From: Acidimicrobiia bacterium
Lineage (GTDB): Bacteria > Actinomycetota > Acidimicrobiia > Spongiisociales > JAHEDJ01
DNA: 59,390 nt
Direction: 5' to 3'
NCBI GenBank assembly: GCA_029210695.1
Contig: JARGFH010000022.1
Span: 1-59,390 of the forward strand
The notes under the pieces were generated by a model. The model worked only from the letters and a program-made list of their open reading frames with translations. It was not told the DNA's origin and searched no databases. Position numbers and translations under genes: made by a program. The stretch's first letter is position 1; each line of letters begins with the position of its first letter. Of the stretch, positions 1 to 59,390 are shown piece by piece.

Positions 1-64
1 CCCAACAGTGGGTATTCCCTCTCAGGAGGTGGGGAATTTCAGTGAGCAGGTCTGGGGAGTTTCA

Positions 65-295
65 ATGAGCGTGGTCACTGTCATAGCCGTCTGCAATCCT
101 GATGAATGGTGGTCACCACGTCACGTCTCCGACATCATCGTCGACATCCAGACAGGCCAACACACCTACCACTTGATCACCGGTGACGGGCGCGAGTTGG
201 CACTTCGAGTTGTCGCCGGGACGACGGGAACGATGTTGAGAACCGAAACAGACACCTGGAAAGGCCAGGCTCTCGCCGATGTGGCTGACTGCTGA
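65..295 (+). CDS. DUF3892-type small protein
   Basis: This is a 76-residue protein starting at ATG 65, chosen because family members begin just before the conserved segment 'VIAVCNPDEWWSPRHVSDI'. It carries the pattern I associate with DUF3892: a Val-Cys-Asn-Pro start, an Ile/Asp helix, a His-x-Tyr strand, and 'LRTETD' before a C-terminal Cys. The function of the family is not known. An ATG-like frame extends back to 8 but has no clear ribosome site. The next gene at 574 is a paralogue, so the two look like a tandem duplication. Family assignment is from memory of the pattern; moderately sure. Confidence 0.6.
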   Translation: MSVVTVIAVCNPDEWWSPRHVSDIIVDIQTGQHTYHLITGDGRELALRVVAGTTGTMLRTETDTWKGQALADVADC

Positions 296-573
296 TGTCG
301 GGCTAGAGCCGACCAGACCGCTTTCCACCGGAAGCCGATGGAACGGTACGCGGTCGACCGGGCAAAACACACGTCAGATCGGATGTAGGCGTCGTTGGAG
401 AACGGGACGTTCCAGGCGTTTGGCGCAGTCGTGATGGGTCTTGCCTACGGCGACGCCGTTGCGTCCTCGTCCTGTGGATCGGCACGACCCCCGACGGGAA
501 CATTACGAGTTCTCGAGCAACCGGCGAATAGAAGCAACGGCATGCCCCGACAGACGAGGAAGGATGTGAATCA

Positions 574-905
574 ATGGCTCGTCGAGGAGTCACCCGTACC
601 GGCAAGGACAACCAAGGCGACATCACCGCTCTGTGCAATCCGGGTGAGGCTTGGTCATCGCGTCGAAAAAAGGACGCGATCAACGACATCAACAGACGCC
701 TGCACAGCTACCACGTGAAGTGGCCAGACACAATCGAGACCGAGATCCCAGTGGTAGAAGGTCCGAGAGGCCCTTACCTGCGTAACGACAAGGACCAGAC
801 AATACGGAACAACCTCGGAGCCTGCCGGATGGTGGTGTACATCAGAACCGCGAGAGCATGCCGCTGCTACCTCGCCAGGATAGGTCGATATATCTATTTT
901 GTTAG
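574..905 (+). pseudogene. DUF3892-type paralogue, apparent frameshift near 816-818
   Basis: ATG 574 follows an AAGGA ribosome site. The first 80 or so residues match the upstream DUF3892-like protein: 'ITALCNPGEAWSS', 'INDINRR', 'HSYHVK', 'PYLRNDKDQTIRNNL'. After the NNL codons the open frame continues with unrelated sequence into the regulator gene. If one base is assumed missing at about 816-818, the frame reads Ser-Leu-Pro-Asp, the kind of ending expected of the family, and runs to a TAG at 903-905. The simplest reading is a one-base deletion, or a sequencing error. A natural fusion to the extended frame is less likely because that frame overlaps the regulator. Confidence 0.5.
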
Positions 906-912
906 ATATCTA
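890..912. promoter_or_regulatory. Operator-like palindromes before the GntR/LacI regulator
   Basis: ATATCTA (890-896) and TAGATAT (903-909) form a 7-bp inverted repeat with a 6-nt spacer, and TAGATATCTA (903-912) is itself a perfect palindrome. The site lies 23-45 nt upstream of the regulator's GTG start in an AT-rich patch, where an autoregulatory operator would be expected. Confidence 0.5.
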
Positions 913-934
913 GAACTTCTGGTAAGGTTGCCGT

Positions 935-2149
935 GTGCAAGTAGCGGGTTACGAGGATCCGTCGGAGATAACGCCCCGGATCAATGTCGACCGAGAGAGC
1001 CGGGTTCCGCTCGCCACGCAGGTAGCCCGCCAGTTCACCTGGCTAATCGCCACCGGAACAATCCGCGCCGGCTCTCACCTGCCCACGATTGTCGACGTCG
1101 CCAGACATGTGGGCGTCAACTTCCATACGGTCCGCGCGGCGTATCAGCAGCTGCGCGACGATGGGCTCGTACTCACCAAACGGGGCTCCGGGACGGTGGT
1201 GTTGGGATACGATCGTGATCGTGCGATGGCCCGTGGCGGGCACCATCCAACCTTCACCATCGGCGTGCTCGTTCCATCCTTCAGCGACTACTACGCCGAT
1301 TATCTCGAATCGATCATCGAAGCGGCAACGGTCGAGGGGTGGTTGCCCGTCATCTGCCACACTCGCCATTACGACTCGGTGGTGGTCGCCCGCTACCTAG
1401 ATCAACTGTTCAGCCGGAACGTTGACGGCGTCATCGTCACTCACTTCGAAACACCGGGCGATCTGAGCACGCTTGACGTCTTCAAGTCGGCGGAGGCTCT
1501 CAGACCATTCGTGTTCGTCGATTGTGCCGACGTCGGCATAGGGTCCACGATCACCGTCGACCGCGAAGGTGACGGCTCGGTGGCGACAAACCATTTCATT
1601 GAGCACGGCCATGAACGGATCGGGTACCTGGCTCCACCCGAGACGTGGAGTGCCACCAAGCGATTAGGGAGCGGCTACCACCGCGCGTTGAGTGAGGCCG
1701 GGATCGCCACAGACGCCCGTCTGATCGAGCACGCAGCAGAGTTCTCGCTTGGAGCTGGGGCCAAAGCCGCCCACCGTCTCCTCCAGCACCCTGAGCCGCC
1801 CACCGCCATCTTCTGCGCCGGCGACATCCTCGCCCTCGGCGCGATCAGCGCCATCGACAGTCTCGGACTCCGGACACCTGGCGATGTGGCGGTGATGGGC
1901 TACGGCGAGATTCCCTTCTCGGCGCTCGCCGCGCCGGCTCTGGCGAGCATCCGTCTGCCCGCCGATGTCCTCGCTCACGAGGCGGTACGAGTTCTGCGGC
2001 AGGCAATCGACGACGGCTGCACACAGCCACCTACCGCAGTCGCAACGTCGCTCGTTCCCCGGGCCTCGTGCGGATGCCACCCGACCGGCCAGGTTTCAGA
2101 AGGGCAGACCGGGGACACCTCCCCGGCACAGGAAAGGAAACGCTCATGA
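935..2149 (+). CDS. GntR-type HTH / LacI-type ligand-binding hybrid transcription regulator
   Basis: This 404-residue protein has an N-terminal winged helix of the GntR kind (about 20-90: 'PLATQVARQFTWLIATGTI', 'TVRAAYQQLRDDGLV', 'KRGSGT'). A LacI/periplasmic-binding-like effector domain follows (about 105-385: 'TIGVLVPSFSDYYADYLES', 'NVDGVIVTHFETPGD', 'AIFCAGDILALGA'). This is the AraR-type domain order. The GTG start at 935 has AAGG 10 nt upstream. It overlaps the substrate-binding gene by 4 nt, so it most likely represses this transport operon in response to a sugar or nucleoside-like ligand. The ligand is not predictable from sequence alone. Confidence 0.85.
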   Translation: MQVAGYEDPSEITPRINVDRESRVPLATQVARQFTWLIATGTIRAGSHLPTIVDVARHVGVNFHTVRAAYQQLRDDGLVLTKRGSGTVVLGYDRDRAMARGGHHPTFTIGVLVPSFSDYYADYLESIIEAATVEGWLPVICHTRHYDSVVVARYLDQLFSRNVDGVIVTHFETPGDLSTLDVFKSAEALRPFVFVDCADVGIGSTITVDREGDGSVATNHFIEHGHERIGYLAPPETWSATKRLGSGYHRALSEAGIATDARLIEHAAEFSLGAGAKAAHRLLQHPEPPTAIFCAGDILALGAISAIDSLGLRTPGDVAVMGYGEIPFSALAAPALASIRLPADVLAHEAVRVLRQAIDDGCTQPPTAVATSLVPRASCGCHPTGQVSEGQTGDTSPAQERKRS

Positions 2150-3183
2150 CACAGAAAGGCAACATCGTCCGTTGGCTGGCCACCCTCGTTACCCTGACGT
2201 TGCTGGTCGCAGCATGCGCCGGCGACGCCGCCACAACGACCACCGAGGCGGCACCGGCCGACACGACTGCTGCAGCGGCCGAACCGGTTGCCGTATCGCT
2301 GCGGCTTCCTTGGTTCCCCAGCGCCCAGTTTGCAGGAGACTACGTGGCGCTCGAAAAGGGCTTCTTCGCCGAAGAGGGCCTCGACGTCACCATCAATCCG
2401 GGCGGATTCGACATCAACAGCATCACGCTGGTTGCTGCCGGAAGCGACACGTTCGGGTTGCACGACACCAACTCGCTGCTCTTCGCCAATGCCGAAGGCA
2501 TCCCGCTGATCACGGTGGCCACCTTCCTACAGAAGCATCCAGGCGCGATCATGGCCCTCGCCGACTCCGGATTTGAATCACTCGCCGATCTCGAAGGCAA
2601 GACCATCGGCTTTCAGGAAGGTGGACCCTGGCAGCTGACACAGGCGATGCTGGTCAAGAACGGCATCGACCCCGATTCCCTCAGACAGGTGGCAGTCGGA
2701 TTCGACCTAACGCCGTTGTTCGAGGGCACCATCGATCTCATCACCGTTTTCTCGACTAACGAGCCGATGCTGGCCGAACAACAGGGCTTCGAAACCACCG
2801 TCTTCGTCCCCTACGACTACGGGGTCGAAACGTCGGCGAATGCGCTGTTCACCACCAAGGAGTATCGGGACGCCAATCCGGACACGGTGTGTGCGATGGT
2901 ACGGGCCATCGCCCGCGGTTGGGAATACGCACTCGACAACCCGGAGGAAGCCGCCGACATTGTCGTCGCCGTCGATCCCGACAACCTCGACCGTGACAAA
3001 GAACTCAAGAGCCTGGCCGCCATCGAAGACGACGTGCGGACCCCCGATGCCATAGCCAACGGCATCGGTTCGATGACCCTGGATCGATGGCAGACCGCCG
3101 AGGACGTCCTGGGGGAGTACGGTGGGTTGACCGTGGATATCGACTTGACCTCGGTCTACACGGACGCCTGCTTCTCCTCTTGA
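2146..3183 (+). CDS. ABC transporter substrate-binding lipoprotein, NMT1/THI5-like
   Basis: This is a 345-residue secreted lipoprotein. The signal peptide ends in the lipobox 'LVAACAG', followed by a Thr/Ala-rich linker, and ATG 2146 follows GGAAAGG. The mature part opens with 'LPWFPSAQFAGDYVALEKG' and 'FFAEEGLDVTINPGG', typical of the NMT1/THI5/SsuA superfamily that binds pyrimidine precursors, riboflavin, sulfonates or similar small molecules. The adjacent ATPase and permease complete an importer. The neighbouring nucleoside phosphorylase hints at a nucleoside or base-derived substrate; that is inference. Confidence 0.85.
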   Translation: MTQKGNIVRWLATLVTLTLLVAACAGDAATTTTEAAPADTTAAAAEPVAVSLRLPWFPSAQFAGDYVALEKGFFAEEGLDVTINPGGFDINSITLVAAGSDTFGLHDTNSLLFANAEGIPLITVATFLQKHPGAIMALADSGFESLADLEGKTIGFQEGGPWQLTQAMLVKNGIDPDSLRQVAVGFDLTPLFEGTIDLITVFSTNEPMLAEQQGFETTVFVPYDYGVETSANALFTTKEYRDANPDTVCAMVRAIARGWEYALDNPEEAADIVVAVDPDNLDRDKELKSLAAIEDDVRTPDAIANGIGSMTLDRWQTAEDVLGEYGGLTVDIDLTSVYTDACFSS

Positions 3184-3253
3184 TTGCCAGGCAGGAGGGT
3201 GGCCCGGTTCATACGGACCACCCTCCTCCCCGCTGGTGAAAGGACCCACCCTC

Positions 3254-4027
3254 ATGGTCTTCGACAAGAACGCCAACACCCCAGGCAAGGTGCAGTACCA
3301 CCTCCGGGTCGGCCCCGGCGACGTCGCCGAATACGTCCTCCTCCCCGGCGATCCAGACCGTGTGCTCCGCATCGCCGGCCACATCGACGACCCCAAAGAG
3401 ATAGCGCACCACCGCGAATACCGGACCGTCACGGGCAGCTACCACGGCATACCGGTCACCAGCACCTCCACCGGGATCGGATGTCCATCCGCGGCGATCG
3501 CCGTCGAAGAACTGGCCAACGTCGGTGCGACCCATTTCGTCCGGGTTGGCAGCAGCGCAGCGCTGGCTCCCGGAATCCGCACCGGCGATCTCCTCATCAA
3601 CACCGGATCGATGCGCCTCGACGGCACCAGCGCCGCCTACGTCGACCCCGGCTTTCCGGCCGTTGCCGATCACTACCTCGTGCATGCGCTCATCGAGGCA
3701 GCATCGGAGTTGAGCGACCAACGCGGGTTCGACTACCACGTGGGCATCAACGCGTCGAGCGACGCTTTCTATACCGAAACTCCCGCATTCATCGAGAACC
3801 TGATGCGACACAACATCACCAACATCGAGATGGAGAGTTCCGCGATCTTCACGGTTGCGCACCTACGCGGGCTAGCGGCTGCGATGGTGTGCGCGGTGTC
3901 GTACAACTACACGGACCCCGACGACATCGACTACGAGACCGCCAACCATCGCCTCATTCAAGGATGGGACAACGCCATCGATGTCGCCCTCGAGGGTATC
4001 CGAAGATACCAGGCTGTGAGAACCTAA
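3254..4027 (+). CDS. Nucleoside phosphorylase (uridine/purine nucleoside phosphorylase family)
   Basis: This 257-residue enzyme belongs to the PNP/UDP phosphorylase superfamily, which splits a nucleoside with phosphate to base and ribose-1-phosphate. Visible motifs are 'YVLLPGDPDRV' (phosphate-binding loop), 'TSTGIGCPSAAIAVEEL', 'FVRVGSSAALAP' and 'NIEMESSAIFTVA', the last carrying the Met-Glu ribose-binding pair. ATG 3254 sits 10 nt after AAAGGA; a GTG at 3236 in the same frame is possible but would overlap the ribosome site. It lies inside an ABC import operon, so it probably acts on imported nucleosides in the cytoplasm. Confidence 0.88.
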   Translation: MVFDKNANTPGKVQYHLRVGPGDVAEYVLLPGDPDRVLRIAGHIDDPKEIAHHREYRTVTGSYHGIPVTSTSTGIGCPSAAIAVEELANVGATHFVRVGSSAALAPGIRTGDLLINTGSMRLDGTSAAYVDPGFPAVADHYLVHALIEAASELSDQRGFDYHVGINASSDAFYTETPAFIENLMRHNITNIEMESSAIFTVAHLRGLAAAMVCAVSYNYTDPDDIDYETANHRLIQGWDNAIDVALEGIRRYQAVRT

Positions 4028-4029
4028 CC

Positions 4030-4845
4030 GTGGCAGAGCAGGGCATCGAGCGAGGAATCGCTTTCGATGGGATCGGGATGCGCTTCGGCGGAGAGCAGCC
4101 CGTCCGTGCGCTGCGCGACATCACGCTCCAAATCCCCGACGGCGAGTTCACCGCCATCGTTGGTCCGTCAGGATGTGGCAAGTCGACCCTCCTCCGGATA
4201 GTGGCGGGCCTGCTCGAACCCACCGAAGGCACGGTGTCGGTGCGCGGCAAAACCCCCGATCAAGCACGGCGAGATGTCGAATTTGGTTTCGTGTTTCAGA
4301 GCCCAGTGCTGTTTCCGTGGTTGCGAGCACTCGGCAACGTGCTGCTTCCCGATCGGATTCTCGGCGACCGCAACCCTGCCCACGGCTCAAACATGGACGA
4401 GCTGGCTCGGCGCCTTCTCGCCCAGCTGGGACTGGCGGGATTCGAGGGTCACTACCCCGGGCAGATGTCGGGAGGGATGAGACAACGAGTAGCCCTCGCC
4501 CGCGCATTGATCTACCAACCATCGACCTTGCTCATGGACGAACCGTTCGGCGCACTCGACGAGTTCACCCGAGACCGCCTCAATCTCCAGCTTGTCGAGG
4601 TTTGGAGCAACTCGGGGACAACGGTGTTGTTCGTGACCCACAGCATCCAAGAGGCCATCTACCTCGCCGATCGGGTGGTTGTGCTCAGCGCTCGACCTGG
4701 CCGGATCAGCAGGATCGCGGCCGTGCCTTTCGGTCGACCCAGGCCCCTCGAAATCCGGTACGAACCCGACTTCGCCTCCCTTACCGGCGAGCTGCGCAGC
4801 CTCCTCGAGGAAGACCCTGACACAACCGAAGGGACGGTCACATGA
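4030..4845 (+). CDS. ABC transporter ATP-binding protein (SsuB/NrtD/ThiZ type)
   Basis: This is a 271-residue ATPase. Walker A is 'GPSGCGKST', the signature is 'MSGGMRQRVALARAL', Walker B is 'LLMDEPFGALDE', and the H-loop His is in 'FVTHSIQEAI'. The GTG at 4030 follows the phosphorylase stop directly; the open frame extends much further upstream, but that part is antisense-like and overlaps the phosphorylase. It energises the permease encoded next, with which it overlaps by 4 nt. It is cytoplasmic and membrane-associated. Confidence 0.92.
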   Translation: MAEQGIERGIAFDGIGMRFGGEQPVRALRDITLQIPDGEFTAIVGPSGCGKSTLLRIVAGLLEPTEGTVSVRGKTPDQARRDVEFGFVFQSPVLFPWLRALGNVLLPDRILGDRNPAHGSNMDELARRLLAQLGLAGFEGHYPGQMSGGMRQRVALARALIYQPSTLLMDEPFGALDEFTRDRLNLQLVEVWSNSGTTVLFVTHSIQEAIYLADRVVVLSARPGRISRIAAVPFGRPRPLEIRYEPDFASLTGELRSLLEEDPDTTEGTVT

Positions 4846-5636
4846 CCACAGAGTCGCCGATGCGGAAGGGACGCCCGAAGTGGCGCACGGTGATACCGGC
4901 GGCCCTATTGTTCTTTGCAGCGCTCGTCGTCTGGGAGGTCATCGTCCGGGCATTCGAAGTGCCCGCCTACATCCTTCCCAGCCCCACCGAGATCCTGACA
5001 GAGCTGATCGCCGAGGGCCGCTCCCTCACCACCGATCTTGGCTGGACCATGCTCGAGGCGGTACTGGGATTCCTCGCAGGCAGCTCGGCGGCCTTCCTGG
5101 CCGCCGTCATCTTCGTGCATGTGCCGATCGTGGAACGAGCTGCCTTCCCGTGGGCGATCGTGCTGCAGACGGTCCCAATCGTGGCGATCGCTCCACTACT
5201 AACAATCTGGTTCGGATTCACCCTGGTCCCGAAGGTTGTGATTGCCGCCATCATCTGCTTCTTCCCCGTGCTGGTCAACACGACCCGAGGTCTTCGCTCG
5301 GTGAGCGGCGAAGCCCTCGAACTGATGAGCGTTCTCTCAGCTCGGCGTTCCTCTATCTTCTGGCGACTGCGCATACCTAGTTCGTTGCCCTACGTATTCG
5401 CCGGGTTGCGGGTTGCCGCCACCTTGTCGGTCATAGGAGCAATTGTTGCCGAGTTCACCGGATCGGATCGCGGAATCGGATACGTCATTGTGCAAGCTGC
5501 CTATCGGATTGACACCCGACTGATGTTCGCCGGGATCGCCCTATCATCCCTCGGCGGGATCCTTTTCTTCAACATCATCGGCTGGTTGGAGAAGGCCGCG
5601 ATTCGCTGGCCTGACGCCCGGATGGAAGACCAATAG
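4842..5636 (+). CDS. ABC transporter permease (SsuC/ThiX type)
   Basis: This 264-residue inner-membrane protein has about six predicted hydrophobic helices and the BPD_transp_1 layout. The EAA loop, which contacts the ATPase, is at 'GEALELMSVLSARRSSIFW'. 'PAYILPSPTEI' near the N-terminus is typical of the nitrate/sulfonate/pyrimidine group. It is translationally coupled to the ATPase gene by an ATGA overlap and is the last gene of the operon. Confidence 0.92.
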   Translation: MTTESPMRKGRPKWRTVIPAALLFFAALVVWEVIVRAFEVPAYILPSPTEILTELIAEGRSLTTDLGWTMLEAVLGFLAGSSAAFLAAVIFVHVPIVERAAFPWAIVLQTVPIVAIAPLLTIWFGFTLVPKVVIAAIICFFPVLVNTTRGLRSVSGEALELMSVLSARRSSIFWRLRIPSSLPYVFAGLRVAATLSVIGAIVAEFTGSDRGIGYVIVQAAYRIDTRLMFAGIALSSLGGILFFNIIGWLEKAAIRWPDARMEDQ

Positions 5637-6011
5637 AAGAGGAGCGAGACCGTACAGCGGCGGATACCCGGACCGGACGCGGTCCCGTCGAGACAACCGT
5701 CCGATTGACCACCGGTAGAAGACCAGCAGAACCGATACAACGAAGCAACGAGGCCCCGGTCAGCTACCGCTCTGACCAGAGCCCATTCGTAGCCGGAACA
5801 GGATTTGAACCTCCGACCTTCGGGTTATGAGCCCGAGTCCGGGGTGTTCGCTGACCTGCGGAAACGCGCGAAGCGCCTGCTCAGACGGCGCTTCTGGTCC
5901 GGGTCATTCCGCGTTCTTGACCGTCCCATCCCACCCTCTCGCGCGATGGACGCGCGATGGAGAACGTGCCCCGCCGAGATGTACACCCCACGCGAGCAGG
6001 TACCGCGATCA
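5637..6011. other. Intergenic boundary region without a gene
   Basis: I see no convincing gene here. A short hairpin (GGTCAG at 5758-5760/5761-5763 pairing with CTGACC at 5772-5777) lacks a T-run and is only a weak terminator candidate. The tRNA-like fragment at 5791-5834 is listed separately. The plus-strand open frame from 5805 is the tRNA fragment read through into the antisense of the ATPase gene. Confidence 0.6.
5791..5834 (-). other. 3' part of a tRNA-Met-like sequence, candidate attachment site (att)
   Basis: On the minus strand the sequence gives an anticodon stem-loop with CAT (GGGCTCATAACCC at about 5822-5834), then a variable region, then a T-loop GGTTCAAATCC (about 5801-5812) and the start of an acceptor stem. 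The D-arm and 5' acceptor are absent: beyond 5834 the sequence is unrelated. One T-stem position is mismatched. A truncated 3' tRNA end is what integration of a tyrosine-recombinase element leaves at its distal junction, with chromosome on the 3' side (left) and element on the right. The matching intact tRNA is not in the window. Confidence 0.5.
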
Positions 6012-7790
6012 TCACGATCGCCTGATGTGCAGGATGTGGGCTTGCGGATGATCATTGGCCAGCTGACTGGCCAATGCGTGCTCGTAGGTAGTGACGATTA
6101 TCTGCTCCGGCGCATGCGCAGCAGATGCGTCAGCGAGATACCCCGCCACGGTGCGTCGCAGTTTGGGGTCGAGGTGTTCAAGGGGTTCGTCGAACCAGAC
6201 GAATGGCAATGTGGTGGAGCACTCAATTACCAGCAGGTGCGTGATGAGCCGCGCCCAAATCCGTTCGCCGCCACTGAGGCTGTCCCATCCGAGCTCTTCG
6301 CCAGCGACGAAACGGGTAACAGCGCCATCCGGTCGAAGCTGAAGCCCGCCGTCGTTGAACAGCTGCTTCCAGCGCCACTGCACTTCCCTGGCAATCGGCT
6401 CGATCCTTGTCGACGTGAGCTGTTCGGTAGCGGTTCGAAGAGCAGCAGCCGCGGCAGCCGCGACACCTTCGCGACGAAACGCCTCGGTGAGTCGGCGTTG
6501 AGCCTGCTGTACTTCGTTGTCCGCGTCGAGTTGCTGCCTGAGGGCGTCGATCTGGGAACGAAGCCCACCCAGGGTCGCGTTGTGGCTGTTGAGGGCATCG
6601 AGCGCTTCGCGGTACACCCGCTCGGCGAACTCGGGGTCTTGGTGCTCGTCGGACTGCGGGCCCTGCGGCTGGCTCAGGACTTCGAGCCGCGCCACAAGCG
6701 AGTTGATCCGTTCGAGTTGCGCAGTCGCCGTGGCTGCGGCACGGGACAGCTCGGATTCTTCGCGGTGTGCTCTTTCAGCGAGCTCGTAATGGGCTGCGCG
6801 GGCAACGGCAACGGCGTCTCGATCGATCGGTCTCAGACATGTGGGGCAGGTGGTGTGGTCACCCTCGAGGAGCTCAAGTCCGTGCTCGGCGGCGATGGTC
6901 GCGGCTCGGGCGTGATCCAGTTTCCCAATGGTTTCTTCCGTTCGGTCCGTGATGGTGACGCGGGCCTGCGCAAGCATCTCCTGGAGGACGACTCGATCAG
7001 CATCTGACGGCACCTGTTCGTCTGCAAGGACTTCCCTGACCTCCTTGGCGATGTCAACAAGCGCATCCTGAAACATGTTGGCCACGGTGCGGAATCGGGC
7101 CCACTCGGCCGCTAGTTGACGAGCCTGATCAGCGACAGCCAGCCCTGCTTCGAGGCGGGTACCGGTAGCTTCGGCGCCGACGACATCGCCTTGGAGCCTC
7201 GCGATGTCGGCCTCCACGGTTGCTCTATCGGCAACGCGCTGCTTGTCACTCGCCCGGAGTCCCTTGGTTGCCTTTTGAGCGTCCTTGAGTGCCCCGTCGG
7301 CCAGCTCCGATGCTCGGAGTAGGTTCGTGACCCCGAAGGCCTGGTGAAGATGCGTCTCGATATCGAGGGCTCGGTCTGAGGCGACATGTCCACCGCCGAG
7401 CATGACAGAAAGCCGTGCAGCCGTCGGCAGGTCAATGCCGAACTCGCTTTCGACAAGATCCTGGGCAGCTCCTGGATCCAGTTCTTCCTCGTTGAGGCGA
7501 TAGGTAGATGTTGGTGAGCCCCGGCGTTTGATGTTTCGTTCAATCGCGAGGGTCGATCCGTCGCGCAATGTCATCGAAATCTCGACGGTGGCCTGTTCGG
7601 TGCCGGCTCGGATACAGTCCTTCGGAGAGATGCTCCGGGCGTGTTCGCCGAATAGGGCCCACGCGAGGGCGTGCACGAGCGACGTCTTTCCAACGCCGTT
7701 GGGGGCTACCACGAAGGTTGTCCCCGGCGCGAAGTCGACGTCCAGGGAGTCGTACGACCTCCAGTTTCGAAGGCGAACATGGCGAATCAT
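6012..7790 (-). CDS. Rad50/SbcC/SMC-like AAA ATPase with zinc-hook motif
   Basis: This 592-residue protein has an ABC-type split ATPase. Walker A is 'APNGVGKTS' (29-37), the signature is 'LSGGER' (505-510), and Walker B is 'FVWFDEP' (530-536) followed by a D-loop. Between them are two coiled-coil-like, Ala/Glu-rich arms around a CPTC motif (315-318), the zinc-hook dimerisation site of Rad50/SbcC. It is shorter than SbcC (about 1000 residues). It overlaps the preceding gene by 4 nt and is the last gene of a three-gene operon. It probably acts on DNA, in repair or in defence; there is no nuclease partner in the operon. Confidence 0.8.
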   Translation of the reverse strand: MIRHVRLRNWRSYDSLDVDFAPGTTFVVAPNGVGKTSLVHALAWALFGEHARSISPKDCIRAGTEQATVEISMTLRDGSTLAIERNIKRRGSPTSTYRLNEEELDPGAAQDLVESEFGIDLPTAARLSVMLGGGHVASDRALDIETHLHQAFGVTNLLRASELADGALKDAQKATKGLRASDKQRVADRATVEADIARLQGDVVGAEATGTRLEAGLAVADQARQLAAEWARFRTVANMFQDALVDIAKEVREVLADEQVPSDADRVVLQEMLAQARVTITDRTEETIGKLDHARAATIAAEHGLELLEGDHTTCPTCLRPIDRDAVAVARAAHYELAERAHREESELSRAAATATAQLERINSLVARLEVLSQPQGPQSDEHQDPEFAERVYREALDALNSHNATLGGLRSQIDALRQQLDADNEVQQAQRRLTEAFRREGVAAAAAAALRTATEQLTSTRIEPIAREVQWRWKQLFNDGGLQLRPDGAVTRFVAGEELGWDSLSGGERIWARLITHLLVIECSTTLPFVWFDEPLEHLDPKLRRTVAGYLADASAAHAPEQIIVTTYEHALASQLANDHPQAHILHIRRS

Positions 7791-8692
7791 GCTGCGAGCG
7801 CTCCAACGATCTCACCGAGTCGTTCTGGCAGATCTTCGGGGCTCGCGACGCCTGATTCGAGATCGGAGATCAACCTCGCCAGCCCTGTCGTCTCCGTGTC
7901 ACCGAGATCTGACCAGGCCATTCGCTTCTCGGTGATTTGAGCGCGAGCGCCCTGGGCAGCGACAGCAAGCACAGACGACCTCACGATCGCAGGAACATCG
8001 ATTGCATCACTGCCGACGTCGAATGACCGGATCAAGTCAGCGTCCAGAGCTGTGAATGAAGGGGCGAGTTCGTTGATGAAGGCGGCGCACGCTACGGCAG
8101 CCGCCGCGATGGGCCGTGCGATCCGGGGTGGTCGGGACTGGCCGCTGGGGACCTCGAAAGCGGCTTCGAGGTCGGAACGCTCGATGATCACGCCGACCAT
8201 GGGCGGTTTGGTCATGAGCAGTATTCCGGCGGTCTCGCCGAACGCGCCGAATATGGCGGCCGCCGCTGAAATACGTCGAGGGGTCAGTTCATTGAGCTCG
8301 GAGTCGGCCGGCTCAAGCATGCCGCGAAGCCGGTGACCCCGGCAGGTGATGATCAGGTCACTGTCAATTCCGGACGCGCGGGCTGCGATGTCCGGGACGA
8401 CGTCGCAGCCCTCGTTGAGTTCATCGTGAAGGTCCGCCTCAAGCCGGCCGACGACGTCAGCGATGTCGCCGGCTGGCATCCGCGCCGGTTCGTGAGCGAG
8501 GAGTGCAGCGATCGACGGGCGTGAGGCTTGGGGATCGATTCCTCGCCCGGCTTTCAGGGACGCGATGAGCCGCTCCGCTTCTGCCCGCTGGGTGGCGGTG
8601 AGATGGTCGAGGGATGGCTCGTCGCCGCCGTGCTCGAGGAAATCGAGGTATGCGTCGAGGACCTCGTCGACCGGATCGAAGTCGTGCGTCAT
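7787..8692 (-). CDS. Conserved-looking protein of unknown function, between sigma-like and Rad50-like genes
   Basis: I do not recognise this 301-residue protein. The N-terminal 60 residues are acidic and helical ('VLDAYLDFLEHGGDEPSLD', then a 'AERLIASLKAG' helix), a size and charge that could suit a sigma-binding segment. The rest is Ala-rich with few distinctive motifs and no membrane helix. ATG 8692 is preceded by a strong AAGGAGG, and the gene overlaps both neighbours by 4 nt (ATGA), so the three proteins are made together in fixed ratio. A regulator or adaptor of the ATPase, or an anti-sigma-like factor, are both possible; neither is shown. Confidence 0.6.
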   Translation of the reverse strand: MTHDFDPVDEVLDAYLDFLEHGGDEPSLDHLTATQRAEAERLIASLKAGRGIDPQASRPSIAALLAHEPARMPAGDIADVVGRLEADLHDELNEGCDVVPDIAARASGIDSDLIITCRGHRLRGMLEPADSELNELTPRRISAAAAIFGAFGETAGILLMTKPPMVGVIIERSDLEAAFEVPSGQSRPPRIARPIAAAAVACAAFINELAPSFTALDADLIRSFDVGSDAIDVPAIVRSSVLAVAAQGARAQITEKRMAWSDLGDTETTGLARLISDLESGVASPEDLPERLGEIVGALAA

Positions 8693-9315
8693 CGGTTGCC
8701 TCCTTGTGTGAATCGTTGGAATCTCGGATGGTCATACAGCCGTTGGGCGATGCGCCGGTAGACGTAGGTCACGCCCGGTGGCGAGAGGTCGAACTCGTTG
8801 GCGAGCGAGTCCCTGCTTCGCTCGCCGGTGTGTAGCCCGAGGAAGATGGTTCGGTCTCGATCGTCAAGAAGCTCATGCGCGAGCTTGATGAGTTCGAGCT
8901 GTTGAGCGGTGGCAAAGAACTGCTCTTCGAGGTCCGGCCCTGTCGCCGCAATCCCTTCAAAGAGGGAACGACCCAGTGTTCCGTCCGCGCCCTCTGGTCC
9001 GGGATTATCGCCGGACACCATCGTGAGCTTGGGCCGGTGCCTTGTGGCGCGCAGCCACGCCTGCCCGTCGCGTAGGGCACCCTTGGTCTTGTTCGTCGCG
9101 ATTCCGAACGCCACCGCCTCCCAGCTCTCAGTGACCTGCTCCGGCGGTTTAGTGAGCAGCGCCTTGAGGCACTCGCTGAGGATGTCCTCAGTGCTGTGCC
9201 CGCCCTGAATCTGGAGTTCAGCAACCGGATCGCCAATCACTCGGGCGACGCCGGATCCAGTTCGTCGGCGCCGTGGCGCGTTCCGACGAATCACCCTGTG
9301 GATCTGTGCCCACAT
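8689..9315 (-). CDS. ECF-like RNA polymerase sigma-factor homologue
   Basis: This 208-residue protein has two sigma-70 regions. A region-2-like helix pair lies at about 40-85 ('STEDILSECLKALLTKP', 'SWEAVAFGIATNKT'). A region-4-like HTH lies at about 145-200 ('LLDDRDRTIFLGLHTGERS', 'SLANEFDLSPPGVTYVYRR'). The -10-binding region is degenerate, so it may be a sigma-like regulator rather than a full sigma. ATG 9315 is the first in-frame start after a double stop, with no strong ribosome site. It heads the operon and is divergent from the ubiquitin-like operon across 213 nt containing an inverted repeat. Confidence 0.65.
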   Translation of the reverse strand: MWAQIHRVIRRNAPRRRRTGSGVARVIGDPVAELQIQGGHSTEDILSECLKALLTKPPEQVTESWEAVAFGIATNKTKGALRDGQAWLRATRHRPKLTMVSGDNPGPEGADGTLGRSLFEGIAATGPDLEEQFFATAQQLELIKLAHELLDDRDRTIFLGLHTGERSRDSLANEFDLSPPGVTYVYRRIAQRLYDHPRFQRFTQGGNR

Positions 9316-9427
9316 GACGTCGACGATCAGCTCAAGGCGCTCCAGGTCGTCTTCGAGCGGATGCCGCGGTAGTGGGTGAGGGCGGTGGATTCATCATCTG
9401 CTGGTCTAACTGTCGCGACCCGACTCG

Positions 9428-9459
9428 AAAAAGAAAGCGATTCGATCAACTTTCTTTTT
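9428..9459. promoter_or_regulatory. Perfect 10-bp inverted repeat between divergent operons
   Basis: AAAAAGAAAG (9428-9437) and CTTTCTTTTT (9450-9459) are exact reverse complements with a 12-nt loop. They stand between the sigma-like/ATPase operon and the ubiquitin-like operon. An operator controlling both is the favoured reading. A hairpin with a T-run that attenuates the rightward transcript is the alternative. Confidence 0.55.
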
Positions 9460-9528
9460 GGTGTCTGGCCGCGACGTACACAGTGAGCCGCCCGCTCAAG
9501 AGAACAGACGACGAGAAGGAGTATCGCC

Positions 9529-9783
9529 ATGAACGACACCACCGTGTCAGAGATGAACCATGAGGTGCGATTTAGCATCGACGGCCAGCCATACAGCACC
9601 TGTGACCGCCGCCAGCCCGCGGCGGACTTGCTCCGGCTCGCTGGCCTCGACCCGAGCCTGTTCGATCTCGGAGAGGTGCGGGGCTCCAGCCCCGGAACCC
9701 GCCGTTACTCAGACGACGAGATCGTCAAGATCCGGCCGAGCGCTCGTTTCGTGTCCATCCGTGAACGCGCCGACGTGGCCTAG
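9529..9783 (+). CDS. Bacterial ubiquitin-like protein (multiubiquitin-domain type)
   Basis: This is an 84-residue protein with one beta-grasp-like domain of the Multiubiquitin kind: 'VRFSIDGQPYS', 'AADLLRLAGLDPSLFDL', 'DDEIVKIRPSARFVSI'. These correspond to the 'Ngk.y', 'LlalAGl.p..y.L' and 'rF.tv' positions of that family. ATG 9529 follows AAGGAG by 8 nt. It is the first gene of the operon with the E2-like and JAB-E1 genes. The C-terminus is 'RERADVA', without a terminal glycine or Gly-Gly, so activation by canonical E1 chemistry would need processing or is absent. Its only cysteine is at residue 25. Confidence 0.75.
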   Translation: MNDTTVSEMNHEVRFSIDGQPYSTCDRRQPAADLLRLAGLDPSLFDLGEVRGSSPGTRRYSDDEIVKIRPSARFVSIRERADVA

Positions 9784-10137
9784 ATGATGAGCGACGGGGT
9801 CGACGACTTCATCGAACGGGTGACCAGATTGGGTCTCGACCCCGTGGCCGATGGCCAACTGGTCATCTACAAGATCGAACCCGTCGACGGAGCCCACATC
9901 GGTGCCACGGTCCTCACGGGTGTCGCAATCGAGGAGCTCTCCAGGTGGCCGCTGGTACCTCCCCATTGGATCCACCTCCCAGCACCCGTCGAGTTCGCCC
10001 ACACCAACAGCCGGCCCTCTCCTCGTTCGGGATGGACCATGCATAGCCGTCAGATCACACGCTGGGGTCAAGACCCCGACCCCGGCGTAGGTTGGGTCGG
10101 CCACGTTCGCGGGGTCATCGGGGCAGCCACAGGATGA
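9784..10137 (+). CDS. E2/UBC-like protein (prokaryotic E2 family E type), cysteine-free
   Basis: This is a 117-residue protein. The landmarks 'WPLVPPHWIHLP' (about 54-65), 'FAHTNS' and 'GWTMHSRQITRW', followed by 'GWVGHVRG', match the pattern I know for Prok-E2_E. The predicted protein contains no cysteine at all, so the thioester of a classical E2 cannot form on it. It starts directly after the Ubl stop codon (ATG 9784 or 9787) and overlaps the JAB-E1 gene by 4 nt. It could act as a scaffold presenting the Ubl to the fused E1/JAB enzyme. Confidence 0.75.
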   Translation: MMSDGVDDFIERVTRLGLDPVADGQLVIYKIEPVDGAHIGATVLTGVAIEELSRWPLVPPHWIHLPAPVEFAHTNSRPSPRSGWTMHSRQITRWGQDPDPGVGWVGHVRGVIGAATG

Positions 10138-11642
10138 CCCGCGCCACCTCCGTCGCCTTGACCGGAGCGACCCACGCCCGTCTATGCGAACACTTGCTCC
10201 GTGACGATGGCCAGGAGGACCTCTGCCTAGCTACCTACCGAGCCTCTTCAGGCCGCAACCGTGCGACGGCGATCCTGCGAGATGTCATCCTCCCTCAGCC
10301 CGGCGAACGAGACGTTCACGGCAACGTCACCTTCACCGGCGAGTACGTGCTGCGAGCAACCGAGATCGCAGCACGTACTCAAGGTGGCATCGTCGTGTTA
10401 CACAGCCACCCTGGCGCCACCCGATGGCAGTCGATGAGCGGCCCCGACCGCGACGCCGAAAGCTCGTACGCCAACCTGGCCCGTGAACTCACCGGACTGC
10501 CCCTCGTCGGAATGACCCTCGCCGGCCGCGACCGGACATGGTCTGCACGCCACTGGGACACCGGCGTCGGACGAGACATCGCCGCCAGCCCCGCTCACAA
10601 CGTTCGGGTCATCGGTGCCACACTCGACATCTCATGGAATGACCGTGCCGTTCCCGCTCCTCGTACCACAGGACAGCACCGGAGGACCGTCAGTTGCTGG
10701 GGCGAAGAGGTGCAGGCGGATCTGGCACGTCGAAGGGTTCTGGTCGTAGGCGTTGGGAGTGTCGGCCTCGACGTTGCCGTTCGACTCGCCGCGTCCGGGC
10801 TGACCTCGATCACCGTTATGGATTTCGACATCGTGAAGGAACACAACCTCGACCGGCTGATCGGTGCGACGCGACGCGACGTAGCGCTCCGCCGCGCCAA
10901 GACTCACGTTGTGGGGCGGGAGGCACGCCGCAACTCCACCGCCGCGAACGCCCGAATTGAGATCTCGAACCTGAGCATCTGTGAACCCGAAGGCCTCGCG
11001 GTAGCACTCGACCACGACGTCATCTTTTGCTGCGTCGACCGGCCATGGCCTCGAGCCGTCCTCAACGGCATCGCCTACAGCGACCTCATCCCTGTGGTCG
11101 ATGGCGGCGTCGCCGTTGACACCATGCCAAGCGGAACACTTCGCAACGCGACCTGGCGATCCCACGTTGTCGCCCCAGGACGGCCGTGCCTCCTCTGCAA
11201 TCGACAACTCGACGCCGCCCAGGTCGCCCTCGACATGGACGGCCTGCTCGACGATCCTGACTACATCGCTGGTCGAGCCGGCCACCCGAATCAACCAGCC
11301 GGTCAGAACGTCGCCATGGTGTCGATTAACGCTGCGGCGAGCCTCTTGGCCCAGTACATCAGTCTCAGTGTCGGTCCCGCCGGCATGGGCGACCCTGGAC
11401 CACTCCAATACCTCCTGAGCACTCACGAGTTGCTGCACCTCGATCACCCGTCGAACCCGCACTGTCCCTACGAAGCAGCTGAAGCCGAAGGCAACAAACG
11501 CACGCCCCTCGTTGGAGCCCACTCCGCCGCCGACCATCTCCGCGCCAGCCACGGTTCTGACTTGCCTCTGAAAGTCAGAGCACTTCGCCTCGTCGACGAT
11601 CGTGTCGACTCGATCGAGCGTTGGCTCGATCGCCGCGCGTGA
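10134..11642 (+). CDS. JAB/JAMM isopeptidase - ThiF/E1-like adenylyltransferase fusion
   Basis: This is a 502-residue fusion. The N-terminal half has a JAMM zinc site: Glu28, 'HSHP' with His90 and His92, then Ser102 and Asp105 in 'MSGPD'. The second half is an E1/ThiF Rossmann domain: GxGxxG at 206-211, Asp230/Asp232 and 'NLDRL' (238-242). A CxxC at 352-355 and a lone Cys444 may be zinc ligands. Known relatives combine removal or trimming of a ubiquitin-like protein with its adenylation. Its ATG overlaps the E2-like stop. Both enzyme motifs look intact, in contrast to the Ubl and E2-like partners. Confidence 0.88.
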   Translation: MTRATSVALTGATHARLCEHLLRDDGQEDLCLATYRASSGRNRATAILRDVILPQPGERDVHGNVTFTGEYVLRATEIAARTQGGIVVLHSHPGATRWQSMSGPDRDAESSYANLARELTGLPLVGMTLAGRDRTWSARHWDTGVGRDIAASPAHNVRVIGATLDISWNDRAVPAPRTTGQHRRTVSCWGEEVQADLARRRVLVVGVGSVGLDVAVRLAASGLTSITVMDFDIVKEHNLDRLIGATRRDVALRRAKTHVVGREARRNSTAANARIEISNLSICEPEGLAVALDHDVIFCCVDRPWPRAVLNGIAYSDLIPVVDGGVAVDTMPSGTLRNATWRSHVVAPGRPCLLCNRQLDAAQVALDMDGLLDDPDYIAGRAGHPNQPAGQNVAMVSINAAASLLAQYISLSVGPAGMGDPGPLQYLLSTHELLHLDHPSNPHCPYEAAEAEGNKRTPLVGAHSAADHLRASHGSDLPLKVRALRLVDDRVDSIERWLDRRA

Positions 11643-11711
11643 TCCATCGCCGGAGATGAAGGGATTGGGGGTCTTCAGACAGGGTGGCTCGCGCCCGACT
11701 GACAGGCTTGG

Positions 11712-11951
11712 GTGACCTTCTGCTCGCATTGCGCGAGCCCGTTCAATCTCGAGCGCCTGACGCTCAGGTCGCGTCCATCGGCGCCGACCAGCCCGATAGC
11801 GCCCACCTGCCTGATCTGTCAGGCAGCTACCACAAGACTGACGACGATCGCGAGGCCTGCCAAGATGACTGTTGCGCGTTGCATTCGAGCCAACTCCCTC
11901 GGCTCACGATCCAACGAGAAGGACGAACGTGAAGCTCTGCTACGTCGATGA
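11712..11951 (+). CDS. Possible small zinc-ribbon protein next to the ubiquitin-like operon
   Basis: This is a 79-codon frame starting at GTG 11712. It begins 'MTFCSHC' and has a second pair in 'TCLICQ' about 27 residues later, giving CxxC...CxxC as in a zinc ribbon. Third codon positions are mostly G/C over the first 50 codons, which favours a real gene. It overlaps the DUF3800 start by 23 nt. No known family is recognised. A competing frame from 11684 exists and cannot be excluded. Confidence 0.35.
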   Translation: MTFCSHCASPFNLERLTLRSRPSAPTSPIAPTCLICQAATTRLTTIARPAKMTVARCIRANSLGSRSNEKDEREALLRR

Positions 11952-12744
11952 GACCGGCACAGATGGCAAGAGCCCGGCCGTCGTGATGGTCGGGATCATC
12001 GCCGACGCAGCTCGCATTCACAGGACTCGATCCGAGTTCCGCGCGATCTACGAGCGTTTGGAAGGCCTGCCGGATGGGACGATTCGGGAGTTGAAGTCGA
12101 CCGAGCTCTATCGGGGGAAAAGGCGCTGGGATGGGGTCGATGGACAACTCCGGCACCAGGCGATCGGCGACTTCTGCGATTGGCTCTGCGAAAGGAAACA
12201 TGACATCGCATTGGCTGCGCTGGACTACACCCGATTCGAGGGATCACCCCTCCACGATCAAGGCCTAGACCGTTGGGGCGCCGCTGCGCTTCACGTCGCC
12301 CTCCAAGTTCAGCGAGCGCACCAGGGCAAGAAGAAGAACAAGGGCAGCACTTTTCTCGTCTTTGATGAGAACAAGCAGAAGACGGACGCCCTAGCTCAGC
12401 TGCTCTACGAACCGCCAGCGTGGTCCGACACCTACTACGACCGTTCTGCGAAGAACGAGGCCCTTGACCAAATCATTGATACGGCTTTCTATGCCCAATC
12501 ACATCACGTAGGACTCGTGCAGGTCGCCGACCTTTTCGCGTTCCTGTTCAAGAGATACTCAGAGCTCTTGGACTATGGCCACGATGAAGACTTCCAGGGC
12601 GAGCGTGACAAGGTATCCGGATGGGTCAAAACCTTGAGCAGCAGACTGCTCCCGGCCGCACACCGCTGGCCGAAGAAACCGAAGAACGACCCTGCAAGAT
12701 GGTACGTCGACCTGGCTCCTGCAAGTCTCCGCGCTATCGGGTAG
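11929..12744 (+). CDS. DUF3800 protein (RNase H-like fold family)
   Basis: This is a 271-residue protein. DUF3800 hallmarks are the N-terminal 'CYVDETGT' acidic strand, 'LKSTELYRGK', 'FLVFDENKQK' and 'VQVADLFAFLFKRY'. The Asp/Glu residues at these places resemble an RNase H-type metal site. GTG 11929 with GAGAAGGA just upstream is preferred to the earlier in-frame starts because the conserved region starts at once. DUF3800 genes are often found in defence neighbourhoods; a nuclease role is inferred. It is downstream of the JAB-E1 gene, separated by about 286 nt that include the possible zinc-ribbon frame. Confidence 0.8.
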   Translation: MKLCYVDETGTDGKSPAVVMVGIIADAARIHRTRSEFRAIYERLEGLPDGTIRELKSTELYRGKRRWDGVDGQLRHQAIGDFCDWLCERKHDIALAALDYTRFEGSPLHDQGLDRWGAAALHVALQVQRAHQGKKKNKGSTFLVFDENKQKTDALAQLLYEPPAWSDTYYDRSAKNEALDQIIDTAFYAQSHHVGLVQVADLFAFLFKRYSELLDYGHDEDFQGERDKVSGWVKTLSSRLLPAAHRWPKKPKNDPARWYVDLAPASLRAIG

Positions 12745-12765
12745 CTCGGGCCAGTTGTATTGGCA

Positions 12766-13482
12766 CTACTCCGGAGTCTCTGCAACTCCCAACGCCAACC
12801 TCGATTCCGCACGATCGAGTAGCCGCATGAGCAGGTCAGCGAGGAACACGACCTCGGAAGCCTCGATCGGGTCGGTGTAGTCGACTTGGCGATGGCTCGG
12901 CGGGTTCTTGAACGTACCAATAGCTCCAGCGAACAACTCCATAACACCAACCCGTTCCCCCGGATCCAGATTGGGGTCGCTGAGTGGACCACCATCGTTC
13001 TTGAAGGCTTCGCGCATCAACTTCACGCCGATGAGCGCCGAGTCCGCGTCGGCCAGCTCCCGGACCCGGATCTCCACCTCGCGCATGGCAGCGAAGGCTG
13101 CGAGCTCGTACTCCCCCAGAAGGAACTGTGATCGAACTTTTGTCAACAGGTGGTGCAAGTCCTCGTGGAGCCGCTCTGCTGCGTTGACACGACGGAGACC
13201 TTCTTCGAGAACGGACTGACCGAGTCGCGTGACGAATACTGCCTCGCTCCCCGACTGACCCGGAGTGCCGCGGGCAATCAACCCCTTGGCGACGAGCCAG
13301 TTGACCGCTTCCACAAGGCAACGCTGGGCTGGCACGCTGACGCCACGTTGTGCAGCACCCTTGACAAAGTTGCCCGAGTGCCACTCGCCAGTCTCCTCTA
13401 GATGCGCCAACACCACCAGACCCAACCGATCGATCGACAAGGAACACAGCTGATCGTCCGCGAGGGTCGTAAGTTCGCTCAT
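12766..13482 (-). CDS. TIGR02391-type (Ymh) protein with N-terminal winged-helix-like segment
   Basis: This is a 238-residue protein. The C-terminal half ('AAFAAMREVEIRVREL', 'LMREAFKNDGGPLSDP', 'LFAGAIGTFKNPPSHR') fits the TIGR02391 family, small proteins common on plasmids and defence islands. The first 90 residues look like a helix-turn-helix that reads 'LVEAVNWLVAKGLIARG'. Its biochemical role is unknown; relatives are sometimes discussed as abortive-infection-like proteins. It converges on the DUF3800 gene with 21 nt between them and stands alone. ATG 13482 is the first start of the frame. Confidence 0.7.
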   Translation of the reverse strand: MSELTTLADDQLCSLSIDRLGLVVLAHLEETGEWHSGNFVKGAAQRGVSVPAQRCLVEAVNWLVAKGLIARGTPGQSGSEAVFVTRLGQSVLEEGLRRVNAAERLHEDLHHLLTKVRSQFLLGEYELAAFAAMREVEIRVRELADADSALIGVKLMREAFKNDGGPLSDPNLDPGERVGVMELFAGAIGTFKNPPSHRQVDYTDPIEASEVVFLADLLMRLLDRAESRLALGVAETPE

Positions 13483-13562
13483 CCAGCCCCAAGCTACCTG
13501 CCCCGGAAGGGTGATTGCGCGGCGATTGCCGGGCTATCCGATCAATGACCTTCATCCTGCGG

Positions 13563-13608
13563 TGTCACTCAGTTGACAGGGCTGCTGACACTCTGCTGAC
13601 AGGGTCGG
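13563..13608 (+). promoter_or_regulatory. Two tandem 23-bp repeats before the transfer operon (site A)
   Basis: Units run 13563-13585 and 13586-13608. The second reads TGACACTCTGCTGACAGGGT plus CGG, close to the element-wide consensus TGACACTCTGGTGAAAGGGT. Eighteen to nineteen nt after the GGGTC is a purine start point candidate near 13625, and the gene at 13651 has its own GAGAGGAG ribosome site, so this would be a short-leader transcript. Confidence 0.7.
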
Positions 13609-13650
13609 CGCGGAATCTAGCTCTCGTGAAGTGCACGAGAGGAGCGGCCT

Positions 13651-14400
13651 GTGGGGCCGAGACCCCCAGCGAGAGCGGCGGACACTGAACTGATTCGTCG
13701 GCTTGATGCGGAGTGGCGGATCCTGTCCCACTCGCGCTGGTTGCGAGATCGACTTGGGGCATGGGAAATCGACGATGACCGGCTGTCGTTCGATGACGGT
13801 GACCAGCTCGTCGCCGCCGCTCAGAGGCGAGATGCTCAGGGTTGGGCCGAGAGGGATGAGATCCTGGCCGCTCTTCTCGTACGAGCCACCGACGACGGAC
13901 TGGCCAAACGAGTCGCGCTCCAGGTGGTACTTCCGGGTTTGAAGAGCCTTATCAACGGAATCCGCGGCTGGGATGTCGAAGAACGAGCTGCCCGGGTCGT
14001 GGCGACGGCGTTGGACGCCATCTCCTGGTGCGCTACCGAGCCGGCAGGAACGCCACCGAGTTTTCGGATCTACGTGAACACGAGGCGCCGAGTCCTGCGC
14101 GCAGCGGTCCGTACTCGGTCGGAACCGGTGGTGTTCGTCGACGACTACAGGCACCTCGATGTTGGCGAGGAGAGCACCGACGGCCCGTCCGAAGAGCAGG
14201 AGGTTGAGCAACTCGTCGAGTGGGTTCGACAGCGGGGGCGGGTTCGGGAGGATGCGGCTCGCCTTGTAGTGATGACCCGGGTCGCCGGGGTTTCGGTCGA
14301 TGAACTGGCCGCCGCTGACAACGTCGATCCCCAGACGCTGCGACAGCGGCGACTGCGTGCCGAGTGTCGCGTTCGCCAAGCCCTGACCCTGGCTCGATGA
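13651..14400 (+). CDS. Sigma-factor-like regulator heading the transfer operon
   Basis: This is a 249-residue protein. The C-terminal 70 residues ('REDAARLVVMTRVAGVSVD', 'LAAADNVDPQTLRQRR') form a sigma region 4-type HTH. The central part ('LPGLKSLINGIRG', 'RVVATALDAISW', 'FRIYVNTRRRVLR') resembles a region-2 arrangement. Such proteins are found at the start of actinobacterial conjugation clusters. GTG 13651 follows GAGAGGAG by 8 nt. It is first in the transfer operon and downstream of two copies of the 23-bp repeat, so it may control that repeat or be controlled through it. Direct proof is lacking. Confidence 0.65.
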   Translation: MGPRPPARAADTELIRRLDAEWRILSHSRWLRDRLGAWEIDDDRLSFDDGDQLVAAAQRRDAQGWAERDEILAALLVRATDDGLAKRVALQVVLPGLKSLINGIRGWDVEERAARVVATALDAISWCATEPAGTPPSFRIYVNTRRRVLRAAVRTRSEPVVFVDDYRHLDVGEESTDGPSEEQEVEQLVEWVRQRGRVREDAARLVVMTRVAGVSVDELAAADNVDPQTLRQRRLRAECRVRQALTLAR

Positions 14401-14505
14401 CCACATCAAGACCGAGAGTGTGTCGCGTCCCGCTCCTTCGCCCGCCCCTTATGCCAGCGATAGGCCATGAAGTCCGACCCCGACCACCGACCGAATGGAG
14501 GAAAC

Positions 14506-14826
14506 ATGCAAGCTCTTTCACAGCAACCCGACCGGAAACTCGGACGAAGCGTCACCCCGCCGGACGGTGACGCCCGCGCGCTGACCGAGGTCGAGCTGGA
14601 CGGTCAGATCCGAGCCGGCTGGGGCATCTGGTGTGATCTGCTCGACGATCTCCTGAGTACTGGCGGGATGCTGCCGTCCCGTGAACTGGCCGGCCGGGTG
14701 GTGGGCTTCTTCGAGGACGGCTACTGGCGAGCCGAGGACGCCCGAGTCGAGGCGTTGCGCCGTCAGATGGCTTCCCAACACATCCGACGACGCCGTGTGA
14801 CCGATCGGTCGAGAGGGATCCGATGA
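14506..14826 (+). CDS. Small hypothetical protein of the transfer operon
   Basis: This is a 106-residue soluble protein starting at ATG 14506, placed there by the GGAGGAAAC ribosome site; the frame opens earlier without one. It has a central helix ('IRAGWGIWCDLLDDLL') and a basic, Arg-rich C-terminus ('QHIRRRRVTDR'), which suits nucleic-acid or membrane-surface contact. I do not recognise a family. It overlaps the TcpC-like gene by 4 nt and so is part of the conjugation operon. Confidence 0.65.
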   Translation: MQALSQQPDRKLGRSVTPPDGDARALTEVELDGQIRAGWGIWCDLLDDLLSTGGMLPSRELAGRVVGFFEDGYWRAEDARVEALRRQMASQHIRRRRVTDRSRGIR

Positions 14827-15752
14827 CTACCCAAGGTAACGAGGTGTACACCGGAGACCGGCACTCTCGGCGAAGCTTCACCCCGGCGCTGACCATCCGA
14901 ATCCTGTATTTCGCCCTATGGCTGCTAGTGCTGTCGGGTCCGGTCGCAGCCCTCCTCGTTGCAGCGCAGGTGTCGTCACTCAGCAAGCGAATCGACGTCG
15001 TGGATGGGCGGGCTGAAGCGGAGCCGGCTCCCGACACCGCTGGAGCTGAGGGTTTCGCCGAGCTCTTCATCGCCGCCTACCTCGGTGCCGGAGAGAATTC
15101 AACCGATTCGCTCGGTCCCTTCCTGGACAACGTTTCGTTGGATGGAGTTGAGAGCGGATCGTGGTCGGCGACGAGGACGACGAGCCTCGGCGCCTCGGAG
15201 GTCTCCCCTGGCTACTACGCGGTGAGGGTGGCTGCGGAGGTTGTTGGCGCCGGAAGCGATGCCGACGGGCAGCCCGTGTGGGTTCCGGCAGGCACCCGTT
15301 TCTACTCGGTTGGTGTGGCCGAGACGCCAACTGGGTGGGCAGTCACCGGCTTACCCACATTGATTCCGGCACCCGCCCGCGTCACTGTCCCGGACCTGCT
15401 GATTGATCGCCTTGACGGACTCGATGCGACACCAGGTCTGGAGGAGATGCTGTCGCGCTTCCTGGCTGCCTTCCTAGCCGGGGATGGCGAGCTGGCCCGG
15501 TACACCTCCCCGTCCTCGCCCATCGTTCCGATCCAGCCAGCGCCATTTTTGAGTGTCGAGATCCTCGAGGCCGGGATGGCCGAAGCGTCGGGCGGCCTGT
15601 CCGAGGTGGCGGTGGTTGTTCGGGCGACTGATATCGCCGGCCGGGCCCAGATTCTCGAATACGCCCTCGTAGTCGAACAGCGGGACGGGCGGTGGGAGGT
15701 ATCTGAGCTCTTGCCGGCACCACCCCTGGCAACGCTCCAAGAAGGCAGTTGA
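14823..15752 (+). CDS. tcpC: TcpC/VirB8-like conjugal transfer protein
   Basis: This 309-residue bitopic membrane protein has a short cytoplasmic tail, one transmembrane helix (about 27-50, 'FALWLLVLSGPVAALLVAA'), and an extracellular part made of two similar alpha+beta segments (about 70-180 and 195-300). This is the layout of TcpC with two NTF2-like domains, the Gram-positive counterpart of VirB8 that scaffolds the transfer channel. The spacing and overlap with the neighbours, plus TcpE and VirB4 downstream, support the call. Sequence identity to known TcpC cannot be judged here. Confidence 0.7.
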   Translation: MTTQGNEVYTGDRHSRRSFTPALTIRILYFALWLLVLSGPVAALLVAAQVSSLSKRIDVVDGRAEAEPAPDTAGAEGFAELFIAAYLGAGENSTDSLGPFLDNVSLDGVESGSWSATRTTSLGASEVSPGYYAVRVAAEVVGAGSDADGQPVWVPAGTRFYSVGVAETPTGWAVTGLPTLIPAPARVTVPDLLIDRLDGLDATPGLEEMLSRFLAAFLAGDGELARYTSPSSPIVPIQPAPFLSVEILEAGMAEASGGLSEVAVVVRATDIAGRAQILEYALVVEQRDGRWEVSELLPAPPLATLQEGS

Positions 15753-15778
15753 ACGAATCCAGTGAGAGGAAGGAACAA

Positions 15779-16042
15779 ATGATTGAGACAGCAGAGACCG
15801 TGGTTGGGAACTTGACCAATCTGGCGATCGGGGCGGCGGTGTTGGTCGCTATCGGCATGATCTTGTGGTCGTGGCTGGTGAAGCGGACCGTGTCGGCGGT
15901 GATCGGGGTGATCATCCTGGCCGCCATTGTCCTGTTCGCTATCAACGCCACCGACTGGCTACAGAACAAGGTGGCTGAGGACGTCGGCGCCCTCGCCCCG
16001 CCCGCTCACACAGTCGTCGTGACGATCGACGGGTCGCTGTAG
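15779..16042 (+). CDS. Small two-helix membrane protein of the transfer channel
   Basis: This is an 87-residue protein with two hydrophobic helices ('LAIGAAVLVAIGMILWSW' and 'VIGVIILAAIVLFAINA') and a polar C-terminus. ATG 15779 is preferred to the TTG at 15749 because AGAGGAAGGA sits 7 nt upstream of it. It is placed between TcpC and TcpE genes, where actinobacterial clusters commonly encode a small VirB2/VirB3-sized membrane subunit. The exact role is unknown. Confidence 0.7.
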   Translation: MIETAETVVGNLTNLAIGAAVLVAIGMILWSWLVKRTVSAVIGVIILAAIVLFAINATDWLQNKVAEDVGALAPPAHTVVVTIDGSL

Positions 16043-16474
16043 GTGGCGGCGATGGACTTCGACGTCTATCACTCGTACACCCAGGCTCTCCGTCACCCGG
16101 TGATTATCGGCCACGTTGCCGGTTGGCGGCTCCCGTGGGCTCTTTCGGCTTCGCAGTTGGGGGCGGTCGCTGGGATGAGCGGGCTGCTGTTGGCGACCCG
16201 ACCTGTGTGGGCGCACCTCGGGGCGGTCGGGAACCTGGCCGTGTTCACGTTGTTGATTGCCGGGTCGGGGTGGGCGGTGAGGCATTGGAGGATCGAGGGT
16301 CGCTCCCCGTTCCTGGTCGCTGCCGGACTGGCCATGGTGATTCTGTCGCCTGGGTGCAGACACGGAGTCCGCAATGGGACGCCCGTCACGCTGGCACGAC
16401 CGACCCGCGGCAACCAAGTCGGCGTCGTGATGGTGCCCGCCCCGTTGGGTCTGGGGAGGCGGGCGGATGGGTAA
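16043..16474 (+). CDS. tcpE: TcpE-like conjugal transfer membrane protein
   Basis: This 143-residue protein opens with 'DVYHSYTQALRHPVIIGHV', a TcpE-type amphipathic start, then two or three membrane helices ('WALSASQLGAVAGMSGLLLA', 'NLAVFTLLIAGSGWA', 'PFLVAAGLAMVILS'). TcpE is a small membrane subunit of Gram-positive type IV secretion channels. GTG 16043 or ATG 16052 may be the start; GTG directly follows the previous stop. It overlaps the VirB4 gene by 8 nt. Confidence 0.7.
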   Translation: MAAMDFDVYHSYTQALRHPVIIGHVAGWRLPWALSASQLGAVAGMSGLLLATRPVWAHLGAVGNLAVFTLLIAGSGWAVRHWRIEGRSPFLVAAGLAMVILSPGCRHGVRNGTPVTLARPTRGNQVGVVMVPAPLGLGRRADG

Positions 16475-18965
16475 TCCGCTTCCGGTGCGGGGCGTCACCG
16501 GTCATCTGGTGTGGGGCGCCGATGGGGCCGTGTGGGCGTGCTTCGAGGTGGAATCGTTCCCATATCCGCATCGGTCGGTTCGTGATGCCCGGGAGGTGCG
16601 TGCTCGCACCACCGCCGCTCTCCTCGGTCTCCCGACCCATTCGCTGATCCTGTCGATCGGCCGCAACCTCTCCCGCGATGAGCTTGAACAGCGGATCCGT
16701 GGCGAAGACGCTGCGCCTGGCTGGGCGGGCACGGCGCGTCGCACGGCGAGTCGGCTGGCCTCGGAGTCGGTGTATGAGCGCCGCTGGTTTCTTGCCGTTC
16801 AACTCCCCGACACGAGCGGCAGGCGCCGCATGGTGGATCGGCTCCGGGCGGCGGCATCAGAGCTCGGCTGTGCATTTGGGATACCTCCACAGGTCGTGGG
16901 GCGTGGTCGAGTTGCAGTGGCGATTTCGCAGGCGGGTTCTCTGGCGGATCAGCTGTCACAGCATCTCCGTCTCCGGCCGCTCGACGCCGGCCAGGTGCAC
17001 TGGCTCTACCAGCGAGCGGTGCTGCGGGGCCTCCTCGACCCGCCCCTCCCGAATGACAACAGCGCGGATCATCCGTCGGTGGTCAGGTTGGATCGTGATG
17101 CCGTCTACTTCGAGGGTGGCCGCCGGACCGATCCGGATCGGCTGTCGCATTGGCGGTACCTCACCGTCGAACATCCCGACTACGGGACCGGCTATCAAGC
17201 CTTCTCCTGTCTGGCTGAAATCCCAGCGGCCTGGACGTTCCCGTATGGGTCCGGGGAGTGGCTGTGGCATCTGGACGATCAGCTCCCCTTCCCCCTCGAC
17301 TGGGCCGTCCGCATTGAGAGAATCGACAATCAGGCGGCCCGCCGCCGAGCATTGCGGGCGAAGCGGAACCTGGTCGGCCAACTCGCCGAACCGGGTGGCG
17401 ACCCGGCCGGCCCGGCCACCACCCTCACCGCCGCCACCGATGCGGTCGACGAGCATCGGGCCCGGCTCGAATCGAATCCGGCGCTCCCGGCGCTGCGGGC
17501 GACCACCATCGTCGCCGTCGCCCATCGGAACCTGTCGGAGGTGGAGCGGCGGGTGGCCGTGTTCGAATCCGGGTTCCGGGCGGCCGAGTTCAACTTCTAT
17601 CGGCCCACCGGCGCCCAGCTGGCGTGTTTCACCGCCATGCTCCCCGGAGCACCAGTCTTGCCGGTGGTACGGGAGTACGCCCAGGACCTGTTGCCCGACG
17701 GTCTCGCTTCGGCGATGCCGTTCGCCGGCTCGGGTGTCGGCGACCCCGGCGGCATGCTCCTCGGTTTCTCCCTCGACGGGCTTCTTCCCCGTCCCGTCTT
17801 CCTGGATCCTGCCCATGGCCCCCGAGATCTCAACCGGTCCGGGTCGCTTGCTGCCATCGGTGAACTCGGAGCCGGCAAGAGCTTCCTTGCCAAGACTCTC
17901 GCCTACAACACGGTGGCGATGGGCGGCCAGGTGGTCGCTATCGACCGTACCGAGCAGGGCGAATACGGTCGGCTCGCCGAGGTGATGGGGGGCACCGTCC
18001 ATGTGGTGGAGATCTCGGCCGATGCGGCCGTGGGTCTGGACCCGTTCCGGGTGTTCGACACCGACGAACTGCGACTCCGTTACGGGGTCGGGTTCATCAC
18101 CCTCCTCACCGCCACCCCACCAGGCTCGACCGCCGGCACTCATTGCTACCGGGCCGCCCAACACACCTTGGAACGGGCCGCACAGACCGGTCAACCCGCC
18201 CGACTGCGTGATGTGATCGACGACCTCGAAGCATCCGACGGACCGGGTGGTGAGGTGGCTGACAAGTTGCGGGCCCTCTCCGAGATCTCCTACGGCCGGT
18301 TGGTGTTCGGGGACCCGGGACCGGCTGTCGACCTCGACGGTGACTACGTGTGCTTCCACATCCCCGGTCTGCGCCTCCCCCGCCGCGGGGTGTCGCGGGA
18401 CGATCAGCTCCCTGAGGAACTCCTCGGCCAGGCCATCTTGTACTTGGTCGCCGCCTTCTCCCGCCGGGTACTGTTCCGAGACGTCCGCCGGTTTGCGGCT
18501 CTGCTGTTGGACGAGGCTCACGCCTTGACTGCGAGTGCTCAGGGTCACGGGCTGGTGATGGACCTGATCCGTGACGGCCGCAAGCACTTCGCCGCGGTGT
18601 GGGCGTTCAGCCAACTCGCCACCGACCTCACCGCCGAAAGCGGCACCGAGGACGTCGACACGCTGTTGGGTTACCGGGTCGTGTTCCGCCAGTCCCCCGG
18701 GACCGCTGCCGACGCTCTCCGCTTCCTCGGTTCGGACGGCCGGGACGACAACGTCGAGACGATCGCATCGCTCGGTACCGGCGAGTGTCTCATGCGGGAC
18801 CCCTCTGGGCGTCTTGGGCTGGTCCGCATCGCTGTACCCGACGACCCCGACGTTGCCAACGCCTTTTCCACGACCCCCGGCGCCAGCCGGGTGGCGGTTG
18901 GACCGTGGCCCTCCCTCAGCCACGATCACGATTCGGGGCTCGTCGCCGGCGGGACGGCACCGTGA
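16467..18965 (+). CDS. virB4: VirB4/TcpF-like conjugation ATPase
   Basis: This is an 832-residue hexameric-type ATPase. The N-terminal 400 residues form the membrane/partner-binding part, without transmembrane helices. The ATPase domain has Walker A 'IGELGAGKSFLAKTL' (about 467-481) and Walker B 'FAALLLDEAHAL' (about 678), followed by the VirB4-type 'FSQLATDLTA' sensor region. The length is typical for VirB4/TraC proteins. It powers assembly and function of the transfer channel with the VirD4 protein. It overlaps the next gene by 4 nt. Confidence 0.9.
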   Translation: MGNPLPVRGVTGHLVWGADGAVWACFEVESFPYPHRSVRDAREVRARTTAALLGLPTHSLILSIGRNLSRDELEQRIRGEDAAPGWAGTARRTASRLASESVYERRWFLAVQLPDTSGRRRMVDRLRAAASELGCAFGIPPQVVGRGRVAVAISQAGSLADQLSQHLRLRPLDAGQVHWLYQRAVLRGLLDPPLPNDNSADHPSVVRLDRDAVYFEGGRRTDPDRLSHWRYLTVEHPDYGTGYQAFSCLAEIPAAWTFPYGSGEWLWHLDDQLPFPLDWAVRIERIDNQAARRRALRAKRNLVGQLAEPGGDPAGPATTLTAATDAVDEHRARLESNPALPALRATTIVAVAHRNLSEVERRVAVFESGFRAAEFNFYRPTGAQLACFTAMLPGAPVLPVVREYAQDLLPDGLASAMPFAGSGVGDPGGMLLGFSLDGLLPRPVFLDPAHGPRDLNRSGSLAAIGELGAGKSFLAKTLAYNTVAMGGQVVAIDRTEQGEYGRLAEVMGGTVHVVEISADAAVGLDPFRVFDTDELRLRYGVGFITLLTATPPGSTAGTHCYRAAQHTLERAAQTGQPARLRDVIDDLEASDGPGGEVADKLRALSEISYGRLVFGDPGPAVDLDGDYVCFHIPGLRLPRRGVSRDDQLPEELLGQAILYLVAAFSRRVLFRDVRRFAALLLDEAHALTASAQGHGLVMDLIRDGRKHFAAVWAFSQLATDLTAESGTEDVDTLLGYRVVFRQSPGTAADALRFLGSDGRDDNVETIASLGTGECLMRDPSGRLGLVRIAVPDDPDVANAFSTTPGASRVAVGPWPSLSHDHDSGLVAGGTAP

Positions 18966-20461
18966 GCCATCACCAAGACACGGCGGAGCGCCGTCGCCAG
19001 GCGCCGGCTTTGGACGGGTGGGGGTGGATCGTCGCATGGCTCCTCGCTGTCCTCGCCATCACGGCAGTGGTCTGGGCGCCCCCGGCCCACGCCCAGACCG
19101 GTGAACCTACCCCCGGCGTCGAGTTGGGTGAGGAGTTGTATCCGCCCACCGACTACCCGACCGACGACAGTCAGGGGATTGTCGGGATCGGCCGTTACGA
19201 CATCGGCTGCGACAACGACGGGTTCATCGGCGACATCGGGTGCGTGACGATCGGCACGGCCACCGACCTGGTCTTCTCGATCGCCAAGATGCTGGTCGCC
19301 CTCGCCATCTGGTTGCTTGAGGCCGCCACCGGGTTCGTCATCGAAGGAGCGCTAACCGACGCCGCCACCGCTGTCGCCGACCTGTTGGATGGTCGGGTGC
19401 TGGGGCCGATGCGACTGTCGCACCTGGGACTGGTCGTCTCCGCCCTCTACATGGGTTGGCAGTTCCTGCGGGGAAAGGTCGGTGCCGGGGCCGGGGAGTT
19501 CGCCCTCACCCTGATCGTGTTCGCCGTGCTCGTCCACGTCACTACCGGACCCGGCTTCGGGGGAGCGGTAACTGGCGCGATGCGAACTGCCGGTGGGATC
19601 TCGGCCGAGATTGTCTCGCTCGCCGCCGACACCGACCGAGATGCCAATGTGTCCGATGGGGTGAGCGGGGCGTTGATGGCCGGGTTCGTTCGTGACCCCT
19701 ACGACACCATCAACTGGGGAAAGCCACTCCAAACGAGTTCATGTGCGGACGCCCGCAACCAGGCGTTGGTTTCCGGACCTCACGGCTTCGACGACACCCC
19801 CCGACAGCTGATGCAAGCTGCTGGATGCGACGCTGAGGCCGGGTTCAACGCCGACGCCACGGTCGGGCGCCTCGTCGGAGCTTTGCTCTACCTGGTCGTC
19901 GCTGCAGCGGCCCTCGCCCTGTTCGTGGTCACCGCCTTCACCCTGGTGGTCGCTAAGGGCCTGGCCCTGTTCCTGATCGCCCTCCTCCCCGTCGCTCTCT
20001 ACGCCGGGCTGTTCCCCGGTGCGGGGCGCAGCCTCCTCTGGCATTGGGTGGCCGCCCTCGTGCGGGTGGTTGCTCTCGTGATCGTGATGGGTGTCTTCCT
20101 CGCCCTGCTAATCACCGGCCTCAATGGGCTCCTCGGCGTGGCGGGCGGCATGTGGACACGGTTCCTGCTGGTGATCTTCTTCATGGCCGTGATGACGATC
20201 GGCCGCCGTCAACTCCTCGACATCGCCTCCCGGTTCGCCGATTCCACGCTCGGTCGCCTCGAAGGCGGCCAGGTCGGAGGCTCCCACGGGGCGGCCTGGA
20301 TTCGCCCCTACCAGGCGGGAGGGCTCACCGGACTCGGCGTCACCCACACCGTCCGCGAGGCCACGACCGACCTTCCCGCCTTGCCCCGCAAGAAACCCCA
20401 AGCGGTGCCCGCCCTGACGGCGGCAGCCTGGCAGCAGGTTCCGCGGAGGACCTCGGCGTGA
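18962..20461 (+). CDS. VirB6/TrbL-like polytopic channel protein with signal sequence
   Basis: This is a 499-residue integral membrane protein. A signal peptide ends near 'WAPPAHAQ'. A polar, Asp/Cys-containing extracellular stretch follows, then about six to seven membrane helices between 100 and 430 ('LIALLPVALYAGLF' and 'VVALVIVMGVFLALLITG' among them), and a soluble C-terminal tail. This is the usual VirB6/TrbL position between VirB4 and a cell-wall hydrolase. The GTG at 18962 overlaps the VirB4 stop by 4 nt; the longer frame upstream is an artefact inside virB4. Confidence 0.75.
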   Translation: MSHHQDTAERRRQAPALDGWGWIVAWLLAVLAITAVVWAPPAHAQTGEPTPGVELGEELYPPTDYPTDDSQGIVGIGRYDIGCDNDGFIGDIGCVTIGTATDLVFSIAKMLVALAIWLLEAATGFVIEGALTDAATAVADLLDGRVLGPMRLSHLGLVVSALYMGWQFLRGKVGAGAGEFALTLIVFAVLVHVTTGPGFGGAVTGAMRTAGGISAEIVSLAADTDRDANVSDGVSGALMAGFVRDPYDTINWGKPLQTSSCADARNQALVSGPHGFDDTPRQLMQAAGCDAEAGFNADATVGRLVGALLYLVVAAAALALFVVTAFTLVVAKGLALFLIALLPVALYAGLFPGAGRSLLWHWVAALVRVVALVIVMGVFLALLITGLNGLLGVAGGMWTRFLLVIFFMAVMTIGRRQLLDIASRFADSTLGRLEGGQVGGSHGAAWIRPYQAGGLTGLGVTHTVREATTDLPALPRKKPQAVPALTAAAWQQVPRRTSA

Positions 20462-21648
20462 GCTGGCATCTCGTCGCCCGCGCCGCCGCCCATGTCGCCA
20501 AGAAGAAGCTCGCCGAGCAGAGAAGCGGTTCGGTGCTCTGGCGGGTCGTCGTCACCGTCGGGATGGTGACCGCACCACTCGGCCTCGTCCTCCTCATTGT
20601 GATGCTTGGGGTCGCGGCGGTGGTCGCCCACAGCCCTGCGGCCGCCGCTAGCGGAGCGCTCGGCATCCCGCCGGTGGTGTTCTCCGCCTACGTCGCCGCC
20701 GAAACAAACGCACCGAGCATCGCCGCCGGCTGTGTGGTGGATTGGCCGATCATCGCCGGCATCTGGGTGGTCGAATCCGGCCACGCCACCACTGGTGGAC
20801 GTAGCGTCGGCTCCGACGGGCAAGTGACCCCGCCCCTCTATGGGATCACCCTTGACGGCTCACAGCCCGGCACCGCCATCGTCCCCGACTCCGACGGTGG
20901 CCTCCTCGACGGCGACCCGATTTGGGACCGGGCGGTCGGGCCTGCACAATTCCTCCCCGGATCGTGGCGTGCCTTCGGACAGGACGCCAACAAGGACGGC
21001 ACGGCCGACCCGCAGAACGTGTTCGACGCCGCCCTCGGCTCCGTCGCCCACCTCTGTCTCACCGCGCCCGGCGACTACACCAACCCCACCGACCTCGAAG
21101 CGGCGATACACGGCTACAACAACTCGGCCGAGTACGTCGCCACCGTCTCCGGGTGGATCGACTATTACCGGTCGTTCCAGTTCGCCCAAGGTGCCATCAC
21201 CGCCGACGGGCTATACGCCTTCCCCCTCCCAGTCGAATCGGTCACGGTCGACCAGATACGCAGGAGTCACCACGACTACCCCGCCTCCGACCTCGGCGTA
21301 CCCGAAGGCACCCCCGTCTACGCCGCCCACCCCGGCACCGTCAGCAACGTCTACGAGCCATGCCACACCTGCAAGTGCGGGCGGGGTGTCACCATCACCG
21401 GTCTCGACAACCACCGCTACACCTACTGCCACGGCACCCAAGTCAACGTCGAGCCCGGAGCCGAGGTGACAGCCGGACAGCTGATCATGACGTCGGGCAA
21501 CACCGGCAACTCCGAAGCCCCACACCTCCACTTCCAGATCCGCAACCCCGACGGTGCCCTGCTCTGCCCTCAACAGCCGCTCGAGGCCTGGTGGAACGGG
21601 ATCGGGCTCAACCCCGCCACCGCACCCACCAGCGGCTGCACGCACTGA
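20458..21648 (+). CDS. Bifunctional cell-wall hydrolase: lytic transglycosylase plus M23 endopeptidase
   Basis: This 396-residue protein has a membrane anchor at about 25-60 ('APLGLVLLIVMLGVAAVVA'). A lysozyme-like transglycosylase domain follows at about 80-245 (catalytic-type Glu in 'GIWVVESGHATTGG', 'GPAQFLPGSWRAFG', 'GSVAHLCL'). A LytM/M23 metallopeptidase makes up the C-terminal 150 residues, with His/Asp in 'HHDYPASDLGVPEG' and 'HLHFQI'. It opens peptidoglycan locally for the transfer channel. The GTG at 20458 overlaps the previous stop. Fusion of both activities is usual in Gram-positive ICEs. Confidence 0.88.
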   Translation: MSWHLVARAAAHVAKKKLAEQRSGSVLWRVVVTVGMVTAPLGLVLLIVMLGVAAVVAHSPAAAASGALGIPPVVFSAYVAAETNAPSIAAGCVVDWPIIAGIWVVESGHATTGGRSVGSDGQVTPPLYGITLDGSQPGTAIVPDSDGGLLDGDPIWDRAVGPAQFLPGSWRAFGQDANKDGTADPQNVFDAALGSVAHLCLTAPGDYTNPTDLEAAIHGYNNSAEYVATVSGWIDYYRSFQFAQGAITADGLYAFPLPVESVTVDQIRRSHHDYPASDLGVPEGTPVYAAHPGTVSNVYEPCHTCKCGRGVTITGLDNHRYTYCHGTQVNVEPGAEVTAGQLIMTSGNTGNSEAPHLHFQIRNPDGALLCPQQPLEAWWNGIGLNPATAPTSGCTH

Positions 21649-21661
21649 AAGGAACAACCAC

Positions 21662-21979
21662 ATGCCACCCGTCCAACCTCAGCCGGTCGACCCGACCGAA
21701 ATTCTTAACAAGCGGCGGATTGGAGCAGCCTTCGCCGCCCTGACCAACTCCGACGATTGCCACTCCGATGTTTCCCTCCAACTCGACGAAGAAGAGCGAA
21801 GGAGCATCGCCCACGTCCTCAACGACAACTCACATCCCCTCGGTGGGTTCGCCCAGACAGTCCTCGACCAATGGGACCAACTCGATGCCGACGATCGAGT
21901 AGCGGGACTCCTCCTCTTCGCCGAGATCGTCAACCGGCCACACCGGCAACGAACCGTCGCGCAGGGGATGGAAAGGTGA
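21662..21979 (+). CDS. Small hypothetical protein of the transfer operon
   Basis: This is a 105-residue acidic soluble protein starting at ATG 21662 (AAAGGAAC ribosome site). It has two amphipathic helical stretches ('TEILNKRRIGAAFAAL', 'DRVAGLLLFAEIVNR') and no recognised domain. It is cotranscribed with the hydrolase and overlaps the next gene by 4 nt. Confidence 0.6.
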   Translation: MPPVQPQPVDPTEILNKRRIGAAFAALTNSDDCHSDVSLQLDEEERRSIAHVLNDNSHPLGGFAQTVLDQWDQLDADDRVAGLLLFAEIVNRPHRQRTVAQGMER

Positions 21980-22434
21980 CCGACGCATGTGTGAGCTGCG
22001 ACTCCGAAACTAGCCTCACCACGCAGGGGTTGTGTGAGTCGTGCCGTGACGACCTGCGGTTCGTCGTCCGGCCCGCCGCACACCGCGAGGCCTACCGGCG
22101 CAGAGTCGCCGCCGAAGCCGGTCTCCGGGCCGAGATGGAACGACTCGGGGTGGTCATCATCACCAGCGTCCCCGACGACAACAGCCTGTGGATCTGCGAC
22201 CTGTGCAACAGCCGGATCCCCGTCGACGGTGACTACACCCTCATCCCACTGCTCGGCAGCCACGCCCTCTGCACTCCGTGTGCCACCACCATCCCCTACT
22301 GGCCCGACGGATGGACCCAACCCACCCCGCGAGCCTGCCGGTGTGGTGCCTGCCAAGCCCCACTCCTGCGCACCCTCATCACCGAACCCAACCATCGACA
22401 CCGGACGGCACGGCAACGGGGCATCGAACGATGA
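21976..22434 (+). CDS. Zinc-finger-rich protein of the transfer operon
   Basis: This is a 152-residue protein with four cysteine pairs: 'CVSCDS', 'CESC', 'CDLC' (with a later 'CTPC') and 'CRCGACQ'. This gives two or three treble-clef or ribbon-like zinc sites around a helical middle. No family was recognised. GTG 21976 is after a GGAAAGG site and overlaps the previous gene by 4 nt. Its position just before the coupling protein suggests an accessory DNA- or relaxosome-binding role; that is inference. Confidence 0.65.
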   Translation: MTDACVSCDSETSLTTQGLCESCRDDLRFVVRPAAHREAYRRRVAAEAGLRAEMERLGVVIITSVPDDNSLWICDLCNSRIPVDGDYTLIPLLGSHALCTPCATTIPYWPDGWTQPTPRACRCGACQAPLLRTLITEPNHRHRTARQRGIER

Positions 22435-24101
22435 CCCACCCGGCAGCGAACAGTCCTGACGGTGAGAAGGTCCTCACCATCGTCACCGGCGCCCTGGTGG
22501 CCGCCTGCCTGATGGTGTGGGCCGCCGGCCAGGTCGCCGCCCGCCTCTGGACCGGCACCTGGCCGCAAGTTCCCCTCTCCGAGAGCCCACTGATCCTCTG
22601 GAAACTCGTCGCCAGTCCGGCCATTCCTAGCGAAGCTTGGCCACCTGCGGCTGCACACGTTCTCCCGGGGCCCCTCCCCTACTACGGCACGCTCATCTTC
22701 CTCGTGGCGGTTCTGATTGCCGTCGGTGCGATCGGCTACCGCTGGCACGACCGGCATCGGAACTCGTCAGATGGCGAGTCAGCCCGATGGGCCAAACCCC
22801 GAGACCTCAAACCCCTCCTCGTCCGCCGCCCCCACCCGGGACGTCTCACACTCGGCACCGTCCAGCGAAGACTCATCGCCACCGAAGCCCAACACTCCGT
22901 CGCCGTCATCGGCCCGGCCGGCACCGGAAAGACCACCGGATTCGCCATCCCCGCCCTCCTCGAATGGGACGGACCCGTCATCGCCACCTCCGTCAAAGGC
23001 GACCTCCTCGAACACACCATCAACCACCGCCGCACGATCGGCGACACCTACGTCTTCGACCCCGTCGGCTCCACCGCCGAACCCTCCGCCGGATGGTCAC
23101 CACTGCACAGCGCATCAGACTGGCAGGGGGCTCTCCGTATGGCCGCCTGGCTCGCCTCCACCGCCCGAGCAGGAGAACGAGGCGGACTCCAAGACTCCGA
23201 CTTCTGGTACGCCGTCGCCCAAAAACTCCTTGCCCCGCTCCTGTTTGCCGCCGCCCAATCCGGAGCGGCCATGACCGACGTCATGCGTTGGGTCGACCTT
23301 CAAGACGAAGAAGAACCCCTCCGCGCCCTCCAACAAGCCCAGGAGCTCGATGCTATCCAAGCGTTCGCCGCTTCCATCGGTCGAGAAGACCGCACCCGCT
23401 CCTCGGCGTACACAACCGCCGAAACCGTTCTCGCCGCCTTCGCCGACCCCGGCGTGCTCGCGACCACCACCCGCCAGCCAGCCATCGACCCCGACCGGCT
23501 CCTCGACGGCGGCAACCACACCCTCTACATCTGCGGACCCCTCCACGAGCAAGCCCGACTCCGCCCCCTCTTCACCGCACTCATCGAACAGACCGTCGCC
23601 CGCATCTACGACCGGGCCAACCGACCAGCCGACCGGCCCACCAAGCCACTCCTTCTTGTGATCGACGAAGCCGCCAACATCGCCCCCCTCCCCGACCTCG
23701 CCCAAATCGCCTCCACCGCCCGCGGCGTTGGCATCCAACTAGTCACGGTCTGGCAGGACTTCGCCCAGATCCAGGCCCGCTACGGCACCTTCGCCCAGAC
23801 CGTCATCAACAACCACCGCGCCAAAGTCGTCCTCGCCGGCGTATCCGACACGCCCACCCTCGACTACTTCAGCCGCCTCATCGGCGACGAGGCCGCAGTC
23901 GAAGAGACCCGAAGCCGCAGCCCCGACGGACGAGAAAGCATCACCAAGTCGGTCCGCCACCGACCCCTCGCCCCCGCGTCCGAACTCCGACGTGCAGACA
24001 CCGGAACCGGAGTCCTCGTCTACGGCAACTTCCACCCCGTGCGAGTCAGGCTCAGGCCGTGGTACGAGGATCGAGCGCTGCGGTCACAAGCATTCTCATA
24101 G
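22431..24101 (+). CDS. virD4: VirD4/TraG-type coupling protein
   Basis: This is a 556-residue inner-membrane ATPase. Two N-terminal helices ('VLTIVTGALVAACLMVWAAG' and 'LIFLVAVLIAVGAIGY') are followed by a RecA-like domain with Walker A 'GPAGTGKTTG' (about 166-175) and Walker B 'LLLVIDEAANIAPL' (about 406). The 'STARGVGIQLVTVWQDFAQI' sensor region is characteristic of VirD4. It delivers the relaxase-DNA complex to the channel. ATG 22431 overlaps the previous gene. It ends the transfer operon; 171 nt without a gene follow. Confidence 0.92.
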   Translation: MTHPAANSPDGEKVLTIVTGALVAACLMVWAAGQVAARLWTGTWPQVPLSESPLILWKLVASPAIPSEAWPPAAAHVLPGPLPYYGTLIFLVAVLIAVGAIGYRWHDRHRNSSDGESARWAKPRDLKPLLVRRPHPGRLTLGTVQRRLIATEAQHSVAVIGPAGTGKTTGFAIPALLEWDGPVIATSVKGDLLEHTINHRRTIGDTYVFDPVGSTAEPSAGWSPLHSASDWQGALRMAAWLASTARAGERGGLQDSDFWYAVAQKLLAPLLFAAAQSGAAMTDVMRWVDLQDEEEPLRALQQAQELDAIQAFAASIGREDRTRSSAYTTAETVLAAFADPGVLATTTRQPAIDPDRLLDGGNHTLYICGPLHEQARLRPLFTALIEQTVARIYDRANRPADRPTKPLLLVIDEAANIAPLPDLAQIASTARGVGIQLVTVWQDFAQIQARYGTFAQTVINNHRAKVVLAGVSDTPTLDYFSRLIGDEAAVEETRSRSPDGRESITKSVRHRPLAPASELRRADTGTGVLVYGNFHPVRVRLRPWYEDRALRSQAFS

Positions 24102-24272
24102 CGGGATGCACGGTCCGATGAACGACGGCTCGAGGCGTGCCACCGCGGCCCGCGAAATGGCATCGAGTAGTACCCCGTCCGGTACAAGTTCGGTAGAAGC
24201 CGGCCAGGAATCGTGGCCCAGCGACACTAAGGTTCGTTGCGATGGCACGTCACAGGCTCAAGCGTCGATCGT

Positions 24273-27200
24273 ATGCGTAATACTGGCAGTTTCCTGATCG
24301 ATCAGCCGGGGCCTATCCCCTGGCAGCTCCCCGAAGTAGGCCGCGGATCATTCCAAGCGTGCGACCTGTTCCTTGGCAAAGGCGCCCACCCGCTCGAAGT
24401 CGCCGTGGCCACCGCGCCCACCCGCCCCAATGTGAGCGATGTCCGTCAACTCTGGAAACGTCGCAAGGACAACCGCGCCGCTCCCCTGCTGCTGATCGTC
24501 CTCTATCAAGGGGCGCACGGGCTGCGAGCCGCGATGTGTGGGCCGACCGGTGACAACCCACCGGTCCAGGACGACCGGGATCCAGGCCAGGCAGAACGGA
24601 TCGCGACGTCGGCCCTAGCCGAGCCAAACCGTAACGCTGCGATCCGGTTCCTGCACGAAGTCCTTCCCGAATCGGACTCGGATCTGGCGGGTATCCGCAA
24701 CGCTGGGATGTTCGCCACCCACCAACTGAAGGATGGGGTACCGACCCGCCCCGACTGGGCAGCGATGACCAAGACCGGTCAGACGGCTTTGAATAAACGA
24801 GGTCAGGACCTGATCCGGTCGCTCGGGTTCATCATCGACCAATTGGGCGCTGCTACGTCGGTGTTGCGGTTAGAGGACAACGGCGCCAAGACCGCCGTGG
24901 CGATCTTCCTCGACGAGAACGAAACGCCCGAAGGTGCCGCCCCGCGGTTCGGTGGAACCAGCCCGATCTCTCACGCCCTCGCCCAGGCCGATGCAGAGTC
25001 GCTCCCCTATGTGGTGTTGACCAGGGGCAGCCAGATCCGGGTGTATGCCGCCCGCAAGCACACCGGGGTAGGTCGCAAAGGCCGGGCGGAGACGTTCATC
25101 GAAGCCAACCTGGCGCTCTTACCCGATGACCTGGCCGGCTACCTGCCGTTGCTGTTCGGCGCCGATGCTCTCCGCCCCGAGGGGAGTTTCGAGCAGATCC
25201 TCGAGGAGTCCCAACGGTTTGCCTCAGGGCTTGGGGAGCGGCTTCGGGACCGCGTCTACAACCAGGTGGTGCCGCATTTGGCCCGCGTGGTAGCTGCCCA
25301 CCACAAGGCCAATGGCTCGACTGTCACCGAGCAGGATCTCGCCGACCTGTACGAACTGGCAATGGTGATCCTGTTCCGGCTGCTGTTCGTTGCCTACGCA
25401 GAGGACAAGGACCTGCTCCCTTACCGGTCGAATGGGCTGTACCAGCGCAACGCCCTCAAGACCCTGGCTGCCGGTCTGGCGGACCGGGTCAACCAGGATC
25501 ACACCGACTTCGACCCCGCCGCCACCGACATGGGGGACCAGATCCGCAGCCTCTCCAAAGCGGTCGATCAGGGCAATCGGGACTGGGCGGTCCCCGCCTA
25601 CAACGGGGGGATGTTCTCCTCCGACCCAGATATCAGCCAGGTTGGTGCTCGTCTCGCCGAGTTGAGCCTCACGAACGCCGAGATCGGCCCGGCTTTGCTC
25701 GCCCTTTTAGTGGACCGTACGGACGAGGACGTGCACGGACCGGTCGACTTCCGGTCGCTTTCGGTCCGGGAGTTCGGAACCATCTATGAAGGTCTGCTGG
25801 AGTCCAACCTCTCCGTAGCGCCGTCCAACCTGACGGTGGCGAGTGATGGCGCGTATGTACCTGCCGGGGACCGTGACGAAGTGGTGGTTGTTGAGGGAGA
25901 AATCTACCTGCACAACCGATCTGGCGCCCGCAAGGCCACCGGAAGCTACTTCACCAAACCCTTCGCCGTTGAGCATCTCCTCGAGCACGCCCTAGAGCCT
26001 GCCCTCGACGATCATCTCAAGCGACTGCGTGAACTCACTGACGCCGGTGAGGAGCATAAGGCCGCCGACGCCTTCTTCGATTTCCGCTGCGCCGACATCG
26101 CTATGGGTTCCGGGCACTTCCTGGTTGCAGCCGTCGACCACATCGAAGCACGTCTCTCCTCGTTCCTCGCCGAACATCCGATCCCGGGAGTGGTCAATGA
26201 ACTCGAGCGCATCCGGGCCGCCGCCTTCGAGAACCTTGGTCCTGACCTGGCCGACGCCTACGAGATTGAACAGGCCAGCCTGCTTAGACGTCAGGTGGCC
26301 CGACGGTGCATCTACGGGGTGGACCTCAATCTGATCGCCGTCGAGTTGGCTCGGTTGGGAATGTGGATCCACACGTTCGTGCCAGGGCTGCCACTTAGTT
26401 TCTTGGATCACAACCTCGTGCAGGGGAACAGCCTCACCGGGATCGGCACGATCGACGAGGCGCTCGACATCCTCGTCCCGGAAACGGGCAGGACCGGAAC
26501 ACCCTCCCTGTTACGCAGCCAGATCGAAGGGTGGCTAGAGCGTGCAGAGGACGCCCTAAGTCGGCTGGGGCGAATCAGCGATGCCACTGCCCGCGAGATA
26601 CGGGATGCCCGAGCAGCGCATGACCAGGCAACGGAGGCTGTGGAACCTGCACGAAAGCTATTCGATTTGCTCATCGCCGTCCGAATCGGTGCCATTCCGA
26701 GATTCGAGGATGTGTCAGATGAAACGCTGGCACATCCGCAGCTGAAGGAGGCCGTGGGCCTAGCCAGCCAACTCGGAGCGCTACATTTCCCGATAGCGTT
26801 TCCGGAGGTATTTTCGCGGGGACGCCCTGGCTTCGACTGCATTGTTGGGAATCCGCCTTGGGAGGAAGTCAAGACGGAGGAACTGGCGTTCTGGAACCTC
26901 CACTTCCCGGGCCTGAAGGGTATGGCGAAGACCCTCCAGAAGAGCCAGATCAGGTTGAACAGGGCACAGCGACCGGATCTGGTAGCCGAATACGAGACTC
27001 AGCTCGCCGAGTCCGACGCTGTGCGCCACGCCCTCCTCGCCGGACCGTATGACGGTATGTCGGAAGGTGATCCGGACCTCTACAAGGCTTTTGCCTGGAG
27101 ATTCTGGCAACTGTCGCACGAGGATGGCTTCGTTGGGGTCGTTCTTCCGAAGAGCATTCTCGCGACGAAGGGCTCAGCACCTTGGCGCAGGACGGTGCTC

Positions 27201-28289
27201 CCGCGGTCCCACACGACAATCGACCTCTGCAGGAATCAGAATGAATGGCTCTTCACTGATGTGAATCCGGGCTATCCGATTGCGTTGGTGGAATTCGTCA
27301 AGGGGTTCGCTGATGGCGACCTGACGATAAGAGGCACTCACGCATCAGTCGATGAATTGCTCGAGGCGAGACGGCTTCCCGGTGGGGTCCTCCGGGTCGA
27401 TCGTCTGGCGCTTATCGACCCCTTGATATGTGTTCCGGCCGTGGAGTCAAGAGCCGAGGTGGAGCTACTCGGCGCCTTGCTCGAACACCCGGCGTTCGGT
27501 CAGCCCGACAGACCCGACTTCCGAGCGCGACCACACACGGAGTTGCACGTAACCAACGATGAGCGTTGGTTCTCCGATGCTGGGGATGAGATCTACAACC
27601 ACCTAAACATCGAGAGACATAGGTTCGCGCGGGAGACTGGCGCTTTTGCCCACGGCGATTTCAACGCTATCGCCGAGGATCTCCAGCGGCAACGGATGCG
27701 ATTAGCCCGACACCAAAGATCACCTTTCTCGGAAATGGCGCCGGAGTGGGCGGCCAATCCCAAGTCGCTGCCAGCACGGAATCCGAGGATTGCATATCGG
27801 GCGATCATCCACGCTTCCAACCCAAGGAAGATGTGGGCGGCGCTCGTGCCTCCGCGGCACCTCCTCACCAACGCAGCCCCTTACCTCCTTTTCCCCCGTG
27901 GTGGGGTGACTGAGCAGGCGTATGTCCTGGGAATGCTCAATTCGTCCGTCTGTGACTGGTTCGGGCACCTCCGCATCGTGCTCAACCTCAACTATTTCAT
28001 CCTCAATTCGGTTCCTGTACCGCTTCTGAGGAGAAGCGAGCGTGTTGATAGGTTCATCGGCATTGCTGCGGGTCTCGCCATCACCGAAGCTCACGACTGG
28101 GGTGAATGGACAAGCATTGCGCATGATCCAGGCACCGACGTCACCAGCGCCTACGCAGAACTCGATGCAATTGCCTTCCTCGAATACGGACTCGAAGAGG
28201 GACACAAGGCTCTGGTCTGGACGGAAGAGGGTGACGTTGCTCACCCCCCTAGGGATCTCGTCGAGTCGTTTATCAAGAGATGGCGATGA
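24273..28289 (+). CDS. Eco57I-type adenine-specific DNA methyltransferase of a restriction-like system
   Basis: This 1338-residue protein starts at ATG 24273; a TTG 36 nt upstream is an alternative. The N-terminal 500 residues are helical and unassigned. The methylase core has motif I 'MGSGHFL' (Gly612 area) and the catalytic 'NPPW' at 860-863, typical of N6-adenine enzymes. The C-terminal part after residue 860 would hold target recognition. The size fits Eco57I-like, PglX or DISARM DrmMI proteins. It overlaps the helicase gene by 4 nt, so the pair is one unit. Codon use after about 26560 is visibly more relaxed than before it, which suggests a mosaic recognition region. Confidence 0.82.
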   Translation: MRNTGSFLIDQPGPIPWQLPEVGRGSFQACDLFLGKGAHPLEVAVATAPTRPNVSDVRQLWKRRKDNRAAPLLLIVLYQGAHGLRAAMCGPTGDNPPVQDDRDPGQAERIATSALAEPNRNAAIRFLHEVLPESDSDLAGIRNAGMFATHQLKDGVPTRPDWAAMTKTGQTALNKRGQDLIRSLGFIIDQLGAATSVLRLEDNGAKTAVAIFLDENETPEGAAPRFGGTSPISHALAQADAESLPYVVLTRGSQIRVYAARKHTGVGRKGRAETFIEANLALLPDDLAGYLPLLFGADALRPEGSFEQILEESQRFASGLGERLRDRVYNQVVPHLARVVAAHHKANGSTVTEQDLADLYELAMVILFRLLFVAYAEDKDLLPYRSNGLYQRNALKTLAAGLADRVNQDHTDFDPAATDMGDQIRSLSKAVDQGNRDWAVPAYNGGMFSSDPDISQVGARLAELSLTNAEIGPALLALLVDRTDEDVHGPVDFRSLSVREFGTIYEGLLESNLSVAPSNLTVASDGAYVPAGDRDEVVVVEGEIYLHNRSGARKATGSYFTKPFAVEHLLEHALEPALDDHLKRLRELTDAGEEHKAADAFFDFRCADIAMGSGHFLVAAVDHIEARLSSFLAEHPIPGVVNELERIRAAAFENLGPDLADAYEIEQASLLRRQVARRCIYGVDLNLIAVELARLGMWIHTFVPGLPLSFLDHNLVQGNSLTGIGTIDEALDILVPETGRTGTPSLLRSQIEGWLERAEDALSRLGRISDATAREIRDARAAHDQATEAVEPARKLFDLLIAVRIGAIPRFEDVSDETLAHPQLKEAVGLASQLGALHFPIAFPEVFSRGRPGFDCIVGNPPWEEVKTEELAFWNLHFPGLKGMAKTLQKSQIRLNRAQRPDLVAEYETQLAESDAVRHALLAGPYDGMSEGDPDLYKAFAWRFWQLSHEDGFVGVVLPKSILATKGSAPWRRTVLPRSHTTIDLCRNQNEWLFTDVNPGYPIALVEFVKGFADGDLTIRGTHASVDELLEARRLPGGVLRVDRLALIDPLICVPAVESRAEVELLGALLEHPAFGQPDRPDFRARPHTELHVTNDERWFSDAGDEIYNHLNIERHRFARETGAFAHGDFNAIAEDLQRQRMRLARHQRSPFSEMAPEWAANPKSLPARNPRIAYRAIIHASNPRKMWAALVPPRHLLTNAAPYLLFPRGGVTEQAYVLGMLNSSVCDWFGHLRIVLNLNYFILNSVPVPLLRRSERVDRFIGIAAGLAITEAHDWGEWTSIAHDPGTDVTSAYAELDAIAFLEYGLEEGHKALVWTEEGDVAHPPRDLVESFIKRWR

Positions 28290-31200
28290 GCAAAGCAAAG
28301 CCCGAGTTCGCGACCAACCGTTCGGATGAGATGGTGGCCGATGCGCTGCGTAGTCATCTCGGCTACTTGCTGGAGACGTGGGCGAAACCGTTCGAGGTGG
28401 CGGTCGCAACTGCCTACTTCAACTCGGGTGGATTCGGTCTGATTGCCAACGAGTTGGAGAGGGTCGGTGAAGTGCGGTTGTTGTTGGGGGCGGAGCCGGA
28501 TGCGCGTGAGTGGCGTATCCGCAACCTGGACCCGAAGACCCCCCCGCAACGAGCGGAGCGGGCTCGTCTCCGCAACGCTCTGGTTGGTCATGAGCGGGAG
28601 ATCGAACAGGACCGGGATCTGCTCGGGTTTGAGATCGAAGCGGATGCTGGCGCAAAAAGGCTGATCGAGTGGTTGCGTTCGGGCCGGGTCGAGGTGCGCC
28701 GTTTCGAGGAGGGCTTCCTGCACGGGAAGGCGTTCCTGGTCACCACCGATGATGAGGGTGTTGTGGCCGGATCATCGAACTTCACTTACGCCGGGTTGGC
28801 CAAGAACCTCGAGTTGAACTTGGGCCACTATCAGCCGCACGTGGTCAAGCAGGTGCGGGAGTGGTACGAGGAGCTGTGGAAGGATGCAGTCCCGTTCGAC
28901 CTCGCCGAAATCTATGACGCCCGGTTCGAACCCCACAACCCTTACCTGATCTATTTGCGGATGCTGTACGAGCGGTACGGTCGGGAGATCGAGGACGAGG
29001 CCCGCGACGCCGGCACGGGTATCCATCTGACAGAGTTCCAGCGGGACGGTGTGTGGCGTGCCCGGCGGATCCTCGACCGGTACACCGGGGTGCTGGTCGC
29101 CGACGGAGTCGGGTTGGGCAAATCGTTCATCGCCGGGGAGCTGATCCGAGAAGCGGTGATCGATCGCAGGCAGCGGGTGCTGTTGGTGGCGCCGGCGGCG
29201 CTACGGGACGGGATGTGGAGGAAGTTCCTGCTCACCCACCAGCTCGGAGTGGAGATCAAGTCCTATGAAGAACTCTCCGAGGACCCAAGACTCAATCCCC
29301 AAGGTGCCGGGTCAGGCTTGGCTTTCGGCTTAAACGACTATGCGATGGTCGTGATCGACGAATCGCACGCCTACCGCAACCCGGAAACGCTCCGTGCCGA
29401 GGTGCTGCGGAAACTGTTGGGGGGAACCCCACCCAAGGAGCTGGTCCTGTTGACAGCCACCCCGGTGAACAACAGCCTGTGGGACCTTTACTACCTGCTC
29501 AACTACTTCGTGAAGAACGACGCAGCGTTCGCCGACACGGGGATCCGGAGCCTTCGAGACCATTTCGCTCAGGCGATGGCGGAAGACCCCGACGACCTGA
29601 CCCCCGACCGGCTGTTCGATGTCCTGGACGCGGTGGCAGTGCGCCGGACCCGCCACTTCGTGAAGCGCTACTACCCGAACGACTCCATCACCCTCGACGG
29701 CATCCAGGTGCAGATCACGTTCCCGAAACCGGTCGTGCACAAGGTGACCTATAACCTCGATGACGTGCTGCCGGGGTTCTTCGAAAGGTTCGCTCATGCT
29801 CTCGACTGTGATGAACCCGATTGTGGCCGCGACGATCACGCCTCGGTGCAGGGTGAACCGGTCCTGCATCTCGCCCGGTACAGCCCGACCCGTTTCTTGC
29901 GGAACCTCGATGATCTCCTTGATGCCGATACCGAGCAAGGTGTCGAGGTGCGGCGCAGGCGGTCCTCTGAAATCCCACTTGGTGGTCTGCTGCGGTCAGG
30001 GCTGTTGAAACGGTTCGAGTCGTCCGCTCACGCTTTCGCCAAGACTTGCCGCCGGATGGCCGGAAGCCACGATGGTTTCTTGGATCTTCTCGGCGTCGGG
30101 AAGGTAGCGACCGGGGAAGCGTTAGCCGAATGGCTGAAGGCCGACACCGACGAACTGGACGCATACCTAGAGGAACATGGCGACCTCGACGACGCTGATC
30201 TCTACGACACCGATACTCTCCGCGCTGCCGTCAAGGCTGACCGGAAGTTACTGCTCGACTTCGCCGGCCAGGCGGAGACGGTCACCTGGGACCGGGACCC
30301 GAAACTCACCGCTTTGGTCGAGGAGATGCGGGAGATCCTCACCCAGGCAGAGGATGAAAAGATCGGCGAGGAGGATGCACGCAACCGGCGAAAGGTGCTG
30401 GTGTTCTCCTATTTCGCTGATACCGCCAGGTGGATCACCGACTACCTCGAGGACGTCTTCGCCACCGAACCCGACCTGACACCTTACAGGGATCGACTGG
30501 CGCAGATCACCGGTTCCGCGGGCGATAGGAGCGAGGTGCTGTTTGGGTTCGCCCCAGTGTCCAGCGAAGCACCGGAGGGCTTGAACCAGGACCGTTTCGA
30601 CGTCCTAGTCTCCACCGATGTGCTCGCCGAGGGCGTCAACCTGCAGCAAGCCCGCCACATCATCAACTTCGACCTGCCCTGGAACCCGATGCGGATGGTG
30701 CAGCGCCACGGGCGGATCGACCGGATCGGCTCCCTCCATGACCGGGTGTACGTCCGCTGTTTCTTCCCCGACCAGCAGTTGGACGGGCTCCTGGGTTTGG
30801 AGGAGCGACTGCACAACAAGATCACCCAAGCGGCACGCACCATTGGGGTCGAGGGCGAGGTGCTGCCCGGTTCGGAGACAAGCGACCGGGTCTTTGCCGA
30901 GACCCGCGAGGAGATCGAACGGCTTCGCCGGGAGGAAACCACCCTGTTCGAAACTGGAGGTGAGGGTGGACACGCCTACTCGGGCGAGGAGTACCGTCAG
31001 GAACTCCGCCAGGGACTAGCTGACCCCGACACTGCCCGGCTGATCAAGGCTCTCCCGTGGGGGTCCGGCAGCGGCATGGTCCGGGCCGGCGCCAGCCCAG
31101 GGTTCGTGTTCTGTGCCCGGGTCGGCGACCACCCCGAACCTCTCTACCGGTACGTCGAAATGACAGACACCGGCGAAACGGACATTGTCGCCGACACGCT

Positions 31201-31690
31201 CACCTGTCTCGCCCATGCCCACGCCGGCGTCGACAGCGACAGAGTGCTCAGCGACGACACCCACCGGACCGCCTACGATGCTTGGGCGGCCGCCCGACAG
31301 CACATCCTCGACGAATGGACGCTTGCGACCGACCCGGCCAACCTGCAACCGTCCGTCCCGAAAACAATGCGGGACGCCGCCCAGCTGATTCGCGACTACC
31401 CGCCGGCTGGACTCACCCAAGACGAGGTTGACCGGCTGGTTGATACCCTGGAGGCGCCGTACGGGAATCGCATCCAGCGGGTGATCCGGGCGGCGATGCG
31501 CTCATCCGAGGATCCCCGCCAAGCAGCGGTAGCCATCGCACAAGCGGTAGAGGAGCAGGGTCTCGAACCGGCCCCACCAGTGGAGCCGCTCCCGGTGATC
31601 ATCGCCGATGACATCCACCTGGTCTGCTGGCAAGCGATCGTCCCCTCGGAGACCACCGGAGAACCTCCAGGTAACGATCGTCGGTTATGA
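28286..31690 (+). CDS. PLD-like nuclease domain fused to SNF2/HepA-type helicase
   Basis: This 1134-residue protein starts with a phospholipase-D-type domain ('FLHGKAFLV' with His146, then 'GSSNFT'), a single HKD motif. A SNF2-like helicase follows: Walker A 'GVGLGKSF' (274-281), 'VIDESHAY' with Asp358, 'LLTATPVNN', and motif VI 'QRHGRIDRIG'. The C-terminal 250 residues are unassigned. ATG 28286 overlaps the methylase stop; ATG 28280 is also in frame. This probably translocates on DNA and cuts unmodified DNA, acting with the methylase. It is related to but not the same as the DISARM helicase set. Confidence 0.85.
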   Translation: MSKAKPEFATNRSDEMVADALRSHLGYLLETWAKPFEVAVATAYFNSGGFGLIANELERVGEVRLLLGAEPDAREWRIRNLDPKTPPQRAERARLRNALVGHEREIEQDRDLLGFEIEADAGAKRLIEWLRSGRVEVRRFEEGFLHGKAFLVTTDDEGVVAGSSNFTYAGLAKNLELNLGHYQPHVVKQVREWYEELWKDAVPFDLAEIYDARFEPHNPYLIYLRMLYERYGREIEDEARDAGTGIHLTEFQRDGVWRARRILDRYTGVLVADGVGLGKSFIAGELIREAVIDRRQRVLLVAPAALRDGMWRKFLLTHQLGVEIKSYEELSEDPRLNPQGAGSGLAFGLNDYAMVVIDESHAYRNPETLRAEVLRKLLGGTPPKELVLLTATPVNNSLWDLYYLLNYFVKNDAAFADTGIRSLRDHFAQAMAEDPDDLTPDRLFDVLDAVAVRRTRHFVKRYYPNDSITLDGIQVQITFPKPVVHKVTYNLDDVLPGFFERFAHALDCDEPDCGRDDHASVQGEPVLHLARYSPTRFLRNLDDLLDADTEQGVEVRRRRSSEIPLGGLLRSGLLKRFESSAHAFAKTCRRMAGSHDGFLDLLGVGKVATGEALAEWLKADTDELDAYLEEHGDLDDADLYDTDTLRAAVKADRKLLLDFAGQAETVTWDRDPKLTALVEEMREILTQAEDEKIGEEDARNRRKVLVFSYFADTARWITDYLEDVFATEPDLTPYRDRLAQITGSAGDRSEVLFGFAPVSSEAPEGLNQDRFDVLVSTDVLAEGVNLQQARHIINFDLPWNPMRMVQRHGRIDRIGSLHDRVYVRCFFPDQQLDGLLGLEERLHNKITQAARTIGVEGEVLPGSETSDRVFAETREEIERLRREETTLFETGGEGGHAYSGEEYRQELRQGLADPDTARLIKALPWGSGSGMVRAGASPGFVFCARVGDHPEPLYRYVEMTDTGETDIVADTLTCLAHAHAGVDSDRVLSDDTHRTAYDAWAAARQHILDEWTLATDPANLQPSVPKTMRDAAQLIRDYPPAGLTQDEVDRLVDTLEAPYGNRIQRVIRAAMRSSEDPRQAAVAIAQAVEEQGLEPAPPVEPLPVIIADDIHLVCWQAIVPSETTGEPPGNDRRL

Positions 31691-31844
31691 CGACCGCGAT
31701 CCGCTGGGGCGCATCGAGGCAGCGGTACTCGACATCCTCGCCGCCCCTTGAACCTCGAGGGCAGGCCGAGCACATCCCCCCGGCAGCAATTGACGGGTTT
31801 CCGCAGGCGGATCACCTCGAGCGACTGAGCGCCTTCGAATCAGA

Positions 31845-34800
31845 TCAGCGAGCGATTGCGTCAAGGCCTCGACTGTTTGAACCGTTCAGTTCTCGGACAT
31901 CTTCTTCAATGCTCCGGCGGGCGACCATCCATGATGCTCGTCTGACAACGTCCCAACTGGGAGGCTGAGGACCCAAGAGATTGCGGGCATCGTCGGGGAC
32001 ATCAAGATGGGTTCGGATGTAAACCACTCGATCGACGATCCGCTCCCACGCTGCGCGTCGATCGGGGTCGGCGGGCCGCTCGCCGATGACATCGACGATC
32101 CATCCAGGTGGCTCGTACGCGATGGCGTCGAGCCGGTCTCGATGTCGGGCCCGTGTCTCCTGGTGGAGGGCGATGTATTCAGCAAGAAGTTCGTCCCGAC
32201 CTTCGACGGACTCGGTGACTCGTCTGGAATCAAGTTGTACTTCCAGGGCCGCCACGCGCTCGTTCAGTTGTCGGTCGGTGAGGGTCCGGGGTCCCCGTCC
32301 GGTGTCAGAAGCCGCCGGCTCCGTGGCCGTCCGGCCTAGGGCCGTGATGAGGGTGGGCAGCCGCTCGGGGTGTTGGTGGGTCAGGTGCGTGCATTCGCTC
32401 TCGTTGAGGTCTGGATCGGTGAGGTAGAGCGTGTTGGCTTCGCGGCCTCGGCTCATGGTGACGTAGATCCATTCTCGGTCGACGCCGTCCCCAGCGACCG
32501 TGTGGGCACGCCGGGCGGTTGCGCCTTGGGCCTTGTGGCCCGTGAGGGCGTAGCCCCAGTCGAGGTTGCCTTCGTCGATGTACCAATGTGGGACGGTCAC
32601 AATCTTGTCGTTGCGGTCGAGTCTGAGCGTGATCGTGCGCCGTTCGGTGTCGATTCCGGTGACGGTGGCGAGGTCGCCGTTGAGCACACCCAGCTTGGGG
32701 CGGTTCTTGAGGCACACGGCTCTGTCTCCAGTCTGGAACTGGCGGTCGCCAGCGTTCACCGTCGGTCCGTGGAGCAATCCGGATTCAGCGATGCGGGCGC
32801 GAGCCTGCTGGTTGAGCTGGTCGACGGTGGTGTTGCGGTGCCCAATGAGTAGCACTTGGGCGGGGCCACCGGTGTCTTGGACGTCGCGGTGCCAGGCGGC
32901 GACGGCTTGGGTGATGGGGTCATCGGGGGTGGCGGCAACGTTGATCAGTCCGCGCCGGTCGTACATGGCTACCGCCCGGGAGATCGAACCATGGCGGAGT
33001 TCCGCCAGTGCGGTTCGCTCCCATTCCTGGTCCTGTCGGACGTTCTCGGTCAGCTCGATGGCGGGGAGGCGAGCCGTGAGCGCGGCGAACAGGCCGCCGG
33101 CGTCGATCTCGGCGAGTTGGCGGTGGTCGCCGATCAGGATGAGTTTCCCGGATGCTGATTCGACCAGGTCGGAGACCTCGGCGAGGTGGCGGCTGCCGAC
33201 CATGCCTGCCTCGTCGACGACAACGATGGCACCGGTTGGGAGGCCACCGGATGCTTTGGTTTCCCATAGGAAGCGGGTGATGGTGGCTGAGGGGATGCCG
33301 GTGGCGGTTTCGAATCCGGCGGCGGCTCGGGCGGCCAGCGCCGTTCCAATGACGGGGGTTCCAGTTTCGGTGGCGAGTTCCTCGATGGTGGCCATGACGG
33401 TCGTCTTGCCGGTCCCGGCCGCTCCAACGCCGATGTCGATAGCGTTTCCGGAATTGGCGAACTGACGGACCATCGCCCGCTGCCCATCGGTGAGGTTCTG
33501 TTGAGTCGCGAGAACGGCATCGACACGCGCCTCAGGGACAATCCACCGTTGGGCTGCGATTCCGTTCTGGGCGCGGTCGATGATTCGCTGTTCGATGGTT
33601 AGGAGTTCGGCGGTGGTGTAGCGGCGTTCGTTGACCAGTCCGGGAAAGGTGTCGCCGTTCGCGCGTCGCATGATGGGAGCGTTCGCCGAGTTGACGAGTT
33701 CGAGGAGTCGGTCGAGTTCGGCGGGCTCAAGGTTGATCGACAGGTCACCCAGTGGGTCCGTCGCTAAATGACTCGGGAGGATCGGGATCACTTCAGCACG
33801 GTGCAGGAAGGTGTCGGCGAGGCCCTCGATCTGGGCTCGTCGTCCTCCTTCAGGCAAAGCCTCTGCGGCGGCGGCGATCACGTCCGCTCGCCCAAAGGTG
33901 GATGCCTGGGCGGTGAGCCCCTCGGCCGATGCCATACGATCGAATACCGGTTCGGGCTCAGGCATTTCGACCTCGCGCCCTTGCTCAAGGAACGCGGCCA
34001 CCGAGGCTGGGGTCAGCCCGACGTCGGCGCCGCGATCGAGCCACGAGGGCATTAGAGCATCGACCGGGTGTTCTTGCTTGGGTGTGCGAGTTGCCAGGGT
34101 GGCGGTTTCGTTGGCAGCTGGGGTGTCGGCGAAGCCGTGCGAGTCCCGCCACTCCTCGATTTCCTGGCGTCGCTGGGAGAAGGCCGTGATCTGGTCGCGG
34201 GTGAAGCCTTCGATGTCGGCCATCCCGTTGCGGACGGGCTGCCAGCGAACACCGAGTCGTTCGCTGAGCCGACTGCGCAGTTCCGCTTCGTGGAGGTATC
34301 CGGCGTCGAGTTGGTGACGGTACAAGAGTCGTCCATCGATGGCCCGCCAGACGCCGTCGACACCCTCGACCCGGTTGCCTACGACGACGTGGGTGTGGAG
34401 CTGGGGGTCGTCGCTGCGGCTGGTGAACTCGGTGAACCACGCGGCCAGGTACCCGGTGGTCCGAATCGGCCAGGTTTCCACTCGAAAGCGGGTCGTCCCA
34501 TCGTGATCGAGGATCGGCTTGCCTCCGCGATCGGTGACGGGCACCCGGGATGCTCCCCGGGTCGAGGAAGCGACCGACTCCAGGTAGGCGACCGCCTCGG
34601 CGGTGGCTTCCTCGAACGCCTCGACGACGTGCCTGCGGACCTCATCGTCCCCGAACGCCCACAGCAGCGACACCGACTTGTCCGCCGAGAACGTCAGATC
34701 CCACGCCGCGACCCCGTCCTTGCGAAGCTGCCGCCCGAGCTGCTCCCCCGTCGCGGGGTGCTGACCGTCGAACAGTCGGACCAGGCCCTCGGCCGACACG

Positions 34801-34946
34801 GTTCCCGTCAGGCCTTGTTCGGCGGCGCCGGTGCCGTGCCAGCGACCGGTGGCATTTCCGCCTCGCAGGTAGTAGTCCTCGCGGGGCGAGATCTCGCTCG
34901 TCTTGCGAAGGTAGTAGTCCTTGCGGGCCTTGGCGAGACTCAGCAT
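31845..34946 (-). CDS. MobF-family conjugative relaxase-helicase (TraA/TrwC-like)
   Basis: This is a 1033-residue protein. The N-terminal relaxase has Tyr pairs at 11-12 and 25-26, of which one should be the nicking tyrosine, 'FSADKSVSLLWA', and 'DPQLHTHVVV' (His184, His186). The first His of the usual FxH-TSR motif appears as Glu in 'WFTEFTSR'. The helicase part is RecD2-like: 'GAAGTGKTTVM', 'VVVDEAGMVGSRHL', and 'YALTGHKAQGATARR'. It nicks oriT and unwinds the strand. ATG 34946 has GGAGGG upstream. It is alone on the minus strand and converges with the helicase gene. Confidence 0.93.
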   Translation of the reverse strand: MLSLAKARKDYYLRKTSEISPREDYYLRGGNATGRWHGTGAAEQGLTGTVSAEGLVRLFDGQHPATGEQLGRQLRKDGVAAWDLTFSADKSVSLLWAFGDDEVRRHVVEAFEEATAEAVAYLESVASSTRGASRVPVTDRGGKPILDHDGTTRFRVETWPIRTTGYLAAWFTEFTSRSDDPQLHTHVVVGNRVEGVDGVWRAIDGRLLYRHQLDAGYLHEAELRSRLSERLGVRWQPVRNGMADIEGFTRDQITAFSQRRQEIEEWRDSHGFADTPAANETATLATRTPKQEHPVDALMPSWLDRGADVGLTPASVAAFLEQGREVEMPEPEPVFDRMASAEGLTAQASTFGRADVIAAAAEALPEGGRRAQIEGLADTFLHRAEVIPILPSHLATDPLGDLSINLEPAELDRLLELVNSANAPIMRRANGDTFPGLVNERRYTTAELLTIEQRIIDRAQNGIAAQRWIVPEARVDAVLATQQNLTDGQRAMVRQFANSGNAIDIGVGAAGTGKTTVMATIEELATETGTPVIGTALAARAAAGFETATGIPSATITRFLWETKASGGLPTGAIVVVDEAGMVGSRHLAEVSDLVESASGKLILIGDHRQLAEIDAGGLFAALTARLPAIELTENVRQDQEWERTALAELRHGSISRAVAMYDRRGLINVAATPDDPITQAVAAWHRDVQDTGGPAQVLLIGHRNTTVDQLNQQARARIAESGLLHGPTVNAGDRQFQTGDRAVCLKNRPKLGVLNGDLATVTGIDTERRTITLRLDRNDKIVTVPHWYIDEGNLDWGYALTGHKAQGATARRAHTVAGDGVDREWIYVTMSRGREANTLYLTDPDLNESECTHLTHQHPERLPTLITALGRTATEPAASDTGRGPRTLTDRQLNERVAALEVQLDSRRVTESVEGRDELLAEYIALHQETRARHRDRLDAIAYEPPGWIVDVIGERPADPDRRAAWERIVDRVVYIRTHLDVPDDARNLLGPQPPSWDVVRRASWMVARRSIEEDVRELNGSNSRGLDAIAR

Positions 34947-35051
34947 TCGGACCCTCCAAAACGGCTCGCCGTGAGAGCCCGGGCAACTTGTTGCAGGTGC
35001 GTGTGGTGCTGAGGGGGGTTCAGTCGGCGACGGCTGACAGGGTGCAGTGAG
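34947..35051. other. Candidate oriT region upstream of the relaxase gene
   Basis: The intergenic region has two perfect short hairpins: ACGGC/GCCGT with a 2-nt loop (34961-34972) and GCAAC/GTTGC with a 2-nt loop (34983-34994). They are followed by a GT-rich stretch (34995-35010) that could hold the nick. MobF origins typically lie beside their relaxase gene with small inverted repeats next to nic. The nic site itself cannot be identified. Confidence 0.4.
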
Positions 35052-35402
35052 GTGTCGGCGGCGGCGGTCTGGGAGTACTCGGTGGTTGGCATCGGGTTCG
35101 TCTTCTCGATCTGGCTCATAGGGCTAATCGTGGAGGAGGACCCTTTCAGCAGAATGCCATTTGCCCTGTCCGACGAGGACAATCTTGCCGAATCTCACTC
35201 CGTCGATGACGGGGATCTGGCGTTGGGGGCCGCCGCGGCCAAGAAACGGCAACTGAGCGCTGCTCCGCCGGCACATCCAGAAACGCCCTGGTTCCTTCGG
35301 ATTCCGAGCCAGCAACGTCGGCCGGCGGCGCACGGACCCGATTGGAGGGTTCTTGAAAGGGCTACGAACACTCTGGTGAGAGGGTTGCTGACACTCTGGT
35401 GA
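35052..35402 (+). CDS. Possible small membrane protein upstream of the ArdC-primase
   Basis: This is a 116-codon frame from GTG 35052. The start has one transmembrane helix ('VVGIGFVFSIWLIGLIV'), then an acidic stretch. Third positions are mostly G/C, which supports coding for the first 90 codons. The end of the frame runs through the 23-bp repeats at 35343-35411, where coding is doubtful. No family was recognised, so it could be real with a shorter end or spurious. Confidence 0.35.
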   Translation: MSAAAVWEYSVVGIGFVFSIWLIGLIVEEDPFSRMPFALSDEDNLAESHSVDDGDLALGAAAAKKRQLSAAPPAHPETPWFLRIPSQQRRPAAHGPDWRVLERATNTLVRGLLTLW

Positions 35403-35411
35403 AAGGGTTGG
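35343..35411 (+). promoter_or_regulatory. Three tandem 23-bp repeats before ArdC-primase (site B)
   Basis: Units run 35343-35365 (degenerate), 35366-35388 and 35389-35411. The last one contains TGACACTCTGGTGAAAGGGT exactly. Cores AGGGC/AGGGT at 35358, 35381 and 35404 are spaced 23 nt apart. From the end of GGGTT (35409) there are 18 nt to the GTG at 35428, the same distance as at the excisionase gene, and a CACTAT -10-like box lies at 35416-35421. Confidence 0.75.
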
Positions 35412-35427
35412 GCTGCACTATCGAAGC

Positions 35428-37365
35428 GTGGAAACAGCAGAACGAAAGACCAGCGGAGACGATGCGGTGGATCGACTCCACCAGCAGCTCCAGGACTCGC
35501 TGCAGGAACTCGTCACCTCGGAGGATTGGCAGCGGGCGCTGTCGGTCGCGGCCCGCTTCCACGACTACTCGTTCGCCAACACCCGCTTGATCTGGGCCCA
35601 GTCGATCGCTCGCGGGTCTACGCTGAGCCGGGTTGCCGGCTATCGGGCTTGGCAGAAACTCGGCCGCCACGTCCGCAAGGGTGAGCGGGGACTCCAGATC
35701 CTTGCCCCGGTCATCCGCAAGGTCACACCCGACAACGGAGAGGAGGAAGAGCGCCGGGTCGTCGGGTTCCGAGTCGTCCACGTCTTCGACATCGCCCAGA
35801 CCGACGGCGACCCCCTCCCCGAGGTGCCGATCACGCTCGTCGAAGGCGATCTCCCCTCTCACTGGGAGCAAGTTCGTGGGCTCATCACCGAATCCGGTTT
35901 CGACCTCCAGGTCGCCGACATCGAGCGGCTCGGTGAAGCCAACGGCATCACCGACTGGAAGCGACGAGACGTGGTTGTGCGTGCCAGCCTGCCCGGCGCC
36001 CAGCGGTTCAAGACAGCAGTTCACGAACTCGCCCACATCCGGCTGCACGAGCCGAACTCCGACGGTCGGCCTTCGTGTCGGGGCATCGTCGAGGTTGAGG
36101 CCGAGTCCGTCGCGTACATGGTCTGTGCCGGTTTGGGGATCGACAGTGCTGGCTATAGCCTCGGATATGTGGCGTCGTGGAGCGGAGGCGACCTCACCAA
36201 GGTGGCCGCCACCGCCAACCGGGTGATCGGTTGTGCTCGCCAGGTGCTCGCCCAGATCGAGCAGGAACGCCAACTCGGCCGTGAGGCGGTTTCGTCCGGT
36301 TCCCGGATGGAAGTACGGGATCGGGAGTCTCCACAGCGGACACCAGCGCCTACCGCCCGATCGGACCTCGAGGCGGCCGTCAACGCCGCCACGGCGTTTT
36401 ACCAACGCCAACTCCACGAGCCAGCCGGGGCGGCGGCAGTCGAGTGTCTCGGCGGCCGTGGCATCGACACGGAGGCGATCGATCTGTGGCAGCTGGGCTA
36501 TGCACCCGACTCATGGCAGGCGTTGACCACGGCGCTCCGCAAGCAAGGCTTCAGCGATGACCTACTCCTCGGGGCCGGCGTTGCCGGCCGATCTCGGTAC
36601 GCGCGCGTCTACGACCGGATGCGCAATCGAGTGATCTTTCCCATCCATGATGAGCACGGTGAACCAAGAGGCTTCGCCGGACGGCTCCTCACCGGAGACG
36701 GGCCTAAGTATCTCAACACTCCCGAGACCGACCTGTACCAGAAGCGGTCCTTGCTCTACGGCTTCCACCTCGCCCGCCAGCCCATCGTCGAGACCGGCAA
36801 CGCAGTCGTCGTTGAGGGCTACACCGATGCCATCGCCGCCCACCAAGCGGGGATCACCAACGTCGTGGCAACGGCCGGCACAGCCCTCACTCCGGAGCAC
36901 CTGGAGACGCTCAGCCGGATAACCGCCAACGTGACTCTCCTCTTCGACGGAGATCAGGCCGGCGTATTAGCAGTCGAGCGTGCAGGTGTCCTCGACCAGG
37001 CCAAGAACTCCATACGGGTTTCGGTCGCACACCTTCCTCCGGGGCTCGATCCAGCGGAGCTTCTCGCACGTGACACACAAGCTCTCATGCAGGTACTCAC
37101 CACCGCTGTCCCGATCGAACACCACTTGATCGATCAGATCATCGCCAACCACAACCTCGAGGAACCCGAGGCCATGGCTCGGGCGATCCACGCGGCGACC
37201 GAGGTGATCCGGTCCGTTGGCTATGCGGACATACGCCATGCGGCCACTGCACACCTCGCGACTCGCATCGGTCGAGACGAGCAGCTCATTCACACCTACC
37301 TCGAGCAGAGCCTTCAGCGGCAGCCACACAAGAGGGGCCGAGCACGAACGCTAGGCATCGCCTGA
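35428..37365 (+). CDS. ArdC-like antirestriction domain fused to zinc-peptidase-like and Toprim primase parts
   Basis: This is a 645-residue protein. The N-terminal ArdC-type ssDNA-binding domain (about 10-130: 'FANTRLIWAQSIARGSTLS', 'YRAWQKLGRHVRKGERG') is followed by an HExxH peptidase motif ('AVHELAH', His199-His203) with a later 'EVEAESVAYM'. From about 330 on is a DnaG-like primase core with Toprim motifs 'VVVEGYTDAI' and 'LLFDGDQAG'. No zinc finger of the primase type is visible. Such proteins protect and prime the incoming strand. GTG 35428 has no ribosome site and sits 18 nt after the repeat, so translation may be leaderless. Confidence 0.85.
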   Translation: METAERKTSGDDAVDRLHQQLQDSLQELVTSEDWQRALSVAARFHDYSFANTRLIWAQSIARGSTLSRVAGYRAWQKLGRHVRKGERGLQILAPVIRKVTPDNGEEEERRVVGFRVVHVFDIAQTDGDPLPEVPITLVEGDLPSHWEQVRGLITESGFDLQVADIERLGEANGITDWKRRDVVVRASLPGAQRFKTAVHELAHIRLHEPNSDGRPSCRGIVEVEAESVAYMVCAGLGIDSAGYSLGYVASWSGGDLTKVAATANRVIGCARQVLAQIEQERQLGREAVSSGSRMEVRDRESPQRTPAPTARSDLEAAVNAATAFYQRQLHEPAGAAAVECLGGRGIDTEAIDLWQLGYAPDSWQALTTALRKQGFSDDLLLGAGVAGRSRYARVYDRMRNRVIFPIHDEHGEPRGFAGRLLTGDGPKYLNTPETDLYQKRSLLYGFHLARQPIVETGNAVVVEGYTDAIAAHQAGITNVVATAGTALTPEHLETLSRITANVTLLFDGDQAGVLAVERAGVLDQAKNSIRVSVAHLPPGLDPAELLARDTQALMQVLTTAVPIEHHLIDQIIANHNLEEPEAMARAIHAATEVIRSVGYADIRHAATAHLATRIGRDEQLIHTYLEQSLQRQPHKRGRARTLGIA

Positions 37366-37412
37366 TTCGACCAGCACACAGAAGAGCGCCGGGCCGAACG
37401 CGTCGAAGCCAC

Positions 37413-38489
37413 CTAAAACACCAGTCGCTGTATGAGACTCGGCCATTTGTTGTACTGGTCTCTCTCTCGCTGGAGTCGCCCGGCAACGATCCCTGGATGG
37501 ATACCGATCTCATCGGCGAACGCCACTATGTCCGCTGCGGTATTCAGCTCATCCAGCTCGGCCTCGTACTCGTCGGGAATCAGGGTGCGGGCAGCGAAAG
37601 CTTCAGCCGCACGTTCGATGTCGTCCGTGTCGCCATCGTCCATGTCGATGAACGTCTCGCGTTTGCCGTGTAGAAGAAGGTGACCAGCCTCGTGGAAGAA
37701 GGTGAACCACAGGAAGTCGGCACGGTGGTACCTGCCGCTGAGCTGGATCAGAGCTTTCTCGGGGGTGAGCCACCGAACGGCACCGTTGATGCTGGCGCCC
37801 TGGACCTCGGGCTCGATGACGACTGCGACGCCGGCTTCTGCGCAGACAGACACGAGGGCAGAGGTCCATTGCGGCTGCGTCAAGCGAGTGGCGGCCCGCA
37901 ACTCGCTGAGCGCCTGACGGAATCGCGATCGGTCGAAAGGGGCGCACTCGATCTCCTGCGCTTGGATCTCTCCATACCTCAACCACGCTGCGACCGCTCC
38001 CGGATGACTCGTGAACGCTGGTGATCGACGATACGCGGTCGGTTTCTGCCAGACCGTTTCCCAAGCGGAGCGGTCCGCCACGCCAAAGAAGCGCAGCACC
38101 TCTCGCAACTGGTCGACCTTGTCTCGGCACTTCTCGATCCAGCCACGGCGAATGAGCTCAGCTACCGGAAGCTCGTCGAGCCACGTCACGTCACCAGCAA
38201 ACTCCGACTCCTCCTGCATGCGGGAGAGGTGCTCCCGGTAGTGAGCTTCAAGCCCGTTCCACATCGCCGCCGATATGCCCGTGACCTTCTCGAGCCGCAG
38301 CGCCGTATCTGGAGACAGAGCAGCCGATCCCTTGATGATCTGGTTGAGGTGTTTCCTTGAGATGCCGGCACGATTAGCGACCGCTGCCTGCGTGTAGCCG
38401 AGTTCATCGAGCGCTGCAGCCAGGGTCGTCCCAGGCGAGCGCGCGTAGTCCGGCGTAAACCGAGTGCGTGCTTGCTGTTCGCCCATCAT
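37413..38489 (-). CDS. HigA-type antitoxin fused to ImmA/IrrE-like metallopeptidase
   Basis: This is a 358-residue protein with an N-terminal XRE/HigA helix-turn-helix (about 20-75: 'LAAALDELGYTQAAVANRAG', 'ISRKHLNQIIKGS'). An ImmA/IrrE-type zinc peptidase follows in the second half ('FHEAGHLLLHGKRE' with HExxH, then 'ERAAEAFAARTLIP'). It lies 6 nt after the HigB-like toxin gene in the same direction. The antitoxin would bind the operator and neutralise HigB; the peptidase domain may degrade a regulator. ATG 38489 starts directly at the HTH with only a few residues in front. Confidence 0.85.
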   Translation of the reverse strand: MMGEQQARTRFTPDYARSPGTTLAAALDELGYTQAAVANRAGISRKHLNQIIKGSAALSPDTALRLEKVTGISAAMWNGLEAHYREHLSRMQEESEFAGDVTWLDELPVAELIRRGWIEKCRDKVDQLREVLRFFGVADRSAWETVWQKPTAYRRSPAFTSHPGAVAAWLRYGEIQAQEIECAPFDRSRFRQALSELRAATRLTQPQWTSALVSVCAEAGVAVVIEPEVQGASINGAVRWLTPEKALIQLSGRYHRADFLWFTFFHEAGHLLLHGKRETFIDMDDGDTDDIERAAEAFAARTLIPDEYEAELDELNTAADIVAFADEIGIHPGIVAGRLQRERDQYNKWPSLIQRLVF

Positions 38490-38495
38490 GTCTCC

Positions 38496-38828
38496 CTAAT
38501 GCGTGTCTGCGATCTCGACGACAACTACGCCGATTACCGCAGCCCAGTCGAGTCCCCCATCCTGTGTTCGGGGTGTCGGCTCGATCGGCTCAATGATCAA
38601 TCGCTGCGGATGCACGAGATCAAGGCTCAGCTGGCCTTGCCGATCCCCGGTCAACTCGTGGCAGCGGCCAAGGCCAGGACCCCGCATGTCCACCAGGGTT
38701 GGCGCGGCCGCGAGCTGCGTGAGCCGAAGCGCGATCAGGTCACCTTGCCTCTTGCCCCAAGTCGTCACAAGTGCCTTCTCATTCGAGCATCGCTTGGCGA
38801 GCCTCGAGTTCGAAAACCAGACCTCCAA
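38496..38828 (-). CDS. higB: HigB/RelE-type toxin (mRNA interferase)
   Basis: This is a 110-residue protein with RelE-superfamily HigB features: 'EVWFSNSRLAKRCSNEKAL' at the start and 'CHELTGDRQGQLSLDLVHP' with a final 'QRLIIEP' strand. TTG 38828 is the likely start after a GGTGAGG site; an upstream ATG in frame is followed at once by a stop. It precedes the antitoxin gene by 6 nt, which is the HigBA order. HigB toxins cut mRNA at the ribosome. The neighbouring operator-like repeat supports autoregulation. Confidence 0.82.
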   Translation of the reverse strand: MEVWFSNSRLAKRCSNEKALVTTWGKRQGDLIALRLTQLAAAPTLVDMRGPGLGRCHELTGDRQGQLSLDLVHPQRLIIEPIEPTPRTQDGGLDWAAVIGVVVVEIADTH

Positions 38829-38861
38829 ACCTCACCGCTCCATGATATCGTATACCTGTTC

Positions 38862-38883
38862 GGTAAACAAGATATGATTTACC
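38862..38883. promoter_or_regulatory. Inverted repeat in the promoter region between higB and the TGT-like gene
   Basis: GGTAAA (38862-38867) and TTTACC (38878-38883) are perfect arms around a 10-nt AT-rich spacer, in a 112-nt divergent intergenic region rich in TATA-like boxes. A HigA-type operator would fit here. It may also control the rightward TGT-like gene. Confidence 0.5.
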
Positions 38884-38940
38884 TTGTAGGTGTATGGTAC
38901 TCTATGGCAGCTCGATCACAAAGCTATTGGACAGTCCAGG

Positions 38941-40008
38941 ATGGTTAACCCAACCGCCATCAAGATCACCGAGGGGACGCTGCCGTATCCCTCGGCCACC
39001 CTCGATACCCCACTGCTGGCACGCATTGCGGAACTCGGCGGCGGGCTCATGCTGAAGGGTGACCGCGGGGCCTCTGCCGCCGCCGTTCTTCGCTCACGCG
39101 GGTACGCGGGGACTCTCGTGCTCGACCCGGCCCGCTACGAGCAAGCTACATCTACCCCGGACCAGGGATCGTTGTTCGGCGACTACGACCCGTGGATCCG
39201 CCAGCAACAGGCCCAGGGAGTCACAACCTTCATTGCACCATCGCACGGAATCGGCCCACGCGAGTTCACCCGAGTCGCGGAAGTACTCGCGGCGGGTAAA
39301 ACGTTTGCGGCGGAGGTATCTGCCCACGGAATCGACGCCGAGGTGGTAGTCCCAGTCAACATCTATCGATCTTGGGTAGTCAGCCGGTGTCGGGAACTAC
39401 GCGATGTGGCTGGCGACACCCCCTTCACGATTGGGCTCCTCTTGACCAACCCCGGGGACCCCCTAGATCGAAAAGGTGCAGTCGCGGGTTTGACCGAGGT
39501 GGTCCGCGGGCTACCTGGGTGCGCCGTGCTCCGGACGGATCTTGCCGGCGGACTCGGTGCGCTTTCGGTCGGTGCGCGATGGGTGTCAATCGGAACGATG
39601 CCCACCCATCGTCATGCGACAAAACCGGGCACGCCGGGGTTCTCACCGAATGTCACCGATCGCACACCGAGCATCGTGGTGTCAGAACTTCTGAGCTTCC
39701 GGAAAGCTTCAAAGCTGGAACAGCTCGAACGAGTGGACCCCGTTCTCACCTGTCGCTGTCACGTGTGCAAAGGGGCCGACATCCGGCGCTTCGCCGATCC
39801 CGCCTACTACGACGAAGGCGAGTTCCACAACGCAGCGGTGGTGGCCGACCTCACCAATACCCTGGTGGCCGCGTCGGACCGGACAGCGACGTGGGGCAAT
39901 TGGTGCAACCGCGCCGTGGACACTCATGCATGGGTCGAGCAGGTCACGGGCGTCGCCCTCCCGGTGCCGCTGGCGATCGAGGAATGGGCTGCGATCTCGT
40001 CAACATGA
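38941..40008 (+). CDS. TGT-superfamily-like zinc protein (DpdA-like candidate)
   Basis: This is a 355-residue protein. The zinc signature 'CRCHVCKG' (Cys271, Cys273, Cys276) with a downstream His296 fits CxCxxC...H of tRNA-guanine transglycosylases. A glycine-rich strand 'LAGGLGALSVGARWVSIG' (about 201-218) is where TGT has its GG-(L/V)AVG segment. Residues 30-200 look like alternating beta-alpha units of a TIM barrel. It is related more loosely than true TGT, and the substrate is unknown. ATG 38941 is chosen over 38890 because the conserved part starts there; neither has a good ribosome site. Confidence 0.5.
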   Translation: MVNPTAIKITEGTLPYPSATLDTPLLARIAELGGGLMLKGDRGASAAAVLRSRGYAGTLVLDPARYEQATSTPDQGSLFGDYDPWIRQQQAQGVTTFIAPSHGIGPREFTRVAEVLAAGKTFAAEVSAHGIDAEVVVPVNIYRSWVVSRCRELRDVAGDTPFTIGLLLTNPGDPLDRKGAVAGLTEVVRGLPGCAVLRTDLAGGLGALSVGARWVSIGTMPTHRHATKPGTPGFSPNVTDRTPSIVVSELLSFRKASKLEQLERVDPVLTCRCHVCKGADIRRFADPAYYDEGEFHNAAVVADLTNTLVAASDRTATWGNWCNRAVDTHAWVEQVTGVALPVPLAIEEWAAISST

Positions 40009-40585
40009 GCCAGGACTCGTAGGCCAACTCGGCATTGCGCCACCTTCGTGGACCCGAAGGAACCAGAAACCTCCGGCTCGGTTCCACCACGCTTTGAAGA
40101 TGGCGACCCTCAGTCGTCACTACTCCGATGCCCAATGTCCGAGCTCGATCCACCAGTCTCCTCCCACACAATGATCGAGCCACGCCGATGCCGCGAGGGG
40201 CGTCGGGAGCCAGCCAACTGACGCTTCGCAAACTGGACTCAGGCTCGCGGCCACTGACCACTGCGCCCACAAGTTGTACAGCTGGTCGAAACCACCGCAC
40301 CACAAACTCGGAATCACTCTCTACGACCCCAGGGGGAAGCCCATCGAGCAGCGCTGCCAACACCGGATCTATCGATGCCCATGGCACCGCCAGACCAAGC
40401 GGAAGTTCGCCGATGACCCGAAGCGCCGTCCGGTCCGTAAGCGGTTGTCGGAGACCTTCTCGACCTCTGCGGGCAATCTCCTCCTCGTCGAGCTGGATAA
40501 CCAATGTCACCCTCTCGCCCGCGATCCACACGTCGGGGAGAACGGTTCCTTCAAACCCCAGTGCCGCAGCCACTCGATCAATCAC
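39944..40585 (-). CDS. Hypothetical protein paired with an XRE regulator
   Basis: This is a 213-residue protein without a recognised domain. It has an N-terminal alpha/beta stretch ('VLPDVWIAGERVTLVIQLDE') and a basic C-terminus. It overlaps the XRE gene by 4 nt (ATGA) and the tail of the convergent TGT-like gene by 65 nt. In organisation it resembles a toxin-antitoxin pair with the regulator first. The real stop might be earlier than the long overlap suggests, but the frame is open throughout. Confidence 0.5.
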   Translation of the reverse strand: MIDRVAAALGFEGTVLPDVWIAGERVTLVIQLDEEEIARRGREGLRQPLTDRTALRVIGELPLGLAVPWASIDPVLAALLDGLPPGVVESDSEFVVRWFRPAVQLVGAVVSGREPESSLRSVSWLAPDAPRGIGVARSLCGRRLVDRARTLGIGVVTTEGRHLQSVVEPSRRFLVPSGPRRWRNAELAYESWLMLTRSQPIPRSPAAPGGRRP

Positions 40586-40836
40586 GGCGCCTCCTCAACA
40601 GCGTCCACTAGCTCGTCGAGACTCCCCTCAAGCTCGTCAACAACAGCCGAGACGATGAACAGCGCCGGGTAGGCGATACCACCCCGCTCGAGCTTCCGGA
40701 TCGTGTCGACTGACACACCGCTCTCCGACGCAAGGTGTGCCTGTGTTGTGCTGTGCCCCTTACGAAGTGCCTGCAGCGCGCGACCGAGCCTTTCCGCCCT
40801 TGACCAATCCGCCTCGCTTACTTTGCGTCGTCCCAC
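40582..40836 (-). CDS. XRE-family helix-turn-helix regulator (antitoxin-like)
   Basis: This is an 84-residue protein with one HTH: 'LGRALQALRKGHSTTQAHLA', 'SESGVSVDTIRKLERGG'. GTG 40836 begins 'MGRRKVSEADW'. A 16-bp perfect palindrome just upstream is a probable binding site. It is translationally coupled to the next gene and likely represses both. Confidence 0.75.
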   Translation of the reverse strand: MGRRKVSEADWSRAERLGRALQALRKGHSTTQAHLASESGVSVDTIRKLERGGIAYPALFIVSAVVDELEGSLDELVDAVEEAP

Positions 40837-40847
40837 GATATTTATCC

Positions 40848-40863
40848 TAGTATATATATACTA
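40848..40863. promoter_or_regulatory. 16-bp perfect palindrome, operator for the XRE gene
   Basis: TAGTATATATATACTA is its own reverse complement and lies 11 nt upstream of the XRE gene's GTG start, in the only strongly AT-rich stretch of the neighbourhood. It overlaps where a -10 box would be. Confidence 0.6.
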
Positions 40864-41235
40864 CCCTACTCAGTCGAGCCGCGAGGATCGGAGCGGGGAC
40901 CACGCACCGACTCACTGCGCCCCACAGCAAGCTTCCTCCGCCCGACGGGAGCAATAGGCTGGCATGGCAGCCGCTCACCACGTTCTGCGTCCTCAACGGT
41001 TTCACGCTCGAGTTCGTGCGGACGACGCAGTCGACCTCATGCTCCGACTGCCGCCAGCGACGTCGACGAAACCAACGTGGCAGCCTGGCTCGCCAGATAG
41101 CTCAGGCCTCTCGACTGACACACAACAAACCGCGCAATGGTCACCTCACGACCGACGGATGTGACCCGAGCCGAACCGGCAAAGCCTGGTCTCATTCCTA
41201 TCGCGCTCTCGGTGCGAGTGGTGTAGCCCGTCATC
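40864..41235. other. Intergenic stretch without a supported gene
   Basis: This is 372 nt between the XRE palindrome and the LysM-BTAD gene end. Short frames exist on both strands (for example 41016 plus and 41037 minus) but none has a ribosome site, codon bias or a recognisable motif. It could be decayed coding DNA. Confidence 0.5.
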
Positions 41236-44200
41236 TCAACCCGCCTGACGTCGTCGGCCTCGGGACTCCCCCTCGTAGAGCTCCACGGTCTTGGGGTCGA
41301 GGAATGTGGCGGCATCGGGGCCTTCGTCTGCGTCGATCACGGCGAGTAGCTCGGTGTAGACGGCTTCGAGTGCGACTTGGTTGCCTTCGGCGATGGCGGC
41401 ACGCATGAGGTTGCGGTAGCACTCCTCGCAGGCTCCTGTGGCGACGAGTCCCTTCCGGGCCGCCCAGGTTGCCTGCTCGGGATCGCCGTGCGTCAGGGCG
41501 TATTCGGCGAGGCGGTGGGCGGCGTTGTCGATGGCGACGATGGTGTGGGTGATGATCCCGTCGGTGTGAGCCCACCCGTAGCTGTTGCCGGCTCCGGTGA
41601 ACGGGGTTCCTTCCACCAGTTGGAGAGCGGACCGCAGGTGGTCGGCTTCGTCTGCCCCCGTTGCTCGGTCGGCTTGGCGGATGTGGTCGGTGAATTGTTC
41701 GATGTCGCTGCGTAGGTGGGGGCTGATCCGGTAGCGGCCATCCCTGACATAGGACAGCAGGTGTTCGCCATCGGGGCCTAGGCCGAGGGTGGTCCGCGTG
41801 CGTGAGGTGTGGCGGTTGAGACGCCGGTAGTCGGGTGCCTCTTCTGGCCAGAGCGCTTCCATCAGGGCATCGGCTTCGACACCGTGGCGGTGGAAGGTGA
41901 GGTAGGCGACGAGCTCGGTGCCTCTTCGGAGCGGGAGATCGGCATCGAGACCGTCGACCCGGAGGGTGCCCAGCATCTTCACCTCAGGAACCGCACGGGT
42001 GGTGACCTGCTCGGTCACCTTCGAATCGGCGGTTTCGGTCGGCTCGTCGAGTGGCACCGGTATATCGACCGGTTCGTTCAGCAGGAGCGGATCAGTGGTG
42101 AGTTTGGGAGGGAGCCCTTCGAGGTCCTTGGCGGCAGCGACGAGGTTGGCGACCGCGGTCTGTTCTGTGGGGGTGAGGTTGCGTCGGGCGAAGGTGGAGC
42201 CGAGGGGCTCGATCCGAACGGTGTCGTTGTCGATGTGGAGTTGCCACCGGTTCCCCGTCGGGTAGCCGACGACTGCAGCGACAGCTCGGCCGGCGTGGGC
42301 GATGGTGAGAAGCCGGTCTGCCTCGTCGGTCGGGTCGGCTGCCGGGTCGAAGACGACGATCGGATCCCAGGTGTCGCCGCCTGGTGAGGAGATCCGACCA
42401 TGCAGTGGTGACGGAGATGCCATCCGGGTAATGGCGGTGGCTTTGGCGTCGAGGGTGGGGAGGATGTCGCCGAGGTGGTCGACGACTTGCACGCGTTCCA
42501 TGTGGGCAAGGTCTGCTCCGAATCCGACGCAGATGATCTGGATGCCGTCGGCTGCTGGGCTGGCGGCGAGTTCGGTGGCCATGGTGTAGCAGGTGGATGC
42601 AACGTCGTCGGGGTCGCCGGTGATCTGGGTGGCGCCGAGGTATTCGAGGTCGAGGAGCAGCTGGGCCTGGTCTTGGTGACCGACGCTGACGAGAGCCGGG
42701 TATGGGCCGGCGACGCCGTTGGCCTTGTGTCGTAGTCGAGCGATGTCCGTGTTAGTGGAGATCGTCCAGCTGCGTCCGTCGTCGTCGACGCTCCATTCGG
42801 GTGGCGGGTCCTGATGTGGGGTCCACAGCAGCAGCCGCAACTTCTCGGTGGTGAGGTGGACACCGACTACCTCGGGGGCTGGTGCGTGTGAGTCGATGAC
42901 GTCTTGGGCCATGGCGCGCAGGGCGAGGTCGATGAACTCGGTCGAGTCCGGTGCGGCCGCAGTGCGGATCGCGGTCTCGGTTTCGACGGTGTCGGCGGGT
43001 GGTGGCGTGGGGATCGTGCCGGGGCGGCGATGACGTAGCTGTACGCCTCGGAGACGGCGGAGGAGGGCGACGAGGCCGGCGGCGAGGATGCCGAGGCCGG
43101 CGAGGGTGCTGGCGATGGGCAGCAGATCACTCCCGGCACGGGCGTCAGATGCGGCGGTGGTGTCGGCGGGTTCGGATCGGTCGGTCGGTTCCGGCGATTC
43201 GGGTTGGCTGAGCGTCGTTGAGGATGTCGACACCTCAGAGGTCGGGGTCGGCTGCGTCACGGCCGGTAGGAGATCGGTCCCAGGCGTTTCCGTGGTGGGA
43301 GGCTCGTCGGGAAGGACCGGTGAGGGCACCGACCCGAGGAGAGGCTCAACCGCGTCCTCGGGTTGGGCGGGTGCTTGGGGGTCGTCGGGGATCGTGGGTA
43401 GGCGGAAGACCTGGCCGGGGTGGATGAGGTTCGGGTCGTGCGGTGGCTCCAGCCGATCCTGGTTGGCTTCGATCAGCTGCTTCGTGTAGTTCGTTGTCTC
43501 GCTGGTGGTGGGCGTGCGATCCCAAGCGTCGGTGAGGGTGTCTTCGGCGATGCTCCAGAAGGTGTCACCTGGCGCGACCGTGACCTCGTCATGGTTCGCA
43601 GACTCGGTGCGTTCCGAGACCTGAGGTGCTGCCGACTCGATGTTCGCGTCGGTGGGGGTTGGGGGCAGTTCGAGCTGTTGGCCGGGAAAGATGAGGTTGG
43701 GGTCGTGCGGTGGGCGCAGTCGGTCTCGGTTGGACTCGACGAGGCTCCGCCAGTACTTCGATACTTCGTCGCCCGTGGGGGCCCGTCCCCATGCGGTCTC
43801 GAGCGTGGTTTCGGCGATCGTCCAGAAGTTGTCGCCCGCCTCGACCGTCACTTCGCTCCCCACTCGTGATACCTGACCGGTGTCGGGGGTGGAGGCATCG
43901 TTCGGGAGGAGGATGAGCCAGCCCTGTGAGAGCCGGTCCGTCTCCTTCGTGAAGTCGTGGCCGTCAACCATGGTTCGCCCGTTGTTGAGGTCACGGATTT
44001 CTTTCCATCGTCGACCGTCGTCGAGGGTCGTCTCGGCGATGCTCCAGAGTGTGTCGTGTCGCCGAACTCGGTATGTCGGTAGATCGGAGTTGGTGCCTCG
44101 ATGCGGTGCCGGCACCCCCGCGGCGACGGCTGTCGGTCCAAGACCTGGGGAGGAAGACGTCTGGTGGGTCTGGGTCACAGAGACTGGGTCGGGCAGCGGG

Positions 44201-44589
44201 CTCGCGGCGGCGGGGGCGACCCGGAGTGGGCCGAGGGTGGCGACTGCCAAGGTGATGGCGGCCACGAGTTGGGCGGTTGCCGGTTGCAGTCCCGGTAGGA
44301 CCGGTAGGCGACGGGCGGTCCCGCCTCGAACGGCCGCTACGGCTTCCGCGAGAAGGACGATGACGATCTGGATCCAGACGATCCAAACAATGACCGCCAG
44401 CGTGTTGATGAGGATTTGAGGGTCGATGCCGCCTCGCAGCGCGATTTGGATCCGGTCGATGGAGGGGAGGGTGGTGGGTAGTGGCCATCCCACGTATGAG
44501 ACCAGTCCGGCGGGGACTGCGATGACGAACACCAGGCTGGCGATGAGGGCGCCGATGCCGCGAAGGATGGTCGTTGCGTGTCGCATCAT
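41236..44589 (-). CDS. Large LysM-repeat membrane protein with C-terminal BTAD (SARP-like) domain
   Basis: This is a 1117-residue protein. Membrane helices lie near the N-terminus ('ALIASLVFVIAVPAGLVSY' and 'LAVIVWIVWIQIVIVLLA'). Three LysM units follow (first with 'HDTLWSIAETTL', then 'GDNFWTIAETTL' and 'GDTFWSIAEDTL'), then a Pro/Thr-rich linker, another helix ('ASTLAGLGILAAGLVALL'), an alpha/beta domain, and a C-terminal BTAD ('LRRGTELVAYLTFHRHGVEA', 'LMEALWPEEAP') like SARP activators. The LysM part should face peptidoglycan and the BTAD part the cytoplasm. It overlaps the TadG-like gene by 4 nt. LysM-BTAD proteins often accompany Tad loci in actinomycetes. Confidence 0.82.
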   Translation of the reverse strand: MMRHATTILRGIGALIASLVFVIAVPAGLVSYVGWPLPTTLPSIDRIQIALRGGIDPQILINTLAVIVWIVWIQIVIVLLAEAVAAVRGGTARRLPVLPGLQPATAQLVAAITLAVATLGPLRVAPAAASPLPDPVSVTQTHQTSSSPGLGPTAVAAGVPAPHRGTNSDLPTYRVRRHDTLWSIAETTLDDGRRWKEIRDLNNGRTMVDGHDFTKETDRLSQGWLILLPNDASTPDTGQVSRVGSEVTVEAGDNFWTIAETTLETAWGRAPTGDEVSKYWRSLVESNRDRLRPPHDPNLIFPGQQLELPPTPTDANIESAAPQVSERTESANHDEVTVAPGDTFWSIAEDTLTDAWDRTPTTSETTNYTKQLIEANQDRLEPPHDPNLIHPGQVFRLPTIPDDPQAPAQPEDAVEPLLGSVPSPVLPDEPPTTETPGTDLLPAVTQPTPTSEVSTSSTTLSQPESPEPTDRSEPADTTAASDARAGSDLLPIASTLAGLGILAAGLVALLRRLRGVQLRHRRPGTIPTPPPADTVETETAIRTAAAPDSTEFIDLALRAMAQDVIDSHAPAPEVVGVHLTTEKLRLLLWTPHQDPPPEWSVDDDGRSWTISTNTDIARLRHKANGVAGPYPALVSVGHQDQAQLLLDLEYLGATQITGDPDDVASTCYTMATELAASPAADGIQIICVGFGADLAHMERVQVVDHLGDILPTLDAKATAITRMASPSPLHGRISSPGGDTWDPIVVFDPAADPTDEADRLLTIAHAGRAVAAVVGYPTGNRWQLHIDNDTVRIEPLGSTFARRNLTPTEQTAVANLVAAAKDLEGLPPKLTTDPLLLNEPVDIPVPLDEPTETADSKVTEQVTTRAVPEVKMLGTLRVDGLDADLPLRRGTELVAYLTFHRHGVEADALMEALWPEEAPDYRRLNRHTSRTRTTLGLGPDGEHLLSYVRDGRYRISPHLRSDIEQFTDHIRQADRATGADEADHLRSALQLVEGTPFTGAGNSYGWAHTDGIITHTIVAIDNAAHRLAEYALTHGDPEQATWAARKGLVATGACEECYRNLMRAAIAEGNQVALEAVYTELLAVIDADEGPDAATFLDPKTVELYEGESRGRRRQAG

Positions 44590-44990
44590 GGCTCCTGGGT
44601 GATGGCTGCGGCGGTCTCGGTGGCGCTGACGGTCATCGGCCCGGTCGGGAGAAGGACGGGGTCGACGGTGATGTCGACAGTGACGGTAACGGTCGCACCG
44701 TTCACGATTACGTTCGTCGCGCTGTATCCGAGGATGGCCAGGTATGCCTCGACACGGTTGGCCGCCTCGCTGGGAAGCAGTTGTAGGTCGCCGGTGGTGC
44801 GGAGCGTGTCGAGGTCAACGGCTTGGGCGCCGGCGCGGGCGGCGTTGTCGGCGATGTGGCTTGCTTCGCGCAATGCGTTGACCTTCCGTCCGCCGTCGAT
44901 GGCGAGGCCGCCCGCCATGAGGAGAGCGAGCGCAATGACTGCCAGGAAGGTGGACACCGCTCCCCGTTCGTCGGCAAGGATCCGGCTCAT
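44586..44990 (-). CDS. tadG: TadG-like pilus assembly protein
   Basis: This is a 134-residue protein with a class III prepilin-like start ('DERGAVSTFLAVIAL'), one hydrophobic helix and an extracellular part. The usual Glu five after the cleavage Gly is Phe here, as often in TadG-like proteins. It overlaps the TadE-like gene on one side and the LysM-BTAD gene on the other by 4 nt. It is a minor pilus or assembly component. Confidence 0.72.
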   Translation of the reverse strand: MSRILADERGAVSTFLAVIALALLMAGGLAIDGGRKVNALREASHIADNAARAGAQAVDLDTLRTTGDLQLLPSEAANRVEAYLAILGYSATNVIVNGATVTVTVDITVDPVLLPTGPMTVSATETAAAITQEP

Positions 44991-45451
44991 GGTGGGCTCC
45001 CACCGTCGGCTCGGAACGTGTCGAGTATCTCGACTGCAGTTGCGGCGAAGGTGCGGCTGCCGGGTACGGCGAGCATGGCGATGTCGCCGAATGCGGCCTC
45101 GCAGCTGACCGTCACTGTCACCTGTCCCCCGGCGTCGAAATCGGAGGTGTCAACAATGACCTCCATACGCCGACATGCCACGGCCCCTTCGGCAATGTTG
45201 GCTTCGGCGGTCTCGGTGGCCGCTTCTACGGCTGCTCGAGGTGCGCCAACGAGGGAAGCCGCACGAGCGGCCTCGTGAGCCGCGTTGGCAACGTCGCCTT
45301 CGGCCTGGGCGACACGCCCGGCGAACACCACGAAGAGCATGAACCCGATCAGGAGCGGAGCGAGTACCGCCAGTTCGGTGGAGACCGCCCCTCGCTGTCC
45401 GTCGAGGCGGGTCATCGTTCCGGCTCTGTAGGAAGTGCTTTGAGTTCTCAT
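44987..45451 (-). CDS. tadE: TadE-like minor pilin
   Basis: This is a 154-residue protein. The prepilin motif 'GQRGAVSTELAVLAPLLIG' has a Gly cleavage position and Glu five residues later, followed by one membrane helix and a mostly beta-type extracellular domain with two or three Cys residues. ATG 45451 follows GGGGAG. The preceding Tad genes lie beyond the recombinase block, so the promoter for this part is not obvious. Confidence 0.8.
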   Translation of the reverse strand: MRTQSTSYRAGTMTRLDGQRGAVSTELAVLAPLLIGFMLFVVFAGRVAQAEGDVANAAHEAARAASLVGAPRAAVEAATETAEANIAEGAVACRRMEVIVDTSDFDAGGQVTVTVSCEAAFGDIAMLAVPGSRTFAATAVEILDTFRADGGSPP

Positions 45452-45594
45452 CTCGTGTCTCCCCCCAGCGTGAGGTGTTTACCGGGTGTAGAGCCCGCGA
45501 AAAGTCGGAAGGGATACTCCGACGGTCTCTCGGGATTCCCGGCTATTTTTCGGGATTCATGACGGTGTGTCGGTCTGGGTGAAGTGAGGTGGCG

Positions 45595-46683
45595 ATGTCG
45601 TTGGCGGTGGTTCGGTCGTTGGGCACGGCTCGTAGCTTGCGCTCGCCTCAGGAGTTCGAGGATTTCGAGCAGGAGCTTGTCGACCAGTTCTCGCTGGCGG
45701 CGGCAGGTGCGGGTGTGACCGACCGGCACGTTTCGGTGGATCGCACGATCGTCTTCGAGTTCATCCGCTTCATCGACCGACCGGTGTGGACGGCCACGCC
45801 TGCGGACGCCGACCGGTATCTGGTGTGGCTGCGGCGAGACCGTGGTCAGGCCAAGTCGACGGTGCAGGCAAAGGCCTGGACGCTGGGCCGCTTCTTCGAC
45901 TTTGTTGTCGGCCGCTACCAGGGCGACATCCACGCCCTCACCGGCACAGTGGTGGTCCAGCCGATCGACGAGTTCAACCGGCCGGCCAAAGCCGACTACG
46001 GGGGTTCGCCGCGAGTCCCGCCCTCGAGCGACGAGGTGGAGGGGCTTTTCGTCGCCTGGCGGGAGGTTCTGCCCGACGCCAGGAAGTTCCTGCCCGCCGC
46101 CCGTGACTATCTGGCTGCATCGTTGTGGCGTCGCTGCGGGCTTCGGATCGGCGAAACGGTGATGCTCGACCTCCGCGATTGGCGTCCCGACCTCGGCGAG
46201 CACGGCAAACTGCATGTCCGATTCGGGAAGGGCAGCAACGGTCGGGGCCCGAAGACCCGGCTGGTCCCAGCTATCAACTCGGTTGATGAGTTGCTGGTGT
46301 GGTGGCTCACCGATGTGCGCCACCAGTTCGGTGACGACTGGGACGACCCCGACGCTCCTCTCCTCCCGAGCGAACGTCGGGACCGGCTGACGACACGATG
46401 CGGACGGATAGGACCCGAGGCGCTGCGAGCCGGACTGGCTCATGCGGTGGGACGTTGGTTGCCCGCTTGGAGTGGACGGCTGACACCCCACGGGCTCCGT
46501 CATTTCTGCGCCTCGTCTCTCTATGAGCGAGGCATGGACCTCAAGGCCATCCAAGAGCTGTTGGGTCACGAGTGGCTGTCCACCACCACCCGATACATCC
46601 ATGTTCACGACAACCACATCGAACAAGCCTGGGCTGCTGCCAACCAGCGGGTAGCTGCCCGGTTTGGCGAGGAAACGAGGTGA
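45595..46683 (+). CDS. Tyrosine recombinase (XerC/D-like) of the recombinase block
   Basis: This is a 362-residue protein. A SAM-like core-binding domain (about 30-120) is followed by a catalytic domain with Arg in 'RRCGLRIGETVMLD', 'HGLRHFCASSLYERG' (His-x-x-Arg) and 'LGHEWLSTTTRYIH' (His and nucleophile Tyr). All catalytic positions look intact. ATG 45595 is 7 nt after GTGAGG; GTG 45589 is also in frame. It is followed 4 nt later by a small XRE gene and then a second recombinase-like gene in the same direction. The block is opposite in orientation to the Tad genes around it. Confidence 0.85.
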   Translation: MSLAVVRSLGTARSLRSPQEFEDFEQELVDQFSLAAAGAGVTDRHVSVDRTIVFEFIRFIDRPVWTATPADADRYLVWLRRDRGQAKSTVQAKAWTLGRFFDFVVGRYQGDIHALTGTVVVQPIDEFNRPAKADYGGSPRVPPSSDEVEGLFVAWREVLPDARKFLPAARDYLAASLWRRCGLRIGETVMLDLRDWRPDLGEHGKLHVRFGKGSNGRGPKTRLVPAINSVDELLVWWLTDVRHQFGDDWDDPDAPLLPSERRDRLTTRCGRIGPEALRAGLAHAVGRWLPAWSGRLTPHGLRHFCASSLYERGMDLKAIQELLGHEWLSTTTRYIHVHDNHIEQAWAAANQRVAARFGEETR

Positions 46684-46687
46684 GATC

Positions 46688-46999
46688 ATGCGTTGGAATC
46701 TGCGAATGAAGGCCGCCGAGGAGGGCATCTGGAAGTCCACCGAGATGCGACGCCGACTAGCAGATGCCGGTCTGGAGATCAGCGCAGGGAAGATGTCGGC
46801 GCTGTGGACGGGAACACCCACCACCATCCGCCTTGACGACCTCGACGTGTTCTGCCATGTGCTCGACTGCGGTCCGGATGATCTGCTGATCCCCGAACCG
46901 GACAAGGTCGAAGCCACCAAACCCACCACGGCAGCCACCGCCGAACAGGGGACAACGCCGATCCGACCCGGCCGGAACCGGACCAAGCCACCGGCTTGA
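46688..46999 (+). CDS. XRE/Cro-type helix-turn-helix protein of the recombinase block
   Basis: This is a 103-residue protein: 'MKAAEEGIWKSTEMRRRLAD' and 'ISAGKMSALWTGTPTTIRLD' form a Cro/CI-like HTH (HTH_26 type), then 'LDVFCHVLDCGPDDLL', then a disordered basic tail. ATG 46688 follows GAGGTGAG. It overlaps the next gene by 4 nt. It could be an excisionase-like or regulatory partner of the two recombinases. Confidence 0.7.
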   Translation: MRWNLRMKAAEEGIWKSTEMRRRLADAGLEISAGKMSALWTGTPTTIRLDDLDVFCHVLDCGPDDLLIPEPDKVEATKPTTAATAEQGTTPIRPGRNRTKPPA

Positions 47000-48645
47000 C
47001 CCGACCTAGAGCATGCACCGGATGTGGTGTGAAGCCGGTCGCCACCAAACGCCACCAGTTCTGTTTCACCTGTCAGCCCGGAGGGTCGTTCCCAGAGCCT
47101 CCCTGCCGCCGGTGCGGATCGGTCGACGACTATTACTCGGCCGGGTTGTGCGCCCGCTGCCACCAGTACGCACCGCAACAGCCCGGATCGTGTGAGGACT
47201 GTCACGCCTGGGGGGTTGCCCGACAGCAACAGGGCGTGTGCTACGGCTGTCGAAACTGGCGGAAGTCGCATCCCATCCCGGGTCCATGCACGATCTGCAG
47301 CCGCTGGCGTCCTGTCGACTCCCGCCGTCTGTGCCGTCTCTGCTGGCGGCAGGCCGCCAACCAACGGCGACCCCAACAGCCACTCGACCCGGTCGCCGCC
47401 AACCGGTGCGGACAGCAGCTCTTCTTCGCCGACATGCACCGCCAAGCCCGCAACCGCGCCCCAGCAGCACCAGCCAGCCCACCAACCTCCTCGTCTTCGA
47501 CCACCACCCCCCATCACCTCCGTCAGCAGCTCGACCTGTTCGACCAGCCCGATCCGAGGCTGGAAATCCTCGAGAGCATCTCCCGAGACCGCGCCGTTCG
47601 TTTTGGATGGAGCAAGGTCACCCTCAAACGAGTCCTCGCCGGCATCAGAACCCTGTGCAGACTCCACCCTGCCGCTGACACGATCAGAGCCACCGACGTG
47701 GCCGCCCTCACCGCCCGCGGCCTGCCCGTCAGCCAATGCCTCGATCTGTTCGCCGCGGCGGAGATGCTCCACGACGACCGCACCCCCGCCATCGAAGCCT
47801 GGTTCGCTCGACAGGTTGCCGACCTTCCCGAAGCCATGGTCAGCGAGCTCCAACTCTGGTTCGATGTCCTCTCCAACGGGAGCACCCAACCGCCCCGTAG
47901 CCGGCCACGGTCGCCGATCACCATCAAGACCCGTCTGGCCTGGGCGCTGCCCACCCTCAAAGCATGGGCCTACCAGGGTCATCAGTCCCTCCGAGAGATC
48001 AGCCGCCAAGACGTCGAAGTGGCTCTCCCGGCCGGCGGAAACCCTCGAGCCACCCTCGGGTACGCCCTCCGATCCATCTTCGGCACCCTCAAAGCCCACA
48101 AGACGATCTTCACCAACCCGACCAGCCGCATCGATGTAGGGACCATCGACCGGCACCAGCCCCTCCCCCTGGACCCCGACCAGATACGGGAAGCCTTCAC
48201 TTCTACCGATCCCGGTCGGGCGGTGCTTGCCGGCCTCATCGCCTTCCACGGCATCCGATCCAAAGAGATCCGTGACTTGGCGCTCACCGACCTTCGTGAC
48301 GGTCGACTCCATCTCCCCGACCGCACGATTCCGCTCGCCGAGCCGGTCAAGACACGACTCGCCGTCTGGCTCGACTATCGCAACGACCGGTGGCCCCATA
48401 CTGCTAACCCGCACCTGTTCATCCACCACAGAACGGCCACCGGCACTGGACCGGTCGGCAGCCGGTGGGTTGGCCTCGCCCTCGGCTTCTCCCCCGACGC
48501 CCTCCGCCAAGACCGGATCCTCGACGAAGCTTTGGCCACCAGCGGCGACGTCCGACGGATCAGTGACCTGTTCGGTGTCACCGTCAAGACCGCGGAGCGA
48601 TACGCCCGCGTTCTCGACCCTCCCGGACTCAGGGCCCATGTTTAG
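46996..48645 (+). CDS. Zinc-finger plus divergent tyrosine-recombinase fusion
   Basis: This is a 549-residue protein. The first 130 residues contain at least eight CxxC or CxxxC pairs ('CTGCGV', 'CFTC', 'CRRCGS', 'CARCHQ', 'CEDCHA', 'CYGCRN', 'CTICSR', 'CRLCWR'), a long zinc-ribbon array. The C-terminal half resembles a tyrosine recombinase: Arg in 'FHGIRSKEIRDLAL', an 'ALRQDRILDEAL' segment in place of the HxxR box, and Tyr in 'KTAERYARV'. It starts at TTG 46996, overlapping the HTH gene. It is probably the partner subunit of the first recombinase, as in Tn554-like paired recombinases. Confidence 0.7.
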   Translation: MTRPRACTGCGVKPVATKRHQFCFTCQPGGSFPEPPCRRCGSVDDYYSAGLCARCHQYAPQQPGSCEDCHAWGVARQQQGVCYGCRNWRKSHPIPGPCTICSRWRPVDSRRLCRLCWRQAANQRRPQQPLDPVAANRCGQQLFFADMHRQARNRAPAAPASPPTSSSSTTTPHHLRQQLDLFDQPDPRLEILESISRDRAVRFGWSKVTLKRVLAGIRTLCRLHPAADTIRATDVAALTARGLPVSQCLDLFAAAEMLHDDRTPAIEAWFARQVADLPEAMVSELQLWFDVLSNGSTQPPRSRPRSPITIKTRLAWALPTLKAWAYQGHQSLREISRQDVEVALPAGGNPRATLGYALRSIFGTLKAHKTIFTNPTSRIDVGTIDRHQPLPLDPDQIREAFTSTDPGRAVLAGLIAFHGIRSKEIRDLALTDLRDGRLHLPDRTIPLAEPVKTRLAVWLDYRNDRWPHTANPHLFIHHRTATGTGPVGSRWVGLALGFSPDALRQDRILDEALATSGDVRRISDLFGVTVKTAERYARVLDPPGLRAHV

Positions 48646-48654
48646 GATCGGCTC

Positions 48655-49080
48655 ATGAGCTGGTGGGGATGGATCGGTCTCACCGCCGGCGTCCTCATCG
48701 TCGCCGTCACCGCAGCCGCGTTGACGGCTCGACGGAGTCGCACGGCGCTGATCGAACTGGCGCGCCTCATTCCCCTTTGCCTCGCCTTGCTCCGCGACAT
48801 CATGAGGGACCCGCTTGTGCCGCGCCGGGCCAAGATCGCCCCCGCCCTCGTCGTCGCCTATCTCGCGATACCGTTCGATCTCGTACCGGACTTCATTCCT
48901 GTCCTCGGCTACCTCGACGATGCCCTGATCGTCGCCTGGGTGATCCGACATCTGATCAAAGCCACCGGGCATCAGCGACTCCAGACCCATTGGAAAGGCG
49001 ACCCTCAAACCTTGGAGCGCATCATTCGGCTCCTGCGCATTCCACCCGCCCCCAGTTCTCCAACCCAAGGGTCCGCATAA
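48655..49080 (+). CDS. DUF1232 membrane-associated protein
   Basis: This is a 141-residue protein with an N-terminal membrane helix ('WIGLTAGVLIVAVTAAALTA') and the DUF1232 pattern 'DPLVPRRAKIAPALVVAYL' and 'PFDLVPDFIPVLGYLDDA' ending in a second hydrophobic stretch. Function of the family is unknown. ATG 48655 is 9 nt after the recombinase-like gene in the same direction, so it belongs to the recombinase block. It ends 5 nt before the convergent TadE-like gene. Confidence 0.75.
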   Translation: MSWWGWIGLTAGVLIVAVTAAALTARRSRTALIELARLIPLCLALLRDIMRDPLVPRRAKIAPALVVAYLAIPFDLVPDFIPVLGYLDDALIVAWVIRHLIKATGHQRLQTHWKGDPQTLERIIRLLRIPPAPSSPTQGSA

Positions 49081-49085
49081 CCGCA

Positions 49086-49535
49086 TCACGGACCACCAGT
49101 CCCTGAGTCCAACCCGACCAACCCTTCAGTAATCCCGAACCGCTCGTCTTCCCGGATGAATCGTTCGATCGGACCGGCTGCGCGGGCGGTGACCTGCCAA
49201 TCGAATCCCGGGACGAGCCGGGGTGCTCGCCCCGTCACCTCGACGCTGACCGTGTCGGCGGTCCGGGTAACCGTTACCTCCGGGTCGGTGATGTTGCCGG
49301 CAGCGTCGAGGAACCACTCGGCGGCTCGCGTCCCGTCTTCCTCGGTCGCGGTGGCGACCTGGGCGGCGTCGACTGCCTCTCGTGCCGCTGCATCGGCGAT
49401 CTGATCGGCGTGCCACCACAACGTGACCTGGAACGGGATGAGGACGAGCGCGATTAGGACGGGCATGAGCACTGCAAGTTCGGTGGACGTGAGCCCCTTC
49501 TCGTGTGCGAATCGTGCCGAGTCCATCGCTGCCAT
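49086..49535 (-). CDS. TadE-like minor pilin (second copy)
   Basis: This is a 149-residue protein with a prepilin motif 'EKGLTSTELAVLMPVLIAL' (Gly before the cleavage, Glu at +5), one membrane helix and an extracellular domain. ATG 49535 is the first start in frame. It sits at the left end of the right-hand Tad segment and its stop is next to the DUF1232 stop. The last 20 residues may have been altered by the neighbouring insertion, which cannot be shown here. Confidence 0.78.
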   Translation of the reverse strand: MAAMDSARFAHEKGLTSTELAVLMPVLIALVLIPFQVTLWWHADQIADAAAREAVDAAQVATATEEDGTRAAEWFLDAAGNITDPEVTVTRTADTVSVEVTGRAPRLVPGFDWQVTARAAGPIERFIREDERFGITEGLVGLDSGTGGP

Positions 49536-49545
49536 CGGCGAACCC

Positions 49546-49764
49546 TTAGTTGCCGGGAGGCGCGACGTTGTCGGGGATCGCCTCGGCGTTGGATGTCATC
49601 TTGGCGATGAGGATCAGGCCGGCGGCGACCGCAATGGCGACCAGCACACCCGTTAGGACGGCTGCTTCGGTGGACATGGCGCCTCGTTCGTCACGGACCT
49701 GGACCCCGATCCGGGTGAGGCCCACCTCGATTAGGAGACGGGCATAGTCGATGTACGTGGACAT
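49546..49764 (-). CDS. flp: Flp-type major pilin
   Basis: This is a 72-residue protein with a 27-residue leader, then 'RGAMSTEAAVLTGVLVAIAV', the Gly/Ala-Met-Ser-Thr-Glu cleavage motif and a single hydrophobic helix. The mature pilin of about 45 residues fits Flp pilins. ATG 49764 follows GAAGGGAG. It is the only small pilin in the locus, so it is the probable main subunit. Confidence 0.75.
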   Translation of the reverse strand: MSTYIDYARLLIEVGLTRIGVQVRDERGAMSTEAAVLTGVLVAIAVAAGLILIAKMTSNAEAIPDNVAPPGN

Positions 49765-49824
49765 GGGTGCTCCCTTCGCTCGTGAGTTGTCCGGGTTGTG
49801 GTTGGTGGTTTCCTTTCAGTGGTT

Positions 49825-50742
49825 TCATGGGATTGCCCCGGGGGTGGAGATGGCCTGCACGACGCCGAATCCGATGAAGAGAATCATGCCGACGACCAGC
49901 GTGACGACCGGCAGCAACATCTTCTCGGTGGCAGCTTCGGCTTGGGCCTCGATGGCGGCGGTCTGGCTGGCACGCATGGAGTCCGCCTTGGCGGCGAGAG
50001 ACGCCCGGATGCGGGCACCCTGATCGCCTGCCAGGTGAGCCGCTGCTGCCAGTTCGCGCAGTTCGTCGACACCCAACTCCTGTCCGAGTTGGTCGAAGAC
50101 CTCCCACGGTGTTCGACTGGTGAGGCGGGCCCTGTGGAGCGCGGCGCGGATCTCGGCGAAGGCCCACCCATCTCCAAGGTCGGCTGAGGTCTGTAGAGCC
50201 GTTTCGAGCCCTCCGCCACCGGCCAGGATGATGGTGACGAGATCCAGGTAGGCGGACAGGGAGTGGCGGAAGTCGCGGCGGCGGCGTTCGATCCGCTCGG
50301 ACAGCCCGAGATCCGGGTACATGAATCCGGCCAGCGACAGTCCCACTGCCAGGGCCACGATGACGCCGGGGGAAACCGACACTCCGGCCGCTGCGACCGC
50401 TAGGCCGAAGATGACCGGGATTAGGAGTCCGGCCATCCCACCGAGCAGCTTTTCGAAGGCATGGGCTTCGATCGGTTTGCCGAGCGCCCGGAGGCGACGC
50501 CGGAGCTCGCCGAGATCCGCGAGTCCTGTGGACTCGACGACCCGGATCACCCACTGGCCGATCCGGTCGGCCACGCCGGAAGTCGACGACGCCGGGGCAA
50601 GCTCGGCCAAGGAGCGACGCGGCCGTTCGAGGTCCGCGAGGGCTCTGCTGAGAGGTATCGGCCGAGGGAACAGCGCCCGGAACCCGAGGACGACACCAAG
50701 CCCGACGCCTGCACCGGCGACCATGACTGCCAGCAGTGTCAT
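49825..50742 (-). CDS. tadC: TadC-like pilus assembly membrane protein
   Basis: This is a 305-residue type II secretion F-domain protein with an N-terminal helix ('TLLAVMVAGAGVGLGVVLGF'), a central pair ('LLIPVIFGLAVAAAGV'), and the 'LVTIILAGGGGLETALQTSA' segment typical of TadB/TadC. ATG 50742 is chosen because it overlaps the TadB gene stop by 4 nt; the longer frame is antisense-like. It works with TadB as the inner-membrane platform. Confidence 0.88.
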   Translation of the reverse strand: MTLLAVMVAGAGVGLGVVLGFRALFPRPIPLSRALADLERPRRSLAELAPASSTSGVADRIGQWVIRVVESTGLADLGELRRRLRALGKPIEAHAFEKLLGGMAGLLIPVIFGLAVAAAGVSVSPGVIVALAVGLSLAGFMYPDLGLSERIERRRRDFRHSLSAYLDLVTIILAGGGGLETALQTSADLGDGWAFAEIRAALHRARLTSRTPWEVFDQLGQELGVDELRELAAAAHLAGDQGARIRASLAAKADSMRASQTAAIEAQAEAATEKMLLPVVTLVVGMILFIGFGVVQAISTPGAIP

Positions 50743-51602
50743 CGCTCCGCTCCTTTGAGTTCGGGTGCGTGGCGGAGTCTGAATCGTTCGGGCGTCTCGA
50801 GCCGGCTGTAGTGATGCAGCATCACCCCTGCACCGAAGAACACGGCCAACACCACGAGGAGCCAACCCTGCCCGGCCGCGGTGTCATACGGCTCAAGGAG
50901 GTGCCCGGCGAACACGTACAGAAAGACGACGGTGGCGACAGTGGTGGCGACCGCGATCCGGGCAGACGTGCGGATCCGTGCCCGGCCAATCTCGATACGG
51001 CTACGCATGCGAACATCGCCGCGGATTGCCTCCGCCAGGCGGGCAAGCAGGGGGCCGAGGTCCCTGGCCTCCAACCGTGCAGCCGCAGCGAGAGAGGCCA
51101 CGACAAGGTCAGCGGACGAGTGGTCCAAGTCACGAGCAAGATCATCGAGGGCAGCGTCGAGTGGCTGATGCCGCAGCCGCAGCGCGAAAGATTGGAGCTG
51201 CGGTTTGATGGCGATAGGGGCGACCGTTGCGGTCTGGATGAGCGACTCCTCCAGACCCGACGCCCCGGCCATGGTGTCGCGGATCATGTCCGCCCAGGTG
51301 GCAATGGCATCGGCCGTCGCTGCTTCCTCTGCACGCCTGGCTGTGCCCCCCACGGCTGCAGGTCCTGCCAGTAGTCCGAGCGCGGCCCCGATCCCGGCAA
51401 CCGGCCAACCGGTCCCTAGCCCCACGACGATGCCCACCAGCAGCGAGACGGCGAGCCATGCGACGGCACGATTCGCCGGCACTTCGTTGGGGACGAGTCG
51501 CCGCGCCTCGGGTACGACGCGGACTCCCCTAGCTGCGGTGATCCCCAGCCACAGCCCGAAACCTGCAACGGCCCCGGCGCCGGCAATTAGCAGGACCTGC
51601 AT
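50739..51602 (-). CDS. tadB: TadB-like pilus assembly membrane protein
   Basis: This is a 287-residue T2SSF-domain protein with helices 'VLLIAGAGAVAGFGLWLGI' and 'VAWLAVSLLVGIVVGLGTG', and a C-terminal 'GWLLVVLAVFFGAGVMLHH'. The cytoplasmic part has the 'WADMIRDTMAGASGLEESL' motif of TadB. ATG 51602 is next to the TadA stop. It pairs with TadC to form the platform. Confidence 0.88.
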   Translation of the reverse strand: MQVLLIAGAGAVAGFGLWLGITAARGVRVVPEARRLVPNEVPANRAVAWLAVSLLVGIVVGLGTGWPVAGIGAALGLLAGPAAVGGTARRAEEAATADAIATWADMIRDTMAGASGLEESLIQTATVAPIAIKPQLQSFALRLRHQPLDAALDDLARDLDHSSADLVVASLAAAARLEARDLGPLLARLAEAIRGDVRMRSRIEIGRARIRTSARIAVATTVATVVFLYVFAGHLLEPYDTAAGQGWLLVVLAVFFGAGVMLHHYSRLETPERFRLRHAPELKGAER

Positions 51603-51604
51603 AC

Positions 51605-52906
51605 TTACCACCACCCTGCCACATTGGCCAGATATGAGGGGTCGAAGCCGACACGGACGAGACGGTCCAACGTGTCGTTGCGGATGGTCGGCCCGGGTGC
51701 CGGAGTCGCCCTCCCGTCGGTTGATGGTCGGTATACCTCGTTGGTTGCGATCTGACGTTCCTCGGCATCGAGCACTTCGCGGATGCTGGTGACCCGACGC
51801 ATGCCATCGACCCAGCCGAGATGGACGATCAGATCGACGGCGTTGGCGATCCACTTGTTCGAGGTCTGCTCATCGAGACCGGCCTCGGCCGTGTACATGC
51901 CGAGCCGCACGATGGCGCCCTTCGATGAGTCGGCATGAATAGACGACATGGACCCGTCGTTGCCCTGGGACATGGCGCGGAGCATGTCAACGACCTCGAC
52001 ACCGCGGATCTCCCCGACGATCACCCGGTCGGGGTTCTGACGTAGCGTCGCCCGCACACAGTCGGCCAACGTCGCTTCGCCCCGGCCCTCGATGTTGGCG
52101 CCCCGTCGCTCCCACATGACCTGGTCCGGGTGGAGATCTGCGAACCGATCCAACCCGATTTCGAGGTTGTCTTCGACGGTCACGACGCGTTCATCGGGCG
52201 GGATCTCGTTCAACAGGCACCGCAACATCGTGGTCTTGCCCGTGTTGGTGCCGCCCGCAACGATCAAGTTCAGCTTCGCCTGCACCGCCGCGGCGAGGAA
52301 CGCTGCCAACCCCTCGTCGATGACGCCCAAGTCGATGAGGTGCTTCAGCCGATAGATGCTGAAGTCGTGGCGGCGGATCGTGATTGCTGGCCGACCCGTC
52401 AAGCCCATCACGGCATGGAGACGCTCCCCACCCGGGAGTTGGAGGTGCAGTTCCCACGACACCTGGTCCCATCGCTTCTCCGACCTGCCCATCCTCCGAG
52501 CTGCCGTTGCGATGATCTCGATCAACTCGCGATCGGAGTCCGCCGCTGGTTCACCGTGGATCTTCGTGCCGTCCCGATAGACGAGCCACACGTTGTCGTG
52601 ACCGTTGACGTGGATGTTCGCCAGCTCCGGGTCGTCGATGTAGGGCTGGAGCCTCCCCAACCCGTGAACCCGATCAAAGACAGCATCCGCAAGCTCGGAT
52701 TCTGTCGCGGCGTCCAGCGGCGCTTCTCCGTTGCGGTAGGCGTCCTCGGCGAGACGCCGAAGCTCGGCAGCGATCAGGGAGCGCGTTAGCGCCTTCTCGT
52801 CGTCCAGGCTCAGAGGATGGTCGCCGTCGAGGGAGCGAAGCTGCTCCGACAGCTTCTCCGCCACGGCTCCGTGGAGCTGTCCGCGCAGGTCCATGTCGCT
52901 GTTCAC
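51605..52906 (-). CDS. tadA: TadA/CpaF-type secretion ATPase
   Basis: This is a 433-residue GspE/VirB11 superfamily ATPase with Walker A 'VAGGTNTGKTTMLRCLL' (about 216-232), an Asp box ('DNLEIGLDRF'), Walker B-like 'DRVIVGEIRGVEVVDML', and His box 'MSSIHADSSKGA'. All parts are present, so the motor should be active. It overlaps the CpaE/TadZ-like gene by 4 nt. It drives pilus polymerisation at the cytoplasmic face. Confidence 0.93.
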   Translation of the reverse strand: MNSDMDLRGQLHGAVAEKLSEQLRSLDGDHPLSLDDEKALTRSLIAAELRRLAEDAYRNGEAPLDAATESELADAVFDRVHGLGRLQPYIDDPELANIHVNGHDNVWLVYRDGTKIHGEPAADSDRELIEIIATAARRMGRSEKRWDQVSWELHLQLPGGERLHAVMGLTGRPAITIRRHDFSIYRLKHLIDLGVIDEGLAAFLAAAVQAKLNLIVAGGTNTGKTTMLRCLLNEIPPDERVVTVEDNLEIGLDRFADLHPDQVMWERRGANIEGRGEATLADCVRATLRQNPDRVIVGEIRGVEVVDMLRAMSQGNDGSMSSIHADSSKGAIVRLGMYTAEAGLDEQTSNKWIANAVDLIVHLGWVDGMRRVTSIREVLDAEERQIATNEVYRPSTDGRATPAPGPTIRNDTLDRLVRVGFDPSYLANVAGWW

Positions 52907-53694
52907 GACGTTGCCTCCTGAACCTGCTCCTTCGGTTGAACGAGGGATGCCAGCTGGGTGTTGTGTCCCGGTTCAGGTCGGGACGGGCGCGTCGGAGCGA
53001 GTCGTTCGGCCAGAGTCGCAACCGATCGAACCAGCGGGGAGCGGCGGAGATCGCGTACCGAGCCACGGGCGCCGGTGAGAACGGCTGCTGTTCGGGGATC
53101 CCAAGCGACGATCCCGACCACAGGCATCTGGAGCGCGGCGGTCACTTCGGCCGGACCGTACGGCTTATCGCCCACCAGCAACAGACCGACATCAATGCCC
53201 AATGCGTTGAGGGCCCCGAGTCGATGCGCCGCCGGTCGAAGCTGGTCGAGCGTTGGGCGAGTGAGCACCATCACGACACCTGCCTCGCCGATGGTGTCGA
53301 TCGTCGATAGGCCCGGTGGAATCCTCCCGCAGTCGATGATCACGTCAATCTCAATCTGTTCCGTTGACCAAGCGGTGAGGGCATCAGCGATGTCGCGCAG
53401 CACGACATGCGCCTCATCGGGTGAGGCGGGACCGACCAGGACCGGTACTCCTCCGGGGAGGTATTGGGCGTGCCGCCAGACAACGTCGTCATCCAACCCC
53501 CGTCGCGAATCCGCAGCGAGCGACGAGAGGCCGGGCGTGTCGCCCAAACCGTATCGGGCCGCGATCACCCCTCCGAACAGGTCCGCCTCGACCAAGAGAC
53601 AGCGGCGGTGCGATGGCCAGGTGGCCGCCAGCGCCAGCGCGGTGGTGGTCACGCCCGGTGATCCATGCGCAGATGTCAGGCACACCACGCTCAT
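52903..53694 (-). CDS. tadZ: TadZ/CpaE-like MinD-family localisation ATPase
   Basis: This is a 263-residue protein with a deviant Walker A 'GSPGVTTTALALAATWP' (residues 11-27), then 'CLLVEADLFGGVIAARYG' and 'EIDVIIDCGRIPPGL'. The lysine of a normal MinD P-loop is Thr, as in many TadZ proteins. It usually places the Tad machine at a cell pole. It is coupled to TadA and to the CpaB-like gene by 4-nt overlaps. Confidence 0.85.
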   Translation of the reverse strand: MSVVCLTSAHGSPGVTTTALALAATWPSHRRCLLVEADLFGGVIAARYGLGDTPGLSSLAADSRRGLDDDVVWRHAQYLPGGVPVLVGPASPDEAHVVLRDIADALTAWSTEQIEIDVIIDCGRIPPGLSTIDTIGEAGVVMVLTRPTLDQLRPAAHRLGALNALGIDVGLLLVGDKPYGPAEVTAALQMPVVGIVAWDPRTAAVLTGARGSVRDLRRSPLVRSVATLAERLAPTRPSRPEPGHNTQLASLVQPKEQVQEATS

Positions 53695-54386
53695 TGGTCG
53701 ACTCCCGAAACCAACACGAGCCGAACCCTGCCGGCGGCAGCCGCGCCGGCAACCTTGGCTGCATCGTCAGCAGGCAACAGCAGTGAGATGAACCGATCGC
53801 CCTGGGTCCCCAGCTCCGCAACGTCGAATACCTCGGCAGATGTCGCGACAGCTTCGATGTCGGTGACTCCCTCTTCAGACGGCGTCCGACTTGTGAGCAC
53901 GACATCGACTCGGTCACCGGGCGTCAACAGCAGCGTCGGATACTCGCCCGGTGCCAACGCCATGCCGACAACACCCTCACCCGCGTCGAGGAGGCTGCGA
54001 GACACCAAGTGCGCCGAAGTGAGAAGGGTGCCGGGTTCGAGGTCCGCAACCGCGGTCAAACCGACCAGGCCGGCGGCTGCGTCCGGCGGAAGGCTGCTGA
54101 CCGGATCGTCGGTCGCCACGTACACGACCATCAGATCGCCAGACGTGACGGCCTCGCCGCGCTCCACCGATTGGGCAAGAGCAAGCGCTGGTTCTCGAGC
54201 CGCGGCCTGGGAGAACAGAACCACCGCCACCAGTGCACTCACTGCCACCATGAACACGGCAATCAACAGTTGTGGGATCTCCACCTTTCGGCGGGGTGCC
54301 TCCAGCCGAAAGGGACTCTCCGATTGCTGGCCATTACCCGACGGGTCGACACGCCCCGTCGATGCTTTCGTAGTGCTCCTGTTCAT
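53691..54386 (-). CDS. CpaB/RcpC-like pilus protein with SAF domain
   Basis: This is a 231-residue protein with an N-terminal cytoplasmic tail, one membrane helix ('LLIAVFMVAVSALVAVVLFS'), a SAF domain ('ALAQSVERGEAVTSGDLMVV', 'AAGLVGLTAVADLEPGTLLT') and a second beta-rich part ('TLLLTPGDRVDVVLTSR'). ATG 54386 is near the upstream gene's stop with 1 nt between. It is thought to contact the cell-wall side of the pilus machine. Confidence 0.8.
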   Translation of the reverse strand: MNRSTTKASTGRVDPSGNGQQSESPFRLEAPRRKVEIPQLLIAVFMVAVSALVAVVLFSQAAAREPALALAQSVERGEAVTSGDLMVVYVATDDPVSSLPPDAAAGLVGLTAVADLEPGTLLTSAHLVSRSLLDAGEGVVGMALAPGEYPTLLLTPGDRVDVVLTSRTPSEEGVTDIEAVATSAEVFDVAELGTQGDRFISLLLPADDAAKVAGAAAAGRVRLVLVSGVDQ

Positions 54387-54387
54387 G

Positions 54388-55284
54388 TCACCCTCCCGTC
54401 TCCACGGCCTGGATCTCGGCAACCTCAACCCCGAATGAAGCCGACAGGTCAACCGACCCGAACACTCCCTGGTAGACGTCGTTGATCCACCACTCGAACT
54501 CCCACCTCACCATCACCGAAGCTTCGAAGCGGCCCTCCGGCTCGCCATAGGAGCTGTGCAGGTAGGTGTACGCACAGTCCGTGTCAGCCTCGGACGCACC
54601 CGACACCCACACCACACCCGGACCCAGACAAGTGACCGCGCCGCCATCACCCATCAGCCACCGGGCATGCATCGGGGTCGCCCGAACCGTCACCGTCGTC
54701 AACCCCCGCGTTGTGGAGACCTCGATAGGCGACCATGCGGCCTGGTCCAGCCAAAGCCACGTCGGGACACGAACAAACGTCTGTCGTGCAAGAGGTGGGC
54801 TCGTCTCCGGGACTGGAGTCGGCGGCTCCAGACGAGCAGCAGCGATGTCCCGGATGACTTCGGGCGGGACAGGCGGGGTCACCTCGACCGCGAACTCGAA
54901 GGCATGCGCCGGCTCCCCCTCCCGCCAACAAGTGACGTTCCACCACCAATACTCCCCTGTCGGATCAAATCCCAGGTTCTCCACATCCCCCGGACTGAGC
55001 TGATCCATCGCGTCAAACTCGACCTCGTCACCCTCCTGGTACTCACCGACGGCAGCCGCGCAGTAGATGTCCCAGGCCTCATGGACAGTCCCTCCACCCG
55101 GTTGTCCCGGTGTTACCCCGTGACACTCAGCGACGACGTCTCCCCCTCCTTGATAGATATCACCCTCGCCGGAGCAGTGGTGGGCGGATGCCGGCGCGAC
55201 TGTCAGCAACGTCGCCGAGCCGAACAGGGCGATGGCGACGATCAAACGGACGGCAGTCCACGGTTTGTTGGTGCGAACTCGCAT
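54388..55284 (-). CDS. Secreted protein of the Tad locus, function unknown
   Basis: This is a 298-residue protein with a signal peptide ('LIVAIALFGSATLLTVAPAS') and a Trp- and Cys-rich mature part ('EYWWWNVTCW', 'RWEFEWWINDVY') that looks beta-rich. A PKD-like C-terminal segment is possible. Similar proteins are often found in actinobacterial Tad operons, where their role is unclear. It overlaps the lipoprotein gene by 43 nt and precedes the CpaB-like gene. Confidence 0.65.
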   Translation of the reverse strand: MRVRTNKPWTAVRLIVAIALFGSATLLTVAPASAHHCSGEGDIYQGGGDVVAECHGVTPGQPGGGTVHEAWDIYCAAAVGEYQEGDEVEFDAMDQLSPGDVENLGFDPTGEYWWWNVTCWREGEPAHAFEFAVEVTPPVPPEVIRDIAAARLEPPTPVPETSPPLARQTFVRVPTWLWLDQAAWSPIEVSTTRGLTTVTVRATPMHARWLMGDGGAVTCLGPGVVWVSGASEADTDCAYTYLHSSYGEPEGRFEASVMVRWEFEWWINDVYQGVFGSVDLSASFGVEVAEIQAVETGG

Positions 55285-56375
55285 GCGAAATCCACTTGTC
55301 CCTGTAGGTCTGAAACTTTCCAGAGGCCGCCCTCAAGGACCATTACGGCCGACTCGAGGTTGCGCTGACCGGCCTGAACTGCCGGCACGTCGTCGAGCCG
55401 TTCTCCCGAATTGACGTCGTAGAGGCCGTAGTCGGAGTCGGGCTCTAGGCAGCTCAAGATGACTAATTCTGTCGGACTCCGAACCTCAATCACTTCCGGA
55501 TGCAAGACCGGGCGACCCCTGAGAGCCGCACTCCGAGCCTGATGATCGACAAGGAGCTCGAGGATGAGGGCCTTCTGTGGTTCGATGAGAACCTCTCCGA
55601 CCAGTGGGGAGTCCGGGTTGGCTGGATCCCAGAATTCGTTCCACCCGGCATAGAAGGCTTCGTATCCGGCGATCGCAGCGTCAGCCATCTCCTCAGGTAC
55701 ACAGCCACCACCACTCGGAATCCGAACAGCGTCAACCACCCAGCCTTGCTCGGTCAGAGTCAGATCCGCCTGGTACCAGACACCAACCGTGTCGGTCAAC
55801 GACGGCGAAAGCAACACACAATCCTCGACTGAGGCCCGATCGGGTTCGAAGTCGGTAACCGTTGGGTGGAGCACGACTTCGGTATCAACTGGACCAAGCC
55901 CCGAAGAGCGCTGACGCTCGAAAAGGACAAGAGCACCATCGACCACGTCCGTGGCAGCGACCACCTCAAGAGGCGCCCGATCGAGATCATCCGAGGCCCG
56001 CACCTCCACCCACGCATCCCAATAGGCGCTCCACGCGTCAACCACATCTTCAGCAAGTGGAAGCGTCGATGTCACGGCGATCAATGTCGACGTACTCGTA
56101 GAAGTGGACGGTGGGCCCGTATGTGTGGACGTCACGGGTGGGATTGACGAGGTTGTCGTTGACTCACTGGAGCCCGACGACGTGCAGGCACTCATAACCA
56201 GCAACGCCGCGATGGCGACGCCCAAAAGAAGCGGCGGCCTGGTCAGGCCACCGAACCCGATTGACCAGCGTCGTGGGCTCAAATGGCTACCCCTCACTCC
56301 CAGTAGCCATTCCCACCCTACGCGTCTGACAACGCAACTGGCGGAGCGAACTAGAGAGAACATCTTTTCATCCAC
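55242..56375 (-). CDS. Predicted lipoprotein heading the Tad operon
   Basis: This is a 377-residue protein. A lipobox 'LLVMSACTSS' follows a hydrophobic stretch at about 46-66, after an unusually long, basic N-terminus; a later start would shorten it to a normal signal. The mature part begins with a Thr/Ser-rich linker and has two similar NTF2-like-sized halves ('WSAYWDAWVEVRA' and 'YEAFYAGWNEFWD'). The start used is GTG 56375, 31 nt from the first 23-bp repeat. It is the first gene of the leftward pilus operon. Confidence 0.65.
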   Translation of the reverse strand: MDEKMFSLVRSASCVVRRVGWEWLLGVRGSHLSPRRWSIGFGGLTRPPLLLGVAIAALLVMSACTSSGSSESTTTSSIPPVTSTHTGPPSTSTSTSTLIAVTSTLPLAEDVVDAWSAYWDAWVEVRASDDLDRAPLEVVAATDVVDGALVLFERQRSSGLGPVDTEVVLHPTVTDFEPDRASVEDCVLLSPSLTDTVGVWYQADLTLTEQGWVVDAVRIPSGGGCVPEEMADAAIAGYEAFYAGWNEFWDPANPDSPLVGEVLIEPQKALILELLVDHQARSAALRGRPVLHPEVIEVRSPTELVILSCLEPDSDYGLYDVNSGERLDDVPAVQAGQRNLESAVMVLEGGLWKVSDLQGQVDFACEFAPTNRGLPSV

Positions 56376-56404
56376 CTAAGGGGCACCAGCAGCCGGGGAA
56401 CGCG

Positions 56405-56591
56405 ACAACCCTTTCACCAGAGTGTCAACAGCCCTCCAACCGGATCCGGAGACCCTCTGAATCGATGAGACCGACGCCGCCATGTCCGAACCATTCCATC
56501 GCACCCTCTCACCAAAGTGTCAGCAACCCTCTCACCAGAGTGCCAGTAACCCTTTTACGCACATCAAGAACCCTCCAACTCGCGAGAATTG
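56405..56591 (-). repeat. Array of about seven 23-bp repeats (sites C and D)
   Basis: On the minus strand, cores ACCCT or variants start at 56408, 56431 (GCCCT), 56452, then 56503, 56526, 56549 and 56570. Spacings are 23 and 21 in the first group and 23, 23 and 21 in the second. Units at 56405-56427, 56500-56522 and 56523-56545 match the consensus best. The array faces the leftward Tad operon and stands between it and the rightward xis-int genes. It could be a set of operator sites or an iteron-like array. Confidence 0.75.
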
Positions 56592-56668
56592 CACTTTCCA
56601 GGTCGGCGATCCGACGACCACCGGCGGGCGACGAGGCGGCCCTGGATATGGTCGATATGGCAACGGTC

Positions 56669-56691
56669 TGACATCCTGGTGAAAGGGTTCA
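56669..56691 (+). promoter_or_regulatory. Single 23-bp repeat before the excisionase gene (site E)
   Basis: The unit begins TGACATCCTGGTGAAAGGGT and its GGGTT ends at 56689. Eighteen nt later is the ATG of the excisionase gene at 56708, the same spacing as at the ArdC-primase gene. A GATGAT -10-like box lies at 56696-56701. No ribosome site is visible, which suggests a leaderless message. Confidence 0.7.
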
Positions 56692-56707
56692 CGCCGATGA
56701 TCTGTCC

Positions 56708-56950
56708 ATGAACGACAACGACCGCCTACTCACCGCCGAGGATCTCGCCGCCTTCCTCGACGTCCCGATCAAGACGCTGTACGCGTGGCGGTACCGGGGA
56801 GAGGGACCCGTCGGCTTTCGGGTGGGCAAGCACGTCCGCTACCGGTGGACTGATGTCGAACAATGGATCCGAGACCGGGTTCGTGTCGCCGAGGTACGAA
56901 GGAACTCGGATCGCACTCGCACCCGAGCGCATGTCGGTGATCGTCGGTAG
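56708..56950 (+). CDS. xis: Excisionase-type MerR/AlpA-like DNA-binding protein
   Basis: This is an 80-residue protein. 'LLTAEDLAAFLDVPIKTLY' and 'AWRYRGEGPVGFRVGKHVR' with 'WTDVEQWI' are the HTH_17/excisionase pattern. It directs the integrase towards excision or controls the att site. It lies 58 nt upstream of the integrase gene and directly after a single 23-bp repeat. Confidence 0.85.
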   Translation: MNDNDRLLTAEDLAAFLDVPIKTLYAWRYRGEGPVGFRVGKHVRYRWTDVEQWIRDRVRVAEVRRNSDRTRTRAHVGDRR

Positions 56951-57008
56951 AGTCGCAATTGGGTGGCTCCGGCCGACGACCGGATCCGCTATTGGCTCAG
57001 GAGCGAAC

Positions 57009-58175
57009 ATGGCGAACATCAGGAGACGGCAGACGGCAAGTGGCGAGACCCGCTGGGATGTCCGCTACCGCGATCCGGATACGAGAGATCGAACCCGTAC
57101 CTTCCATCGGAAGGCCGACGCACAGAAGTTCGCCAACGTGGTGGAAGCGGACATCACCCGCGGCGATTGGCTGGACCCTCAGCTCGGAAGGGAGACGTTC
57201 GGTGACTGGGCGAGTCGGTGGGTTCCGACCATCGCTGGCCTGACGCCAAAGACACGCGAGACCTACGAATCGATTCTCCGTCGCCATCTCCTCCCCCGCT
57301 TCGAGGACTTTCCCGTCAACCGCATCGACCATCCGACCGTCGTCGCGCTGATAGCCGAACTGACGTCGAATGGGGCGGGCGCAGGCACGGTGCGCAACAT
57401 ACGAGATGTGCTCCGGCTCGTGCTGGAGCTGGCGCGTCGGTCGGGTGCGATCAAGGTCAATCCGGTCGAGGGAGCTAAGGCACCCAAGAAGCCACTCGCA
57501 CAAATGGTGTTCTTGAACGCTGACGAGATCATGACCCTCGCCGATGAACTCACCGACCCGCCGATCAGACGAGGTGGCGGAGAGCACCGCCGGCCGAGCT
57601 ATCCGGAGCGTGGGCTTCTGGTCCGGTTCGCCAGCTTTACGGGTCTCCGGTCAGGTGAGATCGTGGCGCTGCGGACCGAGACAATGGACCTGCTCCATGG
57701 ACGTGTTCACGTCGTCGCCTCCGCAACAGAGGCGTACGGCAAGCTGCAGTTCGGCTCCCCGAAGACGTACCAACGCCGGACGGTGCCGCTCCCCCAGGCA
57801 CTCGTCGACGAGCTGACGACGTCTCTGGCCGGCAAGGCGAGTAGCGACTTCGTGTTCACATCGTCGAGAGGTGGCCCACTGCGGCACTCCAACTTCTATG
57901 CCCGACACTTCAAACCTGCCGTAATCCGGGCTGGCCTCCCGGAAGCCACCAGGTTCCATGACCTCCGCCACAGCTATGCAGCCATGCTCATCGCCGAAGG
58001 CGCCCACCCCAGAGCCATTATGGAGCGCCTCGGTCACAGCACGATCCAGGTCACCCTCGGCACCTACGGTCACCTGTTCCCAAGCCTGGAAGCGTCGCTC
58101 ACCGAAGCACTCGACGACGTGTACCGAACGGCGGAGCCGACGCAACCAGCGGAGGTTCGAGAGATCGAAGGCTGA
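57009..58175 (+). CDS. int: Tyrosine-type integrase of the element
   Basis: This is a 388-residue protein. An arm-type N-terminus with 'WDVRYRDPDTRDRTRTF' is followed by a core-binding SAM-like domain (about 62-150) and the catalytic domain: Arg214 in 'TGLRSGEIVAL', His317/Arg320 in 'HDLRHSYAAM', His343 in 'LGHS', and nucleophile Tyr353. All are intact. ATG 57009 is used because the conserved protein starts there; the frame runs on to 56853. It would recombine attP with a tRNA site and is the element's most likely integrase. Confidence 0.92.
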   Translation: MANIRRRQTASGETRWDVRYRDPDTRDRTRTFHRKADAQKFANVVEADITRGDWLDPQLGRETFGDWASRWVPTIAGLTPKTRETYESILRRHLLPRFEDFPVNRIDHPTVVALIAELTSNGAGAGTVRNIRDVLRLVLELARRSGAIKVNPVEGAKAPKKPLAQMVFLNADEIMTLADELTDPPIRRGGGEHRRPSYPERGLLVRFASFTGLRSGEIVALRTETMDLLHGRVHVVASATEAYGKLQFGSPKTYQRRTVPLPQALVDELTTSLAGKASSDFVFTSSRGGPLRHSNFYARHFKPAVIRAGLPEATRFHDLRHSYAAMLIAEGAHPRAIMERLGHSTIQVTLGTYGHLFPSLEASLTEALDDVYRTAEPTQPAEVREIEG

Positions 58176-58230
58176 GCGAGCAGGACGACGATCCATACAT
58201 ACGATCTCGAGGACCCACCAGGAGACCAGC

Positions 58231-58443
58231 ATGGCCGAATCCCTACGAACTCACGCACAAGACCTGGCCGACTACCTCAACGACACCGTGCTCGACTACG
58301 ACGAGGTGTCCTACGCGGACATACTCGAAGCGCTCGCGAGTCTGGGAACGACCCTCGTCGAAGATCCTGTCGCCGACAGCACCCTCACATACTACGAGTC
58401 ACTGCCCCGGCCGGAGCAGGAGTCCGGATCCGACTCCGACTGA
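58231..58443 (+). CDS. Small acidic protein downstream of the integrase
   Basis: This is a 70-residue protein starting at ATG 58231 after AGGAGACC, predicted helical ('RTHAQDLADYLNDTVLDYDE') with an acidic end. No family was recognised. It is 55 nt after the integrase stop in the same direction. It is short enough to be a regulator or antirestriction-like protein, but there is no evidence for either. Confidence 0.55.
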   Translation: MAESLRTHAQDLADYLNDTVLDYDEVSYADILEALASLGTTLVEDPVADSTLTYYESLPRPEQESGSDSD

Positions 58444-58754
58444 GCCATGAGTTTCGGCCCGAGGCGTTGATGACGCCACCGCTGACCGCCATCACGCTAC
58501 GTGGCAACCCAATATCTGGGAACCGATCTAGATTGAAGCTCTTATGTGTCAACCCTCTTTCTTGGGGCCGGTTGCGGGTTGGCGGACATGACAGGGTTGG
58601 GCCACTGGGAGGCTCTCCGAGGGCATGCTCTTATTAGGTCACGCGAGTTCCGCTGCCGGGAGTTTGATCCTGGTGGGGGCGGGTCGGCAGTTCATTCATT
58701 GGACAGCTCCGGGGAGCGTCGGCCGGTTCAGGGGCCAGACCCAGCCCGGAATGG
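58444..58754. other. Intergenic stretch between the last element gene and the IS110 transposase
   Basis: This is 311 nt without a supported gene. The short frame at 58546 (plus) has no ribosome site or domain. There is no copy of the 5791-5834 tRNA core. The right part (from about 58550) should contain the 3' non-coding end of the IS110 element, whose limits I cannot place. Confidence 0.5.
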
Positions 58755-59390
58755 TTAGACGGCGTGGGGGAGGTGCTTGAAGACCTCTCGGGCGGCGTAG
58801 CGTTTCAGGACCCGCACGATCTCAGCGATTGATTTGCCCTCGGCGGTTCGTCGTTGCACGTAGCGTTTGGTTTCCGCATCGGAGGACAGACGGCTGAGGA
58901 TGATCCGGTAGAGGGCATGGTTGGCTTGTCGATTGCCGCCCCGGTTGAGGCGGTGACGAACCACCTTGCCCGATGAAGCCTCCAGGGGTGCGACTCCACA
59001 CATGCGGGCAAAGGCGGCTTCGTTCTTCAACCGGTGTGAGTTGTCACCGGCGGCTACCAGCAGAATGGAGGCGACCTCGATTCCGACTCCGTTGATGTCG
59101 AGCAGGCTGGGAGCGGCAGCATTGATGAGGGGCCGGAGCAGGGTGCGGATCTGTTTGATCTGTGTCTCGAGGAGCTGGACTCGCTGGGCCAGGCTCTTGA
59201 GTGCCACTTTGGTGGCGTAGGTGACCGGATCACCGGTCTCCCGGGGACGAAGAGCGGCGGTCTGTTTGACCAGTTGGGTCTTGGTGAGCCCGAAGAACCG
59301 GTCCCGAAGTTCCGGGCGTGTCAGATCCTCTGTGTAAGAGGGGTGGCCTGACATAGTGACCCTGGCGGTTGGAGTCGGGGTCCGTGGAAG
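58755..59390 (-). CDS. IS110-family transposase, C-terminal part (partial at window edge)
   Basis: The visible part covers at least 211 codons, and the frame stays open past the ATG at 59354 to the end of the window. It has the Transposase_20 domain: 'LLDINGVGIEVASILLVAAG', 'FARMCGVAPLEASSG', 'RLNRGGNRQANHALYR'. The preceding helix 'LAQRVQLLETQIKQIRTLL' is the usual coiled linker. The DEDD RuvC-like N-terminal domain (about 130-150 residues) lies beyond the window. IS110 transposases use a structured RNA from the element's non-coding end. Confidence 0.88.
   Translation of the reverse strand, partial: LPRTPTPTARVTMSGHPSYTEDLTRPELRDRFFGLTKTQLVKQTAALRPRETGDPVTYATKVALKSLAQRVQLLETQIKQIRTLLRPLINAAAPSLLDINGVGIEVASILLVAAGDNSHRLKNEAAFARMCGVAPLEASSGKVVRHRLNRGGNRQANHALYRIILSRLSSDAETKRYVQRRTAEGKSIAEIVRVLKRYAAREVFKHLPHAV

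Follow-up and report, generated by a model that had tools for sequence, protein, structure and literature searches.

A Bub-type ubiquitin-like operon with a conserved Val-Ala terminus beside a divergent trio with sigma-like and Rad50-like genes

The window, by which we mean the whole 59,390-nucleotide stretch of DNA analysed here, carries an operon of the Bub (bacterial ubiquitination-like) or 6e type, which has known relatives and is no oddity. Two of its features may be new: the Val-Ala/Ser end of its ubiquitin-like protein (Ubl), conserved across the subfamily, and a divergent gene trio standing where relatives have ImmA/IrrE (CapH/CapP-like) controllers. The best explanation, to which we assign a probability of roughly 0.55, is Bub-type conjugation and deconjugation in which a tyrosine would replace the E1 cysteine and expression would stand under the divergent trio. 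To our knowledge, ubiquitin-like conjugation uses a glycine end and, outside Bub, cysteine thioesters. A widespread conserved family using neither would show how far this chemistry can drift, and the trio, if a controller, would extend the known means of controlling Bub-type operons by a sigma-factor switch with an ATPase of the type that binds DNA ends.

The operon comprises three forward-strand genes. The Ubl gene (9529–9783, +) encodes a BubA-like protein of 84 residues with a single beta-grasp domain and the ending RERADVA; the E2-like gene (9784–10137, +) encodes a cysteine-free, BubB-like protein of 117 residues; and the JAB-E1 fusion gene (10134–11642, +) encodes a BubCD-like protein of 502 residues, counted from the ATG at 10134, in which a JAMM domain precedes a ThiF/E1 adenylation domain. 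The Ubl stop abuts the E2-like start (TAG, then ATGATG) and the E2-like stop overlaps the JAB-E1 start (ATGA). The open reading frames and translations agree with a first-pass annotation made from the sequence alone, which had described an operon of these three genes with an 84-residue Ubl ending in Asp-Val-Ala and a 117-residue E2-like protein without cysteine. The order Ubl, E2-like, JAB-E1 is maintained in every readable locus and recurs in loci of at least seven phyla, at JAB-E1 identities of 35–70%, so the three reading frames are real genes. By itself, Pfam is weak for the first two: the Ubl matches Multi_ubiq under the family cut-off (E = 0.019) and a Pfam search with the E2-like protein gave no match; in JAB-E1 it recognizes ThiF (E = 3.5e-23). 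The family assignment is settled by solved structures, the closest being Citrobacter BubCD, BubB and BubA (PDB 9EA4, 9EA5, 9EA8, 9EAE, 9EAV and 9D59), released in 2025.

The JAB-E1 protein is homologous to BubCD in both domains. Its profile matches BubCD at E = 9e-38 over positions 8–415, spanning both domains, with MoeB far behind (E = 4e-16) and Cap2 at about 3e-9. The AF2 model (mean pLDDT 79.5) aligns to BubCD 9EA4 with Z = 33.5 over 421 residues (3.6 Å, 21% identity) and to MoeB with Z = 21; AF2 input alignments were shallow, at 19 and 10 rows. The Ubl and E2-like proteins were modelled together by joining the in-frame genes and reading the intervening TAG as Gly (mean pLDDT 89). The Ubl part of this model aligns to the multi-ubiquitin protein 9D5B (Z = 11.3) and to BubA 9EA8_B (Z = 8.5), and Foldseek matches the Ubl to 8U38 (E = 2e-4). 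An E2 fold, which the first-pass annotation had proposed to check by predicted structure, is recovered in the other part, which aligns to BubB 9EAE_C with Z = 8.0 over 109 residues, a score that is borderline as lone evidence; BubB is also the only PDB match of the E2-like profile (E = 0.027).

Conservation in JAB-E1 is concentrated at its two catalytic sites. In an alignment of 24 divergent sequences, drawn from the window's branch as well as the Bub/DUF6527 one, the only positions that do not vary are L21, E28, A79, H90, H92, P93, D105, R139, G206, G222, D230, D232, N238, R241, K256, D295, D302, A314 and Y377. Besides Tyr377 and a few others, these belong to the JAMM and ATP sites. The metal site had been called intact on five residues, and four of them, E28, H90, H92 and D105 (Asp104 of BubCD), prove invariant; the fifth, Ser102, is present here yet varies in relatives, being Ser or Asn and rarely another residue. 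Alignment with relatives likewise upholds the intact E1 nucleotide motifs (G206xGSxG, D230xD232, N238, R241, K256 and D302). No cysteine is invariant across the 24 sequences.

Tyr377 (codon 11262–11264, +), the counterpart of Citrobacter BubCD Tyr370, lies in a loop before a late E1 helix, the place where cysteine-using E1s of the same fold have their cysteine; the loop around it is poorly modelled (pLDDT <50 for residues 375–395). The Bub paper is said to argue for oxyester chemistry, a point on which nothing here rests. PDB entry 9EAV contains BubCD(D104A/Y370F)–BubB–BubA(155–229) and names Y370F in its title; the making of this substitution indicates that its authors considered Tyr370 important. 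Together, that title and the conservation of the residue suggest a tyrosine-based step. With no conserved cysteine in either the E2-like or the JAB-E1 proteins, the earlier argument that classical E2-thioester chemistry cannot run here holds, and its alternative of conjugation through the E1 part has gained substance: the E1 part, with an invariant tyrosine shared with BubCD, is the likeliest, if putative, place for a covalent step.

Absence of the E2 cysteine is a property of the family. An alignment of 21 E2-like proteins contains no conserved Cys column, which answers the question, raised with the first-pass annotation, of whether the cysteine is missing throughout homologues. The description of the operon as a reduced version does not survive this comparison, an E2-like protein without catalytic cysteine being the family norm (PMC1779556; Citrobacter BubB). 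The only invariant residue among the 21 is Ser88 (codon 10045–10047, +), which sits in a W-x-x-x-S-R motif and has an equivalent in BubB. A family-wide E2 cysteine was considered and rejected, as the cysteines present are shared by only 5 of the 21 proteins. These have a Cys directly before the conserved Trp and come from four actinobacterial plasmids (L023 and L025–L027) and one genomic locus (L020); the chemistry of this subgroup, borne mostly on actinobacterial plasmids, may be different.

The Ubl terminus is conserved in a different form from the familiar glycine. The codons of Val83-Ala84 occupy 9775–9780 (+), and the penultimate Val is present in 22 of 22 Ubls of the subfamily, followed by Ala (16), Ser (4), Val (1) or Glu (1). 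Glycine is thus missing from the end throughout these homologues, another point that had been raised for checking, and since all 22 end in Val-Ala/Ser, with Val-Val and Val-Glu once each, no terminal glycine is used. This conservation is consistent with direct use of the Val-Ala/Ser end. More distant 6e/Bub members do end in Gly, as in the Asn-Phe-Gly of a Mesorhizobium Ubl (L028) and Gly229 of the Citrobacter BubA construct, and the tree splits the Val-Ala/Ser set from the Gly-ending set (support 100/99), a split to be read with caution because of long branches. In two-domain Ubls (L013, L020, L023, L024, L026 and L027), the Val-Ala/Ser tail is found on the last domain only.

Alternatively, the JAMM domain could first trim the Ubl tail, so that the conjugated residue would not be Ala84 and Val-Ala would serve only as a signal for processing or recognition. 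Processing is required in the Citrobacter system, where a single ORF encodes BubA and BubB (L037, Citrobacter braakii) and the PDB constructs are divided after Gly229, and four relatives have Ubls ending in Gly-Gly-Val-Ala or Gly-Pro-Val-Ala. However, the conservation sits in Val-Ala/Ser itself, whereas the residue before the Val varies (Asp, Pro, Gly, Thr or His); 13 of the 22 Ubls, the window's copy among them, have no Gly in their last 12 residues; and the window's Ubl and E2-like protein are already encoded by separate genes. We therefore regard tail trimming as unlikely here. The narrower idea that the JAMM domain unmasks a glycine was set aside as unlikely too, the window's Ubl having no Gly near its end.

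On the preferred reading of Bub-type conjugation, the E1 half of JAB-E1 would adenylate the C-terminal carboxylate of the Ubl, at Ala84, with no trimming to glycine. The activated Ubl would then be passed on through Tyr377 in the place of a cysteine, probably by an acyl-tyrosine (oxyester) step, while the cysteine-free E2-like protein would dock and orient the Ubl or the target, its invariant Ser88 perhaps participating; the JAMM half would detach the Ubl from targets. A quite different possibility, which we consider improbable, is that no protein is conjugated, and that the Ubl is adenylated for sulfur carriage or for small-molecule or peptide amidation of the MccB/ThiF kind, or works chiefly by non-covalent assembly, as in multi-ubiquitin filaments. 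E1 folds of this kind do include MoeB, ThiF and MccB, and solved multi-ubiquitin relatives form filaments, according to the titles of 9D59 and 9D5B. Against these points, no rhodanese or sulfur genes were seen adjoining the operon, all 24 JAB-E1s retain the JAMM site, and the title of Ye et al. 2026 shows that the nearest solved relatives have been named and investigated as a pathway for conjugation. Decay or misreading of the operon, for which the missing Pfam match of the E2-like protein might have spoken, we reject as next to impossible: homologues contradict it, the lack of cysteine and the Val-Ala end are found family-wide, and the catalytic residues of the JAMM and ATP sites do not vary. 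The decayed or misread copy that the first-pass annotation had named as its own possible undoing is thus not what the family comparison reveals.

Operons of this design are known from comparative genomics, as type 6e of Iyer, Burroughs and Aravind 2006 (PMC1779556), where a standalone cysteine-free E2/RWD-like protein is encoded beside JAB-E1, a solo-Ubl version occurs in Alteromonas, and the distribution is described as mobile and sporadic. The window shares with type 6e the Ubl, the separate, sandwiched gene for an inactive E2/RWD-like protein and the fusion of JAB to E1, but type 6e usually has two to three Ubl repeats and a treble-clef-like metal-binding protein. No gene for the latter was found downstream of the operon, where the next genes are DUF3800 (11929–12744) and Hypoth_ymh (12766–13482), and the same source lists the protein as associated, not as obligatory. 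Neither DUF3800 nor Hypoth_ymh stays with the Bub operon in the relatives retrieved.

Similarly, the window agrees with the Bub pathway (Ye et al. 2026, reported to cover 544 Bub operons, and Gong et al. 2025, both cited in PMC13373217) in having a Ubl, an E2-like protein without catalytic cysteine and a JAB-E1 fusion, in identical JAMM and adenylation residues, in the loop tyrosine (Tyr377, matching BubCD Tyr370) and in the damage-type regulators that adjoin related operons. It differs in that its Ubl is single, separate and ends in Val-Ala, whereas the Citrobacter Ubl, after processing, ends in a Gly exposed from a BubA–BubB fusion. In addition, no DUF6527 gene adjoins the window's operon, JAB-E1 identity is only about 21%, with the window on a separate, well-supported branch, and the neighbouring genes are the trio described below. 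Since a terminal Gly may be a defining trait of Bub and all 22 Ubls of the subfamily lack it, we claim membership as a divergent branch only. Bil, type II CBASS Cap2 and other bacterial E1/E2 systems also combine a Ubl or E1/E2 with JAB in bacterial operons. Bil, Cap2 and similar systems use E1 and E2 cysteines; by contrast, no such cysteine is conserved in the window's family, and the JAB-E1 profile lies far nearer to BubCD.

A genome scan returned ten JAB-E1 loci at 38–70% identity, in records named for Hyphomicrobiales, Actinomycetes, Dehalococcoidia, Thermoanaerobaculia, Caldilineaceae, Gemmatimonadota, Parcubacteria and Bacteroidota. Within the window's phylum, 6 of 396 genomes have the locus, a count that takes in the window's own genome, and in another group 1 of 249 genomes does. 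Plasmid-borne relatives occur in Mycobacterium, Nocardioides, Rhodococcus, Pseudarthrobacter and Clavibacter; a scan of viral contigs confirmed no phage-borne ones. In a Dehalococcoidia MAG (L007, 6001–7509), the JAB-E1 gene is broken by an internal stop, either a sequencing error or decay.

Divergent from the operon lies a trio of reverse-strand genes, which the first-pass annotation had left out of the unit although they appear to belong to it. The first encodes a sigma-70/ECF-like factor (8689–9315, −) that is linked to the operon in seven loci; the window's protein matches sigma70-ECF weakly, under the cut-off (E = 0.0012), and relatives match more strongly (region 4 at E = 4e-7 in L008, region 2 at E = 5e-7 in L022). 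The second encodes a 301-residue protein (7787–8692, −) with no family match that is conserved with the trio, and the third a Rad50/SMC-like ATPase (6012–7790, −; SMC_N, E = 1.2e-20) that also matches Rad50 models (3e-19), mad3 (2e-21) and LmuB (4e-17). A PADLOC system identity was not adopted, the matches amounting to generic E1-E2, mad3 and LmuB similarity. The trio also adjoins the operon, divergently or co-directionally, in L004, L005 (the same stretch as L006), L008, L009, L021 and L030; in L018/L032, an SMC gene stands alone beside the operon, where the contig ends.

In 13 other loci, the place of the trio is taken by an ImmA/IrrE (M78) peptidase gene, often with an HTH gene, and within the stretches seen no locus has both; the window's own M78 gene lies about 26 kb from the operon. 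An HTH protein with an M78-type peptidase is of the CapH+CapP type, and CapH+CapP, CapW and CapK+CapS control Bub and CBASS upon DNA damage (PMC13373217). The window's relatives resemble those systems in the ImmA/IrrE genes, mostly with HTH, that adjoin their Bub operons, and L037 has a CapK/CapS-like pair, assigned by reading. The sigma, 301-residue and Rad50-like trio beside the window's operon differs from these controllers and is not mentioned in PMC13373217, the text of which contains no mention of SMC or Rad50. According to that EMBO J paper, no protection against phage has been demonstrated for Bub operons; a role of the window's operon in defence would be putative. In L022 (3837–6072), a sigma-like gene is followed by genes for a 222-residue protein and an ImmA/IrrE peptidase in place of the 301-residue protein and the ATPase, a mixed cassette that makes the control cassettes look modular.

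Several observations bear on whether the trio controls the operon. Between the two units lies a dyad (9411–9476) of back-to-back promoter-like elements, CTTTC-N16-RCRAC, one (9450–9476, +) facing the Ubl operon and the other (9437–9411, −) facing the sigma operon. The element precedes both units in six loci, five of them divergent and the sixth L008. Its spacer is exactly 16 nt in 10 of 10 half-sites of the five divergent loci, in some of which one to two of the first parts are mismatched, and the outer arms of the dyad covary between loci. Two loci provided an independent check: in L008, whose units run in the same direction, each unit is preceded by the element (at −62 and −119), and in L047, with the trio only, it lies at −40 before the trio. 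It is absent from L021 and L022 and from eight of the nine ImmA/IrrE-type loci tested; the ninth (L026) has a copy at −250 that differs by one mismatch. When one mismatch is tolerated, the element has a background frequency of 0.09 per kb and strand in the window. The whole 3.9-Mb genome contains seven exact matches, two of which are the window pair, and three of the reversed pattern; with so few matches, the sigma-like factor probably serves mainly the window locus. A scan for generic sigma-70 promoters gave no match. Folding of the intergenic RNA is ordinary (z = −1.2), for which reason we interpret the dyad as DNA sites.

The trio could instead be an unrelated hitchhiker, a DNA-repair or defence cassette that does not control the operon. 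Other genomes of the phylum have it in the absence of Bub, in one case with a Ku gene after it, and the tree places seven of eight trio loci in one clade, so shared descent accounts for part of the linkage. Yet gene order differs among the trio–operon loci, the trio and ImmA/IrrE exclude each other within the stretches seen, with ImmA/IrrE in the close relative L007, and the identical promoter-like element precedes both units even where these are not divergent (L008); mere hitchhiking is on balance doubtful. From these sequence patterns, the operon seems to be activated by a sigma factor of its own, whose gene stands with that of the Rad50-like ATPase. The sigma-like factor would act at the identical back-to-back promoters and so drive the Ubl operon as well as its own, and the ATPase probably gates this control as a sensor of DNA damage. 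The full combination, a branch of Bub in which a Ubl is conjugated by its terminal Ala/Ser through an E1 tyrosine, without any catalytic cysteine, under a dedicated alternative sigma factor gated by the Rad50-like ATPase, we put forward tentatively, as a proposal with appreciably less than even chances.

As a portable cassette without Bub, the trio was found in L047–L050, L052 and L053. The Ku gene directly after it in L047 fits a connection with DNA ends. Plasmid searches with the 301-residue and sigma proteins gave no match, although L021 has diverged copies.

The operon lies on a stretch with conjugation genes, including those for a TrwC relaxase, a coupling protein, an AAA_10 ATPase and TcpC. 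Near the relaxase gene, 35428–37365 encodes a protein that joins an N-terminal anti-restriction domain of the ArdC type to an M78-like stretch and a DnaG-type primase with Toprim. At 24273–31690, a large Eco57I-type methylase gene precedes a gene that combines PLD and helicase parts; the two are probably a defence pair of the restriction type and lie on the same conjugative element as the operon.
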